DNA of 64,000 nucleotides, taken from the NCBI GenBank assembly GCA_000293845.2, contig ALYF01000002.1, forward strand, positions 186,001 through 250,000, read 5' to 3'. Position 1 is the first letter of the stretch. Every line of letters starts with the position of its first letter. The stretch comes from an alpha proteobacterium IMCC14465. GTDB lineage: Bacteria > Pseudomonadota > Alphaproteobacteria > RS24. Under the pieces are notes generated by a model. It saw only the letters and a program-made list of their open reading frames with translations. It had not been told where the DNA came from and did no database searches. Shown here piece by piece: positions 1 through 64,000 of this stretch. The position numbers were made by a program, and so were the translations under genes.

Positions 1-70
1 TTTTCATGGTGTGTAAAGTAACGCTTGAGAAGTGACTTTAAGGATAGGAACCCCAAATCTTCACCCTATG

Positions 71-109
71 ACAGCCTTTTGGCTATATCACAGCCTTTTG
101 GCTAGATCA
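71..109. repeat. 19-bp tandem duplication spanning the fabG stop
   Basis: Two copies of a 19-base unit (ACAGCCTTTTGGCTA plus TATC or GATC) lie head to tail, and the second copy contains the fabG stop codon (102-104). Each copy holds a short AGCC-TTTT-GGCT hairpin. It looks like a local slippage duplication just after fabG. It may add small stems to the 3' end of the message, but there is no T-run to make it a convincing terminator. Confidence 0.7.
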
Positions 110-839
110 TCGCCATGCCGCCATTCACATGTAGCGTTTGACCGGTAACATATTCTGCCTCATCGGACGCCAGATAAAGAACTGCTGCAGCTATGTCGTT
201 ACCACTTCCAAGCCTGCCTGCCGGAATTGATGCGGTCAGCGCTTCTTTTTGTTCATCCGGCAAAATATCTGTCATGGGCGTTGCAATAAAACCGGGCGCC
301 ACACAATTAACCGTTATGCCGCGCGACGCCACTTCCTGTGCAAGCGCTTTACTCATGCCAACCATACCGGCTTTCGCCGCGGCATAATTCGCCTGACCCG
401 GATTACCCGTAGTGCCAACAACTGACGTAATACCGATAATCCGACCATGACGCTGTTTCATCATACCGCGCAGACAAGCCTTAGAGAGCAAAAAACCTGC
501 TTTCAAATTAACATCCAGCACATCTGTCCAGTCTTCTTCCTTCATGCGCAATGCCAAATTATCGCGCGTAATGCCCGCATTATTGACAAGGATATCAATG
601 CCGCCAAGCGCTTCTTCTGCGCCCTTAATCAGGCTTTCAATGCCTTGCGATGTTGACAGGTCAGCGACCAGAGGCATCGCCCCATCGCCAAGCTTATCTG
701 CCAAATCTTTCAGCACGGCCTCACGTGTTCCCGCAAGACCGACTTTGGCACCAGCGTCATGTAGCCGTGCCGCAATATCTTGACCAATCCCGCCTGAAGC
801 TCCGGTAATCAGGGCTGTTTTTCCGCTTAAATCAAACAT
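102..839 (-). CDS. fabG: 3-oxoacyl-[acyl-carrier-protein] reductase FabG
   Basis: NADPH-dependent reductase that converts 3-oxoacyl-ACP to 3-hydroxyacyl-ACP in cytosolic type II fatty-acid synthesis. The 245-residue length is usual for the family. Visible short-chain dehydrogenase motifs are the nucleotide-binding TGASGGIG (about 13-19), NNAG (86-89), the catalytic Ser139 and Tyr152-x3-Lys156, and the C-terminal VNGG typical of FabG. It lies 36 bases downstream of fabD on the same strand, the classical fabD-fabG order, so the two are probably cotranscribed. In this arrangement acpP usually follows, and would lie just outside the left edge of the window. Confidence 0.96.
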   Translation of the reverse strand: MFDLSGKTALITGASGGIGQDIAARLHDAGAKVGLAGTREAVLKDLADKLGDGAMPLVADLSTSQGIESLIKGAEEALGGIDILVNNAGITRDNLALRMKEEDWTDVLDVNLKAGFLLSKACLRGMMKQRHGRIIGITSVVGTTGNPGQANYAAAKAGMVGMSKALAQEVASRGITVNCVAPGFIATPMTDILPDEQKEALTASIPAGRLGSGNDIAAAVLYLASDEAEYVTGQTLHVNGGMAMI

Positions 840-875
840 TATATATTCTCCGTCTTAAAGACTTTGCGTAAAGCT

Positions 876-1820
876 CTAATTTAGGCTCGCTATAAATGTG
901 TCGACATCCTCAACCTCATTAATCGCTGAGGCGGCGAGTTCCCGGTTAATGCGTCGTGCCAAACCCGTCAAAACTTTGCCACTGCCGACTTCAACCAGTT
1001 CTGTCACATTATTTTTGCACAACCATTCAATGGATTCCCGCCATCTGACACTGCCCGTCACCTGCTCAACCAGTTGTGTACGAATATCTTCTGGATTGGT
1101 GCAAGATGACGCCGTTACATTGGTAATGATGGGCACAACTGGCGCAGAAATTGTGACATCTGCCAAGGCTTCACGCATGGCATCCGCCGCAGGGGACATA
1201 AGTGAGCAATGGAAAGGTGCGCTCACAGGAAGTTCGACAGCTCTTTTTGCGCCAGCCTCTTTCGCCAAATCAATCGCCCGCGCTACAGCCGCCGCAGAGC
1301 CAGAAATTACCACCTGCCCCGGCGCATTATCATTCGCAGCGCTACAGACTTCGTCATCTGTGCTGGCTTTAGCCGCAATCTCGACAACCGTATCAAAATC
1401 CGGCCCCAACAGAGCCGCCATCGCACCAACGCCTACGGGAACGGCCTGTTGCATGGCCTTGCCCCGAATACGCAACAATTTTGCCGTATCCGCCAGCGTT
1501 AATGCGCCTGCCGCCGCCAAAGCAGAATATTCACCAAGGCTATGTCCGGCAACAAAATCAGCATGGTCCGCAAGACTAAACCCTTGCTTTTCCAATACGC
1601 GAAACGTCGCCATCGACACCGCCATCAATGCAGGCTGGGCGTTCTCAGTAAGTGTTAATTCTTCATCAGGCCCGTTCCAGATAATCGCAGACAGCTTTTC
1701 GCCTAGCGCCTCATCAACAGCCTCAAAAACTTCTCTGGCTTCAGGGTATTGCGTAGCGAGGCCACGCCCCATCCCGACTGATTGACTCCCTTGACCGGGA
1801 AAAATAATAGCTCGGCTCAT
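876..1820 (-). CDS. fabD: Malonyl-CoA:ACP transacylase FabD
   Basis: Transfers the malonyl group from CoA to acyl carrier protein, supplying the extender unit for fatty-acid synthesis. The N-terminus has the conserved FPGQGSQ, the nucleophile Ser94 is in GHSLGEYSA, and the catalytic histidine is in APFHCSLM near residue 206. I start it at the ATG at 1818-1820 (314 residues) because AGGAGGG precedes it at good spacing. An in-frame GTG 24 bases upstream lacks such a site. It is the first gene of the leftward fabD-fabG unit and is divergent from rpsF. Confidence 0.96.
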   Translation of the reverse strand: MSRAIIFPGQGSQSVGMGRGLATQYPEAREVFEAVDEALGEKLSAIIWNGPDEELTLTENAQPALMAVSMATFRVLEKQGFSLADHADFVAGHSLGEYSALAAAGALTLADTAKLLRIRGKAMQQAVPVGVGAMAALLGPDFDTVVEIAAKASTDDEVCSAANDNAPGQVVISGSAAAVARAIDLAKEAGAKRAVELPVSAPFHCSLMSPAADAMREALADVTISAPVVPIITNVTASSCTNPEDIRTQLVEQVTGSVRWRESIEWLCKNNVTELVEVGSGKVLTGLARRINRELAASAINEVEDVDTFIASLN

Positions 1821-2168
1821 AATCCCTCCTCGTTTTAAGCACATTACTTACATATCGTTGCCAAGATTGCCAAGTATTATAAATGAGCAAATAAAAAACC
1901 CTTGATAGATAGGGTGTTAACGTGTATCACCTGCTTGAATTTGCTCGGCTGAAGGCTGAACGGAATATCACGATAGTGTTTATTAATATATTTGATTACT
2001 AATAGCTTATTGTGACTGGGTTATCCCCCGCATTCCCGTGTCTTCGCTCTCGCGTTCCCTGTAAGCCTTTCCTACAGACCGGAAAGGGGCTTGCCGGAGG
2101 CTCAGCGCCGAGTTTACTTTGGTCATCTTGTCGAGTTTTATCGATAAGACAATAGAAAGGAAAGGCAT
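1821..2168. other. Divergent intergenic region between fabD and rpsF
   Basis: This 348-base stretch has no convincing gene. An overlapping short reading frame on the minus strand is an antisense shadow of the rpsF leader. The right half (from about 2040) is GC-richer and hairpin-forming, and is best read as the 5' leader of the rpsF message. The AT-rich left half (about 1860-2010) must hold the promoters for fabD and for rpsF, but I could not pick one clear -35/-10 pair. Confidence 0.5.
2062..2094 (+). promoter_or_regulatory. Stem-loop in the rpsF mRNA leader
   Basis: CCTTTCC (2066-2072) pairs perfectly with GGAAAGG (2081-2087) around an 8-base loop, and the flanking AAG/CTT bases can lengthen the stem if two G residues bulge. 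A second GC-rich stretch with CCGGAGG and GCGCCGAG follows before the rpsF ribosome binding site. Bacterial rpsF leaders are known to bind the S6:S18 complex for feedback control. That this leader does so is inference from position only, since I did not match the published motif. Confidence 0.35.
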
Positions 2169-2624
2169 ATGTCCCTTTACGAACATGTGTTTATTTGCCG
2201 TCAGGATATTTCTCAACAACAAGTTGAGACTCTGACTGAGAGTTTGAATGCTATTCTTACCGAACAAGGTGGTAGCATCGAAAAAACCGAATATTGGGGG
2301 CTAAAAAGTCTCGCTTATCGCGTGAAAAAGAACCGTAAGGGTCATTACTCATTGCTTAACATCACAGCCGATCATACTGCCATTTCCGAGATGGAACGTC
2401 AGATGAGCCTGAATGATGATATTTTGCGCTTCATGACCATCCGCGTCGATGAGCATGACACGGAGCCATCTGCGCCATTGAGCAGCAAAAACAAAGATGA
2501 AAGAAAAAGACGCGGCGATTACAATGATAATGATGGCGCTTCATCAGCCAGATCTTCAGAACGGTCTTCAGAAAGACCTCCAGCCAGATCTTCAGAAAGT
2601 TCAGATTCAGGAGAAAGCTCATGA
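2169..2624 (+). CDS. rpsF: 30S ribosomal protein S6
   Basis: Component of the small-subunit platform that binds 16S rRNA as a dimer with S18. The N-terminus ([15 protein letters not shown]) and the central [19 protein letters not shown] stretch are clear S6. The fold ends near residue 105. A tail to residue 151 follows, rich in serine, arginine and glutamate, with [17 protein letters not shown]-type repeats encoded by imperfect TCTTCAGAA-like repeats. This tail is longer than usual for S6. A ribosome binding site (AAAGGAAAGG) precedes the ATG. The stop overlaps the rpsR start as ATGA, so S6 and S18 are translationally coupled. Confidence 0.97.
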
Positions 2625-2854
2625 GTTTCGGTCGTAAGCCTTTTAACCGTCGCAAGAAAAACTGTCCTTTTTCAGGCGAGAACGCTCCTAAGATTGATTA
2701 CAAAGATGTGCGCCTGCTGCAAAAATACGTTTCCGAGCGCGGCAAGATTGTACCGCGCCGTATAAGCGCCGTCTCAGCCAAAAAACAACGTGAACTGGCC
2801 AAAGCCATTAAGCGCTCACGTTTTCTGGCACTGATGCCTTACACAGTCGAGTAG
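2621..2854 (+). CDS. rpsR: 30S ribosomal protein S18
   Basis: Small-subunit protein that pairs with S6 in the platform. The 77-residue sequence shows the family core: [14 protein letters not shown], then [22 protein letters not shown], and the C-terminal [18 protein letters not shown]. Its ATG overlaps the rpsF stop. The next gene, DUF2232, starts 24 bases after it, in the common alphaproteobacterial order rpsF-rpsR-DUF2232-rplI. Confidence 0.98.
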
Positions 2855-2878
2855 TTCAAGCCCTGATAGGGGGCGACA

Positions 2879-3823
2879 ATGCCATATGACTTTCTTTTGC
2901 GGAATGTGATCGCAGGCCTCGTAACTGCCCTGCTCACTGTCAGCCTTTTGCTATCACCTTTAGCCATGATACCCGGCATGTTTGTCGGGTTAACATGGGG
3001 GTTTTATTCTGCCATAGCGAGCATGGTCGTTTCATTTATCTTGCTTGGTCTATGGATGAATATTGGCATCGCCATTGGTATGGCGGTCACTATTGGTTTA
3101 CCTGCGGTGTTTTTCGTCCGTCAGGCTTTACTTTCACGCCCCACGCAATCGGATAATGAGGCTAACTCTGAAGAAGTTAGCCCCCCCTCAGAACGTGTCT
3201 ATTATCCGCCAGAACGTCTGATAATCTGGGCCATGGCTCTTTGCGCCGTATTGTCTTTCCTCGCTTTTGGCTTCACGGCAAATAATACGGGCGGCTTGCC
3301 AGCCTTGCTTCAATCTATGATTCTCAGCAATGAGGCTTTTATCAGAGATATTGAGACACTTTATAAAGTCGAGTTAACGGATAATCTCATCAAAATCCTT
3401 GCCGAGAGCATCCTCGTCTTATCGCCGCTTACTTGGATGCTGGTAATTTTAGGAAGTCTGCAAACCGCGCAGTCAATCGCAACGTTTTTTAATATTAATT
3501 TACGCCCTACCCCCAATTATTTGGCCATGACTTTACCGGGTTGGCTTGAATATGTTCTGGCGGGTCTCATCTTGATGGTTTTTGTTTCTTCAAGCTGGGT
3601 TTCAGTGTTTTTCCTTGTTCTGGTTTGTTTATGTTTAAGCGCATATTTTCTATTGGGTCTTGCGGTAATTCATGCTATCTCCCGCACATGGAGTGGTCGT
3701 ATGATATTCATTACGGCTATTTATTTTATTGTATTCATGGTGCCTTGGGTTGGCGTACTTGTCAGTATTGTTGGCCTCATCGAATCTCGAATAGGCATCA
3801 GATCAAGATTTGAGGCGGTTTAG
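2879..3823 (+). CDS. DUF2232-type multi-pass membrane protein
   Basis: A 314-residue inner-membrane protein of unknown function. Hydrophobic stretches alternate with short loops: roughly residues 8-85 hold three segments, 115-135 one, 170-200 one, and 225-310 three or four. The loop at about 95-112 is charged and proline-rich. Its position between rpsR and rplI matches the DUF2232 family, found at this place in many alphaproteobacteria. The family call rests on context and topology more than on a motif. It is probably expressed with the ribosomal genes. Confidence 0.75.
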   Translation: MPYDFLLRNVIAGLVTALLTVSLLLSPLAMIPGMFVGLTWGFYSAIASMVVSFILLGLWMNIGIAIGMAVTIGLPAVFFVRQALLSRPTQSDNEANSEEVSPPSERVYYPPERLIIWAMALCAVLSFLAFGFTANNTGGLPALLQSMILSNEAFIRDIETLYKVELTDNLIKILAESILVLSPLTWMLVILGSLQTAQSIATFFNINLRPTPNYLAMTLPGWLEYVLAGLILMVFVSSSWVSVFFLVLVCLCLSAYFLLGLAVIHAISRTWSGRMIFITAIYFIVFMVPWVGVLVSIVGLIESRIGIRSRFEAV

Positions 3824-3889
3824 GTTTTAAAATCTAGCCGTTAGTTTGACGAAACGTCGAGGATGATATCGACGACTAAGGAGAATAAA

Positions 3890-4564
3890 ATGCAGGTTGT
3901 TCTGCTCGAAAGAATTGCAAAACTTGGACAGATGGGCGATGTCGTCTCTGTTAAAGACGGCTATGCCCGTAACTTCCTATTGCCCCAAGGCAAAGCGTTA
4001 CGCGCAAATAAATCCAATCTTGAGCGTTTTGAAAATGACCGCGCTCAGCTGGAAGCCAGAAATCTTGAACAAAAATCCGAAGCTGAAGGCGTCAAGGCTA
4101 AGCTGGATGGTGAAGCTGTCATTATCATCCGTCAATCTGGCGAAACAGGTCAGCTTTATGGATCAGTCAGCCCACGCGATATTGCTGAAGCCCTCACAGA
4201 TAAAGGGTTTAATCTAGAACGTGGCCAGATTAACCTCGATGCGCCAATTAAAATTCTTGGTCTTCATGAGGTTAATGTCACGCTTCACCCGGAAGTATCC
4301 TCTTCAGTTACTGTGAATGTCGCACGTACTGAGGAAGAAGCTGAGCGTCAAAGCAAAGGTGAAGACGTTACAATCGAAAAGATTGAAGAAGAAGAAATCA
4401 TGATGCAAGCCGAGGAAGTCTTTGAAGAAGGCGTATCCACGGATGATGCGGAAGAAGATGAAGCTTTAGAAGCGGCTGATAATGCTGATGAAGTTGAAAC
4501 AGAAGCTGAGACTGAAAATACTGATAATAATGACGAAGTTGAGGACGCAGATACCACCGACTAG
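3890..4564 (+). CDS. rplI: 50S ribosomal protein L9
   Basis: Large-subunit protein that binds 23S rRNA near the L1 stalk. The N-terminal domain ([16 protein letters not shown], then the conserved [13 protein letters not shown]) and the linker helix are clear. I start at the ATG at 3890, preceded by AAGGAG at 3878-3883. An upstream in-frame start would only add a leader with no L9 similarity. After about residue 150 the protein carries a strongly acidic tail of some 70 residues, nearly all Glu, Asp, Ala and Thr. L9 proteins of this class often have C-terminal extensions, but this one is long. A strong terminator follows. Confidence 0.97.
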
Positions 4565-4617
4565 CTTTTGTCAATATAGGGTAGAATTTTATTTTTGATT
4601 TTTCCCCACAGTTCACA

Positions 4618-4656
4618 AGCGCCGCGAGAATTAAATTTCTGCGGCGCTTTTTTTTT
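4618..4656 (+). terminator. Rho-independent terminator after rplI
   Basis: AGCGCCGC (4618-4625) pairs perfectly with GCGGCGCT (4641-4648), with an AT-rich loop that can itself pair (AGAA/TTCT), followed by nine T residues. It closes the rpsF-rpsR-DUF2232-rplI operon and separates it from dnaB. This is the clearest intrinsic terminator in the window. Confidence 0.93.
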
Positions 4657-4693
4657 GCACTTTTTTATTTTTTTATCTGATAAAAAAAATGGC

Positions 4694-6226
4694 ATGGAAA
4701 GCATTATTCAACCTCTCAACAACAATAATCAGAACGCGGAATATCGCGCGCTCCCCAATAACATCGAAGCTGAACAGGGTCTATTAGGGGCGCTGCTGGT
4801 TAATAATGATGTTTTAGACCGGGTTCGAGATTTTCTAGAGCCGCATCATTTCTATGACCCTGTTCATGGCAGAATTTTTGAAGCAGCCGCAAAGTTTATT
4901 GATAATGGCAATGCCGCCTCCCCCGTAACCCTCAAAAACTATTTTGAGCATGATGAAGGCGTTAATCAGTTGGGCGGCACGGCTTATTTGTCCAAACTCG
5001 CCAGTAACGCCACAACCATCATCAATGCCAAACAATATGGCAGAACCATTTACGACCTCGCACTACGTCGTGAAATCATCAAGCTGGGCGAGAATATGGT
5101 TGTTACAGCTCATGATGCCGAAATTGACGACAGCCCATCGCAACAAATTGAAACCGCTGAGCAAGCGCTTTATGAAATTGCTGAAAAAGGCCACCACAGT
5201 GCGGGCTTTATGAGCTTTGACAATTCTGTCAGTGGTGCCGTTGAAATGGTCACTCGTGCCTATAAGCGCGAGGGTAAACTCTCGGGCATCTCCACTGGCT
5301 TTATTGATGTCGATGATGTGCTGGGCGGCTTACAAGAAAGCGACCTGCTCATTCTCGCCGGGCGTCCTGGTATGGGTAAAACAGCTTTGGCCACCAATAT
5401 CGCTTTTAACATTGCCCGCAAATATGCCCGCGCGGTTGCTGATGGTAATGTCGAAATTCAACCTGATGGACGCCAAATTGTAAAAGATGGCGCGGTGGTG
5501 GGGTTTTTCTCGCTAGAGATGTCTGCCGAACAGCTTGCATCGCGTGTGATTGCTGAGCAAACAAAAATCTCATCTGACTCTATCCGTAAAGGTAATCTAA
5601 CAGATGAAGAATATACCCGCTTGTTTAATACAGCGAAGGAGCTTCAATCTCTCCCGCTTTATATTGACCATACCGGCGCCATCCCGATTTCTACACTCAC
5701 CGCCCGTGCCAGACGCCTGAAACGACAATATGGTCTAGGGCTGATTGTGGTTGATTACCTCCAGCTTGTTCGGGCGTCATCATCGGGCGGCGTTGAGAAC
5801 AGGGTGCAAGAAATCAGCATCATTACGCAAGGGCTCAAAGCGCTTGCCAAGGAACTGGAAGTCCCGGTTCTCGCGCTATCACAGCTTTCGCGTCAGGTCG
5901 AAAACAGGGATGACAAGCGCCCCCAACTTGCAGACTTGCGCGAGTCGGGGTCTATTGAACAAGATGCTGATATTGTGATGTTTGTATACCGCGAGGAATA
6001 TTACATTAACAAAAGCCAGCCCAAACCCGGCACGGAAGAGCATCTTAAATGGCAGGCAGATATGGATCAGGCAATGGGTAGAGCCGAACTTCTTATTGGT
6101 AAAAACCGTCACGGACCGACCAAGACGATTGATATGGCGTTTGAAGCTCAATTCACCCGCTTCCACGACCTTGTGAAAGATGCACATCTGCCGGATGGTT
6201 ATTCGGACGGTTATATTGACGAATAA
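4694..6226 (+). CDS. dnaB: Replicative DNA helicase DnaB
   Basis: Hexameric ATP-driven helicase that unwinds DNA at the replication fork. The N-terminal DnaG-interacting domain (PNNIEAEQGLLGALL) comes first. The RecA-like motor then shows Walker A GRPGMGKT (about 223-230), FFSLEMSAEQLA, and Walker B LIVVDYLQL, followed by the LSQLSRQVE and LRESGSIEQDAD motifs. The start at 4694 gives 510 residues. The longer reading frame would run back through the rplI terminator and is rejected. The alr gene overlaps its end. Confidence 0.97.
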   Translation: MESIIQPLNNNNQNAEYRALPNNIEAEQGLLGALLVNNDVLDRVRDFLEPHHFYDPVHGRIFEAAAKFIDNGNAASPVTLKNYFEHDEGVNQLGGTAYLSKLASNATTIINAKQYGRTIYDLALRREIIKLGENMVVTAHDAEIDDSPSQQIETAEQALYEIAEKGHHSAGFMSFDNSVSGAVEMVTRAYKREGKLSGISTGFIDVDDVLGGLQESDLLILAGRPGMGKTALATNIAFNIARKYARAVADGNVEIQPDGRQIVKDGAVVGFFSLEMSAEQLASRVIAEQTKISSDSIRKGNLTDEEYTRLFNTAKELQSLPLYIDHTGAIPISTLTARARRLKRQYGLGLIVVDYLQLVRASSSGGVENRVQEISIITQGLKALAKELEVPVLALSQLSRQVENRDDKRPQLADLRESGSIEQDADIVMFVYREEYYINKSQPKPGTEEHLKWQADMDQAMGRAELLIGKNRHGPTKTIDMAFEAQFTRFHDLVKDAHLPDGYSDGYIDE

Positions 6227-7367
6227 TTTAAGCCCCTCTTTTCCAGTCGATGAGTTAAGCCCAATCCTAACGATTGATCTCATGGCTTTGTCTCATAATT
6301 ACAGCGCGCTTCAAAACAAGTCAGGCAAGGCGAAACTTGCGACAGTCGTCAAGGCTGATGCCTATGGTCTTGGCATAGAGAATATTGTGCCGGTTCTCAT
6401 GGATGCCGGATGCGAAAGTTTTTTTGTCGCCACGGCCTGTGAAGCTGATGCGCTAAGAAATCTATCACCTGATAACGACATCTACATTATGAACGGCCTG
6501 ACATGTGACGGTACGTTTCTGGCGGATAAAAACCTTGCCCCTTGTCTTGCTTCGGGCGAAGAGGTGGCGCAATGGATAACACTATGTAATGCCAGAAACA
6601 CCAATCTCCCCGCCGCCATTCATATTGATACCGGTTTTAACCGTCTCGGCATCTGCCCCGATGATTGGTCCTTCATCGCCGACCAGATTAAGGCCAGCAA
6701 TTTTATACCGAAATTGATTATGAGCCATCTGGCTTGCTCCGAACATAAAGAGCACCCGAAAAACCGCGCCCAAGTCGAAACTTTCGAGGCTGCGCGTCAG
6801 CTGTTTCCTGACGTAACGGCGAGCCTCGCAAATAGTGGTGGCATTTTTCTAGGTACTGATTTTCATTATGACCTTATTAGAGCCGGCATTGCTCTTTATG
6901 GCAGTGTTGATTTCGACACAGCAGATGCCGGTTTAAAGAATGTGATATCCCTCCATGTGCCGATATTGCAATTACGAGATGTGAAACAAGGCGAAACTGT
7001 TGGCTATGGGTGTGATTTCATTGCCCAACGCGACAGCAAAATTGCCGTTCTCGGTATCGGTTATGCCGATGGCATTTTCAGACATTTGGGGGATTTGAAC
7101 GACAAACCCGCAACTGCGACGGTCGCACTAGAAGGACAAATCATGCCGCTTATCGGGCGCGTATCAATGGATTTAACAACGATTGATGTCACCGACTTTA
7201 CCGGTTCCCTTGAAAAAGGCATGATGGTTGAACTTATTGGCGAAACCATCAAACTTGCAGATGTTGCCCAACGTGCCAATTCAATCAGCTATGAGATTTT
7301 GACACGACTTGGCACACGGTATAAGCGATACTATAAACAATACCATAAAACGTCCGAGAGGCCATAA
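6216..7367 (+). CDS. alr: Alanine racemase
   Basis: PLP-dependent racemase that makes D-alanine for peptidoglycan. The cofactor lysine is in VVKADAYGLG, and the catalytic tyrosine loop (VGYGCDF) and VSMDLTTIDVT lie in the C-terminal barrel. The start is uncertain: a TTG at 6216 overlaps the dnaB stop by 11 bases, and an ATG at 6195 is also in frame. The conserved PILTIDL begins shortly after both. The TTG start gives about 383 residues, normal for the family. It is cotranscribed with dnaB and the mla genes. Confidence 0.92.
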   Translation: MTNNLSPSFPVDELSPILTIDLMALSHNYSALQNKSGKAKLATVVKADAYGLGIENIVPVLMDAGCESFFVATACEADALRNLSPDNDIYIMNGLTCDGTFLADKNLAPCLASGEEVAQWITLCNARNTNLPAAIHIDTGFNRLGICPDDWSFIADQIKASNFIPKLIMSHLACSEHKEHPKNRAQVETFEAARQLFPDVTASLANSGGIFLGTDFHYDLIRAGIALYGSVDFDTADAGLKNVISLHVPILQLRDVKQGETVGYGCDFIAQRDSKIAVLGIGYADGIFRHLGDLNDKPATATVALEGQIMPLIGRVSMDLTTIDVTDFTGSLEKGMMVELIGETIKLADVAQRANSISYEILTRLGTRYKRYYKQYHKTSERP

Positions 7368-7379
7368 ACGGAGAATATA

Positions 7380-8153
7380 ATGAACCCACTGGCACGCATA
7401 GGTCGATTTTTTCTTGGCTTTTTGGCGCATACAGGACGGCTGACTGTTTTTATCGCGCATTCATTTGTGGCGATTATACAGCCCCCCTATTATGTGCGCC
7501 TTATTGGTCAGCAAATGGTTCGTATTGGATATTTTTCTTTACCGGTCGTTGCCCTGACATCCTTCTTCACAGGCGGGGTGTTGGCTCTGCAAATTTATTA
7601 TGGTGGCAATCAATTTAACTCCGAAGCGATAGTCGCGAGCATTGTGGCACTGGGTATTACGCGTGAACTTGGCCCAGTGCTGGGTGGGTTAATGGTGGCG
7701 GGGCGCGTCAGTGCCGCAATTGCCGCCGAGATTGGTACAATGCGAGTAACCGAGCAAATAGATGCGCTGACCACACTTTCCACCGAGCCATTTAAATATC
7801 TGGTCGCGCCGCGCGTTATCGCAGCTGTCCTATCCATGCCGTTATTGGCTCTGGTCGCAGATATAATCGGCATTATGGGCGGCTTTGTTGTCGGCACCCA
7901 ATCACTAGGGTTTAACCCTGCCATTTATATGCAATTGACGCTTGATTTCATCACACCTGACGACATCACATCAGGGTTAATAAAAGCAGCTGTGTTTGGC
8001 TTCATCATCGCGATTATGGGGTGTTATCATGGTTATAATAGTGCCGGCGGGGCGCAAGGTGTCGGGCGCGCAACAACCAATGCAGTTGTTTCAGCTTCCA
8101 TTCTCATCCTCTCAGCCAATTATCTTATGACTTCTTTACTCTTCTCATCCTGA
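7380..8153 (+). CDS. mlaE: MlaE-type ABC transporter permease
   Basis: Inner-membrane permease of the Mla phospholipid-transport system, which keeps the outer membrane asymmetric. The 257-residue protein has the family signature stretch around residues 75-130 (GITRELGPVLGGLMVAGR, then EIGTMRVTEQIDAL), plus five or six hydrophobic segments. GGAG precedes the ATG. The ATPase mlaF follows at once. No mlaD- or mlaB-like gene is adjacent. The outer-membrane and periplasmic partners, mlaA and mlaC, lie 50 kb away at 58.4-59.8 kb. Confidence 0.93.
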   Translation: MNPLARIGRFFLGFLAHTGRLTVFIAHSFVAIIQPPYYVRLIGQQMVRIGYFSLPVVALTSFFTGGVLALQIYYGGNQFNSEAIVASIVALGITRELGPVLGGLMVAGRVSAAIAAEIGTMRVTEQIDALTTLSTEPFKYLVAPRVIAAVLSMPLLALVADIIGIMGGFVVGTQSLGFNPAIYMQLTLDFITPDDITSGLIKAAVFGFIIAIMGCYHGYNSAGGAQGVGRATTNAVVSASILILSANYLMTSLLFSS

Positions 8154-8166
8154 CTGGGCGCACCAC

Positions 8167-8931
8167 ATGACCGACATGATTAAACTGTCAAATGTGCATA
8201 AATCTTTTGGCCCTAAGCATGTGCTTAAAGGGGTGGATTTATCTGTTGAAAAAGGCAATTCGCTTGTTGTGATTGGCGGCTCAGGCAGTGGTAAGTCCGT
8301 TATGATGAAAAGTATTCTCGGCTTACTGACCCCCGAAAAAGGGGAGATAGAGATTAACGGTCTTCCAACGGTCGGGCTTAAAGCCGGGAAGCGTGATTTG
8401 GTCAACCGACAATTTGGTATGCTTTTTCAAAACGGCGCTTTGTTTGACAGTCTTGCCGTCTGGCAGAATGTGTCTTTTGCTGCCATGCAAGGCAATAATA
8501 TGCCCGCAGATGAAGCGCGTGAACTTGCCAAGGAAAGCCTTGCTTTGGTTGGGCTAGAGGAAAATATTCTCGACCTATTTCCGGTATCGCTCTCAGGCGG
8601 GATGCATAAGCGTGTCGGACTGGCACGCGCCATTGCCACACGCCCACCGATTATTTTCTTTGATGAACCAACCACAGGTCTCGACCCGATTATGACTGAT
8701 GTCATTAATCACCTCATTAGAGATTGCGTGAATGAGCTTGGCGCCACAACCATGACCATCACCCATGATATGAGTAGTGTGCGCACCATTGGGGATAAGG
8801 CCGCGCTTTTATATCAGGGACAGATTATCTGGACGGGCGAGATTGATGCGCTTGAGCAAAGCGATGACCCTTTTCTGGTCCAATTCATTAATGGCCTCGC
8901 AGACGGGCCGATAGAAATTGCAGGGGCTTAA
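8167..8931 (+). CDS. mlaF: MlaF-type ABC transporter ATP-binding protein
   Basis: Cytoplasmic ATPase that drives the MlaE permease. Motifs visible: Walker A GGSGSGKS (near 38-45), the Q-loop LFQNGALFDSL, the signature LSGGMHKRVGLARA, Walker B IIFFDEPTTGLDP and the switch histidine in ITHDM. The MlaF-type signature has Met in place of the usual Gln after LSGG. Length 254 is normal. radA begins two bases after its stop, so the operon continues. Confidence 0.94.
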   Translation: MTDMIKLSNVHKSFGPKHVLKGVDLSVEKGNSLVVIGGSGSGKSVMMKSILGLLTPEKGEIEINGLPTVGLKAGKRDLVNRQFGMLFQNGALFDSLAVWQNVSFAAMQGNNMPADEARELAKESLALVGLEENILDLFPVSLSGGMHKRVGLARAIATRPPIIFFDEPTTGLDPIMTDVINHLIRDCVNELGATTMTITHDMSSVRTIGDKAALLYQGQIIWTGEIDALEQSDDPFLVQFINGLADGPIEIAGA

Positions 8932-8933
8932 AA

Positions 8934-10328
8934 ATGGCACGTACCCAATCTAAATTCGTTTGCCAATCCTGTGGGTCCGTCACACCGCGATGGTCTGGGA
9001 AATGTGAAAGCTGTGGGGCATGGAACACCATTACCGAAGAACGCAGCAATGAAACGCCCCCGAAAGGGAAAGGCCTAAAAGCTGCAACAAAAGCGCAAAA
9101 GATTAATTTAACGGGTCTCTCCGGTGATAGCGATACACCAGATAGAACACTGTCAGGCTTAAACGAATTTGATAGGGTTATTGGCGGCGGCTTTGTTCCC
9201 GGCTCTGCGATATTGCTTGGTGGAGACCCGGGCATCGGCAAGTCCACAATTCTCATGCAAGCCGCAGCCGCCCTTGCTTCGAGAGGTAAGCGCGTTGTCT
9301 ATATTTCCGGAGAGGAGGCTATCGCCCAGCTCAGAATGCGCGCCGCAAGGCTTGATCTCTCCGACGCACCAGTTCAGCTTGGCGCAGAAACCAATGTGGA
9401 AGACATTATCGCCACGATAAAATCAGAACAGGCAAATGGGCATGTTGACCTCGTCATTATTGACTCCATTCAGACTGTCTGGTCACCTGTCATTGAAAGT
9501 GCGCCCGGCACGGTCAGTCAGGTGCGCGCCTCGGCGCAAGATTTAATCCATTATGCCAAATCAGCCGATACCTCGCTTGTGTTGGTTGGTCATGTGACCA
9601 AGGAAGGCCAGATTGCAGGGCCGCGTGTTCTCGAACATATGGTGGATACGGTTATTTATTTTGAGGGTGACCGCGGGCATCATTTCAGAATATTGCGCGC
9701 TGTGAAAAACCGGTTTGGCCCGACGGATGAAATTGGTGTCTTTGAAATGCGCGGCGTTGGGCTGGTTGAAGTCGCCAACCCCTCGGCACTTTTCCTTGAA
9801 GCGCGGGAGGATAATGTCCCCGGCTCAGTCGTCTTTGCCGGGTTAGAAGGCACACGCCCTCTCTTGGTAGAGATACAAGCACTTGCCGCTCCCTCTTCTT
9901 TGGCAACGCCGCGACGCGCAGTCGTTGGGTGGGACTCGAACCGTCTCTCTATGGTGCTGGCTGTTTTGGAAGCGAGATGTGGCCTCAGCTTTGCCGGGCG
10001 CGATGTATTCCTGAATATTGCCGGTGGCCTTAAGGTGAATGAACCGGCTGCAGATCTAGCTGTGGCAGCCGCTTTGATTTCATCAATCTGCAATCAGCCC
10101 TTGGCGCCAAATAGTGTCACTTTCGGTGAAATCAGCCTGTCGGGTGCAATCCGTCCTGTTAGTCAGACAGGTTTACGGCTTAAAGAAGCAGCCAAGCTCG
10201 GCTTCCATACGGCCAATACGGCACTGCCAGCTAATATTGAAAAACCGCCACTTGAGGTGAATAATCTTGAGAAACTTGCAGATCTATTAAAACAGATGAA
10301 TATCACGCCCGCAGACGAGTCATGCTAA
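8934..10328 (+). CDS. radA: DNA repair protein RadA
   Basis: RecA-related helicase that promotes branch migration in recombinational repair. Domains in order: an N-terminal zinc finger (CQSC...CESC, about residues 10-28), the RecA-like ATPase with Walker A GGDPGIGKST (about 98-107), the RadA-specific KNRFG motif in the middle, and a C-terminal Lon-protease-like domain. The 464-residue length is typical. It is tightly linked to mlaF upstream and cvpA downstream. Confidence 0.97.
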   Translation: MARTQSKFVCQSCGSVTPRWSGKCESCGAWNTITEERSNETPPKGKGLKAATKAQKINLTGLSGDSDTPDRTLSGLNEFDRVIGGGFVPGSAILLGGDPGIGKSTILMQAAAALASRGKRVVYISGEEAIAQLRMRAARLDLSDAPVQLGAETNVEDIIATIKSEQANGHVDLVIIDSIQTVWSPVIESAPGTVSQVRASAQDLIHYAKSADTSLVLVGHVTKEGQIAGPRVLEHMVDTVIYFEGDRGHHFRILRAVKNRFGPTDEIGVFEMRGVGLVEVANPSALFLEAREDNVPGSVVFAGLEGTRPLLVEIQALAAPSSLATPRRAVVGWDSNRLSMVLAVLEARCGLSFAGRDVFLNIAGGLKVNEPAADLAVAAALISSICNQPLAPNSVTFGEISLSGAIRPVSQTGLRLKEAAKLGFHTANTALPANIEKPPLEVNNLEKLADLLKQMNITPADESC

Positions 10329-10337
10329 ATAAAAATT

Positions 10338-11021
10338 ATGACTGAATTGGCAGCACTTGATTACATCGTTATCGCGGTACTCTCGCTTTCCGGGATTATC
10401 GCGCTGATACGCGGCTTAACCCGTGAAGTACTGTCCATTATTGGCTGGATTGCCGCCTTTTATGGTGCGTTATTTGCCCTTCCCCTTTTGCGAGATTTCG
10501 TCAGAGGGGTTATCTCACCGGACTGGATTGCCGATGGTGTCATTCTTGTCGTTGTGTTTGTTGCCATACTCATCGGCTTTGGGCTCGCATCTAAAGCATT
10601 TACCGATAAACTTAAAAAAAGCCCGATTGGTCTGCTGGACCGTGTCCTCGGGCTGGCCTTTGGCATCGCCCGTGGCATTGTGATTGTATCTTTTGCTTAT
10701 CTCATCCTGCTATTACTCCTGCCGCCTGATGATCATCCGGACTGGGTGCGCGAGGCAAAATCTACGCCTGTGCTAAAATCCGCTACGGCTATTTTAGTGC
10801 GTATTATTCCGTTTGATAATCTATCCGACAGAGTGCCGGATATTGATGATTTAATGAAAACAAATACGCTGAAAAACGTCATAGACGATAATCTGCCAAC
10901 ATTACCGTCAGATATAAAAGAGAATATTTCTGGCAAATTATCTGACAAAGAAGATAGCTCAGGTTATAATGACAAAACACGCGATCTACTTGATGCCCTC
11001 ATCGAAGAAACTACTGAATGA
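10338..11021 (+). CDS. cvpA: CvpA family membrane protein
   Basis: Inner-membrane protein of the colicin V production family, found next to purF in many proteobacteria; its molecular function is unsettled. Four hydrophobic segments occupy residues 5-130, with RGLTREVLSIIGW and DRVLGLAFGIARG stretches typical of the family. The remaining 95 residues form a charged, probably cytoplasmic tail. It lies between radA and purF, the usual place. Confidence 0.92.
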   Translation: MTELAALDYIVIAVLSLSGIIALIRGLTREVLSIIGWIAAFYGALFALPLLRDFVRGVISPDWIADGVILVVVFVAILIGFGLASKAFTDKLKKSPIGLLDRVLGLAFGIARGIVIVSFAYLILLLLLPPDDHPDWVREAKSTPVLKSATAILVRIIPFDNLSDRVPDIDDLMKTNTLKNVIDDNLPTLPSDIKENISGKLSDKEDSSGYNDKTRDLLDALIEETTE

Positions 11022-11101
11022 AGTGAATGAAATGAGTGAAATGAGTAAATTGAGTAAACAGTAAAGGAAGTGATGCATTGACCGAAAGTGACCAAAAGTG
11101 A
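11012..11101 (+). repeat. Short degenerate tandem repeats before purF
   Basis: Between cvpA and purF the DNA is built from GAATGA/GAGTGAA-like units of about 9-12 bases (11012-11060), then two near copies of AAGTGACC/AAGTGACT (11086-11103). One seven-codon frame (TTG at 11078, preceded by AAGGAAG) ends in a TGA that overlaps the purF GTG start. This may be a relic of slippage at the start of purF or a tiny coupled leader. Confidence 0.5.
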
Positions 11102-12588
11102 CTGACAGCGAAATGACATCCCTCATTCAATCTCTCCATAGTGACCGACAGGGAGGCGACAAACTTCATGAGGAATGCGGCATATTCGGTGTCTACAATC
11201 ACCCCGATGCCGCCGCTCTTACTGCGCTTGGCCTTCACGCACTCCAACATAGAGGTCAAGAAGCCGCCGGCATTGTTTCCTTTGATGGCGAAAAATTCCA
11301 ATCAGAGAGACGGCTGGGACTGGTCAGTGATAATTTCACCAAAGCCAGCGTAATTGACCGCCTTGAAGGCACGTCTGCGATAGGTCATGTCAGATATTCC
11401 ACCACTGGCGAAACGGCTTTACGTAATGTTCAGCCGCTTTTTGCTGATCTTGCTGGTGGCGGCTTTGCCTGTGCGCATAATGGCAATTTGACCAATGCGC
11501 TCACACTCAGAAATGAATTGGTTCAGCAGGGGGCAATATTTCAATCGACTTCTGACACTGAAACGATCTTGCAACTTGTCGCTCGAAGCAAACGTGGGAG
11601 AACAATTGACAGGCTGATTGATGCACTTTTCCAAATTCAAGGTGCCTATAGTCTTGTGGTGCTGACCAATAAAAAAATGATTGGTGCGCGGGACCCGCTG
11701 GGTATTCGACCATTGGTGTTGGGTGATTTAGATGGCTCGCCTGTACTGGCATCTGAAACATGCGCGTTAGATATTATCGGCGCGCAATTTGTGCGTGATG
11801 TTGAAAATGGTGAGATAATTGTTATCAATGAAGGCGGTATAGAGAGCATTAAGCCGTTTCCGCAAATGAAGCCCCGCCCCTGTATTTTTGAATATATTTA
11901 TTTCTCAAGACCTGACAGCATTCTTCTGGGTAAAAGCGTCTATAATTGCCGTAAAAGTTTCGGAGCGACACTTGCCAAGGAAAGCTATGTCGAGGCTGAT
12001 GTTGTGACCCCCGTACCGGATAGTGGTGTGCCTGCCGCTATTGGGTTTGCAGAACATGCCAATATTCCCTTCGAGATGGGCATTATCAGAAACCATTATG
12101 TTGGCAGAACTTTTATTGAACCGACCCAATTAGGACGACAACTTGGCGTGAAGCGTAAGCATAACCCCAATAAGGCGCATGTCACTGGCAAGCGTGTTGT
12201 ACTGATAGATGACAGCATTGTACGCGGCACAACATCGGTGAAAATTGTTCAAATGATGCGCGAGGCTGGCGCGACTGAAGTGCATATGCGGATTGCCTGC
12301 CCGCCCATTACGCACCCCGACTTTTACGGCATTGATACCCCCACGCAAGATCAACTCCTCGCAGCAACCCATACTATGGAAGAAATGAAAGAATATATCG
12401 GCGCAGACAGTCTTGCCTTTCTATCCATTGATGGCATGTATCGCGCCATGGGTTACGAAGAAGGCCGGAATAACGACTTGCCACAATATACTGACCATTG
12501 CTTTACAGGTGATTATCCGACCTCCCTCACCGACCGTGAGGGAGACGAGGATTTCCGTCAGCTCTCGCTGCTTCAGGAACAAGGTTAA
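11098..12588 (+). CDS. purF: Amidophosphoribosyltransferase
   Basis: First committed step of purine synthesis: it moves glutamine amide nitrogen onto PRPP to give phosphoribosylamine. An N-terminal class II glutaminase domain is released at Cys27 (HEECGIFGVYNH), as in PurF enzymes made with a propeptide. The phosphoribosyltransferase domain carries the PRPP loop VVLIDDSIVRGTTS. The start is the GTG at 11098; an ATG five codons later is possible. Its stop overlaps the next ATG by one base. It is the last core gene of the long rightward operon. Confidence 0.96.
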   Translation: MTDSEMTSLIQSLHSDRQGGDKLHEECGIFGVYNHPDAAALTALGLHALQHRGQEAAGIVSFDGEKFQSERRLGLVSDNFTKASVIDRLEGTSAIGHVRYSTTGETALRNVQPLFADLAGGGFACAHNGNLTNALTLRNELVQQGAIFQSTSDTETILQLVARSKRGRTIDRLIDALFQIQGAYSLVVLTNKKMIGARDPLGIRPLVLGDLDGSPVLASETCALDIIGAQFVRDVENGEIIVINEGGIESIKPFPQMKPRPCIFEYIYFSRPDSILLGKSVYNCRKSFGATLAKESYVEADVVTPVPDSGVPAAIGFAEHANIPFEMGIIRNHYVGRTFIEPTQLGRQLGVKRKHNPNKAHVTGKRVVLIDDSIVRGTTSVKIVQMMREAGATEVHMRIACPPITHPDFYGIDTPTQDQLLAATHTMEEMKEYIGADSLAFLSIDGMYRAMGYEEGRNNDLPQYTDHCFTGDYPTSLTDREGDEDFRQLSLLQEQG

Positions 12589-13301
12589 TGAGCGCGTCTT
12601 CCAGTGACCGCCAGCGAGTTGCGCTGGTGACGGGCGCCAGTCGTGGTATTGGCAGGGCTGTTGCACTTGGACTGGCAGCACAGAATATTCATGTTCTCTT
12701 ACTGGCTAAAACTCAAGGCGGGCTCGAAAGCGTCTATGACGAGATTGTCAGCGCTGGCGGCGAAGCGACGGGTGTCCCTATGGATTTAACCGATTATGAT
12801 GCCATAGACCGCTTGGGTGGGGTGGTTGCCGAGCGCTGGGGACAGTTGGATATTCTCATCGGAAATGCGGGTATTCTTGGACCAATCTCACCCGTCGCAC
12901 ATATGACACCTAGTGAGTTCGAAAAGACGCTTGCCGTTAATGTTACGGCTAATGCACGACTGATAAGAGCATTTGAGCCACTTTTACTGGCATCTGATGC
13001 TGGGCGCGCCGTATTTTTAACATCCGGTGCCGCTTATTCCGCCAAGCCATTCTGGGGAGCTTACAGCACATCAAAAGCTGCGCTGGATGCGCTGGTGAAA
13101 AGCTGGGCTAATGAACAGAAAAACACGGCATTAAAAATAAACCTTTATTCGCCTGGCCCGGTAAGAACGGCGATGCGCGCTCAGGCTATGCCGGGGGAAG
13201 ACCCTCAAAACCTCCCAACAGCCGAAGAGATTGCCCTTCAAATCGTGACGCTTTGCGCCCCTGATTATAAGGAAACGGGTGAGATTATATCTAAATGGTA
13301 A
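12588..13301 (+). CDS. SDR family NAD(P)-dependent oxidoreductase
   Basis: A 237-residue short-chain dehydrogenase. Visible motifs are TGASRGIG near residue 15, GNAG in place of NNAG, a serine in TSGAAYS, and YSTSK as the catalytic Tyr-x3-Lys. The C-terminus resembles enzymes with NADP-type folds, but the substrate cannot be read from sequence. It is coupled to purF through a TAATG overlap and converges on the lipoprotein gene with a gap of two bases. Confidence 0.88.
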   Translation: MSASSSDRQRVALVTGASRGIGRAVALGLAAQNIHVLLLAKTQGGLESVYDEIVSAGGEATGVPMDLTDYDAIDRLGGVVAERWGQLDILIGNAGILGPISPVAHMTPSEFEKTLAVNVTANARLIRAFEPLLLASDAGRAVFLTSGAAYSAKPFWGAYSTSKAALDALVKSWANEQKNTALKINLYSPGPVRTAMRAQAMPGEDPQNLPTAEEIALQIVTLCAPDYKETGEIISKW

Positions 13302-13303
13302 CT

Positions 13304-13891
13304 CTAATAGCTGGGGGTGTGAGCTGTTTTTTGAGGTGATACGGCGTCATCGCCGGCCTCATCAACTCCCTCACCTATTGGCGTATCTGGCTGGAGACAG
13401 CGGTTAAGAATTTGACTGCACAGGCCGAGACCACCGAATGAGTTTTCACCCATAATATGCGTGACTTTGCCATCTTTTATCCAATAGCCGACCTGACAAC
13501 TTCGCTCTTTTATCTCAATATCATTGCCAAACCCATAAGGAGCACAGCGATTAAATCCGCCGGCAAAAGGACTACAGCGTCCCCAGTGTCCCCAATAATT
13601 CAGGTTTGAAGTAAACCCATAATCCTGAATTTCAGCGCGACGCATTGAGTAAACGAGAACTTGTGTACCGTCTTGTGTGGTGAAGCTCGCATTTGGTAAG
13701 CCTGAGCAGGCTAGAAGCTCTTTTTCGCCAAGACCAACCAAGCCTTGAGCTTTCTCCTTAAAAGGTGGCATTGATGCGCAACCGGCCAATAATACAGGAA
13801 GCAATACACAAAATAAGGAAATGGCCCGCAGACGGCCACGCCCTGCCCGTAAAGAAAACATTTGGCTTAAATTTGTAAAACTCATTCTCAT
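13304..13891 (-). CDS. Hypothetical lipoprotein
   Basis: A secreted lipoprotein of 195 residues. A long basic N-terminus precedes a hydrophobic stretch and the lipobox LLAGC (Cys at about 38). The mature part starts with an LGEKELLACSGLPNASF stretch that recalls the SmpA/OmlA-like fold, where a helix is followed by GxP and strands; this is an inference. It then has several cysteines (GRCSPF, NRCAP, RSCQV, GLCSQ, NRCLQ) that could form disulfides. Function unknown. It is leftward and lies about 95 bases before der. Confidence 0.75.
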   Translation of the reverse strand: MRMSFTNLSQMFSLRAGRGRLRAISLFCVLLPVLLAGCASMPPFKEKAQGLVGLGEKELLACSGLPNASFTTQDGTQVLVYSMRRAEIQDYGFTSNLNYWGHWGRCSPFAGGFNRCAPYGFGNDIEIKERSCQVGYWIKDGKVTHIMGENSFGGLGLCSQILNRCLQPDTPIGEGVDEAGDDAVSPQKTAHTPSY

Positions 13892-13986
13892 AGCACCACC
13901 TTAAAACTAAACACGACATGAGATAAAGAAAAATTTAGACGGGTTTAGGTGCAAGAAAAGAGAAACTTTGCCGCAGGTACGAGATG

Positions 13987-15381
13987 CTAACTTTTATCAT
14001 CATAAGGGTTTTTCCCTTTACGAATAAAAAACCGTATCGGAACGCCCTGCAGGTCAAAAGCTTCACGTAAAGAATTAATCAAATAACGGATATAACTTTC
14101 AGGCACCGCATGCCCCCGACTAGAAAAGGCCGCAAAAGTCGGCGGTCTAGCTTTGGCTTGGGTGACATATCGCAAGCGCACGGGACGCCCTTTATCTGCT
14201 GGTGGGGCATGGCGCGTAATGGCATCTGCCAGCCATTTATTAAGGCGTGCTGTCGGCACACGCCCATTCCAAATTTCGTGCTGACGGATAACAGCAGGCA
14301 TAAGTCTTTCAACGCCCTTACCCGTTTTTGCCGACATGGTAATAACCGGAATACCACGCAGACGGGGCAAGGCAAATTCCAGCTTATCGCGGATAATCTC
14401 CCGCACTTCATTTCTGTCCAGCTTGAGATCCCATTTATTAATCGCAATGACCATGGCGCGCCCTTCGCGCTCCACCAAATCAGCAAGTTGCACATCTTGC
14501 TTGTCAAATGGCGTATCTGCATCAATCAGCAAAACAACAATTTCGGCAAATTTAACGGCACGCAACGCATCAGCGACAGAGAGCTTTTCCAGCTTCTCAG
14601 ATACACGTGACTTGCGGCGAATGCCTGCCGTATCCCATAATTTAATTGGGCGTTTCTGCGCGCCTTCTTCCCATTGCCAGTCAATACCAATCGCATCGCG
14701 TGTAATACCGGCTTCAGGACCTGTCAGCATGCGCTCCTCACCAACCAGATGATTGATTAATGTCGATTTACCGGCATTAGGACGCCCTAGAATGGCAACG
14801 CGTAATGGTACATCCGGATCAACCTCAAAGGGCGTGTCAGGATCAAAAGCTTCATCTTCTGTTTCATCTTCATCAAGATACGCCTCGGCACCCATAGCCG
14901 TCTTGATACGGTCATAAAGTTCACCAATGCCATGACCATGCTCTGCTGACAAACCTATCGGATCACCAAAACCCAGCTCATAGGACTCTAAATATCCTGC
15001 CTCGGCTTTATCACCTTCATATTTATTGGCTGCCAGCACGACCTCATGCGGCGATTTGCGGATAAGGTCAGCGAAATATCTGTCTTCAGGTAAAAGACCC
15101 GTGCGGGCATCGACAAGCATCAGCACCATATCTGCCTGTGTAATGGCAATTTCAGTTTGCTGACGCATACGCGCCTCTAGCGTTCCCGTTTTGGCGTCTT
15201 CAAGTCCGGCCGTATCAATAACTTTAAAACGTAATTCACCCAGACGAGCATCACCCTCACGTCGGTCGCGCGTCACACCAGGGCGGTCATCGACAAGGGC
15301 GAGTTTCTTACCCGTCAAGCGATTGAAAAGCGTTGATTTACCGACATTCGGACGCCCGACTATAGCCAGCGTAAAGCTCAT
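13987..15381 (-). CDS. der: Ribosome biogenesis GTPase Der (EngA)
   Basis: Essential GTPase with two G domains that acts in 50S subunit maturation. The first P-loop is GRPNVGKS (about 9-16), the second GRPNAGKS (about 205), each followed by switch and NKxD motifs (ANKYEGD; INKWDL). A C-terminal KH-like domain follows. Length 464. I start at the ATG at 15379-15381, since GGAAG lies upstream; a TTG one codon earlier is not needed. bamB lies immediately upstream, the order commonly seen in proteobacteria. Confidence 0.96.
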   Translation of the reverse strand: MSFTLAIVGRPNVGKSTLFNRLTGKKLALVDDRPGVTRDRREGDARLGELRFKVIDTAGLEDAKTGTLEARMRQQTEIAITQADMVLMLVDARTGLLPEDRYFADLIRKSPHEVVLAANKYEGDKAEAGYLESYELGFGDPIGLSAEHGHGIGELYDRIKTAMGAEAYLDEDETEDEAFDPDTPFEVDPDVPLRVAILGRPNAGKSTLINHLVGEERMLTGPEAGITRDAIGIDWQWEEGAQKRPIKLWDTAGIRRKSRVSEKLEKLSVADALRAVKFAEIVVLLIDADTPFDKQDVQLADLVEREGRAMVIAINKWDLKLDRNEVREIIRDKLEFALPRLRGIPVITMSAKTGKGVERLMPAVIRQHEIWNGRVPTARLNKWLADAITRHAPPADKGRPVRLRYVTQAKARPPTFAAFSSRGHAVPESYIRYLINSLREAFDLQGVPIRFFIRKGKNPYDDKS

Positions 15382-15413
15382 CAATTTCTTCCCTGACTTA
15401 AAAAAGCGACCTG

Positions 15414-16754
15414 TTAACGATAGGCAATCAGCCTACCGTTATCAGTCAAAACATATACGGTTTTATTGGCGACTATTGGCGAAATAGATACCGGGTCCCC
15501 GATATCTGTGAGGCTCATAACCTCACCAGTATAGGGTGAGATAGACGCCAAATCTCCAAGCGATGATGCCAAAAGAAGTCTATCGCCAGCAAGAACAGGG
15601 CCTGACCATGAGACAGGGTCATCCTTATCTGAATCACTTTCATAATCTTGCAATTGCGTGACCCAGCGAATTCTACCCTGCCCTCTAGACAAACAAATCA
15701 CTTTGGAGTCTGTCGTCACAAGAAACAGATTATCGCCAGCAACCCAAGGCGTCTCAATAGATTTAATTTCGGCCATCCAGACGCGCTCACCGGTGCGCAA
15801 ATCAATGGAGACCATGCGTCCACCATGACTGGCGGCAAAAACTCTATCTCGGTCAATTACCGGACGTCCAACAATCGGGTTCAAATCCGATAAGGGCGTT
15901 AACTGACCCGCGCGGGACAACATGTCTTCCCAATTAACCGTGCCATTAGTCACACGCATGGAAACAACCTCGCCTGAACTAAAGCCAGTCACCACACTAT
16001 CACCCGACACAGCTGGGCTTGGTGACGAAAGAATAGTTGCGGGTTCAACAATCGCTAAATGCGTCCATATACGACGACCATCATCGACAGAAAAAACCTG
16101 AAGCTGGTTATCATGGCTCACAACGAAAACTTTTCCGTCATCAACTGTCGGTGATGTTTTAAAAGGTATCGCGCTGGTTTCGCGCCAATTTATCTGACCG
16201 GTCTTAGCGTCAATAGCGAGAAGTTCACCAAAGCCAGTGGCGACAAAAATCTGTCCCCCCCAGTAAGAAATACCGCCGCCAAAACCGTCTTCAATTTCAG
16301 CACCCTTGAGATAGACGTTAATTGTCCATAATTTCTTACCGGTACGGGCGTTAGCCGCCGTCAGGCGCATATCCGCGCCAAGGCCAAAAATCATCCCCTC
16401 GGCAATGACCGGCATAGCAGTCATTTTCAAATCCCGTGTACTGCCTTTGACAAATGAAACTGAGAATTTTTGGCGAATCTCATCATTAATCTGCAAATGA
16501 TGCGCGACATTATCGGGAAAACCGCCAGGTTGATGCCATCCCTCATTTTCATAAGGCTGAGGCAATATAATCGGCACACCGGACAAGCGCGGGTCAGCAC
16601 GAAGACTGCGTTCATAACTCAGAACGGAAATACGGTCACCTTTGAGTTTTTTCTCGACTTCGTCCCGGCTGTCTCCAGAACAAGCACTCAATAGGAGTGT
16701 CGTGAACGTGCCGGCGATTAAAAGTCTCAGCGAGTTGGTTTTCAGATGGCGCAT
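15414..16754 (-). CDS. bamB: Outer membrane assembly lipoprotein BamB (PQQ-like beta-propeller)
   Basis: Periplasmic lipoprotein of the Bam complex that inserts beta-barrel proteins in the outer membrane. The signal peptide ends in the lipobox LLLSAC. The rest consists of repeated beta-propeller blades with the PQQ-type pattern (TGKKLW, TGQINW, DDGRRIW, NGTVNW, TGERVW, GQGRIRW). Its place between der and the YfgM-like gene supports BamB over a dehydrogenase. 446 residues. Confidence 0.92.
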   Translation of the reverse strand: MRHLKTNSLRLLIAGTFTTLLLSACSGDSRDEVEKKLKGDRISVLSYERSLRADPRLSGVPIILPQPYENEGWHQPGGFPDNVAHHLQINDEIRQKFSVSFVKGSTRDLKMTAMPVIAEGMIFGLGADMRLTAANARTGKKLWTINVYLKGAEIEDGFGGGISYWGGQIFVATGFGELLAIDAKTGQINWRETSAIPFKTSPTVDDGKVFVVSHDNQLQVFSVDDGRRIWTHLAIVEPATILSSPSPAVSGDSVVTGFSSGEVVSMRVTNGTVNWEDMLSRAGQLTPLSDLNPIVGRPVIDRDRVFAASHGGRMVSIDLRTGERVWMAEIKSIETPWVAGDNLFLVTTDSKVICLSRGQGRIRWVTQLQDYESDSDKDDPVSWSGPVLAGDRLLLASSLGDLASISPYTGEVMSLTDIGDPVSISPIVANKTVYVLTDNGRLIAYR

Positions 16755-16764
16755 AAAGTTACTT

Positions 16765-17430
16765 TCAGGATTTATTATTCAGCAATTCATCGACAACAAG
16801 ACTACGCATAATAATAATACGCGCCCTGAGTGATTCAGGCAGTTCGGCATCGCCCAGTGCCATATCATATATCTCGCGCGCTGTCAGATATTCCTCAGCC
16901 AAGAAATAAGCGAGACCAGTCAATTCCCGCGCTGAATGGCGGTAGGCATTGTCGGGCATTAACAAAGCTTGCAGACGCTCATCCAGTTCTGAAGCAGGAA
17001 TAGACCCAACCAACAAGGACGCCGCACTTAATTCGGCAAGTGCATTCAAAGCTGAAGGCAACGACCCTTCTTTGGACAAAATATCATAGGCTTCAACCGC
17101 AGCATCCGTATCACCGGATTGATGCAACAGGCGGGCTTTATGAAAAGCGGCGATTTTTCCATAGCCGTTTTTCTCCGCTAAAATAAAGTCCGAGAATAGC
17201 TGGATGCTCGTTTCCTGATTGGCCTCACCCACCTGTTCAATTAACGCCTCATATCTCTCGGAAGCTTTAATGTTTTGCGATGTGCTGTAGGAGCCATAAA
17301 TATTTGTTCCCGCAACAAGAACAACAATCGCCACCAACGCTATAATAATGATAGACCCATATCTATCCCAGAACGCCTTAAGGCGATCGCTGCGCAATTC
17401 CGCTTCTATTTCATCAAATAATTCACTCAC
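16765..17430 (-). CDS. YfgM-like tetratricopeptide membrane protein
   Basis: A single-pass inner-membrane protein of 221 residues. A charged cytoplasmic start (DEIEAELRSDRLKAFWDRYG) is followed by a membrane segment at about 26-46 and a helical, alanine-rich periplasmic domain with TPR-like repeats. This matches the YfgM family, an ancillary SecYEG/chaperone factor encoded beside bamB. It starts with GTG and has GGAGTGA upstream. It probably belongs with bamB and der in an operon. Confidence 0.82.
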   Translation of the reverse strand: MSELFDEIEAELRSDRLKAFWDRYGSIIIIALVAIVVLVAGTNIYGSYSTSQNIKASERYEALIEQVGEANQETSIQLFSDFILAEKNGYGKIAAFHKARLLHQSGDTDAAVEAYDILSKEGSLPSALNALAELSAASLLVGSIPASELDERLQALLMPDNAYRHSARELTGLAYFLAEEYLTAREIYDMALGDAELPESLRARIIIMRSLVVDELLNNKS

Positions 17431-17469
17431 AGGTCACTCCAGAGATTGTCATGTCTTTTGGACGTTAGA

Positions 17470-18303
17470 TTAATCAACTTTTTTCTTCATACCATAAGTA
17501 TGTTGTTCTGCCGGAAAACTTCTGGCACGAACTTCGCGGGCATAAGCCTCAGCCGCACCGGCAATCTGCGCACCAAGCGTCGCAAACTCTTTAACAAATC
17601 GCGGCACTTCCGGTGACAGGCCGAGCATATCTTCAGTCACCAATATCTGCCCATCACATGCTGAGGACGCCCCAATACCGATTGTCGGAATGGCCAATTC
17701 TGCCGTGATTTTATCCGCTAATGGCGCTGCCATACCTTCCAGCACAACACTGAAGGCACCCGCTTCAGCAATCGCAGCAGCATCAGCTTCTAGTGCCGCC
17801 CATTCCTCATGAGTCCGGCCTTGCGTTTTAAAGCCCCCCATCACATTTACACTTTGCGGGGTCAGGCCAATATGCGCCATGACAGGAATACCGCGCTCAT
17901 GCATGTAAGAAATTGTCGCCGCCATGGATTTCCCGCCTTCCAGCTTTACCGCCTGACAACCCGTTTCTTTAATGATACGGGCAGCATTTCTAAAGGCTAC
18001 TTCCGGGCTTTCTTCGTAAGTGCCAAAGGGCATATCCACCACAACCAAAGCACGCTCAGAGCCGCGCACAACAGCAGCACCATGTGCAATCATCATATCA
18101 AGCGTGACACCTAAGGTACTTTCCATTCCATACATCACCATGCCAAGACTATCGCCGACCAAAAGGACATCCACATAGGGGTCAATCAAGCGGGCCGTAT
18201 GGGCATGATAAGATGTCAGACAAACAATCGGGTCGCCCCCGACAGCCTTGCGCGAGGTGAGACTGGGAACCGTAAAGCGTTGTTGAACCTTTTGAACGGA
18301 CAT
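17470..18303 (-). CDS. panB: 3-methyl-2-oxobutanoate hydroxymethyltransferase
   Basis: Makes ketopantoate from 2-oxoisovalerate and methylene-tetrahydrofolate, the first step of pantothenate synthesis. Family motifs are [11 protein letters not shown] (metal and substrate site), [14 protein letters not shown] and [14 protein letters not shown]. Length 277. AAGGAG precedes the ATG. panD, which supplies beta-alanine for the same vitamin, is also in this window but 45 kb away; panC is not seen. Confidence 0.96.
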
Positions 18304-18483
18304 ATCCGTCTCCTTAGCCTTAAGGGTTTATTGGGCGCCTTTAGAATTTATCTGGAAAACCCTGATATTGTGGGGAAATTACCCCAAAAAGAGGATTAGA
18401 GCAAATAACACCGCATGTTTTTATTGTAGTTTGGCTGTGTGCTTCATAAAGTCAGAAAACAACAATGAATACCGCAGGAGGAT

Positions 18484-19080
18484 ATGATGCCAGATATGCC
18501 ATCAGACATGCCATCAGACATGCAAAACGACTTAAAAAAACTGCTTGATAAAGAAGCCATCCGAGAACTTGTACAGATTTATTGCCGTGCGGCAGATAGG
18601 CATGACCATGTTTTGATGCGGTCTTTATACCATGAGGATGCCTATGATGATCATGGGAACTTCTTCAAAGGTCCGGCGATGGAATTTATCGATATGCTGC
18701 CTGATATTCAAAAGGCTATGGCGATCCTGCATCACAATGTGACCACGCATAATATCTTCTTTGACCCCGAAAATCCCGATTATGCCGAGGGCGAGACCTA
18801 TATCATCGCCTTTCACAAAGTTCAGCCCGAAGGCGACCCAAACGGGCATGATGTTTTAATCGGCGGGCGCTATTTTGATATTTACGAAAAGCGCGACGGG
18901 GTCTGGAAATTTTCTAGCCGGAGCATTGATGCAGATTGGGTTTATGTCAGTGACCCTTCAAATGTCGCGCTTGACCACCCGATGATTGACGGCGTGCATA
19001 TTGGATGCCCCGGAACCGAAGACCCGTCTTATAAGCTGTTAAAATTGTTTAAGCCCGGTCCTCGGCCCATCTCACGCTAG
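18484..19080 (+). CDS. SnoaL/NTF2-like protein
   Basis: A 198-residue protein of the NTF2-like fold (SnoaL-type). The core YCRAADRHDHVLMRSLYHEDAYDDHG is typical of dehydratase- and isomerase-like members in steroid, polyketide and aromatic catabolism. The N-terminus contains a short MPSD repeat encoded by a 12-base tandem duplication. GGAGG precedes the ATG. Its stop overlaps that of the convergent FAD dehydrogenase by four bases. Enzyme activity cannot be assigned. Confidence 0.82.
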   Translation: MMPDMPSDMPSDMQNDLKKLLDKEAIRELVQIYCRAADRHDHVLMRSLYHEDAYDDHGNFFKGPAMEFIDMLPDIQKAMAILHHNVTTHNIFFDPENPDYAEGETYIIAFHKVQPEGDPNGHDVLIGGRYFDIYEKRDGVWKFSSRSIDADWVYVSDPSNVALDHPMIDGVHIGCPGTEDPSYKLLKLFKPGPRPISR

Positions 19081-20594
19081 GGAGAAGAGCCCGCGCTCGC
19101 AGCACTTTTACCTGCTAATCGACCAAAGAATGTCGCATCGCCAACAGACATGCCGCTGGCATAGCCTTTAGAGGTACGCGGCAAACCGGCAGTGACCCGC
19201 CCAGCAGCAAAAAGACCTGGAATGACGGCGCCGGAAACACTGATAACCTCACCGCTCGGTAAAGTATCCAGCCCACCAAGCGAAAAGGTCAAAGGCCCTT
19301 TTGTCCCTGGCATAATAACTGCCGTCTGGTTTTCAAATGATAAATCCAGCAAGGCGAATGGCTTGGCCTTAAGAGGCTTTATCCATTCCGGTGATTTGTG
19401 AAATTTCGGGTCTTCTGATTTCTCAGCAAATTTGTTGTAAAAGGCCACAGTTTCCTGCAACGCGCCCTCTGGAAAAAGACCTGACTCGCGCTCGATTTCT
19501 TCAATTGTGTCCCCAACAGCCACGACATCAAGACGCTCAATATACATCGGATGGTCATAATCATCCTGATCGACCAGCAAATAAACGCGCTGTTTATCTT
19601 GCAGACTCGAATAATGCCCAAGCCTTGCCAGATAAGCATCTTCATTTACAAAGCGGTCGCCTTGGACATTGACCATAATACCATTGGTCAACTTAGCTGG
19701 CGGATAGAGCGGAAAGGACAAAAATGCTTGATCCATATTTATCACCGAACCGCCAGCCGCCATGCCAAGACGAATGCCATCGCCCATATCAAACGGATTA
19801 CCGTAAGGCGTTGCCCAATTATGGATTTCGGGAATATATTTTGCCGTCATTTCCTTATTCATAATAAAGCCTCCAGATGCCAGTACCACACCGCGGCGCG
19901 CCTCATAAAAGCGCTCTTGATTATCCTCGCGCGCCACAACCCCTGCCACACGACCATCCGCCTTTACAAGCAACCGGATAACACGGCTATCATAACGAAT
20001 ATCGACACCTGCCTTTTCAACAGCGCCTGTCAGCGCATCCATAAAAATGCGCCCGCCAAAATCTCCCTCATGTGACGGCACATGTCCGCGTGGGACTGGC
20101 TCAGCGTTACGTTTAAATATTTCAGTTCGTTCATTGCCGGTAAACAGTAACGACTCGTCGGTTAACGGCACTACGTCTCGCGCTAACATCACAGCTGGCT
20201 TATAAGTCACGCCAAGACTGACAGCCCAATCATAATGGTCTGCTGCGCCTTCAACATAGGTTCTGATTTTCTCCGGGTCGCCGCGCTCCTCAAGTGCCGT
20301 CTCGAGATAAGCAATCATATTTTCGGTGCTGTCCTCATAGCCGAGTTCTTTTTGTAAAGACGTACCACCGGAACCGCCAAGATACATTTCACAACTGGAC
20401 ATACCAGTAGAGCCACCTGAACCACTGGCGCGCTCAAATAATACCACCTCAGCTCCGGCCAAAGCCGCTTCAAGCGCAGCACTCCCGCCTGCACCCCCAA
20501 AACCACAAACAAGCACATCCGTTGAAACGTCAAAGCGTTCAACGTCCTCATATGGCTGAACAGTAAATCTATTCGTCTCCGCGCTATCTGACAT
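19077..20594 (-). CDS. FAD-dependent dehydrogenase, fumarate reductase/3-ketosteroid dehydrogenase type
   Basis: A 505-residue flavoprotein. The N-terminal Rossmann motif is VLVCGFGGAGGSAALEAA, followed by SSCEMYLGGSGGTS; the C-terminal FAD loop is GLFAAGRVTAGLPRTSKGYASGMS. The architecture is that of the FAD-binding-2 superfamily, which includes fumarate reductase, 3-ketosteroid delta-1-dehydrogenase and urocanate reductase-like enzymes. Substrate unknown; the SnoaL-like and AhpD-like neighbours fit ring or steroid catabolism. The start at 20594 follows GGGGAG; an earlier in-frame start lacks that spacing. Confidence 0.85.
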   Translation of the reverse strand: MSDSAETNRFTVQPYEDVERFDVSTDVLVCGFGGAGGSAALEAALAGAEVVLFERASGSGGSTGMSSCEMYLGGSGGTSLQKELGYEDSTENMIAYLETALEERGDPEKIRTYVEGAADHYDWAVSLGVTYKPAVMLARDVVPLTDESLLFTGNERTEIFKRNAEPVPRGHVPSHEGDFGGRIFMDALTGAVEKAGVDIRYDSRVIRLLVKADGRVAGVVAREDNQERFYEARRGVVLASGGFIMNKEMTAKYIPEIHNWATPYGNPFDMGDGIRLGMAAGGSVINMDQAFLSFPLYPPAKLTNGIMVNVQGDRFVNEDAYLARLGHYSSLQDKQRVYLLVDQDDYDHPMYIERLDVVAVGDTIEEIERESGLFPEGALQETVAFYNKFAEKSEDPKFHKSPEWIKPLKAKPFALLDLSFENQTAVIMPGTKGPLTFSLGGLDTLPSGEVISVSGAVIPGLFAAGRVTAGLPRTSKGYASGMSVGDATFFGRLAGKSAASAGSSP

Positions 20595-20751
20595 GTTACT
20601 CCCCAACAATATCCCTCAATACTGGAAACTATACTCAACCAGAAACTCAAATCTTGGCAAGCCAAAACAGGAATGTGCAAATAGTTGGGTAAGAAAAACT
20701 TGGCGAAAATTTAATTTATGATTAGAATTTTCTCAAAGAGTGGAGGTACTC

Positions 20752-21279
20752 ATGAGAATTTCTTTACCAGATACAGCGACAGCTACCGAAGTAGACCCCG
20801 GCGCCGTTTATATTCCTGAAATCGCCAAAGCGGGGGGCGCATTTGCCAAAGCCGTTTATTCAAACAGCCAACTCCCCCTCAGGACTTTTGAAGCTGCACG
20901 CATCGTGACAGCGGTCATTAATGGCTGCAAAATTTGCATGAACTGGCGTGCCGCCAGAGATGTCAGCCAGTTTGGCATCGAAAATGGTGTCGATACAAAT
21001 GGTGATGCCCCGGATGAGGAATTTTATCTCGCTTTATTGGACAATGATTATGCCGGCCTATCACGACAAGAAGAGCTTGCCATTCAATATGCAACACTCA
21101 TGGGAACTGACCCACAGAAGCTTTCCGCAGACGATGCCTTTTGGAATGAAATGCGTACTGAATTCTCAGAAGCGGAATTAACAGACCTAACCTATTGCGT
21201 CGCCATGTGGATGGGTCTGGGGCGCATGACCCATGTACTTGGTCTTGATTCCGGTTGCGAGGTCGTCACCCGCGCCTAA
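20752..21279 (+). CDS. Carboxymuconolactone decarboxylase/AhpD-like protein
   Basis: A 175-residue all-helical protein. The motif NGCKICMNWR (CxxC, about residues 58-67) is that of AhpD-type peroxidase or reductase proteins in the carboxymuconolactone decarboxylase superfamily. The start is the ATG at 20752 with GGAGG just upstream; the frame opens four codons earlier with GTG, which I reject. It is divergent from the FAD dehydrogenase, so the two may share a control region at 20595-20751. Confidence 0.83.
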   Translation: MRISLPDTATATEVDPGAVYIPEIAKAGGAFAKAVYSNSQLPLRTFEAARIVTAVINGCKICMNWRAARDVSQFGIENGVDTNGDAPDEEFYLALLDNDYAGLSRQEELAIQYATLMGTDPQKLSADDAFWNEMRTEFSEAELTDLTYCVAMWMGLGRMTHVLGLDSGCEVVTRA

Positions 21280-21295
21280 GCGTGAAAACAATCCC

Positions 21296-21323
21296 AGCCA
21301 ATGTGCTATTTACACATTTGGCT
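21296..21323. terminator. Weak hairpin after the AhpD-like gene
   Basis: AGCCAATGTG and CACATTTGGCT form an imperfect stem with one extra base around a short AT loop, 17 bases after the stop. There is no T-run, so it would be a weak intrinsic terminator at most. Confidence 0.35.
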
Positions 21324-21444
21324 ACACCCTGTTTTGTGAGGGCTTATACCCATCATATAAGCACAATTATTAACATCATTATTTGATATATTTTCTGAGT
21401 TGCTTTAAATTAAAGAGCAACAAGAAATAAGAAAATTAAAAATA

Positions 21445-22512
21445 ATGATTGTCTCCATCACTACCGATAGGAAAGCAGGTGGCTTGGCGAATAGCCTCGT
21501 TTCCTATTCAAAAGCCCTTGACCTAATTGGTCAGCAACATTTGGTTTTGATACCCGAAACTGCACCTGTTATTAAAACACTGGAAACATTGGATAATGTT
21601 GAAACAATTAAACTCAACAAAACAAAACTTGTTTTCCATATCGTTACAAGGTTTCTCTTTTCAAAAAAGTTAAAGAATGCCTTGAAAGATTGCGACCTTA
21701 TACTTGTTCATAATGCTAAATTTATGAAACATTTTAAACGCTTTAAACATAAGGTGGCCTACGTCAATCACACTGGAAAATTAAGATATACGGTTCATGA
21801 AGCCTTCAATATTTTTATTACTTCGGCAGGATTAAAGAAATTTTTAAAAGCTTATCCAAACAATAAATCTACAAATAAAGTGATTAGCCACGGCTTCGAC
21901 CTTTCAGAGAATTCAAGTCAATCATCCGCAATATCATCTGAAGATAGCGACAAAACCTTGAATATTATGTCAGCAGGTAGATTCCTTGAGAAAAAAGGTT
22001 TTCAGACCCTTATCGACGCTGCCTCTATTTTAAAAAAGACGCATGCAAACATCCACATTTACCTTTACGGGGAAGGCCCATTCCTGCCAAACCTTAAGCA
22101 ACAGGCGAAATCGCTGGCCCTTGAAAATGTGATTTTCATGGGGTGGCACGCTAACCTTCATGAAGAGTTTAACAAATATGATGCTTATTGCTCCCCTTCA
22201 CTGATGGAGTCTTTCGGCCTCGCTACGGGGGAAGCCATGATGCACGGCCTACCTGTGATTGCCACCAAAACAGACGGCGCGCTCGAAATGTTTCCAGAAA
22301 CAACCGAAACAAAAACAGAGGATTATGGCGGTATTCTAGTCGATTTTACCGCACCTGAACAACTCGCTCACGCCATGTTACGACTGGGAGATGATGCGCT
22401 CAGTAAAAAAATGGGCGAGAATGCAAAGAAAAATATACATGACAATTTCAGCCTAGAACGCTTATCCCAAGACCTTGAAGCATTTATTGCCGAGGTAAAC
22501 CAACATAAGTAA
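21445..22512 (+). CDS. GT-B fold glycosyltransferase
   Basis: A 355-residue cytosolic or membrane-associated glycosyltransferase of the GT4/GT1 type. The C-terminal Rossmann domain shows GRFLEKKGFQTLIDAA, YGEGPFLPNL, VIFMGW, and SPSLMESFGLATGEAMMHGLPVIAT with the conserved E-x7-E-like nucleotide-sugar site. Donor and acceptor are unknown; polysaccharide or glycolipid assembly is likely. The gene is richer in A and T than its neighbours and stands alone, which suggests transfer. Confidence 0.85.
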   Translation: MIVSITTDRKAGGLANSLVSYSKALDLIGQQHLVLIPETAPVIKTLETLDNVETIKLNKTKLVFHIVTRFLFSKKLKNALKDCDLILVHNAKFMKHFKRFKHKVAYVNHTGKLRYTVHEAFNIFITSAGLKKFLKAYPNNKSTNKVISHGFDLSENSSQSSAISSEDSDKTLNIMSAGRFLEKKGFQTLIDAASILKKTHANIHIYLYGEGPFLPNLKQQAKSLALENVIFMGWHANLHEEFNKYDAYCSPSLMESFGLATGEAMMHGLPVIATKTDGALEMFPETTETKTEDYGGILVDFTAPEQLAHAMLRLGDDALSKKMGENAKKNIHDNFSLERLSQDLEAFIAEVNQHK

Positions 22513-22534
22513 TTTTTTAAACTTGTTAAAACTG

Positions 22535-22888
22535 CTAGGTTTTAAAATGTGCAACCCAAATACTCCCAGCCAGCGTCAACGCAAGTAAATAAGGCGGTAC
22601 CGCAAACTGAATGTCGTAACTCATCAAATCCACAAACTGCATATAGGTGAGTAAATCAGACACATAGGGACTGATGAACAAAGCCACCGATGCAAGAATT
22701 AAGTAAATCAGACAATAGCTGGCATAGGTTTGAATAATATCAAATCGAGTTTGGGACATTCGGAGACGCTCTGAATGAAGATCTTGGGCAATAAGCTCAC
22801 CGAGGACACGGCTAACAAAAGCAGGCTTATGATCTAGCCTATATTCACGCGCCTGCTCTTTCCTCACCAGCATATCAAATCTGCTCAT
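22535..22888 (-). CDS. Small membrane protein coupled to the sigma factor
   Basis: A 117-residue protein. The N-terminal half is charged (about residues 1-55) and the second half has two hydrophobic segments (about 57-77 and 94-112). Its start overlaps the end of the sigma factor gene by 14 bases, so the two are cotranslated. This layout is what one sees with membrane-bound anti-sigma factors, but there is no recognisable zinc or anti-sigma motif, so that role is only a guess. Confidence 0.65.
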   Translation of the reverse strand: MSRFDMLVRKEQAREYRLDHKPAFVSRVLGELIAQDLHSERLRMSQTRFDIIQTYASYCLIYLILASVALFISPYVSDLLTYMQFVDLMSYDIQFAVPPYLLALTLAGSIWVAHFKT

Positions 22889-23423
22889 TGATAATCTCCT
22901 TGCCTCGCCTAATATTCTCTTTCAATCGCCGTTCAGTAATGCCCGTTATTTCGGCGATTTCCGCATTGGTATATTCGTATAGATATTTAAGGGTAAAAAC
23001 GGTTTTGGTGTCTTCATCCAAAGGACGCAATAAATCCAAAAAACCGCTATAGTCGGCTGCGCTGTTTTCCGAAGCAACCATATTTTCATCCAATGCACCA
23101 TCATATCGCTGCTTTTTCACCGCGTCTTTAAAGCAATTATAAAAAATACCAATCAACCATTTCTTGTAGTTCTGTTTGATATCGAAACGATGCAGATATT
23201 TAAACGACCGCATGAAAGTCTCCTGAGCGATGTCTTCGGCCAGAAAACGGTCGCCATGGGTAAGTCGCATAGCAAGGGAAAACAGGAAGTCGGCATATTT
23301 TTGCACGAGTTCGCCATAATGATGCCCGCCCCTCTCAAGGGTCAGCAACACAACTTGCCTGTCATCCACATGCCTAGCATCCGCTTTCAGGATATTTTTC
23401 TGAAGCCCGCCGCCTAGGGTCAT
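22875..23423 (-). CDS. ECF-type RNA polymerase sigma factor
   Basis: A 182-residue sigma-70 family member of extracytoplasmic-function type. Region 2 is visible as FSLAMRLTHGDRFLAEDIAQ followed by ETFMRSFKYL. Region 4 is visible as FTLKYLYEYTNAEIAEITGI followed by a recognition helix. The N-terminal 30 residues are unlike sigma and the start may be further in. It sits in a three-gene leftward set with a membrane protein on each side. Target genes are not visible; a palindrome-free promoter region precedes the first gene of the set. Confidence 0.86.
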   Translation of the reverse strand: MTLGGGLQKNILKADARHVDDRQVVLLTLERGGHHYGELVQKYADFLFSLAMRLTHGDRFLAEDIAQETFMRSFKYLHRFDIKQNYKKWLIGIFYNCFKDAVKKQRYDGALDENMVASENSAADYSGFLDLLRPLDEDTKTVFTLKYLYEYTNAEIAEITGITERRLKENIRRGKEIINEQI

Positions 23424-23447
23424 TAACGCGTCACCTAGAGAGTCCAG

Positions 23448-23825
23448 TTACGCATCGCTTTTTTCAAGCTGGGCTTTGGCATAATAACCATACATCAAGA
23501 AACCAATGCCGATAGATAGCACCAATAGGCCGATGCCAAAAAGCGGAGCTTCGTTGACGCCGAACCTACCGAATAAGATAATACCAAGACCAACGCCCGA
23601 CATGATAAACCCGGTTCTGATATCGTTACGCCGCCCCTCTGCCGAGAAACCAGGAATACTTTGCAGAAGTTCAGGTGTCACTTCTTGCCCCGATTTTATC
23701 AGCGCTTGGACTGTCTTATGAAATTTCTCTTTTTTCTTATTTTCGAAATATGCAATTATCAGGACGATAAACGCCGGCATGCCAAAAACACCAATAATAC
23801 CCATGATAGGAACCAAATCATCCAT
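23448..23825 (-). CDS. DUF6249-like membrane protein
   Basis: A 125-residue protein with three hydrophobic segments (about residues 6-26, 71-88 and 93-113) and a charged cytosolic loop between the first two. The N-terminal pattern MDDLVPIMGIIGVFGMP then YFENKKK resembles small membrane proteins placed beside ECF sigma genes (DUF6249, from memory, not searched). GGAGAAG precedes the ATG. It is the first gene of the leftward sigma factor set. Confidence 0.6.
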   Translation of the reverse strand: MDDLVPIMGIIGVFGMPAFIVLIIAYFENKKKEKFHKTVQALIKSGQEVTPELLQSIPGFSAEGRRNDIRTGFIMSGVGLGIILFGRFGVNEAPLFGIGLLVLSIGIGFLMYGYYAKAQLEKSDA

Positions 23826-24007
23826 TTTTCTTCTCCTTAGTTGGTTGACTATGTAGGGTATACTATTGAGAAACTAAATATGGACAATATTTGTTGATTT
23901 TTTTTTAACATCTATTGGTATCGCATCCAGCCAAAAGTATTTTTCTAAGTGCTTTACTGAAGCGGTAATCTGGACGGGCTGGTACCACACCACACCATTC
24001 GCAAAGG

Positions 24008-24026
24008 ACTACTCCCACTCAGTAGT
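24008..24026. repeat. Left attachment site (13-bp repeat within a symmetric core)
   Basis: The 13-base repeat (24008-24020) matches the copy in guaA exactly. Here it continues with AGTAGT (24021-24026), giving ACTACT - CCCACTC - AGTAGT: perfect 6-base inverted arms around a 7-base spacer. This is the geometry of a tyrosine recombinase core site, with the crossover probably in the 7-base spacer. The right arm is element DNA and the left flank is chromosome. Confidence 0.88.
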
Positions 24027-24068
24027 AACAATGATATTTTCCTGTTTAATATCAGTAATTTACTACCT
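24022..24068. repeat. Bipartite inverted repeat just inside the left end
   Basis: GTAGTAA (24022-24028) pairs with TTACTAC (24062-24068), and inside it TGATATT (24032-24038) pairs with AATATCA (24048-24054) around a 9-base loop. Both arms are perfect. It starts one base inside the attachment core, where accessory protein or recombinase arm sites are expected. Confidence 0.6.
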
Positions 24069-24113
24069 GGCAATAGTTTGTGTGAAACTTGTGTGTAACT
24101 CACCATCCACTCT

Positions 24114-24133
24114 GCACGTTTTTTCTACGCTTG
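24114..24133. repeat. 20-bp element-specific direct repeat, copy 1
   Basis: The 20 bases starting GCACG, then six T, then CTACGCTTG, recur perfectly at 27645-27664. Both copies are non-coding and in the same orientation. Role unknown: the options are a protein binding site or a remnant of a duplicated regulatory region. Confidence 0.75.
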
Positions 24134-24188
24134 TGTAGCTATTGCAATTCAATAGTTTACGCAATCATTTGTTGCACATTGTAAGACG

Positions 24189-24217
24189 AAGAACGTGCTA
24201 AATTCATCCACGTTCTT
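24189..24217 (-). terminator. Hairpin at the end of the leftward cargo operon
   Basis: AAGAACGTG (24189-24197) and CACGTTCTT (24209-24217) form a perfect 9-base stem with an 11-base loop. It begins 13 bases past the stop of the last leftward gene. No clean T-run follows, so it may be a weak or factor-assisted terminator or an mRNA-stabilising end. Confidence 0.5.
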
Positions 24218-24229
24218 GCCTTCTTTCGT

Positions 24230-24661
24230 TCACTTGCTCTTCTGTGTCACTCGTCTGCCAAACTGCGCTTGCTTCTCTATCAGCGCATCTAACTCACCAA
24301 GCTCAGCAGCTTCACGCACTTTAGTTAGTACATCAGCAACCTCTGCCTCACTGCCTAGTTCGATGGCATTCTTGCCTTTGGCAAACTCTAGTGGCTTGCT
24401 TCCATAGCGCACTACAAGATTTATCTTTCCATCAACACTAGCAGTCCACCAACGCTTAACACGTTTAGCAACTTCTACTTTTCGTTGGTTACCATACTCA
24501 TCGGTAACCCACTTTTGCTGCGTTGGTGTGTAGTCTTTATTAGCTGAAAGTTGGATTTGTTCATCAATCTTCGCAATCAGCTTGCGACGACGAACAGCGA
24601 TAGGGTTGTTGTTAGCGAGTGGATTAAAAGTAACGAAATTCAGTTTATCAAGTACAGTCAT
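24230..24661 (-). CDS. DUF6641-like island protein
   Basis: A 143-residue basic protein of unknown function. It has an RRRKLIAKIDEQIQLA-like helix near residue 24, a central VAKRVKRWWTASVDGKINLVV stretch, and RYGSKPLEFAKGKNAIELGS, ending in a charged helix. From memory this layout matches DUF6641, a family often found in integrase-linked islands; no search was made. AGGAGG lies seven bases before the ATG. It is the last gene of the leftward cargo and is followed by a hairpin. Confidence 0.75.
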   Translation of the reverse strand: MTVLDKLNFVTFNPLANNNPIAVRRRKLIAKIDEQIQLSANKDYTPTQQKWVTDEYGNQRKVEVAKRVKRWWTASVDGKINLVVRYGSKPLEFAKGKNAIELGSEAEVADVLTKVREAAELGELDALIEKQAQFGRRVTQKSK

Positions 24662-24723
24662 AACAGCCTCCTAGTTAGCTAAAAGCATTGTGCTTTCAGA
24701 GTTCGAAGGCTGTCATCCGAAGA

Positions 24724-25425
24724 TTAGTCGTCAACGTTCAGAAATTTATCTAGCTTGAATACGTCATCTTTAGATGCTGGCGCTGTGTCTTTACCAATGT
24801 TATGCATTGCACGTTCAACTGCAGCTAACTTAACACTCAGCTTGCTTGTAAGTCTGATGTCATCACTTAGCTTTTCATGACTACGTGACGTAACCAAGCG
24901 TGGCAGTGACACTATGTCTGCGCTTAAGTCACCACCTACTTCAAAGCTAATGTCTCTATCAAACCAAACACGAAGGTTGCTGTCATAATGCAGAAGCTCT
25001 TGCAGTATCTCTAGCGCATCTTCGCAAAGCCTTTCACTCTTATTGTAAAACTTCTTTGCAGTAGAGTGCTTACCTTTGCTGCTGTAGCCTTCTGCGCGAT
25101 TGTAGTTAAAGGTAGCTTCTCGCAGCTTTTCCTCGTATCGCTTTAAGTCGCTTGGTTTATCTTTAAGTTCTTGGCGCAGCTCTAGTTGCTCTTCCCACTC
25201 TGTTTCTATCTGTGCATATTCATCTTCACTTAGCCAAGTTTTCAGCTGACGGTTTTGCACGTTTTCTCCACGTCTAAGTTTGTCAGCTATCGCTTGCAAC
25301 TTGCTATGACGCTTTTCTTCTTCAGAAGTGAGTTTGCGACGTGGATTAGCTTTGTCAATTCGCTCATTTAGCAACCTACGAAAGTTACTGTTCGGCTTCC
25401 TCTGATTATCAAACCACTCGCTCAT
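24724..25425 (-). CDS. Uncharacterised helical protein coupled to the acyltransferase
   Basis: A 233-residue soluble protein that I do not recognise. It is rich in Lys, Glu, Arg and Asp. A charged region at about 10-85 is followed by helices likely to form coiled coils (about 85-150), and the last 80 residues are less charged with an SRSHEKLSDDIRLTSKLSVK stretch. No signal peptide, membrane segment or catalytic motif is visible. Its ATG overlaps the stop of the acyltransferase gene (TAATG), so the two are translated together. Confidence 0.72.
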   Translation of the reverse strand: MSEWFDNQRKPNSNFRRLLNERIDKANPRRKLTSEEEKRHSKLQAIADKLRRGENVQNRQLKTWLSEDEYAQIETEWEEQLELRQELKDKPSDLKRYEEKLREATFNYNRAEGYSSKGKHSTAKKFYNKSERLCEDALEILQELLHYDSNLRVWFDRDISFEVGGDLSADIVSLPRLVTSRSHEKLSDDIRLTSKLSVKLAAVERAMHNIGKDTAPASKDDVFKLDKFLNVDD

Positions 25426-27359
25426 TAAATGTCACTTAGGAACGGATGTAAAAATTTCTCTAGTGCAGCTTGCTGCGAAAAATATTGAGAACCACTAATT
25501 GTGTGATGTCCGTAATCATAAAAATTCTTGGACAAATCAGCATCTACGGCAAAACATTGTTCTATTTCCACGTTACATACATAGTCCATCCGATTTAACG
25601 TGGGTATGCCAAAGTTATTTGAAATTTGAGAAAGCTTTGCGTTTATGCTCGATATTCTATCATTAGAGCTGGAATTGAAGTATTCAAAATAAGAACGATT
25701 AACTTCATACGAGATAACTTCTAATGAAGCGCCAATGTTGTCCAAAACTATTTTATCTATCAGGCTGTAACCTGAAGCTTCCCCGGGAAATTCAAAGATA
25801 TTCAGAACGAGAAGAATTTTCTTACCATCGCCCTGTACAGCCTCAATTAAACTGGGAAGGAGTTCAATATCGTAAGAGTCATATCTAGTTGCTATTACTA
25901 TTGTATCCGCTGCGATATAGTTCTTGGATTCCCAGAAGTCATGAGAAGAATCGAGGTTTCGAACTTGCTCTCCAAATCGAGCGACTTGATTTCTTGAGGA
26001 GAACATTTTGCTTTGATACAGAATATTGAAGATGTCTTTAGAGTGCGAATTCCCAACCAAAAGAACTTTATTTTTTCTTGAGACATCATCAAACCAAAGT
26101 TCGTAATCATAGTTATTTCCTGATACTCCATAGCCATTATCGTTGGACAACTCTCTTAGAATATCCCAAGATTGCTTCTGTAGAAATTTGTTGTCAGCAA
26201 TATATCCACCCAGCTCTAAATTATGTAGCTTTTGATAAGGAGAAAACCTTCCTGAGTTCATTTCTTTGAAGTTGAAATGCCCATATAGTCCGACAGACAT
26301 GAAAGCCAATATGCCAGCAGTAGAGAAGTACAATATGCCTTTAGAGCTTACTTTACGCTTCTCTCTAAAGGGGGATTCAATGAATTTCCAGCTTAGATAG
26401 GCAAAAAATAAAGATATCGCTGACAGAAAAACCATTAACCATTCCTCAGCCATCCCCCCCTTATATACCCTCGCAAAAGCGAAAAGTGGCTGATGCCATA
26501 GGTAAGCTGAGTAACTAATTAAACCAATTCCAACAAAGCCTTTGGTACTGAGTACCTTTGCCGCAAATGTATCTTTTTCTGCATACAGTACTAGCAGTAC
26601 AACACCAATTACTGGCACTAGTGCATACACACTAGGAAAAGGCGTAGTTTCGTCGTAGAAAAAGATTGAAAAGATAATTGCTGCTAAGCCGACTAGCGCT
26701 AATAAGTTGTTCTTCTGAACCCCTTGCTTCTGAACAATAAAGGCAGCAATAGAACCAGCGAATAACTCCCAAGCTCGTGTAGGTGCTAAATAAAAGTTAG
26801 CTGAGGCTTTGTTACGCCAACCCCATTCACTAAGTAACAAACTGATTGCTGCCATCACAACAATCATCCAAAACACTCTGTTCTTACCAAAGCGCCACGC
26901 TAATATTAGGAAGATAGGAAATACAACGTAGTACTGTTCTTCAACAGCTAGACTCCATGTATGCAGCAAAGGTTTTTCTTCAGCAGCTGCATCGAAGTAA
27001 CCACTCTGGCGCCAAAATAGGATGTTAGATGCAAACAAACTTACGGCAACAAGACTTTGCGAAAAGCCTTTCATCTGATTTGGCAGCATCCACATCCAAG
27101 CAAATGGAATGCATACAAGCATTACAAAGAAAAGTGCTGGCAGTATTCGTCTAGCACGTCTTTCATAGAAGTTAACGATACTAAATCGTTTGTTCTCTAT
27201 GTCTCCGATAAGGATTGTCGTAATCAAGTAGCCACTGATTACAAAGAACACATCAACGCCGACAAAGCCCCCACTAAATATTTCAAATCCAGCGTGAAAT
27301 AAGATTACGGGGACAACAGCAAGTGCTCGCAAGCCGTCAATTTCAGCGCGATATTTCAA
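25425..27359 (-). CDS. OafA-type membrane O-acyltransferase with SGNH domain
   Basis: A 644-residue inner-membrane enzyme that probably moves acetyl or another acyl group to a cell-surface polysaccharide. Residues 1-335 are the acyltransferase-3 domain: EIDGLRALAVVPVILFH (His22), GGFVGVDVFFVISGYL and YERRARRILPA, with about ten membrane segments. Residues 430-644 form a periplasmic SGNH domain with GNSHS (Ser438) and the matching D-x-x-H at 615-618. The start is TTG at 27357-27359, with AAAGGA eight bases upstream. Both active sites look intact. Confidence 0.9.
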   Translation of the reverse strand: MKYRAEIDGLRALAVVPVILFHAGFEIFSGGFVGVDVFFVISGYLITTILIGDIENKRFSIVNFYERRARRILPALFFVMLVCIPFAWMWMLPNQMKGFSQSLVAVSLFASNILFWRQSGYFDAAAEEKPLLHTWSLAVEEQYYVVFPIFLILAWRFGKNRVFWMIVVMAAISLLLSEWGWRNKASANFYLAPTRAWELFAGSIAAFIVQKQGVQKNNLLALVGLAAIIFSIFFYDETTPFPSVYALVPVIGVVLLVLYAEKDTFAAKVLSTKGFVGIGLISYSAYLWHQPLFAFARVYKGGMAEEWLMVFLSAISLFFAYLSWKFIESPFREKRKVSSKGILYFSTAGILAFMSVGLYGHFNFKEMNSGRFSPYQKLHNLELGGYIADNKFLQKQSWDILRELSNDNGYGVSGNNYDYELWFDDVSRKNKVLLVGNSHSKDIFNILYQSKMFSSRNQVARFGEQVRNLDSSHDFWESKNYIAADTIVIATRYDSYDIELLPSLIEAVQGDGKKILLVLNIFEFPGEASGYSLIDKIVLDNIGASLEVISYEVNRSYFEYFNSSSNDRISSINAKLSQISNNFGIPTLNRMDYVCNVEIEQCFAVDADLSKNFYDYGHHTISGSQYFSQQAALEKFLHPFLSDI

Positions 27360-27401
27360 GTTAACAATCCTTTTAGGGAAATTTAAGCGATAAGGTAAGT
27401 G

Positions 27402-27584
27402 TTACTTATCTTTAGCCTTTCTGCCTTCAGCCAATGAACCTTTCAACATGCCAGCAGTAAAACCAAACTCTTTGCAAAGACGCTTTACTTCTTTCAGTGC
27501 ATTGGCACGTTCGTTCTTCTTAGCTTCAACCATTTGCTGCTGAATTGCTTCCATTTCAGCTTTCAATTCGTCATAAGATTTCAT
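27402..27584 (-). CDS. Short H-NS-like protein without DNA-binding domain
   Basis: A 60-residue protein. The sequence reads as the N-terminal oligomerisation region of H-NS/Bv3F-type nucleoid proteins: a coiled-coil helix (DELKAEMEAIQQQMVEAKK) followed by an EVKRLCKEFGFTAGML turn that in full-length members precedes the linker. The C-terminal domain with the YRNP...TWSGRGRxP motif is absent, and a stop follows at once. GGAGGTG precedes the ATG, so it is a real gene. Truncated H-NS forms in other islands act as antagonists of silencing; that role here is inference. Confidence 0.7.
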   Translation of the reverse strand: MKSYDELKAEMEAIQQQMVEAKKNERANALKEVKRLCKEFGFTAGMLKGSLAEGRKAKDK

Positions 27585-27644
27585 CTCACACCTCCGTAGG
27601 TTAAGTGTCAGTCTGATATTATAGATTTGTTAAAAGGATGAACA

Positions 27645-27664
27645 GCACGTTTTTTCTACGCTTG
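27645..27664. repeat. 20-bp element-specific direct repeat, copy 2
   Basis: Perfect match to 24114-24133, lying 61 bases upstream of the short H-NS-like gene, in its probable promoter region. The bases that follow in both copies (TATTG, later AGT-TT and GCGCAA/ACGCAA) also look related, so a longer degenerate copy may exist. Confidence 0.75.
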
Positions 27665-27778
27665 CTGTAACGTATTGTTTTGTGACTAAAGTATTTGCGC
27701 AACGTCTCACTATGCCAGTCAGTCACTGCGGCAACCATACAGACAAACAGCTTCAAACCGTGCACTTTTGGCGTGTTT

Positions 27779-28099
27779 TCAACGTTTATCTATGCTGTCT
27801 TGTTGATTTGGTAACGGTGGTTGCGGACGAATAGGAGTGAAGTCAGTTCGTTCAGTATCTTTTGATATCGTCTTTTGCTGCGGTTGCTGCCTGACTATCT
27901 TAGTCTTTGGAATAGCTACAGTACGTGTGACTGTCTTCGTTTCTGGTTTTGCCATCTTCTTAGCAAGTGCTACCATACTGCTGCTTGTGCCTAGCATCAA
28001 CTCAAGTGCTGCCCACTTTGTCTCGTCGTCTACACGCTCGATTTCGCTGCGTATTGCGTTGAGTGCTTGCTGTATCTCTTGTAAGGCACTTTTGTTCAT
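27779..28099 (-). CDS. Small uncharacterised island protein
   Basis: About 106 residues from the ATG at 28097-28099; an in-frame TTG five codons upstream would give 111. The N-terminal half is helical (MNKSALQEIQQALNAIRSEI, then DDETKWAALELML). The C-terminal half is basic and proline/threonine-rich, without clear structure. No family recognised. No good ribosome binding site is visible before either start, so the gene is less certain than its neighbours. It runs leftward toward the H-NS-like gene. Confidence 0.5.
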   Translation of the reverse strand: MNKSALQEIQQALNAIRSEIERVDDETKWAALELMLGTSSSMVALAKKMAKPETKTVTRTVAIPKTKIVRQQPQQKTISKDTERTDFTPIRPQPPLPNQQDSIDKR

Positions 28100-28253
28100 A
28101 CTGTTATTTAGCAACTAGCAGACTGGGGTGATGCGAAATCACCACCTAACTTCTGTAAGTACTCCACCATAGAAAACCGCTGCACGAAATTTTCACGCCT
28201 AAAACCCAATTTCGGATGACGAGGTTGTTGACGTGAAGCTACAGTGTTAATTG

Positions 28254-28568
28254 TCAAACCCTCACCTCATCTTTCCACCACCCCACAGCATCAGTATTAA
28301 TCTGCTTGTGACACTGTTCGCTGAGTTCAATAAAATGCTTCCCAAGCTGCGTATGCTGTTCTGTCGCCGTCATACAGCGTCCGTAGTGCTGTAGTTTGCT
28401 TGCACATATAGCCAACGTACCAACACTGGGTTTTACACGCTTAAATCGCAGCGTACGCATGTAGCACTCGCTTCTGCATAGCCAATCTTTGCTGAACTCG
28501 CTTTCGCTGCTTACAGCGCCAATCTGCTGCAATAACTCAAATACGTCGTTTAGAACCGTTTTCTGCAT
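28254..28568 (-). CDS. Small helical island protein (DUF6626-like)
   Basis: A 104-residue protein. The start ATG at 28566-28568 has GAGGAAAA seven bases upstream; the longer frame reaching 28670 lacks a site. The core SEFSKDWLCRSECYMRTLRF and PSVGTLAICASKL looks like a small helix-turn-helix or helical domain and recalls DUF6626 (from memory, unsearched). Such proteins occur in integrated elements, and a regulatory role is possible. It is the first gene of the leftward cargo and its leader contains a strong bipartite inverted repeat. Confidence 0.68.
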   Translation of the reverse strand: MQKTVLNDVFELLQQIGAVSSESEFSKDWLCRSECYMRTLRFKRVKPSVGTLAICASKLQHYGRCMTATEQHTQLGKHFIELSEQCHKQINTDAVGWWKDEVRV

Positions 28569-28584
28569 GAAATTTTCCTCAGTT

Positions 28585-28631
28585 GATAAATAACAATATG
28601 CACAGCTTGTAAGTGTTGCTGTGTATTTATC
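28585..28631 (-). promoter_or_regulatory. Bipartite inverted repeat in the leader of the first cargo gene
   Basis: GATAAATA (28585-28592) pairs with TATTTATC (28624-28631), and inside it CACAGC (28601-28606) pairs with GCTGTG (28618-28623). All arms are perfect. It ends 17 bases before the start codon at 28568, just ahead of the ribosome binding site, so it could be an operator or an mRNA hairpin that controls translation. Confidence 0.5.
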
Positions 28632-28798
28632 TGCGCATAGTGCCCAACTAAACGATATCGAGTTTGCCAACGCGAGTTGCAGCCAACGGATTTTGTCAGC
28701 ACACGTAGCGTTCTAGCAGAGGCGTTCAAAAGCGGTAGCTTCGTAATCGCTATACAAAACAAGACGCATGATAAGTCTGTGGATGATGAAACTGCAGA

Positions 28799-29152
28799 AG
28801 CTGCGTAGCACACTGTGTAATGCTACGTAGTTGCGTTGGTACTTAGGCAAGTAAACGGTAATAGCCCAACCATACCGAAACTTAGCAGCAGCTAAGAAGG
28901 CTTGTTACACAGTGGCTGATAAGCAACTCAAATGAGACGCTAATAGCTGTTAGAAGGCTGCTTAAGCCTTCTTATGGCTAAACACAATCTAAATGAGCCA
29001 CTTCAATAACGATAGGAAAATAATACGCTGTGCTGTATGTGATTGAGCGAATGCGAAAGAACAAACGGCACAAGTAGTGTTAGCGAAGCTGACACTCGAA
29101 CAGCACTTCAAATAAGTAAGAAAAGTGCGATTATCTTACATTTCTACGTAAG
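28799..29152. other. Cluster of inverted repeats, candidate structured RNA or recombination/transfer site
   Basis: Stems found by eye: 28801-28810 with 28821-28830 (10 pairs, one G-U, extendable by two); 28881-28886 with 28891-28896 (6); 28952-28959 with 28965-28972 (8), with an outer TAGC/GCTA at 28944 and 28977; 29077-29084 with 29088-29095 (8, GAA loop); 29103-29108 with 29123-29128 (6); 29135-29139 with 29148-29152 (5). Such density in 350 bases directly upstream of a recombinase suggests function, but no known RNA or oriT motif was recognised. Confidence 0.45.
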
Positions 29153-29256
29153 TCTTTGATGTATGGAAGGAATTATATGAGCACTTATTGGTTGCTCAAA
29201 TAGAACCTCAGAAAATACGCTATATGCACGAAAATATTACATTTAGGTGATGGCAT

Positions 29257-29826
29257 ATGGCACAAGCAAAGACACTTAACAAAACAGAACTTAAACAGCT
29301 ACTAGACGTAACAAATTCGTGCAGTCGTTATCCACTGCGTGACAGCATCATGCTGTTGTTTACGCATTTATGTGGTTTGCGTGTTGGAGAAGTAGCTGCG
29401 CTGCGCTTTGATGATGTACTTGATGCAAACGATACAGTACGAGACGAAATAACACTTGATGCAGCACGTACGAAATCAAAACGAGCACGTAAGATATTTC
29501 TACCAAAGCAAATGCAGCGTCAGCTACAAGCATACGTTAGCAGCGTCACAAAGCGTCCACAGCACGGTTATTTGTTTTCTACACAAAAGAGTGCAAGGTT
29601 TAGTGCAAACACCGCTACACAGCATCTACAACGCTTGTATGCACGTGCTGGAATTGCTGGCGCTACGTCACACAGTGGCAGACGCACGTGGTTAACAACG
29701 CTAAGCCAAAAGGGAGTAAGTGTGTTTGTGCTAGCTGACATGGCTGGACATCGCAGCATTCAGACAACACAGAGGTACGTAACAGTTAACGATGAGATGA
29801 AACGCAATGCTGCTGAGTTGATTTAG
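29257..29826 (+). CDS. Small tyrosine recombinase, catalytic domain only
   Basis: A 189-residue site-specific recombinase that consists only of the catalytic domain, like FimB/FimE-sized enzymes, with no core-binding N-terminal domain. The full active site is present: Arg42 (CGLRVGE), Lys73, His139-x-x-Arg142 (TSHSGRR), His165 (AGHRS) and the nucleophile Tyr174. AGGTG precedes the ATG. It converges on the large recombinase and the two stop codons overlap (TTAG). It might invert or excise DNA, or help the large integrase. Confidence 0.88.
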   Translation: MAQAKTLNKTELKQLLDVTNSCSRYPLRDSIMLLFTHLCGLRVGEVAALRFDDVLDANDTVRDEITLDAARTKSKRARKIFLPKQMQRQLQAYVSSVTKRPQHGYLFSTQKSARFSANTATQHLQRLYARAGIAGATSHSGRRTWLTTLSQKGVSVFVLADMAGHRSIQTTQRYVTVNDEMKRNAAELI

Positions 29827-31058
29827 ACAACTTCAATAGTGCCATCATCTCTACGTCTGTAGTCGGCTACAGCGTTGGTTAAACGGATTTCATCGTTAAG
29901 GTGGTAATACGTCTTTTCAATCTGTGCCACGCTAGTACCACACATATCTGCTATCTGCCTAAACGTTAAGCCACTCATAATACGCTGCGTAATCATAAAG
30001 TGACGCAAGCTGTAGGGTACCAAGTCACGTGTTTCCCTATCTGCAATCTCTGCTAACTCAATCATCTTGTGCCAGTGGTATAGCAGCGTACGCTTGCTTA
30101 GTTCGCTCTCATTGTCGATTGTAAAGATTAACTCGTCTGCAGTTTTAGGCTTGGATATATCGCGTAGTCGTTCAAAGTACTGTCCATTACGACACAAGAA
30201 GGTACGGCTCGTGCGCACTTTGCTTGTCTCTGCACGAACATGGATGCGTGCTAGCTTTTGTTGTTCGCCATTCACTGTGTGCGTTTCAATCTGTACATCA
30301 CTCCAACGTATCTGTCGCTGTTCGCCAACTCGTAAACCACTGTTAGCTGCGATTAGCACGTAGTGCTGCACGATTTTTCGCACTCTAAGTTCTGCGTCAT
30401 CTAGCTTGTTGTGTTTGGCAGTGTAAGTACGCATAGCACGATACAGTGCTTCGTATTCATCGTTAGTCAGTGTTGCACGACGTATAGCTTCATTGCCTGT
30501 GTCTAAGCGTGGTAGCTTCTTAAATTCGAAGCCATCAATGTGTGTTTCGCCATTCTTATGCAGCCACTTCATCAGCGCATTAATTGTGCTTTGTTCGTTC
30601 TGCACTGTGACTTGTTTGACGTTGCCGTTTGTAGCTTTGTGGCGATGGTAGAAGTAGTTTTCGCAGTCAGTACGTTCTAGTTCTTTCAGCTTAGTGTCTT
30701 TGCCAATGAAACTAAGAAAGTGTTGTAGATGCGTTGCGATTGTTGTGTGTCGTCCCTTAACGATGTGCCCAAGTTCAACGTCACGCATACGGAAGCTAAG
30801 ATACTTCTCCACACCTTCTTTTGTGGTTATGGAGAAGTAGGATTTGCCTTGTTGCAAATTAGCGTAAATCTCTAAGTACGCAGCTTTACCCTTTTCTATT
30901 GCAGTAGCTTCACTGCGTGTACGAAGGCTTTTACGTGCGTACTTGTTTTCTTTTGGCAACCACATACGAAACTGCCAATACTCGCCTCGCTTGTAGATAC
31001 AAGCCTCGTCAAATATGGCTATTTCGCCTTCAGCAAAGTGCTGTTTCTTCAGTGCCAA
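29823..31058 (-). CDS. Phage-type tyrosine recombinase (integrase)
   Basis: A 411-residue integrase, the likely enzyme for insertion at guaA because it lies next to that end. It has an N-terminal arm-binding-like part (to about 80), a SAM-like core-binding domain (about 80-175) and a catalytic domain. Active-site residues are Arg243 (SGLRVGE), Lys280, Arg352 (PYSLRH, with Tyr in the first histidine place), Thr in the second histidine place (MCGTS), and the nucleophile Tyr384 or Tyr385. The start is TTG at 31056-31058, with only a weak ribosome binding site. The substitutions occur in other phage-type integrases. Confidence 0.9.
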   Translation of the reverse strand: MALKKQHFAEGEIAIFDEACIYKRGEYWQFRMWLPKENKYARKSLRTRSEATAIEKGKAAYLEIYANLQQGKSYFSITTKEGVEKYLSFRMRDVELGHIVKGRHTTIATHLQHFLSFIGKDTKLKELERTDCENYFYHRHKATNGNVKQVTVQNEQSTINALMKWLHKNGETHIDGFEFKKLPRLDTGNEAIRRATLTNDEYEALYRAMRTYTAKHNKLDDAELRVRKIVQHYVLIAANSGLRVGEQRQIRWSDVQIETHTVNGEQQKLARIHVRAETSKVRTSRTFLCRNGQYFERLRDISKPKTADELIFTIDNESELSKRTLLYHWHKMIELAEIADRETRDLVPYSLRHFMITQRIMSGLTFRQIADMCGTSVAQIEKTYYHLNDEIRLTNAVADYRRRDDGTIEVV

Positions 31059-31220
31059 ATCTTAGTCTCTGAGTTACTACGAGTTTCAGTAGTCACACGT
31101 TTGTGCAACATTTTGTGTAACTGTATGAAAAAAGACTAAGGAAATCAACGATTGACTTCTTACTGTGAAAGTAATGTGTAAGTCATTAATATAATAAAAT
31201 CAATTACTTAAACTAAAAAA

Positions 31221-31233
31221 ACTACTCCCACTC
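31221..31233. repeat. Right attachment site at the guaA 3' end
   Basis: The 13 bases ACTACTCCCACTC match 24008-24020. On the minus strand they encode the last GuaA residues (IEWE with the TAG stop at 31222-31224). Leftward lies element DNA and rightward guaA. The right arm here (GATTGT) is not a match to ACTACT, so the target site is less symmetric than the element's own core. Confidence 0.88.
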
Positions 31234-32766
31234 GATTGTGCCGGGCGGTTTGGATGTCACATCATATACGACGCGGTTAATGCCGCGGACTTCATTGATA
31301 ATACGCGTAGAAACGCGACCTAAAAATTCATGCGTGAAGGGGTAATAATCTGCTGTCATGCCATCGGTTGACGTGACGGCACGAAGCGCGCACACATAGT
31401 CATATGTCCGGCTGTCGCCCATAACACCGACGCTACGCACCGGCAACAGCACGGCAAATGCCTGCCATATCTCATCATAAAGACCTTGCTTGCGTATCTC
31501 ATCAAGATAAACAACATCGGCTTTTCTGAGAATCTCTAGCTTCTCTTGGGTAATCTCACCTGGAATACGAATGGCGAGACCGGGGCCAGGAAACGGATGC
31601 CGTCCGACAAACGCATCGGGGAGACCAAGCTCGCGTCCTAAGTCACGCACCTCGTCTTTAAACAATTCACGTACCGGCTCAACCAGTTTCATATTCATGC
31701 GCTCAGGTAGACCACCAACATTATGATGGCTTTTAATCGTGACACTCGGCCCGCCGGTAAAAGACACGCTTTCAATTACATCGGGATAGAGCGTACCCTG
31801 CGCGAGAAAATCCGCACCGCCAACCGCCTCTGCCTCGGCCTCAAAAACATCAATAAATGTCGCGCCAATAATCTTACGCTTTTGCTCAGGGTCAGAGACG
31901 CCATCTAGCTTGGATAAAAATAGATCAGACGCATCCCTATGAACGAGCTTGATATTATAATGGTCACGGAACAAGCCAACCACCTGCTCACTTTCGCCGG
32001 CGCGCATCATGCCCGTATCGACATAAACACAAGTCAGCTGCTCGCCAATCGCTTCATGCAACAAGACAGCCACGACAGAGCTATCAACCCCGCCAGAGAG
32101 ACCGCAAATCACCCGCCCCTCACCGACCTGCGCGCGCACTTGATCAATTGCTTTTTTCTTGAAAGCCGCCATCGACCATTGCCCGTCACATCCAGCAATA
32201 TTATGCGTAAAGTTCCGTAACATTTTCGCGCCATCCGGCGTATGCACAACCTCGGGGTGGAACTGCACCCCGTAAATTTTATCTGCTTCATTGGCAATGG
32301 CGGCAAAAGGGGCGTTCTCAGATGTGCCAATCACCTCAAATTTTTCCGGTAGAGCCATGACACGGTCACCATGGCTCATCCATACTTGAACTTCAGAACC
32401 CGGATTTGCAATCCCTTCAAAAAGCGGACTGGCTTTCGACAGTGACAATTTAGAACGACCAAATTCACGTTCGTTAGATGTCTCGACACGACCACCGAGC
32501 TGGGCGCATAGGGTTTGCTGACCATAGCAAATGCCAAGTATGGGTTTGCCTGATTTCAGAATTTCTTCGGGTGCGCGCGGCGTATCGATGTCTGCTACGC
32601 TATTAGGCCCACCAGACAAAATAACGGCATTAGGGTCAATTTCGGCAAATTTCTCAGAGGCACTCTGAAAAGGCACTATCTCACAATAGACACCACTTTC
32701 TCTTACACGTCGGGCGATAAGCTGGGTTACCTGACTGCCAAAATCAATAATCAGAATGCGGTCCAT
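31222..32766 (-). CDS. guaA: GMP synthase (glutamine-hydrolysing)
   Basis: Converts XMP to GMP with glutamine and ATP. The N-terminal class I amidotransferase domain carries the nucleophile in GICYGQQ (about 80) and the His/Glu pair in FHPEVVHT. The ATP-pyrophosphatase domain has the P-loop [10 protein letters not shown]. The C-terminal dimerisation domain ends in PPGTIEWE. Length 514. The stop codon lies in the element's attachment site but the protein is complete. It directly follows the TPR gene with no gap (TAA then ATG), in a leftward guaB-TPR-guaA set. Confidence 0.97.
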
Positions 32767-33261
32767 TTATTCTTCCGACTGCTTGGCGTTATCTGTCTCA
32801 CTCTCATCTTCCTGTGAAGCATTTTCAATCATCGTTAAAAGTGTTTGTTGCTCCGCGCAATTGCCGCAAAGCTTTTCGAGACGTTTGAGGTGGATATCAG
32901 CCTCTTCAAAATCTTCCAGCGTGACGGCTGCCTCGCCTGCCCAGAGAATTGCTTGCAAGTCTTTCGGGTTAATATTGAGGCCGCGCGCGATAAGACGCAA
33001 ACCCTCTGCCGGATCTTCATTGAGACTCGATAAATGCCCTTTTAGAAAAAAAGCATCGGCATTAGCTGGATTAGCAAGCAAAGATTGAGTGAGCAGAGTA
33101 TCGGCCTTATCGAGCTCTTTGTTTTTGAATGCCAAATCAGCCTCGAGATAAAGCTTCTTAGATAGCACCTCCATATCGGAAGTTGCCGCCTGCAAAGGCA
33201 GAGAGACCAGAGCCATTATCGGTAAAATTAACACCAGTAAAATTAACAAACGTTTCGTCAT
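32767..33261 (-). CDS. Periplasmic TPR-repeat protein
   Basis: A secreted protein of about 164 residues. The signal peptide (KRLLILLVLILPIMALVSLP then LQA) is followed by tetratricopeptide-like helices: LYLEADLAFKNKELDKADTL, LLANPANADAFFLKGHLSSL and INPKDLQAILWAGEAAVTLED. The C-terminus has a CGNC pair and an acidic tail. It is a protein-interaction module of unknown partner. Start ATG at 33259-33261; a TTG eight codons upstream is possible. It sits between guaB and guaA, and translation of guaA is coupled to it. Confidence 0.83.
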   Translation of the reverse strand: MTKRLLILLVLILPIMALVSLPLQAATSDMEVLSKKLYLEADLAFKNKELDKADTLLTQSLLANPANADAFFLKGHLSSLNEDPAEGLRLIARGLNINPKDLQAILWAGEAAVTLEDFEEADIHLKRLEKLCGNCAEQQTLLTMIENASQEDESETDNAKQSEE

Positions 33262-33324
33262 GTCCGCACCGTATCTCCTCAACATTTTTTCACCGGCTCA
33301 TTAAAGGCTTAAAGCCCAAGTCAC

Positions 33325-34839
<1,515 letters not shown>

Positions 34840-34997
34840 TCACTATTACTTGGCAAGTGTTCTTAACACCAAACATGGCTGAGGTCTAAAAAATATCTGC
34901 GTTTTTCTATTATTTTTTTCATCACTAAAAACCTCATTAATAACAAGAACTTCGACCAGAGCCAAAAAAGAGATTTTTTTATGCCTCGGGCTTACGG

Positions 34998-35687
34998 TCA
35001 AGGGCCCCCGGGCTTCCGGCCAAGTGCAATAACATAAAGCTCAGATGATTCTTTACGGCTGGCCTTTGGCTTTACATGTATCACACGGGTGAAGCTTTTC
35101 TTTAACTGCCCCAATAAATCCGCTTCTGTTCCACCCTGAAAGACTTTGGCGCAAAACGCGCCACCGGGCGCAAGATTTTCAATCGCAAAATAAGCTGCCG
35201 CTTCAGCCAGTGCGATGGTGCGCAAATGATCGGTATTTTTATGTCCCGTTACGGCAGCTGCCATATCTGAAAGCACGAGGTCAGGTGCGCGACCGGCAAG
35301 CTTACAAATTTCATCCGGCGCGGCATCATCCATAAAATCCATTTTCAGAATTTCAGCGCCCGCAATCATATCGACATCCTGAATATCAATACCGATAATA
35401 TAAGCACCGGAATTTTTATCGGATCGCGTGCGCTTAACGGCAACTTGCAACCAGCCGCCCGGCGCGCATCCTAAATCAACGACACATTGCCCTGGTTTTA
35501 AAAGTTTATATTTATCATCAATCTCAATCAGCTTGTAAGCCGCCCGGGAACGATAGCCATCTTGCTGGGCTTGCGCGACATAAGGGTCGTTGAGCTGGCG
35601 TTCCAACCATCGGGTTGACGAGATTTTACGCCCTTTTGCAGTTTTGACTTTTGTTTTTAGTCGCCCTTCGCGCCCAGACTTGGCCAT
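34998..35687 (-). CDS. rlmE: 23S rRNA 2'-O-methyltransferase RlmE (FtsJ)
   Basis: Methylates U2552 in the 23S A-loop, late in 50S assembly. The start is basic; then come [15 protein letters not shown] (with catalytic Lys), [11 protein letters not shown] (SAM site), [11 protein letters not shown] (catalytic Asp), and VFQGGT near the C-terminus. Length 229. Its ATG overlaps the stop of the upstream ppx gene by one base. Confidence 0.95.
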
Positions 35688-36904
35688 TATGCGGCTCCTT
35701 TAGTTTTTCTGCCACGCCGCATTCTTTGACGCCTCTGAGTTTTTCTTATCAATCTCAAAAGAATACCTTCCCGAATGCCTCTATCCGCAATTTTAAGTTC
35801 TTCAACTGGCCAAGTTCTTATGATGGCCTCCAATACGGCACAGCCGGACATGACCAAATCAGCTCTTTCTTTGCCGATACAGTTATTATTTTGACGTTCT
35901 TCATGCGTCATATTCATTAATGATTGAATAACAGCGATAACTTCGTCGCGCTTCATGACCGTGCCATCGACAACATTACGGTTATACTTCTTCAGCCCCT
36001 TATGAATAGCTGCAAGCGTTGTGACCGTACCCGAGGTACCAATGAGTTGAACATTGGCGAGATTATCAGTGTAAAAATTCTGTTTCTCGGCAAAGGCGCG
36101 TATCATTTTTTCGGCGTCATCTGCAATTTGTGCATAAATCTCCGACGACATGGTGGTGCCATCATATTTTTCAGATAGGCGCACCACACCCAGAGGCAAA
36201 GAAATCATATCTTGCAGCTCATATCGGCCTTTATTTAAAGACAGGCATGTGATTTCCGTACTGCCCCCACCAATATCAAACACAACAGCATGCGGAAATT
36301 GCCTGTCAAACAGCGCGCCACACCCAATTGCGGCAAGTTCAGCCTCATCCTTACCGTCGATAATCTCTAAGCGTAAGCGGGTTGCTTTTTCAATCTGGTG
36401 AATAAAAGCTTCGCCATTTTCTGCCTTTCTGCACGCTTCGGTGGCGACACAACGCACCCAGCGCACGCGGTGACGGCGAACTTTCGTTGCACAGACACGC
36501 AGAGCATCAATCGTGCGCTCCATAGCTTCGGCAGATAATTTATTTGAACGCTCCAGCCCCTCTCCCAAGCGAACAATGCGCGAAAAAGAGTCGATGACCT
36601 TAAAGCCATTGCCTTGAGGTTCAACAATTAACAAACGGCAATTATTTGTGCCAAGGTCAATTGCAGCATATTTTTCTTTGGAATGGGGTTTATGCGAGTT
36701 TCTATTGGATTTATGGCGGGTTTTTAGGGATTTAGGTGCCTGATTAACATCAATACCTACATCAATATTATTATCAGTGCCTTCATCAACTCGACCCTCT
36801 AACCCAGTATCCGTTTGTGGCGCACCATCGGGAGACAGAGGCGCATTTTCAGATATATTTAGAGCTGCATTTTCAGCTGCATTTTCAGGCAGTTTGTCAG
36901 CCAT
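35687..36904 (-). CDS. Exopolyphosphatase/pppGpp phosphatase (Ppx/GppA family)
   Basis: Splits phosphate from polyphosphate or the gamma phosphate from pppGpp; the sequence does not decide which. The ASKHA fold is visible as [40 protein letters not shown] and [16 protein letters not shown], then the TSGTVTTLA loop. The first 80 residues are a low-complexity extension partly made of [10 protein letters not shown]- and DVGIDVN-like repeats, with a 13-base DNA duplication at 36862-36887. It lacks the long C-terminal half of E. coli Ppx (405 residues). Overlaps rlmE by one base. Confidence 0.9.
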
Positions 36905-37104
36905 GATAGCTTTCCGTAATTATCAGCCACACAAGTGGATCGAACTTAATCGTTAGCTTGATAATAAACACGAAAATAAGATTTAGGTAGTAGATTGTGT
37001 AATTTTTGCTCAATTAAGCAAAAAAAACCTTTTAGTTGCTTAAAAATAAATAAAATGTATTTTGTTCAGTGAACCTTTTGCCACGGATACCCGTAAAGGG
37101 TGAG

Positions 37105-38271
37105 ATGAAATATTTTGCATATATAATTAAGTACATTGATAGAATTCCGATGATGAAAACATTGCCGGAAACCGTCAAATTGTCTGTTATTGCCAGTTTC
37201 GGTGTTTTTGTCTGGTTGTTGAGTGGATTTCTTGTGCCATCCGGCCCTGCTTTGGAAGTCCCTTCAAGCATTTCAGAAAAAAACAAAAATACAGCATCCG
37301 TCAAAGTTGTCTCAAAAACAATAAACCCCGAAGACTTTAATGAAATCCTATCTTTCCGCGGATACACGCAAGCCAAAAGAAGCGTAAGTATCGCCTCTGA
37401 AACATCTGGCATTATCGAAGTGCTTCCTGTCAAAGAAGGGCAGAAAGTCAAGAAAGACGAGTTGATTTGTAAAATCCGTGTTGGCGCGCGGCAAGCTAAA
37501 TTGGCAGAAGCCGAAGCGCTTATGCGAGCCAAGGAAATTGACTTTAAAGCCGCTGAAAAACTCGTTGAAAAAGGGCATTTCTCACTCAGCCGCGCCGCCG
37601 CAGCACAAGCGGCCTTTGACACTGCCAAAGCACTGGTCGCACAACGCCAGATTGAACTTGACCGTACCATGATACGCGCGCCATTTGACGGGGTCTTGGA
37701 TGTTCGCCATGTCGAACTTGGGGACTTCATCACTATCGGACAGCCCTGCGGCACGGTTATTGATAAAAACCCTCTCAAAATTGTTACACAAGTTTCTGAA
37801 AAACAAGTCAGCGCCCTCAAAACCGGCGCTAAAGGCAAGGCAAAATTGGCGACTGGCGAAGTCGTCGAAGGCGTTATCAGCTATTTGGCTGAAAAAGCTG
37901 ATCCGGTAACCCGTACATTCAGAATGGAAGTCGAAGTTGATAATTCGGATTATCGGCTTCGGGACGGCGTTAGCACCAATCTCGAGGTTGAAGCCGGTAT
38001 CACAGAGGCTTATCTGCTCCCCCATGGTATTATCACACTTCAAACATCTGGTGATGTTGGTGTCATGACGGTTGAGAATAATCTTGCGCGGTTCCATCCC
38101 ATCACAATTTTATCTGACGGCCCGGAGGGTGTCTGGATTAAAGGGCTGAAAGGCACGCAAAAATTTATTACGGTTGGACAGGAATTTGTGACTGAAGGGC
38201 AACCGCTAAAAGTCACAGAAACCAAGATTTCTCAAGATGATACCGTTATGGATGAGGCGGTAATCCAATAA
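37105..38271 (+). CDS. RND efflux periplasmic adaptor (membrane fusion protein)
   Basis: Links the inner-membrane RND pump to an outer-membrane channel. After one membrane anchor (about residues 18-45), the order is a barrel-sandwich half-motif (GIIEVLPVKEGQKVKKDELI), an alpha-hairpin, the second lipoyl half (RAPFDGVLDVRHVELGDFI) and the beta-barrel. The start at 37105 has AAGGGTGAG upstream. MMKTLPE 12 residues later is possible but has no site. It is coupled to the pump gene by TAATG. No outer-membrane factor is present nearby. Confidence 0.9.
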   Translation: MKYFAYIIKYIDRIPMMKTLPETVKLSVIASFGVFVWLLSGFLVPSGPALEVPSSISEKNKNTASVKVVSKTINPEDFNEILSFRGYTQAKRSVSIASETSGIIEVLPVKEGQKVKKDELICKIRVGARQAKLAEAEALMRAKEIDFKAAEKLVEKGHFSLSRAAAAQAAFDTAKALVAQRQIELDRTMIRAPFDGVLDVRHVELGDFITIGQPCGTVIDKNPLKIVTQVSEKQVSALKTGAKGKAKLATGEVVEGVISYLAEKADPVTRTFRMEVEVDNSDYRLRDGVSTNLEVEAGITEAYLLPHGIITLQTSGDVGVMTVENNLARFHPITILSDGPEGVWIKGLKGTQKFITVGQEFVTEGQPLKVTETKISQDDTVMDEAVIQ

Positions 38272-41200
38272 TGTATAATATTGTTTTATCCGCCATTGAA
38301 CGCGGACGCGCCGTCATTTTTTTGATTGGCGTTATTTTCTTATCCGGCATGGCCGTGCTCATCAACATACCCAAAGAAGCCGAACCGGATATTCCCATTC
38401 CTTTTATTTATGTGTCAGTTATTCATCCGGGCATTTCACCTGAGGATGCAGAGCGTCTCATTGTCCGCCCCCTTGAAAAAGAACTCATGATGGCTGAAGG
38501 GCTGGATGAAATTCTCGGTTTTGGGGGGCAAAATTATGGCGCTGTCATCGTCAAATATGATGTTGATGTCGATGTCGATGAGGCTCTTCTTGAGACCACA
38601 CGTCTTGTCGATCTCGTAAAGCCAAAATTTCCTAAGGAAAGCGAAGAACCGCTTATAAAGGAAGTTAATGTCACCGCCTTTCCTGCTCTATTCGTTGCTT
38701 TATCAGGGCAAGTTAGTGAACGCGAGCTTATCCGCCGCGCCAAAACACTTAAGAATGAGCTAGAAAACCTCCCCAATGTTTTAGGCGCCGATATTTTAGG
38801 CGACCGCGAGGAACAGCTTGAAGTCATCATCAATCCGGCACGCATGGAGGCTTATCAAATCTCGCATAGCGAGCTTTACGCCATTATTGCAAATAACAAC
38901 CGTGTCATCCCTGCCGGACAAATGGATACAGGATTAGGTCGATTCACCATTTCTGTTCCGGGGCTATTTGAGACGGCTGAAGATGTTTTTAAACTCCCCG
39001 TCAAGGTTCGAGGCGATGCGGTTGTTACTCTCGCCGATATTGCCGAAATCAGACGGACTTTTAAAGACCAACAAACCCGCACATTTTATAATGGTGAACC
39101 GGCCTTGATTTTGAAGGTCAAACGCAAAACAGGCACGAATGTTCTGGATATGACTGAACTGGTCAGGGAAAGAACCAAAGAATATACCGCCAATTGGCCT
39201 GAAAATATTAATGTCAATTTCAGCTTTGATCAGTCTTCTCATGTCTTCAATATGATTAATTCACTGCAAAGCTCAATCGCCAATGCGATTGTGCTTGTGA
39301 TGCTGATTGTTATTGGCGCGCTGGGCTTGCGCTCGGCCATGATGGTCGGCATTGCTATCCCAACAAGCTTTATGATGAGTTTTGTTCTGCTTAGCCTGTT
39401 TGGTAACTCGCTCAATATGATGGTGATGTTTTCACTTATCCTGTGTGTCGGCATATTGGTCGATAGTTCAATTGTTATTGTTGAATATGCGGACAGAAAA
39501 ATGGCAGAAGGGCTAAACAGAAAAGAAGCCTATGCGCGCTCCGCACAGCGCATGTTTTTTCCTATCTTGTCATCTACAGCCACAACACTGGCGGCTTTCA
39601 CACCGCTATTATTTTGGCCGGGCGTTTCCGGGGAGTTCATGAGCTACCTCCCGCGTACGTTGATTTTTGTTCTCACATCTTCACTTGTGATGGCGCTTTT
39701 CTTTCTGCCCGCTATTGGCGGTCTTTACGGCAAGACGGAACAGGCTGGTGACGCAACACTCTCTGCCCTATCTGCTGAAAACCCTGAACTTATGATTGAT
39801 AGCAACACCTTCACAGGAAAATATTTGATGGTTTTGGAGCGTTTGATGGTGAACCCACTCCGAACTTTCATTGCCCTGATATTGATTTTTGCTTCTATCA
39901 TTTCGGTCTATAGATTTTTCGAAAAAGACACGCTGTATTTTGCCGAGATTGAACCCAGACAGGCGATAGTTCTTGTTCGTGCGAGAGGTAATCTTTCGCT
40001 GGACGACACTGAGAGATTAACGCGTTCGGTTGAAAAAGAAGTCATGCAGATCAAAGGTATTCAGGCTGCCTTGACGCAATTTGGGCCAAATATCGCCTAT
40101 GGTGACTCTGGCAATAATGTAAATCCAACAGACCTCGTTGGTTCAATTTTTATTGAATTTCAGCATTTTGCAGTCCGTGAAAGCTCTGTAGAAATTATTA
40201 AAAAAATCAAAGACCGTACGAAAGATTTTCCGGGTATAATTGTTGAAATCCGCGAACAAGAAGATGGCCCGCCCATCGGAAAAGATATTCAGCTTGAAAT
40301 CAGGTCGAATAATTATGAAGGCTTGATTGAAATCGCCGAAAAGGCGAACGCGAAATTTAAAAGTCTCGATGAATTGCTAACTGATGTTGAAGATAATCGC
40401 TCTTCCCCCGGCATTGAGTGGAAGATTGATGTCGATCGCGAAAAAGCGGGGCTCTTTGGGGCAGATATATCCACCGTCGGCGCCATGGTACAAATGATAA
40501 CTAATGGTGTTGAGTTGGGAACTTATCGGCCTATTGATGCCGATGATGAAGTGGAAATCCGCATTCGATACCCTGAAGAATACCGCGACATTAAAAACAT
40601 GGATAGCCTGCGCGTAAACACCCAAATGGGGAGTGTACCGATAAGTAACTTTGTCAGCCGCTCAGCCGACCAACGCAAAATCCAGATTGACCGGACAGAT
40701 GGCTATCGGCAAGTCACTGTAAAAGCCAATGTGCTTATCAACCCGGTTACGAATGAGAAATACCCAATTGCGGAAGCTATGTTGGAACTTCAAAACTGGC
40801 TGGATGAACAGGATTTTGGGCCAGAATATCTCTTTCGTTTTCGCGGCAGTAGTGAAGAAGAAGAAGCTGCCGCCGGCTTTCTTGGCAATGCAATGCTCGG
40901 TGGTTTAGCGCTCATGTTTGTTATTCTGCTCCTGCAGTTTAACAGTTTCTACTATGCTATTTTGACACTCACGACAGTTGCCTCATCCAGCATCGGGGTT
41001 CTTATCGGGCTAATGATGACTGGTGAGCAATTTATTGTGGTTTTCTCAGGCGTTGGGATTGTCGCTCTGGCTGGCATTGTGGTGAATAATTCAATCGTCT
41101 TAATTGATACACATCAGCGGCTTGAAAAATCCGGTATGGATTTGAAAGAAGCTGTCCTGCGGGCTGCCGGACAAAGAATCCGCCCTATTCTCATCACCAC

Positions 41201-41453
41201 AGGTACAACGATTATCGGCCTATTACCGATGGCGATGGGCATCAGCCTTAATATTTTCACCCGCGCGATTGAATTAAATAATCCAATTTCAGCATGGTGG
41301 ACGAATATGTCGATTTCGATTGTTTTTGGTCTCGGCTTTTCAACTATTTTAACGCTGATTACCATTCCGGTTCTCATTATGTTGCCGAGTTATCTTCGCA
41401 AGGAAATCCTGCCCAAGTTCAAACAGCAATATGCCGTTCTCAGAAATGGTTAA
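38271..41453 (+). CDS. RND family efflux pump (AcrB-like)
   Basis: A 1060-residue inner-membrane proton antiporter with the usual twelve segments and two large periplasmic loops. Visible features are the N-terminal IPKEAEPDIPIPFIYVSVIHPG, the fourth-segment GILVDSSIVIVEYADRKM, and the VNNSIVLIDTHQRLEKSG repeat in the second half. The AcrB proton-relay pair Asp-Asp in segment four is Asp-Ser here, while the first Asp is kept. Substrate unknown: drugs, bile-like compounds or lipids. It converges on pssA with nine bases between stops. Confidence 0.92.
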   Translation: MYNIVLSAIERGRAVIFLIGVIFLSGMAVLINIPKEAEPDIPIPFIYVSVIHPGISPEDAERLIVRPLEKELMMAEGLDEILGFGGQNYGAVIVKYDVDVDVDEALLETTRLVDLVKPKFPKESEEPLIKEVNVTAFPALFVALSGQVSERELIRRAKTLKNELENLPNVLGADILGDREEQLEVIINPARMEAYQISHSELYAIIANNNRVIPAGQMDTGLGRFTISVPGLFETAEDVFKLPVKVRGDAVVTLADIAEIRRTFKDQQTRTFYNGEPALILKVKRKTGTNVLDMTELVRERTKEYTANWPENINVNFSFDQSSHVFNMINSLQSSIANAIVLVMLIVIGALGLRSAMMVGIAIPTSFMMSFVLLSLFGNSLNMMVMFSLILCVGILVDSSIVIVEYADRKMAEGLNRKEAYARSAQRMFFPILSSTATTLAAFTPLLFWPGVSGEFMSYLPRTLIFVLTSSLVMALFFLPAIGGLYGKTEQAGDATLSALSAENPELMIDSNTFTGKYLMVLERLMVNPLRTFIALILIFASIISVYRFFEKDTLYFAEIEPRQAIVLVRARGNLSLDDTERLTRSVEKEVMQIKGIQAALTQFGPNIAYGDSGNNVNPTDLVGSIFIEFQHFAVRESSVEIIKKIKDRTKDFPGIIVEIREQEDGPPIGKDIQLEIRSNNYEGLIEIAEKANAKFKSLDELLTDVEDNRSSPGIEWKIDVDREKAGLFGADISTVGAMVQMITNGVELGTYRPIDADDEVEIRIRYPEEYRDIKNMDSLRVNTQMGSVPISNFVSRSADQRKIQIDRTDGYRQVTVKANVLINPVTNEKYPIAEAMLELQNWLDEQDFGPEYLFRFRGSSEEEEAAAGFLGNAMLGGLALMFVILLLQFNSFYYAILTLTTVASSSIGVLIGLMMTGEQFIVVFSGVGIVALAGIVVNNSIVLIDTHQRLEKSGMDLKEAVLRAAGQRIRPILITTGTTIIGLLPMAMGISLNIFTRAIELNNPISAWWTNMSISIVFGLGFSTILTLITIPVLIMLPSYLRKEILPKFKQQYAVLRNG

Positions 41454-41462
41454 ATTAAGATT

Positions 41463-42311
41463 TTAAGCTGCGCGTTCCACTTGACGATATTTCAAAACCG
41501 CAAGCGGAATGCTCAACAAATACGCGACACATAAGATTAAAATCATAATCCACGGAAAAGTGGATAAGGCGCCAGCAAGAAGACCAAAAGACAAAATAAT
41601 AGAAATCAGATAGACGCGCGGAACTCTGAATTTAAGATTCTTAAGCGAAAATGTCGGGATGCTACTGACCATGAGCAATGAAATAACAACAACCAGACAG
41701 GCAATGGGCGTCACCCAAACAGACATCTCAAACCCTAAAAAGGACAAATAAAAGGGAGATAGCACCATCACACCCGCAACAGGTGATGGAACACCGACAA
41801 AGAAGTTTTGCGTCCAAGCCGGACGTGCGCTTTTCTCAGTCTCAGATGCTTCTTGCAGGACATTAAATTTAGCCAGCCGCAAAGCAGCACAAACTGCATA
41901 TAAAATCACAGCCAACCAGCCAAGCCGGCCTATCTCGTTTAGTAGCCAGAGATAAATCATCATGATCGGCACAATACCGAAATTGAAAAAGTCTGCTAAG
42001 GAGTCGAGCTGCCCACCAATTTTACTTTCGGCTTTGAGCGCGCGGGCAACCCGCCCGTCTATCGCATCAAGGAAAGCGGCTAGGAAAACAAACTCAACCG
42101 CCAACTCATAACGCCCCTCCAGCGCAAAGCGAAAAGCATTCAATCCGGCACATAGCGCCAGCGTGGTAATGATGCTTGGAACAAGCGTTCGGAAATAGAC
42201 AAAATTGCCCTGTTTTTCAGTATGTTTTTCGTCTTGTTTAACATCCAGCTTCTCACCGGATTTAGAAGTTGATTTTTTAATGAGATTATCAGCCTTTCGA
42301 GCTGCCCTTAT
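41463..42311 (-). CDS. pssA: CDP-diacylglycerol--serine O-phosphatidyltransferase
   Basis: Makes phosphatidylserine, the precursor of phosphatidylethanolamine, in the inner membrane. The CDP-alcohol phosphatidyltransferase motif is DAIDGRVARALKAESKIGGQ then LDSLADFFNFG. An in-frame TTG at 42143 would give 226 residues but cut into the first membrane segment (LVPSIITTLALCAGLNAFRF). The frame stays open and fits the family up to a stop at 42315-42317, with no ATG, GTG or TTG. I therefore extend it to the ATA at 42309-42311, next to AGGTC. psd lies directly upstream. Confidence 0.85.
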   Translation of the reverse strand: MRAARKADNLIKKSTSKSGEKLDVKQDEKHTEKQGNFVYFRTLVPSIITTLALCAGLNAFRFALEGRYELAVEFVFLAAFLDAIDGRVARALKAESKIGGQLDSLADFFNFGIVPIMMIYLWLLNEIGRLGWLAVILYAVCAALRLAKFNVLQEASETEKSARPAWTQNFFVGVPSPVAGVMVLSPFYLSFLGFEMSVWVTPIACLVVVISLLMVSSIPTFSLKNLKFRVPRVYLISIILSFGLLAGALSTFPWIMILILCVAYLLSIPLAVLKYRQVERAA

Positions 42312-42329
42312 GACCTAAATTGAAACCTA

Positions 42330-43028
42330 TTAAATTGGATGAGCGATACGTTGAACCTGATTATCCGCATCGGCCAAATCAGCCATGATGGTTTCACCAC
42401 CCAGAACCTGTTGACCGACAGTCACTAGCGGTGCAATGCCTTCCGGCAAATATACATCCACGCGACTACCAAATCGAATGAGACCAAATCGCTCTCCAGT
42501 TTTGAGGCTCTCGCCTTCCTCAACCCAACACAAAATCCGCCGCGCGACGAGACCTGCAATTTGAACAACGACCATTTCTTTACCGTCGGGGAGTTCCAGC
42601 AAAAGTGACTGGCGTTCATTTTGATCGCTGGCTTTTTCCAAATCCGCGCTCAAAAACTTACCCGTGCGATAAAGTGATTTTTTAATCTTTGCCGAATGCG
42701 GCACACGATTAATATGACAGTTAAATACGTTCAAAAAGATAGAAATCCGTGTCATTGGCGTTTCGCCAAGCTCAAGCTCCTGTGGCGGCACTGCTTGTGT
42801 AATCATATTCACAACACCGTCAGCCGGGCTGACAACTAGGCCTTCTTGGTCAGGCACATATCTCAGCGGGTCTCTAAAGAAATAGGCACAAAAGATTATG
42901 CCGATAACACCAATCCAGCCCAGAAAAGTCGCTACGAAGAACAAGCCGACAGTCGCAATGGCAAAAATAAGAATAAATCTATATCCCTCCGGATGTATCG
43001 GTAATATCAGGGATAGAAAATTATGCAT
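42330..43028 (-). CDS. psd: Phosphatidylserine decarboxylase
   Basis: Pyruvoyl enzyme that turns phosphatidylserine into phosphatidylethanolamine at the membrane. The 232-residue form is the short type of alphaproteobacteria. Two membrane segments near the N-terminus are followed by FFRDPLRYVP, VSPADGVV (about 66-73), NVFNCHINRVP, and the Gly-Ser self-cleavage site in RFGSRVDVYLP. It forms an operon with pssA, the enzyme that makes its substrate. Confidence 0.95.
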   Translation of the reverse strand: MHNFLSLILPIHPEGYRFILIFAIATVGLFFVATFLGWIGVIGIIFCAYFFRDPLRYVPDQEGLVVSPADGVVNMITQAVPPQELELGETPMTRISIFLNVFNCHINRVPHSAKIKKSLYRTGKFLSADLEKASDQNERQSLLLELPDGKEMVVVQIAGLVARRILCWVEEGESLKTGERFGLIRFGSRVDVYLPEGIAPLVTVGQQVLGGETIMADLADADNQVQRIAHPI

Positions 43029-43149
43029 TTAAAGCTCCTTCTTATTCTGGCATTTATAATAGCACGCTTTTAGCGTCAGATATTTTAACATCTGTGATTT
43101 GTCAGAATCATTATTAAGTCCTGATACTATACTAAACTGAGGTTTTTTT

Positions 43150-43689
43150 ATGACCAAGTCTGTTTGTGTTTTTTGTGGTTCAAGAGACGGTAGCAAACCT
43201 GAATTTCAGGATATTGCCGATGAATTAGGCCGTTCACTCGCCAAATCCGGCATAAACTTGGTTTATGGCGGTGGTCAAGTCGGTCTGATGGGGCGGCTCG
43301 CACGCGCCGCATTAGCCGAAGGCGGGCATGTAACCGGTATTATTCCTGAATTTCTAAACAAGCGCGAAATACGATTTGATGAAGTCTCTTTGGTGATAGA
43401 GACCAAAACCTTGCGTGATAGAATAAAGCAAATGGAAGAACACTCAGATGCATTTATCGTTCTGCCCGGTGGAATTGGGACACTGGATGAATTAATGCAG
43501 ATGTTCACAATGAATCTTTTAAGGCAACAGAACAAACCGATTTACATAATTAATCTAAACGGTTTTTGGGACCCCTTCTTCACCATGATGGATGCTTTTC
43601 AAGATGCTGGATTTATCTATCCCGGCAGTCGGGATTTGTTGCAGGTGTGCGCAACACTCAACGACGTTATGACAGCCTTAAAAGACTAA
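43150..43689 (+). CDS. LOG family protein (TIGR00730 type)
   Basis: A 179-residue Rossmann-like protein. The family motif PGGIGTLDE is present, with VFCGSRDG at the start and YGGGQVGLMG. Members release cytokinin bases or cleave nucleotide monophosphates at the N-glycosidic bond (established for characterised LOG proteins); the substrate here is not known. Its frame starts 121 bases from psd on the opposite strand and converges on cimA. Confidence 0.9.
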   Translation: MTKSVCVFCGSRDGSKPEFQDIADELGRSLAKSGINLVYGGGQVGLMGRLARAALAEGGHVTGIIPEFLNKREIRFDEVSLVIETKTLRDRIKQMEEHSDAFIVLPGGIGTLDELMQMFTMNLLRQQNKPIYIINLNGFWDPFFTMMDAFQDAGFIYPGSRDLLQVCATLNDVMTALKD

Positions 43690-43705
43690 AATCACGTTAA
43701 TTGCC

Positions 43706-45316
43706 TTACGCAGGATTGGGCGAAACGCCTTCTTTCAAAAGCTTATAGACAATGCTGTCATGCAAGGCTTGAAAGCTTGCCGCTACAATATTCTCAGAAA
43801 CACCAACCGTCCGCCATGAATGCCCTTCACCATCGGCACTTTCAATCAGCACGCGCGTTACCGCGCCAGTTCCGGTGTTAAGAATGCGCACTTTAAAATC
43901 AACAAGCCGCATATCTGTCAAATAAGGCGCATATCTTCTCAAATCAGAGCGAATAGCCATATCTAAGGCATTAACAGGTCCATTGCCCTCACCCGTCGTT
44001 GTGACGCTCTGCCCATCAATATTCAAACTGACTTCAGCCGTGGCGCGTGGTTCGGGATTGGCTTCATCCCAAACAACCTTCACCTCGTAATTCTGAACAT
44101 TAAAATAGGTGGGCAAAGTGCCAAGCATTTCATGCGCCAGTAATTCAAAGGATGCACCTGCGCTATCAAAACTATAGCCCTCAAGCTCTTTATGCTTAAT
44201 GCCGGAAAGAATACGCTCAACAGCTGAATTATCTTCCCCGACAGAAATTCCAGCCGATTCGAGACGTGCCAGAATATTACTGCGCCCCGCCTGATCAGAG
44301 ACCAGAATAATCCGCGCATTCCCAACGAGTTCCGGATCAACATGCTCATAGGTTGACGGGTCTTTCATCACGGCTGAAACATGAATCCCACCCTTATGCG
44401 CAAAGGCGTTATCGCCGACATAAGGCGCATGGCGATTAGGCGTACGATTGAGAATATCATCAAGCAACAAAGAGGTTTTTTTAAGTTTATTCAAATTCGC
44501 AATATCAATGCCGGTTTTATATTTATCGGCATAACCGGGCTTTAACAGCAGGCTTGGAATTAGCGAGACCATATTTGCGTTACCACAGCGCTCCCCCAGA
44601 CCATTCAGAGTGCCCTGCACCTGACGAACACCGCCATCAATCGCCGCAAGGGAATTGGAGACCGCGTTTTCGGTATCATTATGCGCGTGGATGCCTAATT
44701 TATCACCCGGGAAGCGAGCCATTAGTGCCGTGACAATATCATAGACATCGCCCGGCAGCGTGCCGCCATTCGTATCGCATAAAACTGCCCAGCGGGCGCC
44801 CGCTTCAAGGGCTGTCTCGATACAGGACATCGCATAATCTGGATTGGCCTTATATCCATCAAAGAAATGCTCACAGTCAATCATGGCCTCTTTGTCGCGC
44901 TCTAAAATGGCCTTCACGCTTTCGGAAATACATGCGAGGTTTTCTTCCAGACTGATATTCAACGCGACATCAACATGGTAGTCCCAGCTCTTCGCCACCA
45001 GACACACGGCTTGCGCCTCAGCATCCAGAATTTGCGCCAGCCCCGGATCATTTGCCGCTGACCTGCCCGCACGTTTGGTCATACCGAAAGCCGTCATTTT
45101 TGCATGTGAGAGATGAAGCGGGGTGGCAAAAAAATTCGTATCTGTCGGATTGGCACCAGGATAGCCACCTTCGACATAATCCAGCCCCAACTCATCAAGC
45201 GTTTTGGCAATAGTGATTTTATCATCGACAGAGAAATCAACGCCAGCCGTCTGCTGTCCGTCTCTCAGAGTTGTGTCAAATAAGTAGAGCCGTTCAAGGC
45301 TTTTATCTTCACTCAT
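43706..45316 (-). CDS. cimA: Citramalate synthase
   Basis: Condenses pyruvate and acetyl-CoA into (R)-citramalate, giving a threonine-independent route to isoleucine. The TIM barrel starts LYLFDTTLRDGQQTAGVDFS and includes HAHNDTENAVSNSLAAIDGG, QVQGTLNGLGERCGN and HKGGIHVSAV. A C-terminal LeuA-type allosteric domain follows from about residue 400. At 536 residues it fits the long CimA form, not HomC or LeuA. It lies in a leftward set with gltX and nadE. Confidence 0.94.
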   Translation of the reverse strand: MSEDKSLERLYLFDTTLRDGQQTAGVDFSVDDKITIAKTLDELGLDYVEGGYPGANPTDTNFFATPLHLSHAKMTAFGMTKRAGRSAANDPGLAQILDAEAQAVCLVAKSWDYHVDVALNISLEENLACISESVKAILERDKEAMIDCEHFFDGYKANPDYAMSCIETALEAGARWAVLCDTNGGTLPGDVYDIVTALMARFPGDKLGIHAHNDTENAVSNSLAAIDGGVRQVQGTLNGLGERCGNANMVSLIPSLLLKPGYADKYKTGIDIANLNKLKKTSLLLDDILNRTPNRHAPYVGDNAFAHKGGIHVSAVMKDPSTYEHVDPELVGNARIILVSDQAGRSNILARLESAGISVGEDNSAVERILSGIKHKELEGYSFDSAGASFELLAHEMLGTLPTYFNVQNYEVKVVWDEANPEPRATAEVSLNIDGQSVTTTGEGNGPVNALDMAIRSDLRRYAPYLTDMRLVDFKVRILNTGTGAVTRVLIESADGEGHSWRTVGVSENIVAASFQALHDSIVYKLLKEGVSPNPA

Positions 45317-45327
45317 TGTCTCAATAA

Positions 45328-46686
45328 TTATCCCTCGAGACGATTCTTGACATGCGTCGGGCCGATAAGCAACAGCAGGTTTTTCATTTCAGGGCCATGC
45401 GACTGACCCGTCATGGCTTTACGCAGGGGCATGAAAAGCTCTTTGCCTTTACGCCCGGTAGATTGTTTAAGCTCTGATGTCCAGCTTGACCAGCTTGTTT
45501 CATCCCAAGGCTCGGCAGGCAAACAGGCAAGTGCCATATCGAGATAATCTCGGTCTTCAGCATCAATCACACTTTCAACAGGACCTTGAATAATCTGCCA
45601 AAGCCCAACAGCATCTTCTAGTCTATCGATATTCCCCTTCACCGTATCCCAAAACAACATACCGGCCTGCTCATCCTCATAGGTCACGCCAAGGTGAGAT
45701 AATTTGTCGGCAACTCTTTCGAAAGGCAGGTGTTGAAGAAGTTTCACATTCAACCGCTGCAACTCAGCAGGGTCGAAACGCGCAGGCGCACGCCCTAATC
45801 GCGTTAAGTCAAACCCCGCAATAAGTGCCGCCATATCCGAATGAGTTTCCACCGGATCAGGCGTGCCAAGGCGGGCAATCAGACTGTTAATTGACATTGG
45901 GTCAATGCCGTCTTCTCTGAGGGATTCGAGGGATAATGATCCAAGTCTTTTTGACAGCGCGCTCCCATCTGCCATGACCAATAATGGATGATGCGCAAAA
46001 ACTGGTATAATGGCATCCTGCCCGGCAAGAGCCATAATCAATTCAATTTGAGCCGCAGAATTTGTGACATGGTCTTCGCCGCGAATAATATGTGTGATGT
46101 TAAAATCGAGGTCATCAACCACGCTGGGCAAGGTATAGAGATATGTTCCGTCTGCGCGCACCAATACAGGGTCAGACAGGCTCGACGTATCCACAAGCTG
46201 GTCGCCGCGCACCAAATCCTGCCAGCTAACCTTATTACCGGATAATTTAAAACGCCAATGAGGTGTTCTGCCTTCTGCCTCAAGTTTAGCTTTCTCGTCA
46301 TCGCTCAACTCAAGCGCCGCGCGGTCATAGACTGGCGGCTTGCCTCTGGCACGTTGACGCTTACGCTTTAAGTCCAACTCGTCCGGCGTTTCATAACACG
46401 CATAGACAAGCCCCATATCTTTTAGCTTCTCAAATGCCTCATCATAAGCATCAAAGCGGTCAGATTGCTTGGCGGTCAAATCATGCGGCAGGCCGAGCCA
46501 AGCTAAATCCTCAATAATACCCTGCGCGAAAGCCTCGGTAGATCTTTCTGCATCAGTATCATCCAAGCGCAGCATGAATTGCCCCCCATTGGCTTTGGCA
46601 TAAAGCGCGCAAAACAGAGCTGTTCGGGCATTACCAACATGGAGACGACCGGTCGGACTTGGCGCAAAGCGGGTGATGATTGACAT
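45328..46686 (-). CDS. gltX: Glutamyl-tRNA synthetase
   Basis: Charges tRNA-Glu (and tRNA-Gln in organisms that use the amidation route). The class I HIGH equivalent is in FAPSPTGRLHVGNARTAL; the KMSKS equivalent is ALSKRLGSL at about 245. The 452-residue length and the lack of an extra zinc-binding stretch fit the alphaproteobacterial short form. Many alphaproteobacteria carry two copies, and only one is seen here. It lies between nadE and cimA. Confidence 0.95.
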   Translation of the reverse strand: MSIITRFAPSPTGRLHVGNARTALFCALYAKANGGQFMLRLDDTDAERSTEAFAQGIIEDLAWLGLPHDLTAKQSDRFDAYDEAFEKLKDMGLVYACYETPDELDLKRKRQRARGKPPVYDRAALELSDDEKAKLEAEGRTPHWRFKLSGNKVSWQDLVRGDQLVDTSSLSDPVLVRADGTYLYTLPSVVDDLDFNITHIIRGEDHVTNSAAQIELIMALAGQDAIIPVFAHHPLLVMADGSALSKRLGSLSLESLREDGIDPMSINSLIARLGTPDPVETHSDMAALIAGFDLTRLGRAPARFDPAELQRLNVKLLQHLPFERVADKLSHLGVTYEDEQAGMLFWDTVKGNIDRLEDAVGLWQIIQGPVESVIDAEDRDYLDMALACLPAEPWDETSWSSWTSELKQSTGRKGKELFMPLRKAMTGQSHGPEMKNLLLLIGPTHVKNRLEG

Positions 46687-46700
46687 GTATAAACCTTTCT

Positions 46701-48380
46701 TCAGCCCTTAAGGCGCGCGTTTCTGAAACCGTTTGTAATCGGATAACGACGGTCCCGTCCAAAGTTTCGGTGACCTATTTTGACACCTGGCGCGGCCTGA
46801 CGCCGCTTATATTCTGAAATATATAACAAATGCTCAATGCGTTTTACAGTATCGGGGTCATGCCCGCGCGCAACGATGTCGTCAAAACCCAGTTCCTCTT
46901 CAACAAGCCCTGACAATATATCATCCAGCTCATCATAAGGCGGCAGACTATCTTCATCTTTCTGATTATCGCGTAATTCTGCCGTTGGCGGTTTTTCGAT
47001 AATGGAAACCGGAATGACCTTACCCTTTTGCCCCAACGCACCCACAGGAAAGTGTGCATTCCGCCATGCACAAAGGGCAAAAATTTCAGTTTTATAAATA
47101 TCTTTAATCGGATTAAAGCCACCATTCATATCGCCATAAAGCGTAGAATAACCAACAGATACTTCTGACTTATTACCTGTTGTGACGACCATGGAGCCAA
47201 ATTTATTGGAAAGTGCCATGAGTAACGTGCCGCGTAAACGTGACTGAATATTCTCTTCTGTAATATCATTCGGTAAGTCACCAAATAGTGGCGACAATGC
47301 TCCTTCAAGACTTCCAACACCCTCTTCAATCGAAACCTCGTCCAGTTGCACACCCAGTAATTCTGCGCATTCTTTTGCGTCGTCGAGGCTTTCCTGAGAG
47401 GTAAATTTAGACGGCAACATAATACAATGAACGCTTTGTGGCCCCAGAGCATCTGCCGCCAGTGCCGCGCAAATCGCACTATCAATACCGCCAGACAGGC
47501 CAAGCAAAACTGATGGAAAGCCGTTTTTGCGCACATAATCCCGCAGGCCGAGCATTGCCGCCTGATAGGTCGCCGCCAGACCATCTTCTAGCGCAGTTTT
47601 TTGGTCACTCAAACAGGTGGCAGTCCCCGACGTTAAAGACCATGTGGTATGTGAAATATCTTCCTGCCAAGCCGGTAATTGCACCTGCACGTCACCTGCT
47701 GCCGACATTACAAAACTTGCACCATCAAAGACCAACTCGTCCTGACCGCCCAGCTGGTTCACATAGACCAGCGGTAATTGAGTTGCGTGGCATCGTTCAA
47801 CCGCATGTGCGCGCCGCTTTTCAGCTTTGCCTGTTTCATAAGGCGAGCCATTGGGGGATATTAAAATTTGCGCGCCACATGACTTCAAATGCGCGCACAC
47901 ATCCTCAAACCATATATCCTCACAAATCGGCAAACCGATTTTCAACTCTCCTAAAGATGTTGAAACTGTGACAGGGGCTGGTAATGAACCTGCGCTAAAT
48001 AAGCGTTTTTCATCAAAAACAGAATAATTAGGCAAATGCACCTTGTGGCGGATATGAGCGCGCCCATTTTCCGCAACCATGACGCTATTATAAAGCGCGC
48101 CATCTTCCTCATAGGGCAGACCAAAAATATAGGCTGGGCCGCCATCTGCGGTTTCGGCAACGAGGTCATCTGCAGTCGCTTTGATGTAATCTACAAAGGC
48201 ACGCTTCATCACAAGGTCTTCAGGTGGATAGCCGCATAAAAATAACTCACCCGCGACAACGAAATCCGAACCTGCTTCTGCAGCTTCGGCGCGTGCCGCA
48301 CGCAATAAATCAGCATTGCCGGAGACATCTCCAACCTTGGGATTAAGCTGTGCCAGCGTTATGGATATTTTTTCTTCCAT
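46701..48380 (-). CDS. nadE: Glutamine-dependent NAD+ synthetase
   Basis: Makes NAD+ from deamido-NAD+, ATP and glutamine-derived ammonia. The N-terminal 270 residues are a nitrilase-type amidase with the catalytic triad in GELFLCGYPPEDL (Glu), HKVHLPNYSVFDEKR (Lys) and LPICEDIWFED (Cys). The C-terminal synthetase has the P-loop LGLSGGIDSAIC near 293. Length 559. It is divergent from the DAHP synthase and heads a leftward nadE-gltX-cimA set. Confidence 0.95.
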   Translation of the reverse strand: MEEKISITLAQLNPKVGDVSGNADLLRAARAEAAEAGSDFVVAGELFLCGYPPEDLVMKRAFVDYIKATADDLVAETADGGPAYIFGLPYEEDGALYNSVMVAENGRAHIRHKVHLPNYSVFDEKRLFSAGSLPAPVTVSTSLGELKIGLPICEDIWFEDVCAHLKSCGAQILISPNGSPYETGKAEKRRAHAVERCHATQLPLVYVNQLGGQDELVFDGASFVMSAAGDVQVQLPAWQEDISHTTWSLTSGTATCLSDQKTALEDGLAATYQAAMLGLRDYVRKNGFPSVLLGLSGGIDSAICAALAADALGPQSVHCIMLPSKFTSQESLDDAKECAELLGVQLDEVSIEEGVGSLEGALSPLFGDLPNDITEENIQSRLRGTLLMALSNKFGSMVVTTGNKSEVSVGYSTLYGDMNGGFNPIKDIYKTEIFALCAWRNAHFPVGALGQKGKVIPVSIIEKPPTAELRDNQKDEDSLPPYDELDDILSGLVEEELGFDDIVARGHDPDTVKRIEHLLYISEYKRRQAAPGVKIGHRNFGRDRRYPITNGFRNARLKG

Positions 48381-48478
48381 AGCAGGTATTTAGCGTTAGT
48401 CAGGGCTGAGAACAACCCTAACCTCCTCCCCCTTGAATTTTGTCTAAAAAGCTGACAAAAGAAAGTTGATTGTTGGAA

Positions 48479-48511
48479 AACCTAAATAGGTTAGAGACAT
48501 AATAGGTTAGA
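48479..48511. promoter_or_regulatory. Operator-like repeats upstream of DAHP synthase
   Basis: AACCTA-AA-TAGGTT (48479-48492) is a palindrome with perfect 6-base arms. The 11-base AATAGGTTAGA at 48485-48495 recurs at 48501-48511 with a 16-base period. A third half-match (AGGTTAC) follows at 48513-48520, just before the ATG at 48524. A TTGATT at 48467-48472 could be the -35 of a promoter whose -10 lies inside the palindrome. Likely a repressor site or mRNA element. Confidence 0.5.
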
Positions 48512-48523
48512 TAAGGTTACAAG

Positions 48524-49888
48524 ATGAACTGGTCTCCAGATAGTTGGCGCGATAAGCCTGTAAAGCAGGTGCCGACTTATGATGATGAAAAAGCGCTCAA
48601 GGACGTAGAAGAACGCCTTGCTGGCTTTCCCCCTCTGGTTTTTGCGGGTGAAGCTAGAAACTTAAAGAGCCAACTGGCAAATGTCTGCAATGGCGATGCG
48701 TTTCTGCTGCAAGGCGGGGATTGCGCCGAAAGTTTTGCCGAGCATCAAGCTGATTATATTCGCGACACGTTCCGCGTCATGCTTCAAATGGCTGTGGTGC
48801 TGACCTTCGGTGCAAAACTTCCCGTTGTTAAAGTCGGACGTATTGCCGGACAATTCGCAAAACCACGTTCAGCCGATACTGAAGTTCTTGATGGGGTGGA
48901 ATTGCCCAGCTATCGCGGCGACATTATTAACGGTATCGAGTTCACACCAGAAGCACGTGTTCCAGACCCAACACGACAAATTTCTGCTTATAGACAGGCG
49001 GCGTCTACATTAAATCTGCTCCGCGCCTTTGCCAAAGGTGGCTATGCCGACTTAAATGAAGTGCATCGCTGGAATCTCGGCTTTGTTGCTGAAAGCCCTC
49101 AAGGTGAACGCTACCAGGAAATCGCTAACCAAATTGATGCCGCGATGAGCTTCATGAATGCGTGTGGGATTAACAGCATGACTGCGCCGCAAATGGGCAT
49201 GGTAGATTTCTATACCAGCCATGAGGCGCTGTTGCTTGTTTACGAACAGGCATTGACCCGCCTCGACAGCACCAGCGGTGATTTTTACGACACATCCGCG
49301 CATATGCTTTGGATTGGTGATCGTACCCGCCAGCCAGATAGCGCACATGTTGAATTTTTATCCGGTATTAAAAACCCAATTGGGTTGAAATGCGGCCCAA
49401 GCCTCGACCCGGAAGAATTGATAGTTCTCTTGGATAAGCTGAACCCAGAAAATGAACCGGGGCGGATCACGCTTATTTCCAGATTTGGCCATGACAAGGT
49501 CGAGGAGCATCTTCCGGCTCTTATTAGAAAAGTCGAGTCCGAAGGCCGTAAAGTTGTCTGGTCTTGTGACCCAATGCACGGCAATACCATCAAAGCTTCC
49601 AATGGCTACAAGACGCGTCCCGTTGATCGTATTCTCACAGAAGTCGAACAGTTTATCAGCGTACATCAGGCAGAAGGCACAAATCCCGGCGGCATTCATT
49701 TTGAAATGACAGGCCAAAATGTAACCGAATGTTTGGGCGGCGCGCAGGCGATTACGGAAGCGGATTTATCCAGCCGTTATCACACACATTGCGATCCACG
49801 TTTGAACGGTTCACAGGCTCTGGAGCTTGCTTTCCTTATCAGTGAAAAGCTGAAACGCCGCCGCGAAGAAAATTTTAAAGTCGCTTAG
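48524..49888 (+). CDS. Class II 3-deoxy-7-phosphoheptulonate (DAHP) synthase
   Basis: Opens the shikimate pathway by joining phosphoenolpyruvate and erythrose 4-phosphate. The sequence is the plant-like class II type: [49 protein letters not shown]-equivalent [18 protein letters not shown], and CDPMHGNT, ending [11 protein letters not shown]. The 454-residue length is normal. Operator-like repeats precede it, which fits control by aromatic amino acids, but no regulator gene is adjacent. Confidence 0.95.
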
Positions 49889-49896
49889 TCACGTTT

Positions 49897-51246
49897 TTAG
49901 CTGACAGGCTGCTTCATCGTGACCAGCTCTTCTGCTGCAGTCGGGTGAACGGCAATGGTCGCATCAAATTGTGCCTTCGTCGCTCCCATTTTCACCGCAA
50001 TGCCAAAGGCTTGAATCATTTCGCCGCTATCAGGGCCAACAATATGCAGACCAAGAACTTTATCTGTCGCGCGGTCAATTATCAGCTTCATGAGCGTTTT
50101 CTCATCTCGGCCTGATAATGTGTGTTTCATCGGGCGGAATACAGATTTGTATATATCCACCTCAAACTTTGCCGCGCGCGCCTCTTCTTCAGTCATGCCG
50201 ACTGTCCCGACTGGTGGCTGAGAGAAAACAGCTGTAGGTATATTTGAATAATCCACAGCTAGCGGATTATTGTTAAAAACGGTTTCAGCAAAAGCCGCCC
50301 CTTCCCTGATGGCTATAGGTGTAAGCTGACTTCGGTTCGTCACATCGCCCACCGCATAAATATTATCTACCGAGGTTTGGGAATAGGCATCCACTTTAAT
50401 TTCACCATCTGAACCAAGCGCGACACCCACATCTTCCAGCCCCAGACCAGCGACATAAGGCACGCGGCCCGTCGCATACATAACACAGGATGTTTTCCGG
50501 CTTGTGCCGTCTTTCAAGGTAACCTCATAACCCGCCCCCTTTTTTCGAATAGAGGTGATGTCATTATTGGTGAGAATATCGACGCCTTTTTTGACCATTT
50601 CATCTTGAACATGAGTACGAATATCGCCGTCAAAGCCGCGAAGAATCTCTTCACCGCGATAGACAAGCGTGACATCAGCACCCAGCCCGTTAAAGATGCC
50701 TGCAAATTCAATGGCGATATAACCGCCACCGACGATCACAATTTCTGAAGGAAAACGCTCTAGGTGAAAAGCCTCATTAGAGCTAATGGCATGTTCAATG
50801 CCTTCAATTTCAGGCATATAAGGCGTCGCACCAACCGCAATCAGAATATAATTAGCCCTAATTTCCTGCCCATCCAGCATCACAGTATGGGCATCCTTTA
50901 AAACAGCTCTGCCATTTAAAATTTCCACCCCTGACGCTTCAAGATTGCGCATATAAATTTTATTCAGCCGATCAATTTCGACGTCTTTATTCGCAATAAG
51001 GGTCTGCCAATCAAATGACCGTGCGCCGACATCCCAGCCAAAGCCAACTGCATCTTCAAACTCTTCAGCAAAATGACTCGCGTAAACAAATAATTTTTTC
51101 GGCACACACCCCCTAATCACACATGTGCCGCCGACACGGTATTCTTCAGCAATAGCAACTTTTGCCCCATGCGATGCACTCATGCGTGCGGCGCGAACCC
51201 CGCCGCTACCCGCACCAATAACAAACAAGTCATAATCAAAACTCAT
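49897..51246 (-). CDS. gor: Glutathione-disulfide reductase
   Basis: NADPH flavoenzyme that reduces oxidised glutathione. FAD-binding [12 protein letters not shown], then the redox-active pair in [14 protein letters not shown] (about 41-54), NAD(P)-binding [14 protein letters not shown], and the C-terminal HPTAAEE with the proton-relay histidine. 449 residues. The start overlaps the rpiA stop by four bases, so gor is coupled to rpiA. Confidence 0.93.
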
Positions 51247-51941
51247 AAGTCACCAAATTCCTTCAAACCATTTTCACAGGCAAGCACAGCACCGGTTGCT
51301 AAACCTAAAAACAAACCATGCTCAACAACACCCGGTATATTCAACAAAGCCTCAGATAAAGACGAAGCATCCTCAATCAACCCCAGAGCGCAATCATAAA
51401 TATAATGCCCACCATCGGTCACAACCGGATTATCTCCACCACGCAGAGCCACCTCACCAGATAGCCCATTCATGCTAATCACCTCGCAAATCATCTGCGC
51501 CGTTGTTTCATGCGCAAACGGATTAACTTCCACTGGCAAGGGAAAGACTCCAAGACGATCCACAAGCTTGCTGTCATCAGCAATCACAATCATCCGCGCC
51601 GAGGCCGCAGCAACAATCTTTTCTCTGAGGAGTGCCGCCCCGCCGCCCTTAATCAGCGTCAAACCTGCATCCATTTCATCGGCGCCATCAACCGTTAAAT
51701 CAAGCCCGCCCAGCTCATCAAGATTTGCCAATGGTATATTAAGCGCCATCGCCTGTTGGCGCGTTTCTTCTGACGTCGGAACGCATATGACATCAAGCCC
51801 TGCCGCACATTTCTCACCAAGTCCGGCGACAAAATGTTTCGCCGTTGACCCCGTGCCAAGCCCCAGCCTCATACCCGGGACAACAAGTTCTAAAGCTCGA
51901 AAAGCCGCTTTTTTTTTCAAATCATCGCTTTTAGATGTCAT
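51243..51941 (-). CDS. rpiA: Ribose-5-phosphate isomerase A
   Basis: Interconverts ribose 5-phosphate and ribulose 5-phosphate in the pentose phosphate pathway. Family motifs are [46 protein letters not shown] (the catalytic region) and [13 protein letters not shown]. Length 232. It overlaps gor downstream and the DnaJ/TerB gene upstream, and NADPH from the same pathway feeds gor. Confidence 0.95.
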
Positions 51942-52638
51942 TTTTGAACTGTTCTTTTCTAATCATTTCCCAAGCACTGTTAATAATCGCCATTCGGTCA
52001 TTCGCCAAGTGCAGAATCTCAACAGGTACACCGCGTGCTTGCAACTGGTCGGGGTGGTTTTCACGTGAGGCGTTTAACCAGGCTGTGCGGGCCATATCAA
52101 AAGAAGCGTTTGGCTCTATCCCCAGCACGGCAAATGGGTCAAAAATATCAGGATTATGGCGCGCATGTATACGTGTGAAGTCCACTTCAGTAAGCGCAAA
52201 GTTTTCGGCAACACATCTTAGAAAAGCGTCTTCAGCGTGATTTAACGTCCCATCGGCATAGGCGATGTAAAACAGCGCATCCAGAACATCCTCGCAAACT
52301 TTCGGACGGTCAGCAAAAATATCAGCCACCTGACGCGCATAGGCTTCAAAACCCGCCACATCTTCCTGTGCCAGCTTGTAGACACGGGCAACATTGCGTT
52401 GCTCACCTTCCGGTACCCGGCAAATCCGGTAAAACGCATCCACCTCAACAGGAGAGACAATACCATCCGCCTTTGCCATTTTTGCTGATAAGGCAATCAG
52501 TGCGATCGTAAAAGCGACTTCTTTATCCAGCTCACGGTCAAAAGCATAATGCCCAGCAACCGTGCCGGCGACGGCTCCTAAAGGCCCGCCTAGATAAGCA
52601 CCGACAACAGCACCAGCAAATTTTCCCCAAATCGACAT
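51931..52638 (-). CDS. TerB-DnaJ domain protein (DjlA-like)
   Basis: A 235-residue co-chaperone-like protein. A glycine-rich hydrophobic N-terminus ([20 protein letters not shown]) is likely a membrane anchor. A TerB-type helical domain follows ([20 protein letters not shown], then [14 protein letters not shown]), and then a C-terminal J domain ([20 protein letters not shown], with a HPD motif in ENHPDQL). This order is that of DjlA, a DnaK partner at the membrane. It overlaps rpiA by 11 bases. Confidence 0.9.
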
Positions 52639-52682
52639 GATGGCAGATTATCAGCTTTCGCAAAATGAGTCAGGCATAAGCC

Positions 52683-55600
52683 TCATGCTTTATAGGAAAG
52701 TATCGGCGCCATCCATTTTTCGCAAATTTCAAGCGTCATGCCTTTGCGTTCAGCATAATCGGCGACCTGATCGCGGTTAATTTTACCAACACCAAAATAA
52801 GCACTCTCAGGATGGCTAAAGTAAAGCCCCGAAACAGCAGCCCCCGGCCACATGGCAAAGCTTTCCGTTAGCGTTAGCCCGATAGCGGCTTCAGCATCCA
52901 GCAACTCAAACAATGTACCTTTTTCAGTATGGTCTGGCTGTGCCGGATAACCAGCAGCGGGGCGAATACCTGTAAATGCTTCATTAATCAGCGCCTCATT
53001 ATCAAGCGCCTCGTCAGGTGCATAACCCCAAAGCTCTGTCCGCACACGTTGATGCATACGCTCGGCAAAGGCTTCCGCCAATCGGTCTGCAAGGGCTTTT
53101 GACATAATAGAACTGTAATCGTCACCATCGGCTTCAAATTTTTTGGCAACATCATCTTCACCATGACCGGAGGTCACCGCGAAGCCGCCAATATAATCCG
53201 GCTTACCACCCACGGGTTGGATGTAATCCGAGAGCGCAAAATTCGGACGATTATTTGTACGAAGCATTTGCTGGCGCAAAGTGTGCAAGCGTGCCAATTC
53301 AGCGTCTCGGGTTTCATCCTCATAGACAATAATGTCATCGCCATCGCGCGCAGCCGGCCAGAAACCTATAACCGCCTTGGCCGTTAACCATTTTTCATTG
53401 ATCATTTTATCCAGCATATCATTGGCATCTTTGAACAAACTCGTCGCGGCTTCCCCAACAACATTATCCGACAAAATAGCTGGGTAACGTCCGTGCAAAT
53501 CCCAACTCTGGAAGAAAGGCGTCCAATCAATATAGTCGCGCAACTCAGCTAAATTATAATCCTCAAATACTTTCGTCCCCAAAAAGGACGGTGTGACGGG
53601 TGTTACATCATCTCCTTTAAAGGCATTTGCACGCGCCTTCTCTATCGGGCAACGTTTATCCTCACTGCGCCCCCGCGCATGTTTTTCTGCCATGTCTTCA
53701 TAATCAGACCGGATTTCTTTGCAATAATCCTCAGATGTTTCTTCCGACAAAAGGCGACTGGCAACACCCACAGCACGGCTGGCATCGGTGACATAAACCG
53801 TCTGCCCGCGCTCATAATTCGGATTAATTTTCACTGCCGTATGAATTTTTGAGGTTGTCGCACCACCAATGAGGAGCGGAATATTCAAACCACGACGTTC
53901 CATTTCGGCAGCGACATGGCACATTTCATCAAGGCTTGGTGTAATCAGACCCGAAAGACCGATAATATCAACCTGCTCTTCAACAGCCCGATCAATAATA
54001 TCATTGGCTGGCACCATGACGCCCATATCAATCACGTCAAAATTATTACACTGCAAAACAACACCGACAATATTTTTGCCAATATCATGCACATCGCCCT
54101 TAACCGTTGCCATCAATACCTTGCCCTTACTTGAGGACTGAATATTGGCACCCGCTTTTTGCGCCTCTTCTTTTTCCTTATCCATAAAGGGTTCTAAATA
54201 AGCCACAGCTTTTTTCATAACGCGCGCAGATTTCACCACTTGCGGCAAAAACATTTTGCCATCACCGAATAAATCACCAACCCTATTCATACCGTCCATT
54301 AAAGGGCCTTCAATCACATTCAGCGGGCGGTCAAAGCCTTGGCGGGCAAGCTCCGTGTCTTCTTCAATAAAATCACCAATACCATTCACCAGCGCATGCA
54401 TCAGCCTTTCGGGAACAGACCCTTCCCGCCAGCTTAAATCAGCTTCCTGCTTGGCACCGCCCTGCCCCAAAAACCCTTCGGCAACTTTGAGCAAATGGTC
54501 AGTGGCATTATCATTGGCATTGAGCAAGACATCCTCAACGGCAGATTTTAAATTTGCGTCAATATCTTCGTAAATGGCGAGCTGACCCGCATTTACAATT
54601 CCCATATCCATGCCCGAATGAATGGCGTGGTAAAGAAATGCTGAGTGCATGGCCTCGCGAACCGCATCATTACCACGGAATGAAAAGGAAATATTCGACA
54701 CCCCACCCGACACATGCGCGCCGGGAAGCTCTTGACGGATTCTTTTGGTCGCCTCAATAAAATCGACAGCATAATTATTATGCTCTTCAATACCGGTAGC
54801 CACGGCAAAAATATTCGGATCAAAAATAATATCTTCGGGCGGGAAGCCAACCTCATCCACCAGCAAATGATAAGAGCGCTTACAAATTTCAAATTTTCTA
54901 TCTGCCGTGTCAGCCTGCCCTTGCTCGTCAAAAGCCATAACAATCACAGCTGCGCCATAGCGTAAACATAAGCGCGCATGTTCAAGAAACTCTGCCTCCC
55001 CTTCCTTCAGAGAAATAGAATTTACCACTGCTTTGCCTTGAACGCATTTAAGCCCGGCCTCAATAACCGACCATTTGGAGCTATCAATCATCACCGGCAC
55101 ACGCGCAATATCAGGCTCAGTCGCGGCGAGATTCAGAAACTTAGTCATGGCGGCTTCACTGTCGAGCATGCCTTCATCCATATTCACATCAATGATTTGC
55201 GCACCATTCTCGACTTGCTGGCGCGCGACATCTAATGCCGCCTCATAATCATTGTCTGTGATGAGCTTTCTGAACTTTGCAGAACCGGTAACATTTGTAC
55301 GCTCCCCGATATTCACAAAACGGATATCCTCCGTCATGGTAAAAGGCTCAAGACCGGATAGACGTAAGCGTTTATCAATTTCAGGGATTGGGCGCGGGTT
55401 ATTTTGCCCAGCAGCAGTTGAAATCGCTGCGATATGGTCAGGTGTAGTCCCGCAACAACCACCCAAAATATTCACCAATCCCGACTCGGCAAATTCACCA
55501 ACAATGGATGCCATTTCTGCGGCCATCTGGTCATATTCGCCAAATTCATTCGGGAGACCCGCATTGGGATAAATACAAATATTCGTATCAGCGATACGAG

Positions 55601-56396
55601 CTATCTCAGCAACATAGGGGCGCATTTCCTCAGCACCCAACGCACAGTTCAAACCAACAGAAAAAGGCTTACAGTGCTTAATAGAATTCCAGAAAGCTTC
55701 CGTCGTCTGACCGGAAAGCGTTCTTCCAGAACGGTCCGTAATCGTACCCGACACCATGAGGGGGAGCCTTATGCCGGTTTCATCAAATACTGATTGAACA
55801 CCATGCAAAGCCGCCTTTGCATTGAGCGTATCAAATACCGTTTCAACAATAATAATATCCGCGCCACCTTCTATCAGGCCACGTGTCGCCGCCGCATAAG
55901 CTTCGACAAGCTCGTCATAATGAACATTTCTCATACCGGGGTCATTGACATCCGGCGATATGGAGGCCGTCCGATTAGTTGGCCCCAATGCACCAGCCAC
56001 ATAGCGCGGGCGTGATGGGTCAGCCGCCTCAAAGGTATCACACGCCTCTCTTGCAAGCTTTGCCCCAATAACATTCATCTCATAGGCAAAATTTTCCAAC
56101 TCGTAATCTGCTTGAGCAATCGTGGTAGAGGAGAAAGTATTGGTCTCCAAAATGTCCGCACCCGCCTCAAGATAAGCAGTGTGAATATCACGTATCATAT
56201 CAGGCTGGGTGAGTGACAACAGGTCGTTATTGCCCTGCAAATCGACATGAAAATCAGCGAAACGGCTACCGCGATAAGTCGCTTCATCGGGCTTATGACG
56301 CTGAATCATCGTCCCCATTGCCCCATCAAGCGTCAGGATACGTTGTTCCGTTAAGCGTGGCAGTTCAGCTATTCTTTTTTCGCGATTCCAACTCAT
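52683..56396 (-). CDS. metH: Cobalamin-dependent methionine synthase
   Basis: Moves a methyl group from methyl-tetrahydrofolate to homocysteine through B12. Full-length at 1237 residues, in domain order: homocysteine-binding with zinc cysteines ([15 protein letters not shown]), pterin-binding ([13 protein letters not shown]), B12 cap and binding domain with the DxHxxG motif ([12 protein letters not shown]), then the SAM-dependent reactivation domain to the end. It overlaps metF by four bases (ATGA) and lies third in the ArsR/methyltransferase-metF-metH operon. Confidence 0.97.
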
Positions 56397-57286
56397 GACT
56401 GAAACTCTGACTTGTTAATATGGGGGGGGTTAGCATTGGACGCCGTGCCCAAATTAAGCGCGCCGCATACAGCTTTCGTAACCGCAACTTGGTTTAGCGT
56501 ATAAAAATGTAAATTCTCAAAACCGTTATTGAGCAAATCACGGCATTGTTCTGTTGCCACCTCAATAGCAAGCGCGCGACGGCTTTCCAAATCATCATCC
56601 AGACCGGCGAATTTATTTTTCATCCATTCCGGTACAGATGCACCACAGGCTTCAGACATCCGCAACACACCTTTGAAATTTGTGGTCGGCATAATGCCCG
56701 GAATGACAGGAATGTTAATCTGATTGTCATCAAGCACATCACGAAAACGATAATATTGCTCCGTGTCGAAAACAAATTGCGTGATTGCACGGCTCGCCCC
56801 CGCATCAATCTTGGCTTTAAGAAGATCAATATCGGTTTGCATATTGCCGGATTCAGGATGAATTTCAGGATAGGCACTAACCGTAATATCAAACCCGCCA
56901 CGCCGCGCAAGAGTTTCAACAAGCTCAACAGAGCCTTGATAGCCATCCGGATGCGGGCTGAAAGCCTCCATATCCGGCATGTCACCACGAAGAGCAACAA
57001 TATGCTTAACACCTGCTTTTGCGTAATCCTCAATAACCTCGTCCACCTCAGATTTGGAGGCCGCCACACAGGTCAGATGCGCCGCCGGACTTAAATCGGT
57101 TTCAGACACCAAATGCTTGACGCAATTATGCGTTCGCTCACGCGTTGACCCACCAGCTCCATAAGTAATCGACACAAAATCTGGCCCGATAGTGGCAAGC
57201 TCATTAACAACTTCCCATAACTTCTTTTCAGCCTCAGCCGATTTAGGTGGAAAAAATTCAAATGATATAGAGGTCATATTCTTCAT
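56393..57286 (-). CDS. metF: Methylenetetrahydrofolate reductase
   Basis: FAD enzyme that makes methyl-tetrahydrofolate, the methyl donor for MetH. Conserved stretches: [42 protein letters not shown] and [14 protein letters not shown], then [11 protein letters not shown]. Length 297. The DNA from 56419 has a G-run near the C-terminus, with no effect on the frame. It is tightly coupled to metH and 27 bases from the upstream regulator gene. Confidence 0.96.
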
Positions 57287-57312
57287 TTCTATCGTTTGGT
57301 CTATCGTTTAAT

Positions 57313-58302
57313 CTATTGTCTGTTCTGTTTGTCGAGATTTAAAACCGAGACATTACTTTTGACACCAGACCATATCGTCACTGTCAGGCTCTCAGACAGG
57401 CTAGATTTCGCCCCACGCCTGACGAGATCAACACAATCATGCGCTTCAATACCAGCGTCATCAAAAATTTTGGTAATCTCAGCTTTCGAAAAGCCGAGCC
57501 GTCTGTGTTCGTGTTGCTCGCGCAAAGATTCCATATCATGGGGCGCAAAATCAACAACGAGAAGCAGCCCATTTGGGGCAAGAATTCTGGAAGCCTCAGC
57601 TATCGCCGCCGCCGGGTCATCAAGAAAGTGCAAGAGTTGATGCATGACAACCAAATCTGCAGATGCGCTTTCTAACGGCAGTAAGGTCACATCCCCCAAG
57701 CGAACCTGACAATTGGCAAGGGATTGCGCCTCAAGGCGCATCCGGGCCAGCGCGAGCATCTCCGCGTTCAAATCAAAGCCAATGGCTTTTTTCGCCCGCG
57801 GACCAAAGAGTTCGAGCATACGCCCAGAACCAGTGCCAAAATCAACAAACTCATTAACCTGCTTGTCACCAAGCATTTTCAACATTTTGGCTTCGATTTT
57901 ACTGTCAGCAATATGAAGGTTGCGTAAGGTTTCCCAATTTCCTGCATTTTCAGAGAAATAATCCTGGGCTTTTTCCGAACGGTTTGTTTGCACCTGAAGA
58001 AAACGGTCATAATCACGTTGAAGAATTAAATCATCCCCTGGCAGCATGGAAACCACAGCATTCACTATTCCCGCTGAGCGTCCCTTATCAGACAGACGGT
58101 AAAATACCCAACTGCCTTCAGGGTAACGAGATACCAGACCCGCATCAGTCAGAAGCTTTAAATGACGGCTCACCCGCGGTTGGCTCTGACCCAAAATGTG
58201 AGTCAGCTCTGTAACGGTCAATTCCCCATAATTAAGCACAGCCAAAAGCCTAAGACGGGTCTCTTCCGCGGCGGCTTTGAGTGCTGCCAATAAACCTTCC
58301 AT
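57313..58302 (-). CDS. ArsR-family regulator fused to a SAM-dependent methyltransferase
   Basis: A 329-residue two-domain protein. Residues 1-100 are a winged helix of ArsR type (EETRLRLLAVLNYGELTVTE, then LGQSQPRVSRHLKLLTDAGL). Residues 140-315 form a class I methyltransferase with the SAM site VDFGTGSGRMLELFGPRAKK. Located first in the metF-metH operon, it most likely senses SAM or SAH and represses methionine genes, like SahR-type regulators (inference). The start at 58302 has GAGAGG seven bases upstream; a longer frame is rejected. Confidence 0.9.
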   Translation of the reverse strand: MEGLLAALKAAAEETRLRLLAVLNYGELTVTELTHILGQSQPRVSRHLKLLTDAGLVSRYPEGSWVFYRLSDKGRSAGIVNAVVSMLPGDDLILQRDYDRFLQVQTNRSEKAQDYFSENAGNWETLRNLHIADSKIEAKMLKMLGDKQVNEFVDFGTGSGRMLELFGPRAKKAIGFDLNAEMLALARMRLEAQSLANCQVRLGDVTLLPLESASADLVVMHQLLHFLDDPAAAIAEASRILAPNGLLLVVDFAPHDMESLREQHEHRRLGFSKAEITKIFDDAGIEAHDCVDLVRRGAKSSLSESLTVTIWSGVKSNVSVLNLDKQNRQ

Positions 58303-58338
58303 ATTTAAACCTCTCATGAGAAATGCATTACACAAATC

Positions 58339-58358
58339 ATATAAACATATCTTTATAT
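58339..58358. promoter_or_regulatory. Palindromic operator candidate of the methionine operon
   Basis: ATATAAA (58339-58345) and TTTATAT (58352-58358) are perfect inverted arms with a 6-base spacer, 37 bases upstream of the ArsR/methyltransferase start. An ATATCT-TT-ATATCT direct repeat overlaps it. ArsR proteins bind such AT-rich palindromes, so autoregulation is likely. It also lies within the region upstream of the divergent mlaA gene. Confidence 0.6.
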
Positions 58359-58441
58359 CTAAACATTGTTCATGTCTAGCTTTCTTGTCATATTTTTTTT
58401 GTGTATGTTAAGGTAGTTTTAGATTCTTTCTCGGTAATTCT

Positions 58442-59170
58442 ATGAATACGAAAACACCCTTTTTCCTTGCATCTTTTTTAATATTATCTGCATGTGCGGG
58501 TTCAAATTCGGCTCAATCTGACCCGTTTGAAACTTTCAACCGATCTATGTTTGCGGTTAATCAAGGACTGGATAAAGCTATCCTGAAACCCGCAGCTCAG
58601 GTTTACGGTGTTATACCGCAACCTATCAGGAGTGGTGTTGGTAATGTATTGTCCAATCTTTCTTTGCCGGTTACTTTTTTCAACCAAACATTGCAAGGCG
58701 AGGTAAGTTCGGCAGGGAATACATTGGCAAGATTATCCATAAATTCTACTGTTGGCGTGCTTGGCATTTTTGATGTAGCTACGGGCTTGGGTCTTGAGCG
58801 CGAAAGGGAAGATTTCGGGCAAACACTTGCGGTGTATGGTGTCGATGCCGGTCCATATATATTCTTGCCAATACTTGGCCCCGGCAATCCACGCGACCTT
58901 ATCGGTCGGGCTGGTGATACGTTAATGGATCCAATTTATTGGGCAGGCAATAATGATGACGAAGATGAAATCAGATTTGGTATAACGCTCATTTCTGGCA
59001 TTCATGCGCGTGAAGGGGCTTTAGAATTGCTTGATGAACTGGAGAACACATCCGTCGATTATTATGCAACAGTCCGAAGCTTATATATACAAAATAGAGA
59101 GTCTGAGATTAATAACGGTGCAACGGATATTGACGCCCTGCCCGAGATTGATGATTTCGACGATTTTTAA
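58442..59170 (+). CDS. mlaA: MlaA/VacJ outer-membrane lipoprotein
   Basis: Outer-membrane part of the Mla phospholipid-transport system. A signal peptide ends in the lipobox LSAC (Cys17). The VacJ core follows: DPFETFNRSMFAVNQGLDKA, GVGNVLSNLSLPVTFFNQTL, and REREDFGQTLAVYGVDAGPY, then PILGPGNPRDLIGRAGD. An acidic C-terminus follows. The periplasmic partner mlaC is 27 bases downstream, and the permease and ATPase (mlaE, mlaF) are at 7.4-8.9 kb. Confidence 0.94.
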   Translation: MNTKTPFFLASFLILSACAGSNSAQSDPFETFNRSMFAVNQGLDKAILKPAAQVYGVIPQPIRSGVGNVLSNLSLPVTFFNQTLQGEVSSAGNTLARLSINSTVGVLGIFDVATGLGLEREREDFGQTLAVYGVDAGPYIFLPILGPGNPRDLIGRAGDTLMDPIYWAGNNDDEDEIRFGITLISGIHAREGALELLDELENTSVDYYATVRSLYIQNRESEINNGATDIDALPEIDDFDDF

Positions 59171-59197
59171 TTCCGCTTTTAATTTTAGGAAACCATT

Positions 59198-59821
59198 ATG
59201 TTTAAAAGATGCGCAATCTTATGTTCGGTTTTTTTAATCTCTCTGACGTTAGCTTTAACACCTGCATTGGCTGAAAAGTCACCAGAGGCGGAAGCTTTCG
59301 TCATGGACGTCGCCAATAAAGTTATTGAGATACTCAGCTATGAAACTGCAATAGAAAAAGAAGATGCGTTTAGAAATTTGCTCAATGAACAAGCTAATCT
59401 CAAACGCATTGCCGCTTTTACACTTGGAAAATATAGACGCCAACTCACACCTTCAGAACTTCAGGAATTTCAAACTCTTTTTGAAACGATGATTACCAAA
59501 GTCTATGCCAACAGACTGGGTAGTTATGATGACCAGCAGATTGTTGTGCTTGGCAGTGAAAAGAAGAAAAAAGATTATCTCGTCGAAACTGAGTTACGCT
59601 TTACAGATGGCAGTGACCCAATTGCGATTGTCTGGCGGCTGCGTGAGGAAAAAGACGGCAGAATCACGCTGTTTGATTTGCGCGTGCTGGGTATTTGGAT
59701 GGCACTCGAACAACGCGAGACATTCTTATCCATCCTGAAAAATAACAATGAAGATTTTAACGTCTTGTTGGATAATCTGCGTCAGCAAATAGCGGCGGGT
59801 TCAAGCGAAATTAGCGACTAA
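59198..59821 (+). CDS. mlaC: MlaC/Ttg2D periplasmic phospholipid-binding protein
   Basis: Ferries phospholipid between MlaA and the inner-membrane MlaFEDB complex. A signal peptide (about residues 1-25) is followed by the family fold: [40 protein letters not shown], and [20 protein letters not shown], ending in [20 protein letters not shown]. Length 207. It converges on ettA with an 11-base overlap. Confidence 0.93.
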
Positions 59822-61466
59822 ACTGCTTATATTTAATACGCGTGGGTACTTCGGCATCTGTGCCGAGGCGCGCTTTCCTGTCATCCTCATAATCAGAATA
59901 GCTGCCCTCAAACCACTCCACATGGCTGTCCCCTTCAAAGGCCAGAATATGCGTCGCAAGCCTGTCCAAAAACCAGCGATCGTGAGAAATAATAACAGCA
60001 CAACCAGGGAAGTCCTCAAGCCCTTCCTCAAGCGCACGCAAGGTTTCCACATCGAGATCATTAGTCGGCTCATCGAGCAATAATAAATTTGCACCCGAGC
60101 GCAACATCTTGGCCAAATGCACACGGTTTCTTTCACCACCCGATAGCAAACCGACTTTTTTCTGCTGATCACCACCACGGAAATTAAACGCCCCGACATA
60201 AGCACGAGAATTTACCTCCCCCTTACCCAGCTCGATAATATCATTACCATCGGAAATTTCTTCCCAGACAGTTTTGCCATCTTCCAGATTGTCTCGGCTC
60301 TGATCGACATAGCCCATAACGACTGTTTCACCGACTTTTAAACTCCCACTATCGGGGTTTTCTTCACCGGTTAACATTTTAAATAATGTTGTCTTACCCG
60401 CACCATTCGGCCCGATAACCCCAACAATACCCCCCGGGGGTAGCTGGAATGACAAATCATCAATCAACAACCTATCGTCAAAACCTTTAGTCAGATTGTC
60501 AGCCTCAATCACAACCCCGCCTAGGCGTGGCCCGGCAGGGATAGAGATTTGCGCGCGCCCAACTTCTTCGCGCTCTTTTTGGCTCACCATATCCTCATAG
60601 GCAGATATTCTGGCTTTACTTTTTGCCTGTCGCGCTTTCGGGGAGGCTTGAATCCACTCAAGCTCACGAGACAATGTTCTTTGACGGCTGACATCTTCGC
60701 GCGCTTCTTGCTCAAGCCTTTTGTGTTTCTGCTCCAACCAAGAAGAATAATTGCCTTCATATGGAAACCCAGAACCACGATCCAGTTCAAGAATCCAGCC
60801 CGTAACCTGATCTAAGAAATACCTATCATGCGTCACCAGTACGACTGTACCCGCATATTCTGTTAGATAATGCTGAAGCCATGCGACTGTCTCAGCATCA
60901 AGATGGTTGGTTGGCTCATCAAGCAGCAGCATATCCGGCTTTGCCAGTAAAAGCTTACATAAAGCAACGCGGCGCTTTTCCCCACCGGACAAATTATCGA
61001 CAGCCGCATCAGATGGCGGACAGCGCAACGCATCCATGGCCTGCTCGACCTGACTATCAAGATCCCAGAGATTTTGACTGTCAAGCTCATCCTGCAAGGC
61101 CGCCATTTCGTCGGCAGTTTCATCTGAATAATTCATGGCAAGCTCGTTATAGCGTTCGACTTTTGCCAGTTTTTCAGCCACGCCTTCCATAACATTTCCC
61201 AAAACATCTTTGGACGCATTGAGCTGTGGCTCTTGCTCTAGATAGCCGACCTTTGCCCCTTCAGCCGCCCATGCCTCACCGGTATATTCGTTATCCAGAC
61301 CCGCCATAATTTTAAGCAAGGTCGATTTACCCGAGCCATTAACCCCGACAACACCGATTTTCGCACCCGGAAAGAAGGATAATCTGATGTCCTTTAAAAC
61401 CTGTTTCCCGCCGGGATAGGTTTTGGACAGCTGGTCCATCACATAGACATATTGGTAAGAGGCCAT
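59811..61466 (-). CDS. ettA: Energy-dependent translational throttle protein EttA
   Basis: ABC-F ATPase that binds the ribosomal E site and gates early elongation according to ATP/ADP state. Two ABC cassettes are present, with Walker A sites GVNGSGKST (about 38) and GPNGAGKTT (about 355). The signatures are [11 protein letters not shown] and [11 protein letters not shown], and the Walker B motifs [11 protein letters not shown] and [11 protein letters not shown]. The arm inserted in the first cassette and the linker are of EttA type. No membrane domain. 551 residues. Confidence 0.95.
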
Positions 61467-61467
61467 T

Positions 61468-61893
61468 TTAGATCCAATTTAGAATTTCAATTATCGCCAT
61501 CGCCCCGATGATAATGCCGGAAATAAAGAAGACAATAAAACGGTGCATGACATTGTTATAGATGGATTGAATAAGACTATGAACAATACGCAAAATAACA
61601 TATGCCCAAGCTAGTTGCACCTGAATACCGTCACCATGACCCGACAGAGCTATCGCAATAGCCACCGCATAAAACACCGTCGGTTGTTCGTGAAGATGAT
61701 TATAGTTATCGCCGATTTGGCGGATATTACTCGGGAGCATGGGAGCAACATCAGATGTATGCTTGGCTTCCTCAGGCGCGATATCCAGATTTGACATATA
61801 TCTGACCCGCGCAAAAATTGTGATGACCATCATCACAACCGACCAGAGGCCAAGAACAATAACGGGCTGAAGTAATGCTGTGCTGATTTCCAT
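61468..61893 (-). CDS. MAPEG family membrane protein
   Basis: A 141-residue protein with four hydrophobic segments. The family pattern is visible in the second half: [20 protein letters not shown], then [20 protein letters not shown] (the conserved ERxxxNxxE-like region is changed in part). MAPEG proteins are glutathione- or eicosanoid-linked in eukaryotes and of unclear role in bacteria. Start at 61893 with GGAGGG upstream; a TTG four codons earlier is rejected. One base separates it from ettA. Confidence 0.85.
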
Positions 61894-61958
61894 ATTTCCC
61901 TCCAAAGTTTATCAATTTATGCGGTCAGCTTGGCTCATGAAACTCCAGTTGAAAAGAG

Positions 61959-62549
61959 TTAAATACCAAAATTTTCAGGGATGAGCGGCACGCAGTCTTT
62001 GAAATATTCTTTAATACCGATAATATCCTTATCGTAATCACCGGTCATTTTAAATTCTTCACCAATAAAAATCGTGCGGGTCTTAAAGTTAACCTTGCAC
62101 AATATCAGGGGAACTTGAGCGCCCCACGCAATATGATAGAAGCCTGACTTCCAGTCTTTACGATATGAGCGAGTTCCCTCAGGCGTGACAAGTACAATCG
62201 TTTTGTCGACGCTGTTAAAATATTCAATACCCTGCGCAACCACGCCCCCTTTTTGTGTTCGGTCAATTGGCACAACCCCGAGAAAACTCATAATCGTGCC
62301 TAATGGCCACCAAAATAGCGTATGCTTCCCCATGACATTAGGCTGAATACGTTTTGTTATAATGGCATAAAGAAACATCAAGAAATCCCAATTGCTGGTA
62401 TGGGGTGCCGCCGCGAGCATCATTTTGGGATAATCTGGAAACTCGCCTTCAATACGCCACCCTAGAAGTGCGCCTAAAGAACGACTGAAACGGCTGAGAA
62501 TAGGGATGAGAAATGGCACATCAAAAATTGTAAACTCTGAGACTTTCAC
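61959..62549 (-). CDS. Lysophospholipid acyltransferase (PlsC-like)
   Basis: A 196-residue membrane-linked acyltransferase. The catalytic HTSNWD (His52 to Asp57, the H-x4-D motif) and the substrate-binding PEGTRSYRKDWKSGF are clear. This subgroup has a Trp after the Asn and belongs with glycerolphosphate or ornithine-lipid acyltransferases; the acceptor is not decided. The lone gene sits between the MAPEG gene and a tRNA. Confidence 0.88.
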   Translation of the reverse strand: MKVSEFTIFDVPFLIPILSRFSRSLGALLGWRIEGEFPDYPKMMLAAAPHTSNWDFLMFLYAIITKRIQPNVMGKHTLFWWPLGTIMSFLGVVPIDRTQKGGVVAQGIEYFNSVDKTIVLVTPEGTRSYRKDWKSGFYHIAWGAQVPLILCKVNFKTRTIFIGEEFKMTGDYDKDIIGIKEYFKDCVPLIPENFGI

Positions 62550-62591
62550 GCTTAAACCTACTTACAGCTACTTATACAAGTTTAAGAAAAA

Positions 62592-62668
62592 TGGTGGGCC
62601 CGGCAGGACTCGAACCTGCGACCAAACCGTTATGAGCGGTTCGCTCTAACCAACTGAGCTACAGGCCC
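62592..62668 (-). tRNA. tRNA with CAU anticodon (tRNA-Ile2 likely, elongator Met possible)
   Basis: A 77-base tRNA on the minus strand with encoded CCA. The acceptor GGGCCTG pairs with CGGGCCC (one G-U), the D arm is GCTC/GAGC, the anticodon stem AACCG/CGGTT encloses loop CTCATAA, and the T arm is GCAGG/CCTGC with TTCGAGT. Discriminator is A. An acceptor starting GGGCC with CAU is typical of lysidine-modified tRNA-Ile2, so I prefer Ile (AUA codons); the loop alone also fits elongator Met. Confidence 0.95.
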
Positions 62669-62703
62669 TCCGAAGATTTTCTAACATTTTGAAACAAAAA
62701 AAA

Positions 62704-63039
62704 CTAGCGCGGTGTGAGCGTCAAAACCTTTGGGTCATGACTTTTTGCAGTTTCAGGGTCTATCTGGAAATAAGAAATAATGATGACCAAATCATCCGGT
62801 TGCACCAACCGCGCCGCAGCACCATTAATACCAATCGTTTGCGACCCGCGTGGTGCCTCAATGGCATAGGTGGTAAAGCGCGCACCCGTATTGATGTTCA
62901 AAACATCGACTTGCTCATAGGGGAGAATACCCACCTCATCCAGCCAATCACGGTCAATCGTGATAGACCCTTCATAATGCATATCGCATTGGGTCACGCG
63001 GGCTCGGTGTATTTTGGACTTCATGAGTGTAAGCAGCAT
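62704..63039 (-). CDS. panD: Aspartate 1-decarboxylase
   Basis: Pyruvoyl enzyme that makes beta-alanine for pantothenate. The 111-residue proenzyme is cleaved in YEGSITID between Gly and Ser (about residues 24-25), with the catalytic lysine near the N-terminus in [11 protein letters not shown]. The C-terminal [21 protein letters not shown] is conserved. AGGTG precedes the ATG. It sits between the tRNA and rpoD. Confidence 0.95.
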
Positions 63040-63115
63040 TTGCCGGCACCTAATATCAGTGAATTCGTGGGCACTTTTGCGCCGTTTGCATTAAATTGTC
63101 AAGGCAACACTGGCC

Positions 63116-64000
63116 TCAACTGTCGAGGAAGCTCCGAAGTTTTCTGGAACGAGATGGATGCTTAAGCTTACGCAAAGCTTTTGCCTCAATCTGACGAATC
63201 CGTTCGCGTGTCACCGAGAATTGTTGCCCGACTTCTTCCAGCGTATGGTCGGTATTCATCCCGATACCAAAACGCATCCGCAAAACGCGCTCCTCGCGTG
63301 GCGTTAGAGATGCAAGAACCCGCGTCGTCGTTTCACGTAAATTATTCTGAATCGCCGCATCAATCGGCAATATGGCATTTTTATCCTCAATGAAATCACC
63401 AAGATGACTGTCATCTTCATCACCAATCGGTGTTTCAAGACTAATCGGCTCTTTGGCAATTTTGAGAACCTTACGCACTTTTTCTAAGGGCATAGACAGC
63501 TTCTCAGATAATTCCTCAGGGGTCGGCTCTCGCCCAATCTCATGAAGCATTTGCCGTGATGTGCGAACAATTTTATTGATGGTTTCAATCATATGCACCG
63601 GAATACGGATTGTCCGCGCCTGGTCAGCAATAGACCGCGTAATGGCCTGGCGAATCCACCATGTCGCATAGGTTGAGAATTTATAGCCGCGGCGATATTC
63701 AAATTTATCAACGGCTTTCATCAAGCCAATATTACCTTCTTGAATAAGATCAAGGAATTGCAGGCCACGATTGGTATATTTCTTGGCAATTGAGATGACC
63801 AAACGCAAATTGGCTTCGACCATTTCTTTTTTCGCGATGCGCGCTTCGCGTTCACCTTTTTGAACCTTACGAACAATACGGCGGAAATCGGCAATATCCA
63901 GCCCTGTCTCGCCAGCGAGTTGCTGAATTTCGTCACGATGAGCGTTAACCTCAACACGGTTATCCGCAATAAAATTCTTCCAACCTTTACCGGTAAGCCG
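63116..64000 (-). CDS. rpoD: RNA polymerase sigma-70 factor RpoD, 3' part
   Basis: Principal (housekeeping) sigma factor; only the C-terminal 294 residues lie in the window and the start is beyond the right edge. Region 2 shows [40 protein letters not shown] and [17 protein letters not shown]. Region 3 is [18 protein letters not shown], and region 4 reads [20 protein letters not shown] then [20 protein letters not shown]. The frame is open and coding from 63116 to the edge. Confidence 0.97.

Follow-up and report, generated by a model that had tools for sequence, protein, structure and literature searches.

The hairpin cluster at 28799-29152 forms the 3′ portion of a module that comprises a repeat (R1), a variable hairpin (H1), the partner repeat (R2), and two further hairpins (H2 and H3). 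The module lies in a 64-kb window (W, the whole 64,000-nucleotide stretch analysed) of the 1.92-Mb genome of a marine bacterium and appears to be a genuine functional part of mobile islands. What was a single hairpin cluster is now a recurring module with testable anatomy.

The element and the anatomy of its module

Direct repeats at the guaA stop (family D3, 16 of 18 positions identical) suggest that the module is carried by a 7.2-kb integrative element (Table 1). Integrases aimed at the guaA 3′ flank are known (PMC8138268), and recombinase, integrase, and guaA are also adjacent in L007, L008, L011, and L012. The element additionally encodes an acyltransferase/SGNH protein. In the small recombinase, R42, K73, H139, R142, H165, and Y174 are invariant across 12 sequences. 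A scan of viral contigs gave no match with the window protein as query and 80 loci, mostly remote, with an alignment as query; a search with DUF6626 gave matches in 8 of 398 genomes. Intact and decayed element copies stand in an array within one MAG (L022, L010, and L008; contig CALSNA010000001.1, 204-228 kb), whose Pseudomonadales label may reflect mis-binning. An AAA+ ATPase is common to related elements (L016, L017, L023, and L122), as are other proteins that have no clear Pfam family (clusters c8, c9, and c10).

Table 1 Features of the element and its module in the window
Feature	Position	Strand	Description
Integrative element	24003-31233		7.2 kb, at guaA 3′ end; imperfect 18-bp direct repeats at 24003-24020 and 31216-31233
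DUF6641 protein	24230-24661	-	PF20346, 4.3e-20
DUF6626 protein	28254-28568	-	PF20331, 1.4e-34; listed ORF extends to 28670
H0	28585-28631		hairpin immediately 5′ of DUF6626 gene; bounds the variable stretch on the left; seen in six sequences
Module 5′ part	28632-28898	+	weakly folded; homologous in L009 and G008
Stem	28799-28832		12 pairs with wobbles, 10-nt loop
R1	28927-28936	+	CTCAAATGAG
H1	28946-28978	+	long hairpin; 14 positions, 13 paired; sequence unrelated between lineages
R2	28988-28997	+	TCTAAATGAG
H2	29030-29072	+	7 pairs plus inner pairs; TGAGC-GAAT-GCGA flanked by two tandem G-A steps
H3	29076-29096	+	9 pairs, GAA loop; AGTGTTAGC-GAA-GCTGACACT
Core site	29116-29139		GTAAGAAAA-6-TTATCTTAC; presumed site of small recombinase, separate from module
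Small tyrosine recombinase	29257-29826	+	189 aa, catalytic domain only; PF00589, 5.9e-29
Integrase	29823-31058	-	411 aa, presumed to act at guaA; PF00589, 5.1e-13
guaA	31222-32766		Pfam

The stems reported in an earlier note on this DNA are borne out, with nine pairs rather than eight in the stem with the GAA loop; an outer stem, GTGGCT/AGCCAC, is also found in the interval. In agreement with that note, no gene accounts for the hairpins: no ORF of at least 80 aa lies inside 28799-29152, except for the end of an 87-aa minus-strand ORF that reaches 28813. When both strands were folded against 500 dinucleotide shuffles, a check proposed earlier, the + strand (−111.3 kcal/mol, shuffled mean −86.4, z −4.9) was more stable than all 500 and the − strand (z −3.2) than 499; an earlier run with 200 shuffles gave z −4.4 and −3.4, respectively. 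On the + strand, H1 alone has a z of −4.5 and H2-H3 of −5.4 (500 shuffles). Among 64 sliding 120-nt windows across 27400-31299, the lowest z on either strand, −6.8, belongs to the + strand of 28900-29019. Folding of 28777-28898 is nothing unusual relative to shuffled sequence (z −1.3, 47 of 500), so the dense structured run described before stands for 28900-29096 and less so for the first third of the interval. The hairpins are real, and their signal lies within 28900-29096 rather than in that first third. DNA energies likewise favour the + strand.

The copies compared share one arrangement, all on a single strand: CTC-R1, H1, TCT/CCT-R2, H2, and H3. The H2 core (TGAGC-N-GCGA or GAGC-N-GCGT) is present in 18 of 23 module copies, and 13 of the 23 have a GNA-triloop stem of at least six pairs at the H3 place. 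The H1 loop varies among copies, and one-sided changes in the stems use G-U pairs on the + strand. No third segment complementary to the R repeats is consistent across 13 copies, and no conserved sigma-70-like promoter or terminator was found for the module; a reading of the hairpins as terminators was dropped for want of a T run. On the left, the H0 arms GATAAATA/TATTTATC become GCTAAATA/TATTTAGC in G008, and to the right of H0 the similarity of the window to L007, L008, and L012 breaks off.

The right edge of this variable stretch, unlike the hairpins, is explained by the inverted repeat at 29116-29139, probably the Cre/Xer-type core at which the small recombinase acts. Most relatives have such a repeat upstream of the recombinase, with arms of 9-14 bp around a 6-bp spacer (AAATGTAAGAAAA-CTACAA-TTTTCTTACATTT in L011), and its position is conserved in the Rhodobacteraceae and Polynucleobacter relatives. 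The stretches scanned hold one core per recombinase, apart from a neighbouring recombinase's own, and the 64-kb window holds one. With a single inverted-repeat core and 6-bp spacer beside its gene, the recombinase resembles Cre/loxP and Xer/dif (roles in PMC8138268); it differs in its 189 residues, which make up a catalytic domain only. The earlier suggestion that the hairpins are arm sites of this recombinase is not supported: the recombinase has a core of its own, L011 and L151 have that core but no hairpins, and recombinase and core both stand 18 kb away from the module in G770. A conserved structured element, be it the RNA or the single-strand DNA origin of the earlier note, is supported by recurrence and by the H1 stems described below.

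Recurrence in related elements

Related elements in SAR116, Rhodobacteraceae, and Polynucleobacter show this layout too. One scan of genome contigs returned 16 loci with relatives of the recombinase (43-96% identity), close copies of the element are present in SAR116 genomes (L007 and L012), and module copies are found in W, L009, G008, L007, G770, L150, L158, L030, and L144. A strict module detector matched 9 of 54 loci, one of which (L011) looks false, and none of 77 controls; a loose version was dropped after matching 15 of the 77. A detector of exact repeats missed the copies in L121, L158, L144, and L030 and probably reported noise in L153 and L156. Outside its own genome (G000), the W-type module was found only in G008 by DNA searches of 192 and 385 genomes. 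DNA matches occur in 6 of 10 genomes of known relatives, several of them just to the stretch beside the recombinase. A covariance model (named R1) matched 7 of 337 genomes of the class at E ≤ 0.1, strongly only in G000 and G008; the match in G286 lies between two ORFs that by eye resemble phage head genes, and that in G242 beside unrelated ORFs. The plasmid (72,556 records) and phage collections gave no match. Scans of viral contigs with the H2 pattern gave 0 and 6 matches, three of which have a single sequence in common, with a small hairpin resembling H2, and are otherwise unrelated (L159-L161, ATGTC-TTGAGCGAATGCGAAA-GACAT).

The hairpin region is common to W, L009 (Rhodobacteraceae HTCC2150), and G008, which belongs to the family of the window's genome. 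Between W and G008, about 91% of alignment columns are kept in H2-H3, compared with about 53% in the recombinase and 58% in DUF6626, making the 3′ hairpins the best preserved DNA of the locus. L007 shares the sequence from 29025 onward and differs in the middle, and L011 has an unrelated gene that ends at the core site. In L150 (2356-2760), an ORF resembling an N-terminal GalU fragment, perhaps a remnant of the insertion site, separates core and module.

H1 is represented by six unrelated sequences in six lineages, each forming a strong stem 45-54 nt wide, and in each of eight copies none of 300 shuffles was as stable on the + strand; this replacement of one stem by unrelated stems supports the structure. 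The starts of R1 and R2 are 53-61 nt apart in 11 of 13 copies and 72 nt apart in two. R1 and R2 change together between copies: within a copy they differ at 5 of 105 positions, compared with 49 on permutation (0 of 100,000), a figure that is optimistic because the windows were hand-picked as repeats and three of the 15 lack the CTC and TCT/CCT flanks that anchor the other 12. Two pairs are changed on both sides in alignment A4, and the covariation score was reached by 39 of 500 shuffles there and by all 500, hence no signal, in alignment A9. Pair-by-pair covariation is thus not significant, since there is little variation among close copies, and the H1 sequences of distant ones defeat alignment by MAFFT. 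As background support only, the 450 nt before the recombinase have a negative z on the + strand in 30 of 30 loci and on the − strand in 29 of 30, in a set that retains W-type duplicates, omits L137, L138, and L144 (start not found), and is partly coding or core-containing.

The position of the module relative to genes is not fixed. In G770 it lies beside DUF6626 and c1, and the whole c1-to-core segment is inverted relative to the window (L165/L122, G770:C1 947-967 kb), with DUF6626 and the module 18 kb from the recombinase. DUF6626 is downstream of the module in L144 and L158, and in L030 the module lies beyond the recombinase. Such moves and flips would be open to a DNA site or a trans-acting RNA, but not to a leader.

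A Rep-like gene and the Polynucleobacter-1 RNA

In L008, L012, L131, L134, and L149, the module slot is occupied by a Rep-like ORF, which comes with its own hairpins; L008 and L012 are otherwise 81-90% identical around the slot. The motifs FGTA, HxH, and YCWK are invariant in the five slot proteins, and a match to PF23343 (E 1.3e-4) lies below the family cut-off. The slot protein of these sister elements is a likely HUH Rep. With a model of the Rep, Foldseek gave no E below 1e-3, and in a VIA structure search SIRV1 ORF119 ranked second (Z 7.5, rmsd 3.9, 105 aligned), tied with ribosomal S6 and not significant. Module and Rep were never found together in 14 stretches of 9-64 kb (six with the module only, seven with Rep only, one with neither; Fisher p 0.0023, post hoc). 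In the window's element, no Rep, relaxase, or nick site was identified: tblastn with three Rep-like proteins against the window gave only E 0.24, and comparison of 13 window proteins with Pfam gave no relaxase family. Rhodobacteraceae elements whose recombinase is of the same family (L152, L153, L155, and L157) carry a second set of likely HUH Rep proteins, with about 65% identity within the set.

The Polynucleobacter copies connect the module to an orphan motif. L017 carries the Polynucleobacter-1 RNA (RF01718, 94.8 bits), which occurs at 14 places in 11 of 101 Polynucleobacter genomes, 10 of them over the cut-off. DUF6641 adjoins RF01718 at all 14 places, the small recombinase lies within the stretch examined at 10, and both genes are also present in the window's element. 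Exact repeats place R1-H1-R2 after RF01718 at 11 of the 14, and two more places show it by eye, with imperfect repeats and one truncated. RF01718 covers solely the part upstream of R1, as opposed to the module's R1-H3, and lies on the same strand directly upstream of R1-H1-R2-H2-H3, so that the module extends the orphan motif. In the window, an Rfam scan found tRNA only, and the RF01718 model had no match over the gathering cut-off, nor one in 28100-29300 with the limit relaxed to E 5. Weinberg et al. 2010 (PMC2864571) mark Polynucleobacter-1 with 'y' (probably) both for RNA and for cis-regulatory. Within the literature searched, RF01718 is mentioned only there, DUF6626 and DUF6641 are not mentioned, and nothing was found on SAR116 elements or Polynucleobacter islands. 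The RNA candidate of 2010 thereby gains a genomic home, in elements with small recombinases and DUF6641/DUF6626.

Proposed function of the module

The leading, still tentative, reading is that the module is the element's origin of replication or transfer, with the folded + strand as its active form. The guaA integrase would excise the element, and the + strand would be exposed and fold; R1 and R2, flanking H1, would be the sites that a cognate initiator or priming factor recognises, with H1-H3 keeping the strand in the required shape. In place of the Rep of sister elements, the initiator may be supplied by the host, a helper, or an unrecognised protein of the element. An origin is consistent with the + strand fold statistics, the strong stem formed by every H1, the joint change of R1 and R2, the better preservation of H2-H3 than of neighbouring genes between W and G008, the varying position and orientation, the exchange for a Rep-like gene, and the lack of a conserved promoter or terminator. 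The triloop stems at the H3 place point the same way: DNA mini-hairpins that have a GNA or GNNA loop and two or more G-C pairs are described as extraordinarily stable (PMC4686876). Against an origin stand the missing Rep, relaxase, and nick site, an unconserved H1 loop where a nick site might be expected, the non-significant Rep-model structure searches, and the absence of matches in the plasmid and phage collections.

Other observations suit a structured RNA of the element, about 450-500 nt long and on the + strand, which would act in trans and which is nearly as likely as an origin. Polynucleobacter-1 would be its 5′ domain in Polynucleobacter, and R1 and R2 would represent a loop, present twice, that binds protein or RNA. 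In W-type copies the + strand folds better with RNA energies, sequence changes pass through G-U, the H2 loops GCAA/GAGA also fit RNA GNRA loops, and RF01718, rated probably RNA and cis-regulatory in PMC2864571, lies directly upstream on the same strand. Against such an RNA, no conserved sigma-70-like promoter or terminator was found, formal covariation was not significant, and the GNA triloops are of the DNA-stabilising type (PMC4686876). A leader acting in cis on the recombinase or DUF6626 would match the cis-regulatory rating in PMC2864571 and the location between these divergent genes in the window; it is improbable, as neighbour and orientation vary: the module is beside c1 in G770, has DUF6626 on its downstream side in L144 and L158, and is found past the recombinase in L030.

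RNA II primes ColE1 replication, and by this analogy a structured + RNA might prime replication of the excised circle and replace the Rep protein. The length and the slot exchange would fit, but no promoter was found, and this reading is given little weight. As improbable as a leader are folded recombination sites for the small recombinase, comparable to attC for integron integrases. The recombinase with its adjacent single core and the variable stretch to its left resembles intI-attI, and the whole segment is inverted in G770; however, the hairpins do not resemble the core arms, the searched stretches hold no second core besides a neighbouring recombinase's own, and the module can lie 18 kb from the recombinase. 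An integron reading, which would call for several folded sites with a shared core sequence where each recombinase has a single core, was dropped, as was a bridge-RNA reading, the recombinase not being of that type. Chance hairpins or decaying sequence would agree with the 5′ third, which folds no better than shuffled sequence, but are contradicted by the fold statistics, the H1 stems, the R1/R2 match, the RF01718-linked layout, and recurrence in distant elements, and are very improbable.

Rolling-circle replicons have double- and single-strand origins with a strand-specific hairpin cluster and flanking repeats. The module shares the cluster and the repeats, and its sister elements have a likely HUH-type Rep; it differs in the unconserved H1 loop and in an element where neither Rep nor nick site was found. 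It differs likewise from the oriT of mobilisable elements, with no relaxase among the 13 window proteins and no match in the plasmid records. If the module is an origin, a more speculative and rather doubtful extension is a Rep-free origin class in alpha- and betaproteobacterial integrative elements, in which a folded strand of about 500 nt, including the Polynucleobacter-1 motif, would replace the HUH Rep gene, and co-varying repeats around an exchangeable hairpin would set which initiator, or which element, the origin works with. The co-varying repeats and the exchange of Rep for module are handles on how small islands of aquatic bacteria move. Another close likeness is to Polynucleobacter-1 itself, which is followed by R1-H1-R2-H2-H3 near the same element genes (DUF6641 and the small recombinase). 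The STAXI motif (PMC2864571), likewise a structured candidate that neighbours DNA-handling genes, was weighed there as single-stranded DNA or RNA by its loop type; it occurs in Enterobacteriales as a repeated pseudoknot whose loops are UUCG, whereas GNA triloops, a long variable hairpin, and repeats in a pair mark the module.
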